DNA of 20,338 nt from the NCBI GenBank assembly GCA_002712305.1, contig PATE01000093.1, positions 18,371 through 38,708 on the forward strand, given 5' to 3'. Source of the stretch: Gemmatimonadota bacterium. GTDB taxonomy: Bacteria; Latescibacterota; UBA2968; UBA8231. Positions within the stretch are counted from its first letter, which is position 1. Each line of letters starts with the position of its first letter. A program made the position numbers and the translations under genes. Below the pieces are notes generated by a model, which was not told where the DNA came from, searched no databases, and saw only the letters and a list, made by a program, of their open reading frames with translations. Positions 1 through 20,338 of the stretch are shown here, in pieces.

Positions 1-2243
1 TGAGGCTCGACGCCCTGCTGGACGAAGCGACCTTCCAGTCCGCGGCAGAGCCGCCAATGGTCATTGCCTCCCTGGATCCGACTCAGGTCGACGAGGGCAA
101 TGCCCGCTTCGTCGGTCTCGACCAGGGCCAGCAGGCGTCGATACCGAATGCCGGGATCGACCCACCGCAGCTGTTCGGCGTCAAAGACCCAACGACGCGC
201 CTCTACTTCGACGATCTGAACACCATCGGTGCGCAGCACCCGAACCAATCGACCCCTGCCGGCGATTTCCTTCAGATAGTGCCAGGGCGTGTCGAAGGGC
301 AGATCCAGAGGTTCGATCTCGTTCACGACGGACCACACGCTGTTGTGAGTCGCCCAGTTGCCCTCCCACGCACCCACGTGGGCCCACGATTGGGGGTAAC
401 CGAGATCGGAAAGGAAGGGACGATCGAAGGCGTAGAGCTGTACGTCGAACAGATCCTGATGCCGATGCCAGGGCGCGTCACCGTAGACGATCCCGGCGGC
501 GGCTCGCTCAGGTTTACCATCGGTTCGCAGGATCGCGATGCCCACGCCGTCGTGGAAGGTGGTGCCTGGATTACCGGGTTCATCACGGCGCTGACGAGCA
601 AGCAGATCGACGGCGGTTTGCGAACCGGCCACTGCGGCGCGTTCGAGGGTGGTTTCGTCAAGGGGTTTGAGGGTTTGACGTTCCTTCAGTGGCTGCTGCA
701 CCCCCGCTGACCCGCCGTCACCAAAATGAAAGGGCACATGGTCGAGCAAGACCATGTCGTGGGGTGACCGCACGAGGCGATCCAGGCGAGGGTCATCGGT
801 GACCGACGGGTACAGTGAGGATGGATACGCGTCCGGCTGCAACTCACGCAGGGCGTCGACCTGCTCCTGTAGTTCGAAGACGCCTCGCGTGTGGGTGTCG
901 TTGTAGCCTCCCGTCGCCTCTGGGGGAGTGCCGTCGGTGGTGAAATTGTTGGTCACAAAAACGCGCATACGATCAGGGCCATGATCGTACAGCCAGTCCA
1001 TCACATCGCCCGCATCATCCCGGTCCAGTGCGCGCAGTGCCGTCAGAACACCGAGGCTCGTACGTGGCTTGTTGCTGAGGGCGGCACCGTCGATGGCGGT
1101 TTGCATCAGGCACGAGAGGGCCTCCTCGATCAGATGCACACCGGCGGTGGCATCCTCCAGTTCGAGGCCCTGCGCCGTGGCGCGATGGATCCACTCATCG
1201 TCGTCGCGCAATAGGGGCCAGACGGTGTCGTAGGCATGGGACAGCGCTTCGGTGACGATGGGAACATCGATGGCATAGGCGAGAGAACCCTTGCGATACA
1301 GGGCGGCAATGGGATCCTCCATTCCCGCCCAATCAGGTTGACCCCCATCCCACGCTCGTTCGATTTCCTGTGATGGGCCGTGGCGGAACTGGGGCGCCGC
1401 CGCGATATAGATCTCTTCCACCGACCACCGCAACAACATGAGTCCCAACTGACGGGCAACGGGCCGGTCCGGACCCTCGCGACGCAGATGGTCGGTCAGC
1501 AATCGAATGGCGCCCGCATACTGACCGACCAACTCGCGACGGCTGGACGCGGCAAAGAGGAAGACGTGGCCATCATCATCGAAGTAGCCGAATCCGTCGT
1601 CGACAAAGTCACCGGTCGTGAAGTCATCGGCGAGAAGGTCATTGCTTGGAAAGCGGTTGTCGCATGAGGGGCAGGTGGAACGCAGATCAGCCGGCGCATG
1701 TACGCGTGTCCAAGGGTAGAAGCCATGCGTGGCGAAGATTGCCGTGCCACAGATTGGGCAACCTTGGTGGACGTTGACGTAGTGAGCCCTAGGGACCTCG
1801 GCGTTTGGCAGATGGCGCCACAGGGAATCGTCGTCCTGTGACGTCCAGAAGGCCAGCCGGTCCGTGTCCACTGCGGAAGATGCGGAAGGTGGGTCAGTGA
1901 GCAGGGTCTGTCGTCGCTTGCGCGATTCGCACGGTCCACCCACGGGCCAGCGGCGAGGCCATGTGGTGCCGCCGTCGTCGAAGGGCCGTCGCACCTCGTG
2001 CAGGGTACGGACGCGCAGGTCGATGTCTGACGAGTTCCCCGCCTCATCACGGGCTCGGAGTGCGTAGTCGCCACTGTCGCTTGGTGATCTCAGATAGAAC
2101 ATCCGGGCTTTGTCGCGCGGGGAGAAACGAACGCTGATCTGCTCGAAGGCCTTCGCCTCGAGCTGAGGTTTCGTCTGACTCTCGACGGGTAATCGAAACA
2201 ACCGATCGGTCATGATCATGCGTGGGGCCCACTGAATCTTCAT
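1..2243 (-). CDS. Heparinase II/III-like polysaccharide lyase (partial, C-terminus off the left edge)
   Basis: An uninterrupted minus-strand frame of 747 codons runs from ATG at 2243 to the window edge, so the C-terminus is missing. The start is supported by AGAAGG just upstream and by an in-frame TAG four codons before it. Residues 161-201 carry two CxxC pairs (C162/C165, C191/C194) around 'HGFYPW' and 'FPSND', a zinc-ribbon-like insert I associate with large heparinase II/III-like proteins. Residues 590-640 resemble the heparinase II/III beta domain: 'PWHRHQDLFDVQLYAFDRPF', then 'SDLGYP' and 'THNSVW'. Members of this family cleave uronic-acid-containing polysaccharides such as heparin-type glycans or alginate by beta-elimination. 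No signal peptide is visible at the chosen start, which is odd for a secreted lyase. The family call is fairly firm; the substrate is unknown. The gene diverges from a broken AKR 92 bp away. Confidence 0.75.
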   Translation of the reverse strand, partial: MKIQWAPRMIMTDRLFRLPVESQTKPQLEAKAFEQISVRFSPRDKARMFYLRSPSDSGDYALRARDEAGNSSDIDLRVRTLHEVRRPFDDGGTTWPRRWPVGGPCESRKRRQTLLTDPPSASSAVDTDRLAFWTSQDDDSLWRHLPNAEVPRAHYVNVHQGCPICGTAIFATHGFYPWTRVHAPADLRSTCPSCDNRFPSNDLLADDFTTGDFVDDGFGYFDDDGHVFLFAASSRRELVGQYAGAIRLLTDHLRREGPDRPVARQLGLMLLRWSVEEIYIAAAPQFRHGPSQEIERAWDGGQPDWAGMEDPIAALYRKGSLAYAIDVPIVTEALSHAYDTVWPLLRDDDEWIHRATAQGLELEDATAGVHLIEEALSCLMQTAIDGAALSNKPRTSLGVLTALRALDRDDAGDVMDWLYDHGPDRMRVFVTNNFTTDGTPPEATGGYNDTHTRGVFELQEQVDALRELQPDAYPSSLYPSVTDDPRLDRLVRSPHDMVLLDHVPFHFGDGGSAGVQQPLKERQTLKPLDETTLERAAVAGSQTAVDLLARQRRDEPGNPGTTFHDGVGIAILRTDGKPERAAAGIVYGDAPWHRHQDLFDVQLYAFDRPFLSDLGYPQSWAHVGAWEGNWATHNSVWSVVNEIEPLDLPFDTPWHYLKEIAGRGRLVRVLRTDGVQIVEVEARRWVFDAEQLRWVDPGIRYRRLLALVETDEAGIALVDLSRIQGGNDHWRLCRGLEGRFVQQGVEP

Positions 2244-2335
2244 GATGTCCTTCTACGGGAAACTCTTTGGGCGGCGTGACTGGCGAGCCAAGAAGCGTGG
2301 TTTTCCATGGCACAGCAACTGTGTTGTTTGGTCTC

Positions 2336-2746
2336 ATGGAGACGACCCCACTTGGCTCGACGGAACTGCAGGTCAGTCGTCTCGGATTCGGCGCGGCTCG
2401 CATCGACGCAGATCCGGAGGAGGAGGTGGCCACACTACTGCACCGAACGCTCGATCTGGGCATCAATCTCATCGACACGGCCGACTGCTACGCGCTCAGG
2501 GAAGAACGCATCGGTCGGGCGCTGGAGAGCCGACGCCAAGAGATGGTGCTGGCCACCAAGTGCGGCTGTCTCAGCGACGAGGTACAGGGGGTCGCCTACT
2601 CACGCGCCGTCATCAAAGAGGATGTCGAGAATTCGCTGCGTTGACTGCGGACCGATCACGTCGATCTTCTTCAGCTTCACACGTGCTCCGCCGAGATTCT
2701 TCGCGAAGGACGTGCGTCGGATTCTGCGGGGGTGAAGGTTTGCTAA
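2336..2746 (+). pseudogene. Aldo/keto reductase fragment with in-frame TGA and lost C-terminus
   Basis: ATG at 2336 opens a typical AKR N-terminus ('LGSTELQVSRLGFGAARI', then 'INLIDTADCY' with catalytic Asp and Tyr, and 'LATKCG' with catalytic Lys). The frame stops at TGA 2642-2644, exactly where the family continues. Past the stop the same frame reads 'LRTDHVDLLQLHTCSAEIL', which contains the catalytic His of the AKR tetrad, and then ends at TAA 2744-2746. A single C-to-T change (CGA to TGA) explains the stop. Full-length AKRs are about 300 residues; here fewer than 140 codons remain and the NADPH-binding C-terminal half is gone, with the end of the neighbouring PhyH gene only 14 bp away. 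It is therefore a truncated pseudogene rather than one sequencing error. Its N-terminus resembles that of the broken AKR at 19629. Confidence 0.75.
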
Positions 2747-2760
2747 CATCTCGGCGTCGC

Positions 2761-3600
2761 CTAAGACCAGCACGTCTCCGTAAACGGCTCGCGCTCGTAC
2801 AACTTGCACCGCGCGGGTGTCGCCCTCTCGAGCCAGTCCCGCGGAATCTCCTGTGTGAATCGATGGGGTGGGCCTTCCTCCTTGAAGATGTCGATCAGGA
2901 AGATCCGGAAAGCCTGCGGCGAATCGATCGGTTTCGCCTGGATCCCATGGAACATGCGTGCATTGAGATAGATGAAGCTGCCCGGCGGTAGTTCCAGATC
3001 GACGGCCTGCAGTTTCCTGCCTGCCTGCTCGTCAAACTCACCCGAAAGAAGTCCTGCAGGTGTTATGTCCGGCGTCGGCGCGACAAGATGGCTGCCCGGA
3101 ATGGTTACCAGACTCCGGTCGCCGCGTGCGAAACCATTTGGATAGTAGAGAACCTGGATGTAGTAGCGGTCCCGCTCCGCGATGTTGATCGGGTTGTGGT
3201 GGTTCCAGTGATGGTGATCCTGATGGAACTCTCCTCGTTCGGCACCCCGCAATGCGAGATTCATCGACGAGTGGCAGAAGTGCACATCAGGTCCGACCGT
3301 CTCCCGCAGGAGAGCCGTGATCAGCGGAGCATCGATCAGTGCGTCCGACAGCGGCCCGCGATCGTTCCACGGCCTGACGAAGTGTCGAGTAGGCGAGTCT
3401 AGCCGCGAGCGTTCTTCGTCGCTCAGATCCAGGAACGATCGGACGGGATCGGCGGACAACACTTCCTCGATCAGGGCTTCGCGATACGCATCTGTCATGG
3501 CGTCGTAAAACGCGATGTAGCCGTCTCGATGGAAGTCGTCGAGGTCCTCTGCTGTTGGTACCTGCCTGCGGAAGGGGTCGACCGGCTCCTTACTCGACAT
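2761..3600 (-). CDS. Phytanoyl-CoA dioxygenase (PhyH) family Fe(II)/2-oxoglutarate oxygenase
   Basis: A 279-residue protein from ATG 3600, chosen over an ATG at 3669 because GAGAGGTGA lies just before it. The iron triad is visible: H126-x-D128 in 'EFHQDHHHWN' and H218 in 'ARMFHGI', with R232 ('QAFRIFLI') as the likely 2-oxoglutarate contact. The N-terminal segment 'DLDDFHRDGYIAFYDAM' is the usual PhyH opening. These enzymes hydroxylate small substrates using O2 and 2-oxoglutarate in the cytoplasm. Bacterial paralogues are very diverse and most are not phytanoyl-CoA enzymes, so the substrate stays open. Its start lies 19 bp from the tail of the permease remnant on the same strand. The gene itself looks intact. 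Confidence 0.9.
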   Translation of the reverse strand: MSSKEPVDPFRRQVPTAEDLDDFHRDGYIAFYDAMTDAYREALIEEVLSADPVRSFLDLSDEERSRLDSPTRHFVRPWNDRGPLSDALIDAPLITALLRETVGPDVHFCHSSMNLALRGAERGEFHQDHHHWNHHNPINIAERDRYYIQVLYYPNGFARGDRSLVTIPGSHLVAPTPDITPAGLLSGEFDEQAGRKLQAVDLELPPGSFIYLNARMFHGIQAKPIDSPQAFRIFLIDIFKEEGPPHRFTQEIPRDWLERATPARCKLYEREPFTETCWS

Positions 3601-3619
3601 GGTCACCTCTCGCCCGCCG

Positions 3620-3742
3620 TCAGACGAGAGTGCCGATAAAACGACCGGCGTTTCGCACCAGAATGACACTCGGGAAAGACTCGACCATCTCCATTAGTCT
3701 CTCGCCACACTCGAGCTCTTCACCTGGCTCTGGTTCGAGCTG
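3620..3742 (-). pseudogene. Out-of-frame tail, possibly the C-terminus of the permease remnant
   Basis: Just past the point where the permease frame (3720-4145) degenerates, another minus-strand frame reads 40 codons and ends at TGA 3622-3620. It contains 'LMEMVESFPSVILVRNAG'. Some bacterial cation-chloride-cotransporter-like proteins end in a hydrophilic domain finishing with a similar 'P-x-x-x-L-V' strand, so this may be the original C-terminus brought next to the N-terminus by a large internal deletion that also shifted the frame. This is inference from pattern only; the stretch could also be chance. Confidence 0.35.
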
Positions 3743-4145
3743 CGACGAGAATCGTCGCGGCAGCGACCATCGGGACGGGGACTTCGGGCCAGACAAAGCG
3801 CAGTGACTCGGCCAGTCCGAAACTACAGAGGGTCACCGACAGGGCCTGGGACAGAAACAGGGGCAACCCGAGGGCGCCACCGATTTCCAGACCGAGACTG
3901 CGGGAGATGATGTAGTAGGGCCCTCCCGATCCGACGCGCATGTTCGTCGCTACCGCTGAAACCGACAGGGCCGTGATAAGGGTGATCCCGTTGGCCAACA
4001 CGACAATGGCCAGGGTCGGGAGCAGCCCCGCGTTGCCCACGACCCACCCTGTACGCAGATACATGATGACGCCGAGAATCGTCAGCATCGTCGGTGTGAA
4101 GACACCGACAAAGGCGCCGAGTTTCTTGCGTTCGGTGGCGTTCAT
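3720..4145 (-). pseudogene. Truncated cation-chloride-cotransporter-like (APC superfamily) permease
   Basis: ATG at 4145 opens a 141-codon frame. 'LGAFVGVFTPTMLTILGVIM' followed by 'YLRTGWVVGNAGL' is the first transmembrane region of the bacterial SLC12/cation-chloride-cotransporter-like branch of the amino acid/polyamine/organocation superfamily. Two more hydrophobic spans follow (about residues 43-65 and 88-112), and 'GSGGPYYIISRSLG' is the conserved segment between them. The frame then ends in a non-family tail ('ARTRAR'). Intact members have about 12 helices and several hundred residues, so only the first three spans remain. The likely cause is an internal deletion near 3740. A three-helix fragment cannot form the known transporter fold. 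Confidence 0.7.
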
Positions 4146-4216
4146 CGTTGCGACTCGGTGAGGGCACTTCGGTGAGGAAGGAGGTCTAACCTACGCAAAA
4201 GAGCATATGGACGCGT

Positions 4217-4245
4217 TTGTTGGCACCCGCTGAACTTACGATAAT
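4217..4245 (+). promoter_or_regulatory. Candidate promoter for the M81 peptidase gene
   Basis: TTGTTG (4217-4222) and GATAAT (4240-4245) are separated by 17 bp, in the gap between the divergent permease remnant and the M81 gene. Transcription would start about 50 bp before the ATG at 4301. The -10 element matches the sigma-70 consensus at five of six positions, but the -35 element matches only three. Suggestive only. Confidence 0.25.
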
Positions 4246-4300
4246 GAAGCACTCGGCCTCAGGAGGGCCCGCCCCAATCTCGCTCAATTCAAGGACGACT

Positions 4301-5800
4301 ATGTCATCACCTCGAATCGCCGTCGGCGGTATTCTCACCGAATGCAATCATCTCGGGGGGTTGCCCATCGATCTGTCCGTGTACGAAGCATCCGAACTGT
4401 TTCGCGATGACGAGGTGTTGCAGCTCGATGCCAGCATCGTCGGTGGCATGCTGGCCGCCCTGCGTGAGCGGGGCGTGCAGCCATTGCCCCTGATCTACGC
4501 GGCTGCCTGCGCAGGGGGACCGATCACGAGCGCCTGCTACGAGCAGCTTCGGGGGGAATGGTTCGAGCGCCTCGAACGGGCGATGCCGCTGGACGCCGTC
4601 TTGCTGCCGCTTCATGGGTCGGGATTGGTGGAAGGGCTCGATGATCCCGAAGGGGATATGATCAAGGAGGCCCGAGAGTTGGTCGGCCCCGACGTGCCCG
4701 TGATCGCGACACTCGATTTACATGCGCATGTGACGGCAGAGATGGTACGCTATGCCGATGCGCTGTTGGCGTGGGAGACCTATCCGCACAGTGACCAATA
4801 CCAGACAGGACAAAGGGCGGTGCGCCTGTTATTCGACATGTTGGATGGCAAGTGCAGGCCGACCATGGCCATGGGAAAGGTGCCCGTCGTCACCAGCGCT
4901 ATTCACGGGTCGACGCATGACGACGATCCGTTTGCGGATCTAATGCGTTACACGAAATCACTCGAAGCACAGGATGGTGTGTTGTCGACGAGTCTGTTCC
5001 TCATCCATCCCTACATGGATTGCGAGCAGATGGGCAGCGGCGGACTCGTGGTGACTGACAATGACGTGAATCTCGCCAGGTCGCTGGCGGACGACATTGC
5101 GCGGAAATACTGGGATCGTCGGCACGACCTCGAACCGGAGACCCTTCCACCTGCAGAGGCGATCCGCAAGGGGCTGGGCATCGATGGCGCCCCCGTGATT
5201 CTCGTGGAGACGTCGGACTGCTGTGGTGGGGGCGCCGCTGGTGACAGTATCGCGACGCTCTCGGCGCTGGTGGACAGTGGCACGGAAGAGAGTTCCGTCG
5301 TGCCCGTCGTCGACCCCGAGGCTGCCAAAGCGTGTCACGCGGCGGGAGAGGGAACCCAACTCACCCTCTCACTCGGCCACAAGCTCGATCCACGCTGGGG
5401 AACGACACGCCAATTCACGGGGGTTGTCGAAGGTCTCAGCGATGGAGAATTCGTGTATACCGGAGGCCAATTCGAGGGGCATCTCGAGCAAATGGGACCC
5501 ACGGCGGTGTTCGCCATCGGGTCGGTACGTGTCTTGATCACGACCCGGGCTACCTACGACTGGGCGGACGAACAGATTCGGACGGTGAACCTGGATCCGA
5601 CACAGATCAAGTTCATCGTGGCCAAGAATCCGATGAACTTTCGTCTGGCCTATGGGGACATCGCCAGGGGGATGTTCGTCCTCGACACGCCGGGGCCAAC
5701 GCCGGCCACCCTGAAACACGTGGACTTCAAGAAGCTGAAGCGGCCGTATTTCCCGGCGGACGCGGAGATCGAGAATCTGAGGCCGACGATTCTGACCTAA
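4301..5800 (+). CDS. M81 family metallopeptidase (MlrC-like)
   Basis: A 499-residue protein, the usual length for the family of the microcystinase-pathway peptidase MlrC. The ATG at 4301 is chosen because AAGGA lies five bases before it; the extension back to 4217 has no family sequence. Visible family landmarks are 'GGILTECNH' (residues 9-17), 'LPLHGS' (102-107), 'TLDLHAH' (137-143), 'ETYPHSD' (159-165) and the C-terminal domain signature 'DCCGGGAAGD' (306-315). The N-terminal motif is usually HETN; here it is TECN, a variant. MlrC-type enzymes are metal-dependent and act on small linear peptides, but most environmental members have unknown substrates. No signal peptide, so cytoplasmic. It converges on the penicillin acylase gene with only 15 bp between stops. 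Confidence 0.9.
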   Translation: MSSPRIAVGGILTECNHLGGLPIDLSVYEASELFRDDEVLQLDASIVGGMLAALRERGVQPLPLIYAAACAGGPITSACYEQLRGEWFERLERAMPLDAVLLPLHGSGLVEGLDDPEGDMIKEARELVGPDVPVIATLDLHAHVTAEMVRYADALLAWETYPHSDQYQTGQRAVRLLFDMLDGKCRPTMAMGKVPVVTSAIHGSTHDDDPFADLMRYTKSLEAQDGVLSTSLFLIHPYMDCEQMGSGGLVVTDNDVNLARSLADDIARKYWDRRHDLEPETLPPAEAIRKGLGIDGAPVILVETSDCCGGGAAGDSIATLSALVDSGTEESSVVPVVDPEAAKACHAAGEGTQLTLSLGHKLDPRWGTTRQFTGVVEGLSDGEFVYTGGQFEGHLEQMGPTAVFAIGSVRVLITTRATYDWADEQIRTVNLDPTQIKFIVAKNPMNFRLAYGDIARGMFVLDTPGPTPATLKHVDFKKLKRPYFPADAEIENLRPTILT

Positions 5801-5815
5801 GGCCAGCTCTGCCGA

Positions 5816-8227
5816 TCAGGTTTGGTCATCGGGCTGCAATGTCTGCTGATACCGAACGGTGGTTCGTTCACGGTGAAGGGGCAATTCGTGATAGTCACCG
5901 GAGAGCCAGTCAGCCAACTGATCCTTGTAGTGTGTGCTCCCCACATGACCCGACTGACTGGGTGCATCTACCGTGAGGAGTGTGGCCGCATCTGATAGAT
6001 CAGCGATCATCCGGAATCCCCCGCCGGCCTGGGCCTCCCAATCGGGCCCGCCCCCCGTATTGCCTACGCACTGTATATCACCACGGACCCCCATCCCCGC
6101 ATAGTTGAACAGCTGATCGAGGTCGCCCCGGGACGACAGAACGTGATCCATCGTCAGCCGATGGAGTTTGCCCCAGCCCCATGTGGTCATGTCGGATCCG
6201 AAACGTTGTGTGAGGTCTTCCAGCGTGTGGTCGAATGCTGAGATCACGTGTGCGTCACGGTCGCGGTTGGCGAACCAACTGCACCGATCTTCGCTGAGCA
6301 ACCTGGCAGCCAGGGCCTCTGCCCCGGCCGTGAGCAGTGGCTGGGCATCTTCCTCAAATCGTTCCGCCACGACAGCCCGTGTCCAGTGCCTGAAAAAGAC
6401 ATTGAAGATCGTCGGGCCAATCGCGTCGGGCAGTACTTCGCCATCCCAGTCCCGCAAAGCCTCTGTCGCTTGTCGTCTCCGCTCGTCATCCGCTGCGCGA
6501 GCATCGTCCACTGCGTGCGTGTCGAGGATGGAGAGAATCAGCGGCAAGCAGTTCAGGGCACGCAGCGATACGGCGTCGACCTGCATGTGTCCGAAGGTGG
6601 CCGGCGAGTGCAGAGAACGATCTGGCTCTGTGATCATCTGTCGGACTCGGCGGGCACGGTAACCGGCACCGGAGGTGCACGAGAGAGGGTACGGATAGTC
6701 CGCCGTGGCGAGGGGGTTGTTCGCCGTGGCAGCGAAGCCCTGCTCGGGGTCGATGACACCTGGCATGTCCTCGAATGGAATCAGCCCCGACCACTGATGG
6801 TCGAGCTCCCAACCGGGACGATACCCGTGCTCCTCCACATTCCGGATGGGAATACGGCCGCTGATCTTCAGGCCTGTGTGGCCTGCCCTATCGGCGAAGA
6901 CGAGCGAGAACGTCGGTACATGCCAGGGCCTGAGCGCCTCTTCGAAGCCCCGAACGTCACGTGCACGATCGATCCCGAGCAATGCCGTCAGCCAGCCACC
7001 CTCGTGCATGCCCAGCCATCGCAACGACACGGGTCCCGTAGTGTCTGCCGGTGGTGGTAGAAGATCGTCGACAATCGGTCCATTGCGAGATACACGAATC
7101 GTCTTCGTCACAGGGTCCTGATCGCGAACTCGCACCGTCTCCGTACGCTCTCGATATGGCTCCCATTCACTGTCGAACAGAAAACAGCCGGGGTGATCGG
7201 GGCTCGTTTTCTCCTGATAGAGATCGCGAAGAGAACAGATGTTGTTCGTGATGCCCCAGCCGACATCCTCGTTGCGACCAAACATGATGGCCGGCATGCC
7301 GACGTAACTCATGCCAGCCACATTGAAGGAGCCGCCGCACAGATGAGCCTGGTGCCAGCACGAGACAGCCTCAATCGCGATGTGTGGGTCGCTGGCGACC
7401 AGAGGTTTTCCACTCCTCGTGAGCCTGCCACCGACGACCCAATTGTTGCTGCCTGTGCCATCATCGAAGCCGCCCATCGGCGGACCGATGCTTTCGACAG
7501 CTCGACCTGACGGAGAAGGGGGATATCCCTCTGGCGGCAGGATGCATTCATCCATGGCTTCGCCACACATGAATTCCTCGTAAAGGGCCCCGTCATCCAG
7601 CCCGCGTTTCGCCAATTCAGGAATGACGATGACAGGGAATCGGCCGGTCAGATACCAACGGAATTCACTCTCGATCGTCAGGCAATCAAAGACGGTCCAC
7701 GGCTCGGGCTCGTAGTCGAGCAGATCGAACTCGATCGGCAGATGGTCCTTCGACTGTTCGATCAGGGCGTTGATCCCCGCAGTGAACGATGTGAGCAGCT
7801 GCTGTGTCTCCTCAGGCAGGAGTGTCCATTCCGCCCTGGCGATGTGTGGCAAGCCCACGGTCCTGACGAGCAGGTCGGAGGAGAGTGCCTCGCTTCCCAG
7901 AATCTCTGCCAGTCGACCTGCTCCCTTGCGTCGCAGATAGTCGAGTTGGAAGAGGCGATCCTGGGCCATGGCGTAGCCGAAGGCGACGAACAGATCACTG
8001 TCGTTCTCGGCATAGATGTGGGGAATTCCCCACGGATCCCGGTCGATTTGCACGTCAGACAGAACCGGGGCGCGAACTTCGCCGTCCAAAGAGGGGACGC
8101 GACGCTGGGCCGACGTCAACCACCAACGGTCGAAGTCGTTCCGCGAACACCCTGCAGTCTCGCAAAGATTTTCGATCGAGATTCCTGCGCCCAACCTCTT
8201 CAAGATCTGTTTGTCGGTGAGATTCAC
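5816..8227 (-). CDS. Penicillin acylase family (S45) Ntn-hydrolase with HTH-like N-terminal extension
   Basis: An 803-residue protein from a GTG start with AGGAG six bases upstream. The family alpha-chain signature spans residues 62-110 ('DRDPWGIPHIYAEN', 'GYAMAQDRLFQLD', 'GRLAEILG'). The beta chain should begin at S260 in 'GSNNWVVGG', the autocatalytic cleavage site and nucleophile; 'SRNGPIVDDL' and 'ATANNPLA' are further family segments. Known members cleave side-chain amides, including penicillins and acyl-homoserine lactones, and are normally exported. Here no signal peptide is visible. Instead residues 1-40 form a helix-turn-helix-like segment ('IENLCETAGCSRNDFDRWW'), so the protein may stay cytoplasmic. 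A separate signal-peptide ORF lies just upstream on the same strand (8283-8396). The substrate cannot be told from sequence. Confidence 0.9.
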   Translation of the reverse strand: MNLTDKQILKRLGAGISIENLCETAGCSRNDFDRWWLTSAQRRVPSLDGEVRAPVLSDVQIDRDPWGIPHIYAENDSDLFVAFGYAMAQDRLFQLDYLRRKGAGRLAEILGSEALSSDLLVRTVGLPHIARAEWTLLPEETQQLLTSFTAGINALIEQSKDHLPIEFDLLDYEPEPWTVFDCLTIESEFRWYLTGRFPVIVIPELAKRGLDDGALYEEFMCGEAMDECILPPEGYPPSPSGRAVESIGPPMGGFDDGTGSNNWVVGGRLTRSGKPLVASDPHIAIEAVSCWHQAHLCGGSFNVAGMSYVGMPAIMFGRNEDVGWGITNNICSLRDLYQEKTSPDHPGCFLFDSEWEPYRERTETVRVRDQDPVTKTIRVSRNGPIVDDLLPPPADTTGPVSLRWLGMHEGGWLTALLGIDRARDVRGFEEALRPWHVPTFSLVFADRAGHTGLKISGRIPIRNVEEHGYRPGWELDHQWSGLIPFEDMPGVIDPEQGFAATANNPLATADYPYPLSCTSGAGYRARRVRQMITEPDRSLHSPATFGHMQVDAVSLRALNCLPLILSILDTHAVDDARAADDERRRQATEALRDWDGEVLPDAIGPTIFNVFFRHWTRAVVAERFEEDAQPLLTAGAEALAARLLSEDRCSWFANRDRDAHVISAFDHTLEDLTQRFGSDMTTWGWGKLHRLTMDHVLSSRGDLDQLFNYAGMGVRGDIQCVGNTGGGPDWEAQAGGGFRMIADLSDAATLLTVDAPSQSGHVGSTHYKDQLADWLSGDYHELPLHRERTTVRYQQTLQPDDQT

Positions 8228-8282
8228 TGATCACTCCTGTCTTTTGCGGCGAATTGCGACGAAATCCGGTTGCCGATTCGGC

Positions 8283-8396
8283 TCAGTATGGTGAGTCAGA
8301 GGACTCTCGGGCAAGGGCGGCGTCGAGGCAGGACATGCCCAACAGGATGATCAGTGCAGGCACAAGACGTTTTCGAAGGTGTCTGGAACAGATCAT
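8283..8396 (-). CDS. Small ORF encoding an isolated signal peptide (37 residues)
   Basis: ATG at 8396 is preceded by a strong Shine-Dalgarno (GAGGAG, five to six bases away). The 37 codons encode a basic start ('MICSRHLRKR'), a hydrophobic core ('LVPALIILLGMSC') and a clean signal-peptidase I site ('DAALA' before 'RE'), then only about eight residues before TGA at 8285-8283. It ends 55 bp before the penicillin acylase start, on the same strand. It may be a genuine secreted micropeptide, the remnant of a deleted secreted protein, or a leader ORF. No homologue is recognised. Confidence 0.4.
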   Translation of the reverse strand: MICSRHLRKRLVPALIILLGMSCLDAALARESSDSPY

Positions 8397-8560
8397 GGTC
8401 TCTCCTCACGATGCTAGATGGGCGGGCACAAATAGAGGAATTCAGCTGTAGGAGCAATCCTGGTTATTGGCACGCGCGACGACGAATCCTTGATTAGGCC
8501 GTCCCAGTTCGTCTGTCAGCTCAGAGTGCGTCGACGCGCACCAACCGGAGAGATCACCCT

Positions 8561-10831
8561 GTGAAGATCACATCCATCGAACCCCGCCGGGTCACGCTTC
8601 GTTATGTCACACGCGGTGCCTATGAGTTGAGTCACTATCACGACATGACGCAACGCACGGTCTACGTGGTGCGCACCGACACGGGGCTGGTGGGTCTGGG
8701 TGAGAGTGAGCGAACCGAATCTCAAGAGGTGATGGATCGGTATCTGGGGACAAATCCCTTCCAGTGGATGGGGGACGAGACGTCCCTGGGGCTCGGTACC
8801 GCCATGTATGATCTGATGGGTAAGGCTGCCGGTGTGCCCGTCTACCAGCTGTTCGGTCAGAAGCACCGGTCGTGGGTCCCTGTCGCTGCGTGGACGGTGA
8901 GTACACACCCGGAGCGGATGGCCGCCGCCGTGGCTGACTACGCCCAGCAGGGCTACACGTGGATGAAGTTCCACCTGTCACCCTTCGAGAATGTCATCGA
9001 TCAGACCGAAGCGATGCAGCGCGTCGCACCGGAGGGTTTTCGCCTGCACTATGACTTCACCATGCACGGCACCGACGATCACATGCCCAGCCTGCTTGAT
9101 CGTCTTGCCGAGTATCCCATCGCCGGGTGCTTCGAAGATCCGCTTCCGGGTGAAGACCTCGATGGATATATCGAACTCAAGGTGCGAGCGAAACGTCCGA
9201 TCGTGCTGCATCACTTTCCCACAGCCGCGACCTATGAGGTGATGCGCCGTCCTGCCGATGCGTACATGCTCGGTCACATGCGAATCGGCGATGCGCAGCG
9301 ACGCGCCGGTCTCTTCGCAGCAGCGGGCGCGCCTTTCATGTTGCAGAACTCGGGTAGCGACATCACACGGGCGATGACGACTCACATGATGGCCGCCTTT
9401 CCAACGGGCAGCTTTCACACCGTCACGGCAACCGAGATTCTACAGGACAGGTTCGTGACGGAACCGCTGAATCCGGTGAATGGGTTCCTCCGTGTTTCTG
9501 AGGCACCCGGACTCGGTGTCGAGCTCGACGAGGAGAAGATGGCCGAGTTCGAACAGCAGGAGACTTCGCCGTCCGCGCGTTTTCTGCTCGAGACGCGATA
9601 TGCCAATGGGGCGCATCTGCGCACACGAAAGGACCCGAATAACCCCCATTTCATGGTTCGCCCCGATTGGAGTCGTGAACTACCGCCACCCAGTTTTGCG
9701 GCGCCCCTGTCCACCCGCTATTGGGACGACGACGAGACGGACGCCTTTTCCGAGGCCTATGCCGAGGTGGAGAAAGAGGGTTCACGCCTCACCTTCGCCG
9801 AACCCGATGGAGGCGACCGAGCCCAGGTGTTGTCAACGCACGTGATCTGCCGACAGCCGGGTCGATACATCGGTTGGCCCACCATCGTGCGTCGCGCCAA
9901 CGACGAACTGGTCGTTGCCTTTTCCGGCGATCGCGATTCGCACGTGTGTCCCTTTGGCAAGATGCAGTTGGTGCGCAGTCAGGACGGCGGTAAGAGTTGG
10001 TCGAAGGAGCGCACGATCCTCAACGGCCCTCTCGACGATCGCGACTCCGGCCTCATCGAGACGACGAAGGGAACCCTAGTGGCCAGTTGGTTCACGTCGA
10101 TCTCGTTCACGACAGACGATGACTACACGGAACATGCGGCGACCATCTCAGAACAAACACGAGAAAAAGAGTCGGGACATTGGGTACATCGATCCACCGA
10201 TGGAGGCGACACGTGGGGAGAGAAGATCGCCGTGTGCTCCTCTGCGCCCCATGGCCCGATTCAGCTGGCCGATGGGCGACTGCTCTACGTCGGCAATGGC
10301 ACGCTCGATGGCGAACCCGTCGTCGTGGCGGAGGAGTCCGCCGATGACGGTCAGACGTGGTCGGTGATCAGTCGCATCCTCGTGGACGAGACGATCGAGT
10401 CGGGAATCGGTGAGCCCCATCTGGTGGAATGTGCCAGTGGTCGACTGGTGGCGATGTTTCGCACACGGTGGCCGAGTATCGAACGCCGATTGTTGTTTCA
10501 GTCGGAGAGTGAGGACGGGGGACACACGTGGACGCCGGCACGACCGACGACGATTTTCGGCTACCCGCCGCATTTGAAACGATTGGCCGACGATCGGCTG
10601 CTACTGACTTACGGAAAACGAATCGTGCCCCAAGGCGAATTCGCACGGGTCAGTCGCGATGAAGGTCGCACATGGGGAGAGGAACTGCTGCTTTCGCCCG
10701 ACTACAGCATGGACCTGGGGTATCCGGCGTCGACGCAGTTGGCAGATGGCACGATCTACACCGTCTTCTATGGAATTCTCCCTGGGGACGAGAAGACGAG
10801 TCTGCAGGGTATCCATTGGCGCCTTCGGTGA
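8561..10831 (+). CDS. Enolase-superfamily (MR/MLE-like) domain fused to Asp-box sialidase/BNR domain
   Basis: A 756-residue protein from GTG 8561 (GGAG about 12 bases upstream). Residues 1 to about 345 follow the enolase-superfamily layout: capping domain, 'WMKFHL' at the end of barrel strand 2 (K136), 'LHYDF' (D165) and 'CFEDPLPGEDL' (E192). The third metal ligand and the strand-7 His expected in mandelate racemase are not evident, and KxK is KxH. Residues about 420-756 form a sialidase-like beta-propeller with five Asp boxes (SQDGGKSW 473, STDGGDTW 545, SADDGQTW 593, SEDGGHTW 650, SRDEGRTW 698) and 'GRYIGWPTIVR'. The linker is acidic. The two families are normally separate proteins; here one frame spans both without a break. 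No signal peptide. It is the first gene of the plus-strand cluster. The reaction cannot be assigned; acid-sugar dehydration plus glycan hydrolysis would be the naive reading. Confidence 0.85.
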   Translation: MKITSIEPRRVTLRYVTRGAYELSHYHDMTQRTVYVVRTDTGLVGLGESERTESQEVMDRYLGTNPFQWMGDETSLGLGTAMYDLMGKAAGVPVYQLFGQKHRSWVPVAAWTVSTHPERMAAAVADYAQQGYTWMKFHLSPFENVIDQTEAMQRVAPEGFRLHYDFTMHGTDDHMPSLLDRLAEYPIAGCFEDPLPGEDLDGYIELKVRAKRPIVLHHFPTAATYEVMRRPADAYMLGHMRIGDAQRRAGLFAAAGAPFMLQNSGSDITRAMTTHMMAAFPTGSFHTVTATEILQDRFVTEPLNPVNGFLRVSEAPGLGVELDEEKMAEFEQQETSPSARFLLETRYANGAHLRTRKDPNNPHFMVRPDWSRELPPPSFAAPLSTRYWDDDETDAFSEAYAEVEKEGSRLTFAEPDGGDRAQVLSTHVICRQPGRYIGWPTIVRRANDELVVAFSGDRDSHVCPFGKMQLVRSQDGGKSWSKERTILNGPLDDRDSGLIETTKGTLVASWFTSISFTTDDDYTEHAATISEQTREKESGHWVHRSTDGGDTWGEKIAVCSSAPHGPIQLADGRLLYVGNGTLDGEPVVVAEESADDGQTWSVISRILVDETIESGIGEPHLVECASGRLVAMFRTRWPSIERRLLFQSESEDGGHTWTPARPTTIFGYPPHLKRLADDRLLLTYGKRIVPQGEFARVSRDEGRTWGEELLLSPDYSMDLGYPASTQLADGTIYTVFYGILPGDEKTSLQGIHWRLR

Positions 10832-10841
10832 AGGGATTGGG

Positions 10842-11075
10842 ATGGAAATACTGACGAACACCAGGTTACTCACGGCGCTGTTTCTGCTGGCCGTCTTCAT
10901 GGGCGCCGGCCCCGGGCTGCATCTGATCAATCCCGACCTGACGGATCCGCACGTGCAACTGACTACGTTCGGTTTGCCCATCATCTATGTGTGGGGTCTG
11001 TTCTGGTACGTCATTCAGTTCGCCGTGATTGTCATTGCCTATCGGTTTGTGTGGAGTCAGCGAGACGATGACTGA
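10842..11075 (+). CDS. Small two-helix membrane protein, partner of the SSS symporter (DUF3311-like)
   Basis: A 77-residue protein from ATG 10842 with two hydrophobic spans (about residues 8-28 and 45-68) and a charged end ('WSQRDDD'). It starts 10 bp after the fusion gene and its TGA overlaps the ATG of the symporter in ATGACTGA, so the two are probably translationally coupled. Short membrane proteins of this size and layout (DUF3311 and similar) commonly sit immediately before sodium:solute symporter genes and are thought to act as accessory subunits. The family name is by size, context and general pattern, not by a diagnostic motif. Confidence 0.7.
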   Translation: MEILTNTRLLTALFLLAVFMGAGPGLHLINPDLTDPHVQLTTFGLPIIYVWGLFWYVIQFAVIVIAYRFVWSQRDDD

Positions 11076-12699
11076 GTCTGCTGAGGCCAGTCTGGGTGCT
11101 GCTCCGTATGTGATGCTGGCGCTGTATCTGTGTGTGTTGCTCGCGTTTGGGATCTTCGGATATCGCCGCCGGCAGGCTGACAGCGAAGAAGACTATTACC
11201 TGGCGAGTCGCTCGCAGGGCTGGATCGTCTCGTCGCTGACGATCATGGCGACGTTCTTCAGTTCCTTTGCCCTGTTGGGTGCCCCTGGAATGGTCTACCG
11301 GGACGGTGTCGTGTTCGCCCTCTTCAGCCTCAACGTGCCGGTCGCCGGGGTCGCCATCTATCTGCTCGGCGCACGAATTCGACGTGCCGGCCGCGATGGC
11401 GGATTCCTGACGCCGGCGGACATGATCGCCCACCACTACAAGGCACCCGTGTCGTTGCGACTCCTGGTGGCGCTGGTGGGTCTGCTCTACGCAGTGCCCT
11501 ACGTGGTGATGCAGATCCAGGCGGGTGGGATCGTGTCACAGCAGTTGTTCGGTCGGGAGGCCTTTGAGACCGGTGCTTGTGTCCTGGCGTTGATCACCAT
11601 GCTCTACATCATGGTAGGCGGGATGCGGTCGGTGGCGTGGACCGACGCCGTGCAGGGTGGCCTGTTGGTGGGTGGTATGCTGATGGCGGGTATCTGCGCC
11701 GTTTGGGTGCTCGGTGGGCCGGGTGCCTTCTTCGACGCCGTCGCCGAGTTGCCGGCGCGCTCGCTCGCCGCACCCGGTACGTCGAGTCGCTGGACCCCGG
11801 AGGTGTTGTTTACGGCGTCGCTGTTCGCTTCTCTCGGATCGATGATTCAGCCCGCTCAGTGGATGCGCTTCTACGCGGCTCGCTCATCGCAGGTCTTGAG
11901 ACGGAGTGCGCTCATTTTCGCTGCTGTGCTGACGCTCTGCTTCTTCTTCGGTGTCATGCTTGTTGGGCTGGGCGGGCAGGTGCTGTATCCTCTCGTGGAT
12001 GCCATGGGCAACTACAGCTTTGACGCAGCGGGTCGAGTGCTTCCGAATATAGCGGTGGGGCAATCGGCGTCGGAGTTTGATCAGATTCTGGTGGTGGTCC
12101 TGAAGAATCACCTGCCGGAGTTGCTCGGGCCTGCTGGGGCTGTGCTCGCGTCTCTCATTCTGGTGGCGATCATGGCCGCCGCCATGAGTACGGCCGACTC
12201 CAATCTTCACGCCCTGAGTGCCCTGGTGACCCACGATATCTATGACCAGTTCGTTCGACCTCATGCCTCACAACGAGAGCGTGTGTGGGTCGGTCGAGCT
12301 CTGATTGCGGTCGTGACAACCCTCGCCCTGATCCTCGTCGTCATCGCCCGACGTTCTGAGGCCAACCCGTTATCGATGATCGTCATCCTTGGATTGTTGG
12401 CCATCGCCTTCTCGACGCAATTGCTGCCGCTGACGGTGGACATGCTCTATCTCCAGAGAGGGACACGACAGGGCGCCATTGCCGGTCTGATCGGTGGTGT
12501 GCTGACGATCTTCCTTCTCAGTCCGTTCTTCCCCATGCTCGCGGGGAACACCCTCGGTGACCTCCTGTCGAGCATGCGCGGGATGATCGACACAGGCGCT
12601 TGGGGATTGGTGGTGAATGTCACCCTCTTCGTCGTTGTCACCTTCCTGACGCGAGGCGCGGACAATGGCCGCCTGTCGCCGGCCGAACACGACGGTTAG
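11068..12699 (+). CDS. Sodium:solute symporter (SSS family)
   Basis: A 543-residue integral membrane protein with roughly 13 hydrophobic spans, the usual size for the SSS family. ATG 11068 overlaps the preceding small gene by eight bases; no strong Shine-Dalgarno is present, consistent with coupling. Landmarks are 'TFFSSFALLGAPG' (residues 62-74, first inverted-repeat helix), 'GGMRSVAWTDAVQ' (184-196, the SSS signature) and 'AAAMSTADSNL' (370-380), which carries the Ser/Thr pair used for the Na2 site in vSGLT-type proteins. It imports a solute using the sodium gradient. The neighbours (sulfatase, dehydrogenases, RraA, enolase-type protein) suggest a sugar or sugar acid, but substrate specificity in this family cannot be read from sequence. 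Confidence 0.93.
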   Translation: MTESAEASLGAAPYVMLALYLCVLLAFGIFGYRRRQADSEEDYYLASRSQGWIVSSLTIMATFFSSFALLGAPGMVYRDGVVFALFSLNVPVAGVAIYLLGARIRRAGRDGGFLTPADMIAHHYKAPVSLRLLVALVGLLYAVPYVVMQIQAGGIVSQQLFGREAFETGACVLALITMLYIMVGGMRSVAWTDAVQGGLLVGGMLMAGICAVWVLGGPGAFFDAVAELPARSLAAPGTSSRWTPEVLFTASLFASLGSMIQPAQWMRFYAARSSQVLRRSALIFAAVLTLCFFFGVMLVGLGGQVLYPLVDAMGNYSFDAAGRVLPNIAVGQSASEFDQILVVVLKNHLPELLGPAGAVLASLILVAIMAAAMSTADSNLHALSALVTHDIYDQFVRPHASQRERVWVGRALIAVVTTLALILVVIARRSEANPLSMIVILGLLAIAFSTQLLPLTVDMLYLQRGTRQGAIAGLIGGVLTIFLLSPFFPMLAGNTLGDLLSSMRGMIDTGAWGLVVNVTLFVVVTFLTRGADNGRLSPAEHDG

Positions 12700-12709
12700 G
12701 TTGATTTTC

Positions 12710-13031
12710 ATGTCCGAATCTCAACAGTTTCTCTACAGCCTCCGCCCGACACGCCTTGAGATGCTCACGGAAGGACCTACAGACTGGGAGCAGGCGGTAG
12801 TGGCAGAACCACTTCGCGTATCTGCAGCGGCTGGGCAAGGAGGGAATCGTTCGGATCGCGGGTCGGACTTCAGATCAAGGCCCGGACACCGTGGGAATCG
12901 TGATTCTCGAAGTTCAGGATGAGGTGGTGGCGAAGCAGATCATGGGGCAGGATCCCGCCGTGTGCGACGGTGTGTTGGCTGCTTCCCTGCAGCCCTTTCG
13001 GATCGCCGTGGATGCAGCAGACATGGACTGA
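12710..13031 (+). pseudogene. YCII-related (YciI-like) small protein, frameshifted
   Basis: ATG at 12710, 10 bp after the symporter, begins 'MSESQQFLYSLRPTR' and stays in frame to about 12808. An apparent extra C in 12809-12810 then shifts the reading. If it is removed the frame continues as 'AEHFAYLQRLGKEGIVRIAG' and runs to TGA 13029-13031, ending 17 bp before the next start, for a product of about 106 residues. That length, the restored His, 'LGKEG' and 'AGRTSDQGPDTVGIVI' fit the YCII-related ferredoxin-like fold, whose catalytic role is uncertain. As written the gene is broken; a one-base sequencing error would make it intact. Confidence 0.6.
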
Positions 13032-13048
13032 ACGAACCCGGAGAAAGA

Positions 13049-14176
13049 ATGACCAGCACTAATACACGCCGATACCGTGTCGCTATCGTCGGTGGCGCCG
13101 GCATGTGGGGCCGACACTACTTGACCGCAGCCGTCGCCCACGAGCAATGCGATACGATCCTTGTAGATACTTCAGATCGGCGCGATGAATTCGCCGAACA
13201 CAATGGCGTGACCGACGTCTACCGCACTCTCGACGAGTTATTCGCCGTTGAGGTGCCTGATGTGGTTTGCTGCATCTTGCCCGTGCAGGTGGCGCCGTCC
13301 ATGGTGCTGGCCTGCGTCGAGGCGGGGGTTAAGGTCGTTTCCTGTGAAAAACCGATCGCTGTCGAACTGGCAGAGGCGGACAAGATCGTCGACGTCTGTC
13401 GCGAGAATGGCGTTGCCTTCGGCTGTGCCACGGCGCATTGGGAAGTGCCACTGCTACGCGAAACGGCGGCCTGGCTCGCCTCCGGAGAGTTCGGTGAGGT
13501 CACAGGTGTGGCGATTCCCGGCGGGTTGCCCGTCGAAGTGTCGGGTGCTGGATGCGTGCAGCTGACGCAGATGCGCGGTCTCACCGGCGCGGAGATCGAG
13601 TGGGTCGAGGGATACGAGTTACCCTCAGTCGACAGCTACCGCGCCCCCGAAGCGAGTGACATCGAAGCAGATTGTCCGGCCTACGGCCGTCTCGGTCTGT
13701 CGAATGGTGTGATCTGTGAGATTCCGGAGCCGCGAGATGACATGCGCGTTCGGTGCCGTGTGTCGGTGACGACGACGCAGGGTCGACTGTTTCTGCAGAC
13801 GCCGGCACCGATTATCCTCCACGGTGAAGGAGCTTCGGCAACCCCCATCTATCCCGATTTCCTGGATCAGGAATTGCCGGGGTATTCTATGGCGCCACGC
13901 ATTCAGTCCCTCCTCGACGCCCTGGATGCCGGCGACGGCCAGGTTCAGTGTTCGGGACATGATTATCGGCAGGCCCTGGAAGCGGCCATCGCGATCAAGC
14001 AGTCGGCAGCCAATGGTCACGAACGTGTGTCCTTGCCACTGGCGGATCGGTCACAGAAAATCTTTCCCCATCCTTATCGCATGCGGGGTGGAGACGTGGC
14101 GGGCTACGACAGCATCGGTTATGAGTCGGCGCCGCAGGTCGACAAGCGGCGAGTTGCCAGGGATAGGTCCTCATGA
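13049..14176 (+). CDS. Gfo/Idh/MocA family NAD(P)-dependent oxidoreductase
   Basis: A 375-residue protein. ATG 13049 is preceded by GGAG six bases away. The Rossmann loop is 'VGGAGMWGRHY' (G16-x-G18-x-x-G21), and 'SCEKPIAVE' holds the family E-K-P motif (100-102) with the usual catalytic Lys. The C-terminal half is the alpha/beta substrate domain. These enzymes oxidise or reduce sugars, inositols and sugar acids with NAD(P). It is placed between the symporter/YCII genes and an AKR, suggesting a role in oxidising the imported compound. The last residues ('VDKRRVARDRSS') look like a free tail. Confidence 0.9.
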   Translation: MTSTNTRRYRVAIVGGAGMWGRHYLTAAVAHEQCDTILVDTSDRRDEFAEHNGVTDVYRTLDELFAVEVPDVVCCILPVQVAPSMVLACVEAGVKVVSCEKPIAVELAEADKIVDVCRENGVAFGCATAHWEVPLLRETAAWLASGEFGEVTGVAIPGGLPVEVSGAGCVQLTQMRGLTGAEIEWVEGYELPSVDSYRAPEASDIEADCPAYGRLGLSNGVICEIPEPRDDMRVRCRVSVTTTQGRLFLQTPAPIILHGEGASATPIYPDFLDQELPGYSMAPRIQSLLDALDAGDGQVQCSGHDYRQALEAAIAIKQSAANGHERVSLPLADRSQKIFPHPYRMRGGDVAGYDSIGYESAPQVDKRRVARDRSS

Positions 14177-14203
14177 CGGTCGGGTTTCGCAAGCAGCGCT
14201 GAT

Positions 14204-14243
14204 CGTCGTCAAGAAAAGAGCCGAGTCTCTTTGGTCTTCGACG
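14204..14243 (+). other. Imperfect hairpin between the dehydrogenase and AKR genes
   Basis: Two 17-base arms (14204-14220 and 14227-14243) pair at 11-12 positions, with a terminal AAAGAG/CTCTTT stem and a basal CGTCG/CGACG stem separated by an internal loop; the terminal loop is CCGAGT. There is no following T-run, so it is not a standard intrinsic terminator. It could be a processing or attenuation site, or chance. Confidence 0.25.
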
Positions 14244-14274
14244 GTGACATGATTCCTGAAGAGGGGGGGAACGG

Positions 14275-14400
14275 TTGTCTCCCCGATTGAAGCGCCGATC
14301 GGCGATGGTCATTGCGGGCATGGTGGGCATTCAGATGGGACACAAGCCCCAGGACCTCGTCGCTGCCGCCCGGTTGGTGGCCGACGAACAAGGTCAATAA
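14275..14400 (+). other. Possible small ORF or 3' gene remnant in the Gfo/Idh-AKR gap
   Basis: In the 270-bp gap 14177-14446 a frame starting at TTG 14275 (after a G-rich stretch) or ATG 14305 runs to TAA 14398-14400. It ends 'GHKPQDLVAAARLVADEQGQ', a natural-looking amphipathic helix. It could be a 31-41 residue peptide or the C-terminal stub of a deleted gene. No family recognised. The rest of the gap shows only the hairpin at 14204. Confidence 0.25.
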
Positions 14401-14446
14401 TTACTGGATGCGGGGTATCCGCATCCCACAGCTTGAGGTGAGGAAC

Positions 14447-15415
14447 ATGGCGGGTGAATTGCCGAAGATCGCTTTTGGTTCCACGGACCTGCAGGTCACC
14501 CGTCTCTGCCAGGGCACCGCGTTTCGCACGTTGGAACGCGCCGAAACCGACACCCGCGCCGAGGCGGTGCTGCGTCACTGTCTCGACGTGGGTGTACGGT
14601 TCTTTGATTCAGCCAATCTGTACGGATCGGGCGGGTCAGAACGTCTCCTCGGCAAAGCGCTGATCGATGCCCCCGACGATGTCGTGGTGTGCACGAAGAT
14701 CTCTCCACGAGACGAGGATGCGCCCGAGGAGGTCATCCCCTTTACGGACGAATTGCTGAGACGTCACCTGGACCGCAGTCGCCAGCGTCTGCAGCGTGAT
14801 GTGATCGATCTGTATCTGCTGCACCAGCCCGATCGCACTACACCCGCTGATGCCTTGTGTGCGCGTATGCATGGTCTGGTCGAAGCGGGTCTGATCCGTT
14901 ACTGGGGTGTGTCCAATCACGAACCGCAGATGGTCGAGGCACTCCTCGCCGCCGCACGAGAGGCGGGCACATCCGCTCCAGCAGGCGTGGAGGACTATTT
15001 CACCATCGGCGGTGGAGCCTTGACCGACGATGGGCAGTCGCGCACACGCTGGTATCATCGACAGATGTTGCCCCTGGTGAACCGCGAGAAATTGGGGCTG
15101 CTCGCCTTCTCGCCCATGGATCGCGGGGATCTCGCCCCTCAACGCACGCCCGATTCAGGTTCACCTCTCGAACGCCTTTGCACAGACATCGACGACGTGG
15201 CGGCTGAACTCGGTGTGGGGCGGGCCGAGGTTTGTGTCGCCTGGATGGTTCACCAGAAGGGCGTGACCTGTGTGTTGGGAGGGGCAGAGTCGCCGTCTCA
15301 CGTGGATGTCATGATCGCCGGTACGACGCTCGAGATTCCGTCAGATCTGCTCGCCAAATTGCTCGAGGCGCGCGACCGGTATGCAGATGCCTTGGAAGCT
15401 GGATCATCTGAATGA
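14447..15415 (+). CDS. Aldo/keto reductase
   Basis: A 322-residue protein. ATG 14447 is chosen over 14312 because GAGGTGAGG lies directly before it and the family sequence begins there. The AKR tetrad is complete: D54 and Y59 in 'FFDSANLYG', K84 in 'VVCTKIS', and H126 in 'LYLLHQPDR'. 'YWGVSNHEP' and the C-terminal 'CVAWMVHQKGVTCVLGGA' are the usual later landmarks. The protein reduces carbonyls or oxidises sugars with NADP in the cytoplasm. It is the only intact AKR of three in the window and the most divergent in sequence from the other two. It sits between a Gfo/Idh/MocA dehydrogenase and a cupin, consistent with sugar oxidation or reduction. Confidence 0.92.
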   Translation: MAGELPKIAFGSTDLQVTRLCQGTAFRTLERAETDTRAEAVLRHCLDVGVRFFDSANLYGSGGSERLLGKALIDAPDDVVVCTKISPRDEDAPEEVIPFTDELLRRHLDRSRQRLQRDVIDLYLLHQPDRTTPADALCARMHGLVEAGLIRYWGVSNHEPQMVEALLAAAREAGTSAPAGVEDYFTIGGGALTDDGQSRTRWYHRQMLPLVNREKLGLLAFSPMDRGDLAPQRTPDSGSPLERLCTDIDDVAAELGVGRAEVCVAWMVHQKGVTCVLGGAESPSHVDVMIAGTTLEIPSDLLAKLLEARDRYADALEAGSSE

Positions 15416-15477
15416 TCTTCAACCTCTGGGTGAGCAAGCACCCGAGAGGCCGCCAAACAACCATCCCAGAGGACGAC

Positions 15478-15837
15478 ATGACGGTTCGACACAATGCAGA
15501 TGTACCCCTCGAGAATGTGCCTGGTGGCACGGCAACCTCACGTCAGGTTCTGCTCGACAGCGAGCTGATGCCCAACTTCGCCATGCGCCGCTTCGTGATG
15601 GAGCCCGGTGGTGGCATGCCCCTGCACACCAACACCGTCGAACACGGGCAATACGTGCTGCGCGGACGCGCGAGTGTCCGCATTGCCGATGAGACGGTGG
15701 ACCTGGTTGCAGGTGACTCGGTCTACATCCCGGCCAACGTGCCGCACTCTTACGAGGCCCAGGGAGACGAACCCTTCGAATTCCTCTGCGTCGTTCCCAA
15801 CGGCCCCGACGAGATCCACCTTGTCGACCAGGGGTAA
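15478..15837 (+). CDS. Single-domain cupin
   Basis: A 119-residue protein from ATG 15478 (AGAGGA six bases before), 62 bp after the AKR. Cupin motif 1 is 'LHTNTVEHGQYVLRG' and motif 2 is 'GDSVYIPANVPHSYE'. Possible metal ligands are H50, E55, H56 and H90; the second His of the common HxH is Asn here (N52). Small cupins of this type act as sugar or keto-acid isomerases, lyases or binding proteins, and are common in acid-sugar catabolic clusters (for example KdgF-like linearisation of unsaturated uronates). That role is only a possibility here. No signal peptide. Confidence 0.85.
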   Translation: MTVRHNADVPLENVPGGTATSRQVLLDSELMPNFAMRRFVMEPGGGMPLHTNTVEHGQYVLRGRASVRIADETVDLVAGDSVYIPANVPHSYEAQGDEPFEFLCVVPNGPDEIHLVDQG

Positions 15838-15866
15838 TAGTCCGCCTCTTTCTCTTGAACCGTCGC

Positions 15867-15888
15867 CGAGCCCGAGATCGCAGGCTCG
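15867..15888 (+). other. Short inverted repeat after the cupin gene
   Basis: CGAGCC (15867-15872) and GGCTCG (15883-15888) can form a six-pair stem with a ten-base loop, 30 bp after the cupin stop, in the 158-bp gap before the RraA gene. No T-run follows. Weak evidence for a transcript-end or processing structure. Confidence 0.2.
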
Positions 15889-15995
15889 ATTGCTGGCACC
15901 CCGTGCTGAGCCTACCCTTCGAGGCCCATACGGACTGATCCCATCGCGCCGATCTGAAGTCTGGCGTGATCACGACGCAGCGAAAAGGTGATGCA

Positions 15996-16745
15996 ATGAC
16001 ACAGAGCCCTCGTGACTTCGACCGAGAGCGCGAACTGCTCGAGGACATCCGCCAGTTCGACACGCCATCGGTGACCAATGTGGTCGCCACCTATCCAACG
16101 CATCCGCTCTGCCTGGGGTTGTACAACCCTCTGACAGAGAACTGGTACACCGACGACTCCTTGCGCTGCATGTATCCCGAACTTGGTGCGCTGGCTGGAT
16201 ACGCCGTGACGGCTGTCTATGGACCCAGAGACCCTGACTTCGGCCGGTTGGATGGAATGGACGTCTACGACGCGCTGGATGCTTCACCCAAGCCGACGAT
16301 CTTCTGTTTTCAGCAGAAGTTTCCGCCCGAGTTGGCGGGCAAGATCGGTCTGTCGGGTGGCAACATGACGACGGCCATGAAGGCCCTCGGCTGCCTGGGC
16401 GCTGTGTCCAACGGCCCGTCCCGTGATATCGATGAGATCCGACCAATGAAGTTCCAGTATCTGTTGAGTGGGATCTCTCCCGGCCACGGTGGCCAGGAGG
16501 TGTACGCCGTCAACGTGCCGGTGCACATTGCCGGGATGGATGTGGCGCCCGGTGAGATCGTGCACATGGATGAAAATGGTGCGGTGAAGTTTCCTGCCCA
16601 GCATCTCGAGCAGGTCGTGGAGAATCTTCACAAGCTGAGGGAAGAGGAAGAGGAGCGGATGGGGAAGTTGGGCAAGGCGACGTCTGCCGCGGAGATTCGC
16701 GCGATTTTCTCCGGGCAGCCATACGGGGGCGACGATAAGAAGTGA
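15996..16745 (+). CDS. RraA family protein (possible class II pyruvate aldolase/decarboxylase-like)
   Basis: A 249-residue protein from ATG 15996, preceded by AAAGGTGAT. The core follows the RraA/HMG-CHA aldolase fold: 'GGNMTTAMKALGCLGAVSNG' then 'PSRDIDEI' (R143-D144, the family Arg-Asp), followed by 'GMDVAPGEIVHMDENGAVKF' (180-199). Characterised relatives include the RNase E regulator RraA and Mg-dependent 4-hydroxy-4-methyl-2-oxoglutarate aldolases and oxaloacetate decarboxylases; environmental members in sugar clusters more likely cleave a 2-keto acid. The chain is longer than minimal RraA (about 160), with extra N-terminal residues. Its stop overlaps the next start by GTGA. Confidence 0.88.
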   Translation: MTQSPRDFDRERELLEDIRQFDTPSVTNVVATYPTHPLCLGLYNPLTENWYTDDSLRCMYPELGALAGYAVTAVYGPRDPDFGRLDGMDVYDALDASPKPTIFCFQQKFPPELAGKIGLSGGNMTTAMKALGCLGAVSNGPSRDIDEIRPMKFQYLLSGISPGHGGQEVYAVNVPVHIAGMDVAPGEIVHMDENGAVKFPAQHLEQVVENLHKLREEEEERMGKLGKATSAAEIRAIFSGQPYGGDDKK

Positions 16746-17335
16746 AGTTCCTGCTCCGACAGGTTTTGGTTGTGGCGCTGGTCTTCTCCTGCTTGACGGC
16801 ACACGCCAGCGACGAGCTGGACCAGCTGCTGGCCCAGGGACTCGAAGATCTGATGGAGATTCAGGTCGTGACCCCCGGGCGCCAGCCGCAAAGGATCGCC
16901 CAGGCGCCGGCGAATGTCACGGCCATCACTGCCGCTGTCACCGCCTCAGCCCTTGCCCACCAGCGCGACCGATTCCTCGACGAAGGTTTCGACAACTTCA
17001 TCGACAAGCCTTTTCGACGCGAACGGATCTATGGGTGCCTGCACGAGATGCTCGGCACGACGTTCGAATTCGCAGAGGGAGAGGCGGAGCCGGCGCCGAT
17101 CGGTGACATTTCCCTCGACTCTTTGGTCAGTGTCGCCTCGGTCCTGCCCGATGTTCTTTTCGACGGGCTCCTGCAGGCGACGCAGGTGGGCGACATCAAC
17201 GCTACACGCGAACATCTCGACAAGATCCATGAGATGGGTGGTGACGCGTCGGTGCTGGCGTCTCAACTGCGCGCGATGGCCCATGCCTACGATATGCGTG
17301 GCATCGCCGACTGGCTCGAAAGCATTCAGCGCTAG
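16742..17335 (+). CDS. Chimeric ORF: TonB-receptor N-terminus joined to hybrid histidine kinase tail
   Basis: GTG at 16742 overlaps the RraA stop. The first 22 residues are a signal peptide (cleavage after 'TAHA'), and 'DLMEIQVVTPGRQPQRIAQA' to about residue 62 is the start of a TonB-dependent receptor plug domain. From about residue 63 the sequence becomes the last third of a response-regulator receiver ('VTASALAHQRDRFLDEG', 'FIDKPFRRERI', with Thr67 and Lys89-Pro90) and then an all-helical C-terminal region typical of hybrid histidine kinases, to residue 197. The receiver lacks its phospho-acceptor Asp and acidic pocket, and the receptor lacks its barrel, so neither half can work as its family does. 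The simplest reading is a large deletion joining two neighbouring genes in frame. Expression is unknown; the Shine-Dalgarno is weak. Confidence 0.65.
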   Translation: MKFLLRQVLVVALVFSCLTAHASDELDQLLAQGLEDLMEIQVVTPGRQPQRIAQAPANVTAITAAVTASALAHQRDRFLDEGFDNFIDKPFRRERIYGCLHEMLGTTFEFAEGEAEPAPIGDISLDSLVSVASVLPDVLFDGLLQATQVGDINATREHLDKIHEMGGDASVLASQLRAMAHAYDMRGIADWLESIQR

Positions 17336-17370
17336 CCACGGCACCCTCATTCCTCTCAGATGGAATTCAC

Positions 17371-18774
17371 GTGAGCGACCAACCAAACATTCTGTTCATC
17401 ATGGCCGACGACCACGCTTCCCATGCCATGAGTTGCTACGGCAGTCGGATCAATCGGACGCCGAATCTCGATCGGATCGCCGATGAGGGCATGCGCTTTG
17501 ACAACTGCTTCTGTACGAATGGAATCTGCACACCCTCCAGAGCAGCCATTCTGACGGGGACCTACAACCATATCAATAAGGTCACAACCCTCTCGACCCA
17601 TATGGACAATCGTCTCCTTACGTACCCGAAGCTGCTGCAGGAGGCGGGATACCAGACGGCGCTGTTTGGTAAGTGGCATCTGGGCCAGGGACCCGAGCAT
17701 GAGCCGAGCGGCTTCGACGACTGGCGTGTTCTTCCGGGGCAGGGGCTCTATCACAGTCCCGTCATGATCGATTCGGCGGGTCAGCGGGTCCATGTGGGGT
17801 ATGTGACCGATCTGATCACGGATATGTCTCTGCAATGGTTGAAGGACCGTGACAAGTCGAAGCCGTTCTGCATGATGGTTCACCACAAGGCACCGCATCG
17901 TGAGTGGCAACCCGACGCTAAACATGCCACGATGTACGAGGATGAAGAGATCCTCGAGCCGGAGACCTTCAACGATACCTACGCAAATCGCTCCAGTGCG
18001 GCAGCTGCGGCGAAGATGCGGATGGAAGATCTGCAGTGGAAAGATCTGAAAGCAGACGTGCCAGGCGGTCTGACACCTGAGCAGGAGAAGAGTTGGCGCT
18101 ACCAGCGCTACATCAAGGATTACCTGAGAGTGATCGCCTCCGTCGACGACGGAGTGGGCAAACTACTCGACCATCTCGAGGCAGAAGGGATCGTCGACAA
18201 TACGCTCGTCATCTACACGTCCGATCAGGGGTTTTTCCTCGGAGATCACGGGTGGTTCGACAAACGGTTCATGTATGAAGAGTCATTACGCATGCCCTTC
18301 GTCCTGCGTTTTCCACGCGAGGTGAAGGCGGGCAGCAGTTGCGAAGACATGATTCTGAATGTCGACTTCGCCTCTCTCTTCCTCGACGTGGCAGGCGTGA
18401 CCATTCCCGACGAATTCCAGGGGAGGTCCTTCCGCCCCATCCTGCACGGTGAGCGGCCATCGGACTGGCGCACGTCGATGTACTATCGCTACTGGATGCA
18501 CGGAGATGGCGCCCACAACGTCTATGCCCACTACGGTCTGCGCACACACGATCACAAACTCATCTATTTCTACAACGACGGCTGCGGTCAGGCTGGATCC
18601 GGGGATCAGACCCATCCGCCGGAATGGGAACTGTTCGACCTGAAGGAGGATCCCTACGAGATCTGCAGCATCTATGGCGAGGATGCCTCCGCCGCCACGC
18701 AGTCTCAGTTGACCGACGAACTGCATCGATTGCAGGCGGACGTTGGAGATAAACGGTATCACCTGGATACGTAG
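17371..18774 (+). CDS. Type I (formylglycine-dependent) sulfatase, S1 family
   Basis: A 467-residue protein from GTG 17371, with only a weak ribosome site and no better start. The FGly motif is C53-T-P-S-R57 in 'GICTPSRAAILTG'. Other active-site elements are D13-D14 in 'MADDHASH', 'GKWHLG' (K101, H103), 'VHHKAPH' (170-176) and 'TSDQGFFLGDHGWFDKR' (D285, Q286, K298). A sulfatase-maturing enzyme must act elsewhere in the genome to convert C53. No signal peptide is visible, so it may be cytoplasmic, acting on imported sulfated oligosaccharides, or its start is misread. The C-terminal segment 'HYGLRTHDHKLIYFY' resembles iduronate-2-sulfatase-like bacterial enzymes. Substrate unknown. Confidence 0.93.
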   Translation: MSDQPNILFIMADDHASHAMSCYGSRINRTPNLDRIADEGMRFDNCFCTNGICTPSRAAILTGTYNHINKVTTLSTHMDNRLLTYPKLLQEAGYQTALFGKWHLGQGPEHEPSGFDDWRVLPGQGLYHSPVMIDSAGQRVHVGYVTDLITDMSLQWLKDRDKSKPFCMMVHHKAPHREWQPDAKHATMYEDEEILEPETFNDTYANRSSAAAAAKMRMEDLQWKDLKADVPGGLTPEQEKSWRYQRYIKDYLRVIASVDDGVGKLLDHLEAEGIVDNTLVIYTSDQGFFLGDHGWFDKRFMYEESLRMPFVLRFPREVKAGSSCEDMILNVDFASLFLDVAGVTIPDEFQGRSFRPILHGERPSDWRTSMYYRYWMHGDGAHNVYAHYGLRTHDHKLIYFYNDGCGQAGSGDQTHPPEWELFDLKEDPYEICSIYGEDASAATQSQLTDELHRLQADVGDKRYHLDT

Positions 18775-18811
18775 CGGTTCCACGAGAAAAGGCCCTCGAC
18801 GAGGAGATCCC

Positions 18812-19585
18812 ATGAAACGTTGCGCCCGTGTCGTCTTGATTCTGATGGCAACCGCCAGTGCAGTGACCGCCCAAGTGGGCAAATTGGAACCGTTGCAGCG
18901 GGCTCTCTCGGAGGCCGTCGACACGCACGACTTCGAGCGTGCGAATCACACTCTCAGCAAGCTGGCCCTCCTCGTGGCGGATATCCACCTGCAGGTGGCG
19001 ATTGCCGAGGCCGACACATCGGCCGTGGCCGAAGCTCTCTCTGCTGGAGCCGATCCGAACTCCTACAACGCAGCGGGTGTCTCCATGCTGGCGGCTGCGG
19101 CCGCTCAGTGTCAGGACACCGAACCGATCGTCGAGCAGCTACTGAGGGCCGGAGCCGATCCCGCGCAGGGGCACTACGGCGGTCAAACGGCTCTCGAAGT
19201 GGCCGCGCAAAGCTCTGAAGGATGCCCTCATGTCTTCGTGCGTCACGGCATGGAGGTGGATGTCTCCAGTGCTGACGCCCTGCGGGCGATGATCAGCGGC
19301 ATTCGGGCCGGAGACCAGCAAGTGGTGACGATTCTGCTGGACGGGGGATTGGATATCCACTCTCTCGATCCTCAGCACGACGAATGGTCCCTGCTCCTGC
19401 ACGCCGTCGATGCGGGCCAGGACCAGGTCGCAAGTCTTCTGCTGGAGTGGGGTGCCCATGGCGAAACCGCCCTCGCCACAGCGCGGGCATCGGGCGACGC
19501 ATCACTTGCCGAACGACTCGAACAGGCGCTGCAACTGGCAGGGGATTCAGATACTTCACGACAGCGCAAGCAGAGCAAGAAGTGA
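18812..19585 (+). CDS. Exported ankyrin-repeat protein
   Basis: A 257-residue protein from ATG 18812, with GAGGAG just upstream. The first 20 residues are a signal peptide ending 'ASAVTA' before Q21. Degenerate ankyrin repeats follow: 'ALSAGADPNSYNAAGVSML' (75-93), 'LLRAGADPAQGHYGGQTALE' (110-129), 'ILLDGGLDIHSLD' (174-186) and 'LLEWGAHGETALATARASGD' (210-229). The tail is basic ('RQRKQSKK'). Ankyrin repeats bind protein partners; here in the periplasm or outside the cell. It lies 37 bp after the sulfatase and 43 bp before a broken AKR. Its partner is unknown. Confidence 0.85.
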   Translation: MKRCARVVLILMATASAVTAQVGKLEPLQRALSEAVDTHDFERANHTLSKLALLVADIHLQVAIAEADTSAVAEALSAGADPNSYNAAGVSMLAAAAAQCQDTEPIVEQLLRAGADPAQGHYGGQTALEVAAQSSEGCPHVFVRHGMEVDVSSADALRAMISGIRAGDQQVVTILLDGGLDIHSLDPQHDEWSLLLHAVDAGQDQVASLLLEWGAHGETALATARASGDASLAERLEQALQLAGDSDTSRQRKQSKK

Positions 19586-19628
19586 AGTCAGCCGCATCCG
19601 CAGCCGCGCCAAAGGGAAGGCAGTGACC

Positions 19629-20338
19629 ATGCGACATCGAAGACTTGGACGAACAGACCTACAGGTGTCGGAACTTGGCTTTGGCGCCTGGAAGATCGGC
19701 TAGACACCCGTCGATGAAGGCGATGGCGTGGGTCGCGTGCTATACCATGCCCTCGACCACGGAATCAATTTCGTCGACTCGTCGGCGGCGTATCGGTGGA
19801 GTGAGGAACTGATCGCCAAATACATCGGCCATCGGCGACATGAGTTCACCTATGCCACCAAGTGTGGTTCCTGGCGCGTGCAACAGGCGGATGGCGAATG
19901 GGTGCAAACCCTCGACTATTCCGCCGCCGCCATCGCCCCCGCAGACCGATCGCTCTCTTCAGCGAATGAAGACAGACTACATCGACATCATGCAGGTCCA
20001 CTCACCCTCTTACGATGACCTGGTGAATGGCGACGGCATCGAGGGTTTGAAGAAGGCGCAGGAGCAGGGTAAGATTCGCTACGTGAGTCTCTCTGCCGAT
20101 GACGATGCGGCGGTCCAGGCCGTCGAGATGGGGGAGTTCGATACACTGCAGATCAGCTACAATCTTCTCGAATCGGAGCCCTCAAGCATCATCAGGGCAG
20201 CGCGCGAGAAAGACATGGGGATCATCATCAAGGAGCCCCTCGCGCAGGTCGCCTACGAGCAGCCGCGTCCAGAGGGAAAGGCAGACCGGTGGGAAAGGGC
20301 GCAGAAACGACTGGCCCCTGAGGTGATCGGTGACCTGC
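19629..20338 (+). pseudogene. Aldo/keto reductase with in-frame TAG and a frameshift (partial, right edge)
   Basis: ATG 19629 begins 'MRHRRLGRTDLQVSELGFGA', a standard AKR start, but TAG at 19701-19703 interrupts after 'WKIG'. The same frame then continues with clear AKR sequence ('GINFVDSSAAY' with Asp and Tyr, 'YATKCGSW' with Lys). Near 19930-19941, within or beside a run of five Cs, the frame shifts; in the new frame the gene goes on 'DRSLQRMKTDYIDIMQVHSP' (with the catalytic His) through 'EQGKIRYVSLSADD' and 'GIIIKEPLAQVAYEQ' to the window edge. A C-to-T change (CAG to TAG) and one inserted base would explain both lesions. Unlike the AKR at 2336, the gene body is otherwise complete so far. 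Confidence 0.75.

Follow-up and report, generated by a model that had tools for sequence, protein, structure and literature searches.

The window analysed here, a stretch of 20,338 nucleotides, contains on its forward strand a gene of 756 codons (8561-10831, GTG start, no internal stop) that encodes an enolase-superfamily half and a sialidase-fold propeller half (Table 1). Pfam recognised MR_MLE_C over residues 120-325 (E 8.5e-23) and BNR_2 over residues 540-733 (E 9.5e-23) of the protein. The single open frame reported by an earlier note on this DNA is present and uninterrupted, and the same frame occurs in a related genome (L001, described below). Structures were predicted with AF2 for each half separately, so that the models carry no interdomain arrangement. 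They reached a pLDDT of 89.1 and a pTM of 0.89 for the enolase half, and 90.0 and 0.90 for the propeller half. Together with the fold matches given below, these values bear out the view of one chain with two enzyme folds.

Table 1. Features of the fusion gene and of the genes downstream of it (positions in the window; residues numbered along the fusion protein).
Feature	Position	Strand	Basis
Fusion gene, 756 aa: enolase-superfamily half and sialidase-fold propeller half	8561..10831	+	ORF; Pfam; frame in L001 and, up to contig end, L044
Enolase-superfamily half, residues 1-412, N-terminal capping part shortened	8561..9796	+	Stand-alone relatives; AF2; 2pgw match
K136-F137-H138, KxH in place of superfamily KxK	8966..8974	+	K136, H138 in 30/30 relatives; aligned to KxK of 2p88
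D165, predicted first metal ligand	9053..9055	+	30/30; aligned to ligand Asp of 2p88
E192, predicted second metal ligand	9134..9136	+	30/30; aligned to ligand Glu of 2p88
H217-H218, replacing acidic third metal ligand	9209..9214	+	H217 30/30, H218 27/30; columns D-E in 2p88 and 2qde, G-E in 3bjs
Q262, end of strand 7, near usual His/base position	9344..9346	+	30/30
Enolase-subfamily C-terminal extension, residues 333-412	9557..9796	+	Conserved in stand-alone relatives (alignment A1)
Junction, residues 411-421	9791..9823	+	Stand-alone enolases end and stand-alone propellers start here
Sialidase-fold propeller half, residues 413-756	9797..10828	+	Stand-alone relatives; AF2; 5hx0 match
Asp box 1, SQDGGKSW, residue 473	9977..10000	+	S.D.G..W match
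Asp box 2, STDGGDTW, residue 545	10193..10216	+	S.D.G..W match
Asp box 3, SADDGQTW, residue 593	10337..10360	+	S.D.G..W match
E618, equivalent of sialidase Glu activating the nucleophile	10412..10414	+	11/11; aligned to Glu of 'TTEAQ' in 4bbw
Asp box 4, SEDGGHTW, residue 650	10508..10531	+	S.D.G..W match
Asp box 5, SRDEGRTW, residue 698	10652..10675	+	S.D.G..W match
Y721, equivalent of sialidase Tyr nucleophile	10721..10723	+	11/11; aligned to Tyr of 'GYSC' in 4bbw
DUF3311-like small membrane protein, 77 aa	10842..11075	+	Starts 10 bases past fusion stop; DUF3311 E 1.1e-5, below curated cut-off
Sodium:solute symporter (SSF), 8-base overlap with DUF3311-like gene	11068..12699	+	Pfam SSF E 3.2e-49; same place in L001, 90% identity
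YciI-like gene, frameshifted near 12808	12692..13031	+	Two frames match intact L001 gene (YCII E 8.2e-11)
Gfo/Idh/MocA oxidoreductase, 375 aa	13049..14176	+	Pfam E 1.4e-16; same place in L001, 83%

The order fusion gene, DUF3311-like gene, symporter, YciI-like gene and Gfo/Idh/MocA oxidoreductase is shared by the window and L001, and beyond the oxidoreductase the gene orders differ. A scan for promoters and terminators returned no more than expected by chance. The YciI-like gene of L001 (12136-12480) is intact. Upstream of the fusion, a truncated aldo-keto reductase (AKR; window 2345-2725) matches residues 3-129 of an intact L001 gene at 74%, and the approximately 5.8 kb separating it from the fusion differ from L001, which has a gene for a DinB-type polymerase at this place. 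This surrounding DNA also contains 141 aa of an amino acid permease (3720-4145), a fragment matching the first quarter only of the Pfam AA_permease profile (3.8e-12), as well as a 197-aa frame without Pfam match (16742-17335), which starts like a secreted receptor and continues like part of a response regulator and is possibly the remnant of two genes. In L001, a neighbouring gene of 1179 aa had been considered as a heparinase-like lyase, an assignment dropped for want of any Pfam or NCBIfam match.

The limits of the two halves could be drawn from their stand-alone relatives. Stand-alone enolases of 411-418 aa, 57-74% identical to the enolase half, cover it up to about residue 412, and stand-alone propellers, 52-55% identical to the propeller half, start at about residue 421. 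Hence, the fusion protein corresponds to two complete proteins joined end to end, and the true join measures about 10 residues (411-421). Because the stand-alone enolases end at 411-418 aa, residues 346-412 are a C-terminal extension common to these relatives and not a linker; of the layout first proposed, the two domains are retained and the linker is reassigned to the enolase family protein. In the AF2 model of the enolase half, residues 375-380 are of low confidence. A mixed alignment (A3) of the full-length fusion with single-domain relatives was discarded, as propellers were aligned in it against the enolase half. Both kinds of stand-alone protein also occur in the window genome (G000) itself, with enolases at 62% and 60% and a propeller at 52%; a short frame of 153 aa in the same genome (G000:C127:32275-32607) matches only fusion residues 306-417, i.e., the enolase C-terminal extension alone. 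Finally, inspection of the N-terminus of the fusion protein and of the stand-alone propellers found no hydrophobic stretch resembling a signal peptide, unlike the solute-binding protein taken as control, which does show one. The fusion protein is therefore probably cytosolic.

Among solved structures, the model of the enolase half was closest to 2pgw (Z 35.3 over 332 residues, 2.9 Å), other superfamily members lying within about 2 Z units. This match and the Pfam hit both identify the enolase superfamily fold, made of a capping domain and a (beta/alpha)7beta barrel. Members of this superfamily abstract a proton alpha to a carboxylate and have three metal ligands, normally acidic and Asn in some, placed where strands 3, 4, and 5 end. 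A KxK motif at strand 2 is typical of the MLE and MR types and varies in other subgroups, and the base on the opposite face is a strand-6 Lys in the MLE type and a His-Asp dyad in the MR type. The residues highlighted by the earlier note (K136-F-H138, D165, E192, 'PIVLHHFP', and 'LQNSGSD') all read as it had stated, and its description of a non-canonical enolase-type active site is accurate as regards the KxH, the H217-H218 pair and the lack of a strand-7 His. D165 and E192 stand at the first two ligand positions; the third, correctly described as devoid of an acidic residue, is occupied by an invariant His217, which may act as a substitute metal ligand. No opposite-face base (strand-6 Lys or Asp, strand-7 His) was found in alignments to superfamily members and relatives, these positions being taken by G238-H239 and Q262-N263, with G238 at the strand-6 Lys of 2p88.

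These departures had been taken as a peculiarity of the fusion, a view that conservation contradicts. Counted over 30 relatives, nearly all of them stand-alone, KxH replaces KxK in every one. Because K136, H138, D165, E192, D193, H217, and Q262 are all invariant in this set, the KxH/His-His pattern is the mark of an enolase subgroup rather than of a decayed domain. As the canonical acid-base partners of the opposite face are missing, the reaction of the enolase half, and whether it is catalytic at all, is uncertain; in NCBIfam, no dehydratase model came near its cut-off.

The model of the propeller half was best matched by 5hx0 (Z 40.6 over 320 residues, 2.5 Å), followed by GH33 sialidases at Z of about 35, among them 2ber (Z 35.3 over 304 residues, 2.5 Å). 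The six-bladed propeller and the Asp boxes of GH33 are present, and all five well-formed boxes that had been claimed were recovered. Catalytic residues of sialidases include Arg1, Arg2, the acid Asp, Glu, and Tyr. With sites placed by sequence alignment, the Tyr nucleophile and its Glu partner have their equivalents in Y721 and E618, and R634 aligns to Arg2, the placement of Arg3 being uncertain. The Arg triad, which in GH33 serves the carboxylate, is incomplete, the Arg1 position being Gly438, conserved in all relatives covering it (10 of 10), and the position of the Asp acid/base is Pro464, with His461 nearby, in an alignment-dependent comparison with NanA. Invariant positions across 11 of 11 relatives are D492, D493, R494, D495, H564, E618, R634, R687, and Y721. 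Although Glu and Tyr are kept, Gly replaces Arg1 and conservation of the acid Asp is lost; "sialidase" is therefore unsupported as a functional name, and the earlier designation of the propeller as such is not upheld.

A search of the phylum recovered the fusion in 3 of 64 genomes. Besides the window genome, a full-length copy with a 756-codon frame and 85% amino acid identity lies on JABJJN010000020.1 (L001), a contig of G020, a MAG labelled Gemmatimonadetes bacterium and one species away from the window. The third copy (L044), also 85% identical, belongs to G006, a genome assigned to another genus; it covers residues 1-482 and is ended by the contig end 70 codons after the junction. Comparison of the window with L001 shows nearly saturated synonymous sites and a dN/dS of 0.015 for the enolase half and 0.067 for the propeller half, values that are rough owing to this saturation, the excess of synonymous change being clear. 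Both halves are under strong purifying selection. Because L001 keeps the full 756-codon frame despite saturated synonymous sites, the frame is not due to chance, nor is the fusion an artefact of assembly or of a frameshift. In the trees built for each half, the three fused copies form one clade with 100% bootstrap, and for this reason the fusion probably arose in a single event. A single scan of other phyla was of a kind that detects close relatives only, so that more distant fusions may exist there. Neither a relative in the viral contigs searched nor a place covering most of the query in the plasmid records searched was found. Where other enolase or propeller genes have long open frames next to them, these were considered as possible further fusions; their extra stretches had no Pfam match and were taken as shadow frames.

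The unfused state is also observed. G042 (L065), placed within the same class but in a different family, has separate genes for the enolase (427 aa) and the propeller, arranged in the order of the fusion; the two overlap by 11 bases, the propeller gene starting in a different frame before the enolase gene ends and then running off the contig. Upstream of this overlapping pair are genes for an SDR, a xylose-isomerase-like protein, a GHL10-like protein, and a Gfo/Idh/MocA protein. The earlier note had named separate genes in relatives and a break in the linker as grounds for rejecting the fusion: separate genes do exist (L065), and the junction is free of stops and frameshifts in all three fused genomes. 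In L045 (G006) and L047 (G021), the cluster order is propeller, AKR, GHL10-like gene and enolase, the enolase being truncated in G006 and the propeller disrupted in G021; partial clusters of the same type occur at L048, L050, and L053 (G022, another G021 contig and the window genome). Unfused homologues are thus neighbours in related genomes at L065 and in the L045 and L047 clusters, and the enolase and propeller families meet repeatedly in carbohydrate-type gene clusters. Hence, with two genes so tightly paired, their fusion is to be expected.

Several neighbouring observations concern the enolase family. The truncated enolase of the G006 cluster (L045:6890-7516, 208 aa) is 78% identical to the first 207 residues of the fusion. 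L046, which is sister to the fused enolase and the closest of the stand-alone ones, overlaps an ABC transporter operon that includes a solute-binding protein. In the window genome, a 41% enolase paralogue (L012, G000:C24) adjoins a GHL10-like gene and a Gfo/Idh/MocA gene 48% identical to that of the window, as a parallel cluster, and the fusion protein has matches at 56 places (E 1e-3 or better), mostly enolase-superfamily genes, which represents a large expansion.

The reading that we favour, and consider probable, is that of a real two-domain cytosolic protein resulting from the merger of two neighbour genes of one carbohydrate-catabolic operon. The order of the genes, the folds, the conservation pattern and how old the fusion is are established, and the chemistry that follows is inferred at every step. 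The symporter would import a sugar acid or an acidic glycoside, and the propeller, with its Glu/Tyr pair and without Arg1 and the acid Asp, would release or rearrange the sugar. The enolase half would bind Mg2+ via D165, E192, and His217 and abstract the proton alpha to the carboxylate with K136/H138 as base, in a one-base reaction through which the product would be dehydrated or epimerised. The Gfo/Idh/MocA enzyme, by oxidoreduction, and others would then process it further. The fusion would set a 1:1 ratio and bring two consecutive steps together. Judged by context, it is plausible that glycan hydrolysis is coupled to acid-sugar chemistry. A bifunctional enzyme performing two consecutive acidic-sugar steps, in which one half would hold its metal through Asp, Glu and His and use the KxH as base, the propeller would act without Arg1 and the acid Asp, and the partner families are expanded across a bacterial lineage, is a tentative proposal against which we would still lean.

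Other readings were weighed against the merger of operon partners. A neutral fusion, in which a chance stop loss in an overlapping gene pair was harmless and left the two activities uncoupled, is conceivable without being favoured: the 11-base overlap in L065 implies that one small indel could fuse the pair, and most relatives lack the fusion, yet the fused frame has been retained since before the split between the window and L001, long enough for synonymous sites to saturate, and it is also kept in a third genome of another genus. It is unlikely that one of the two halves is inactive as a catalyst and acts for the other as a scaffold, oligomerisation or substrate-binding module. The enolase half does lack an acidic residue at the third ligand position as well as the strand-6 Lys/Asp and the strand-7 His, and the propeller lacks the sialidase Arg1 and acid Asp; however, the replacement residues are invariant (30/30 in the enolase, 11/11 in the propeller), suggesting active sites that were altered, not lost, and the lower of the two dN/dS values (0.015) is that of the enolase half. 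A true sialidase coupled to a canonical acid-sugar dehydratase would agree with both folds (5hx0 at Z 40.6 and GH33 at Z of about 35 for the propeller, the enolase fold for the other half), but is very improbable given Gly438 at Arg1, Pro464 with His461 nearby at the acid Asp, and no dehydratase model near cut-off in NCBIfam. The joining of two genes by an assembly or sequencing error can practically be dismissed. Errors or decay do occur nearby, as illustrated by the frameshifted YciI-like gene (near 12808) and the truncated AKR (2345-2725), but the error is refuted by the same in-frame junction in the independent assemblies G020 and G006.

The merger of operon partners, as favoured here, ties two large uncharacterised families to one pathway, so that a substrate found for one half would suggest that of its partner and would also inform many stand-alone relatives in the same bacteria. 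Invariant KxH and His-His residues define a subgroup of enolases, and for this subgroup none of the NCBIfam models approaches its cut-off. If this subgroup binds its metal via a His ligand, the range of capabilities of the superfamily would be widened.

Compared with the MR_MLE enolase superfamily (PF13378; 2pgw, the N-succinyl Arg/Lys racemase 2p88, and muconate cycloisomerases), the enolase half shares the fold over residues 1-336 (Z 33-35), the position of the KxK and the first two ligands. It differs by its KxH, by His217-His218 at the third ligand, by the lack of a strand-6 Lys/Asp and of a strand-7 His, as well as by a shortened capping domain, a C-terminal extension of about 80 residues and the attached propeller. 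With GH33 sialidases (the Micromonospora enzyme 2ber, NanA 2ya7), the propeller half has in common the six-bladed fold (Z of about 35), the Asp boxes, the Glu/Tyr pair and an Arg2-like R634; in contrast, it has no Arg1, no conserved acid Asp and no signal peptide, and carries an enolase domain. Its closest solved relative is Dfer_1899 of Dyadobacter fermentans (5hx0), a BNR_2-like protein of unknown function with 28% identity over 320 residues, in which the E, R, R, and Y positions are common and which is stand-alone. In the open-access literature searched, no report of an enolase-propeller fusion was found, nor anything relevant on 5hx0 or on a His third ligand. A large lineage-specific expansion of MR-like enolase paralogues has been described in SAR202 Chloroflexota, a marine bacterial group (PMC6946804). 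It resembles the 56 places matched in the window genome, in a paper that mentions neither a sialidase nor a fusion; the lineage differs, the named relative of the window genome being labelled Gemmatimonadetes. Within that scope the domain combination described here is new, and it belongs to a familiar kind, that of Rosetta-stone fusions between operon partners, here with two poorly characterised active sites.
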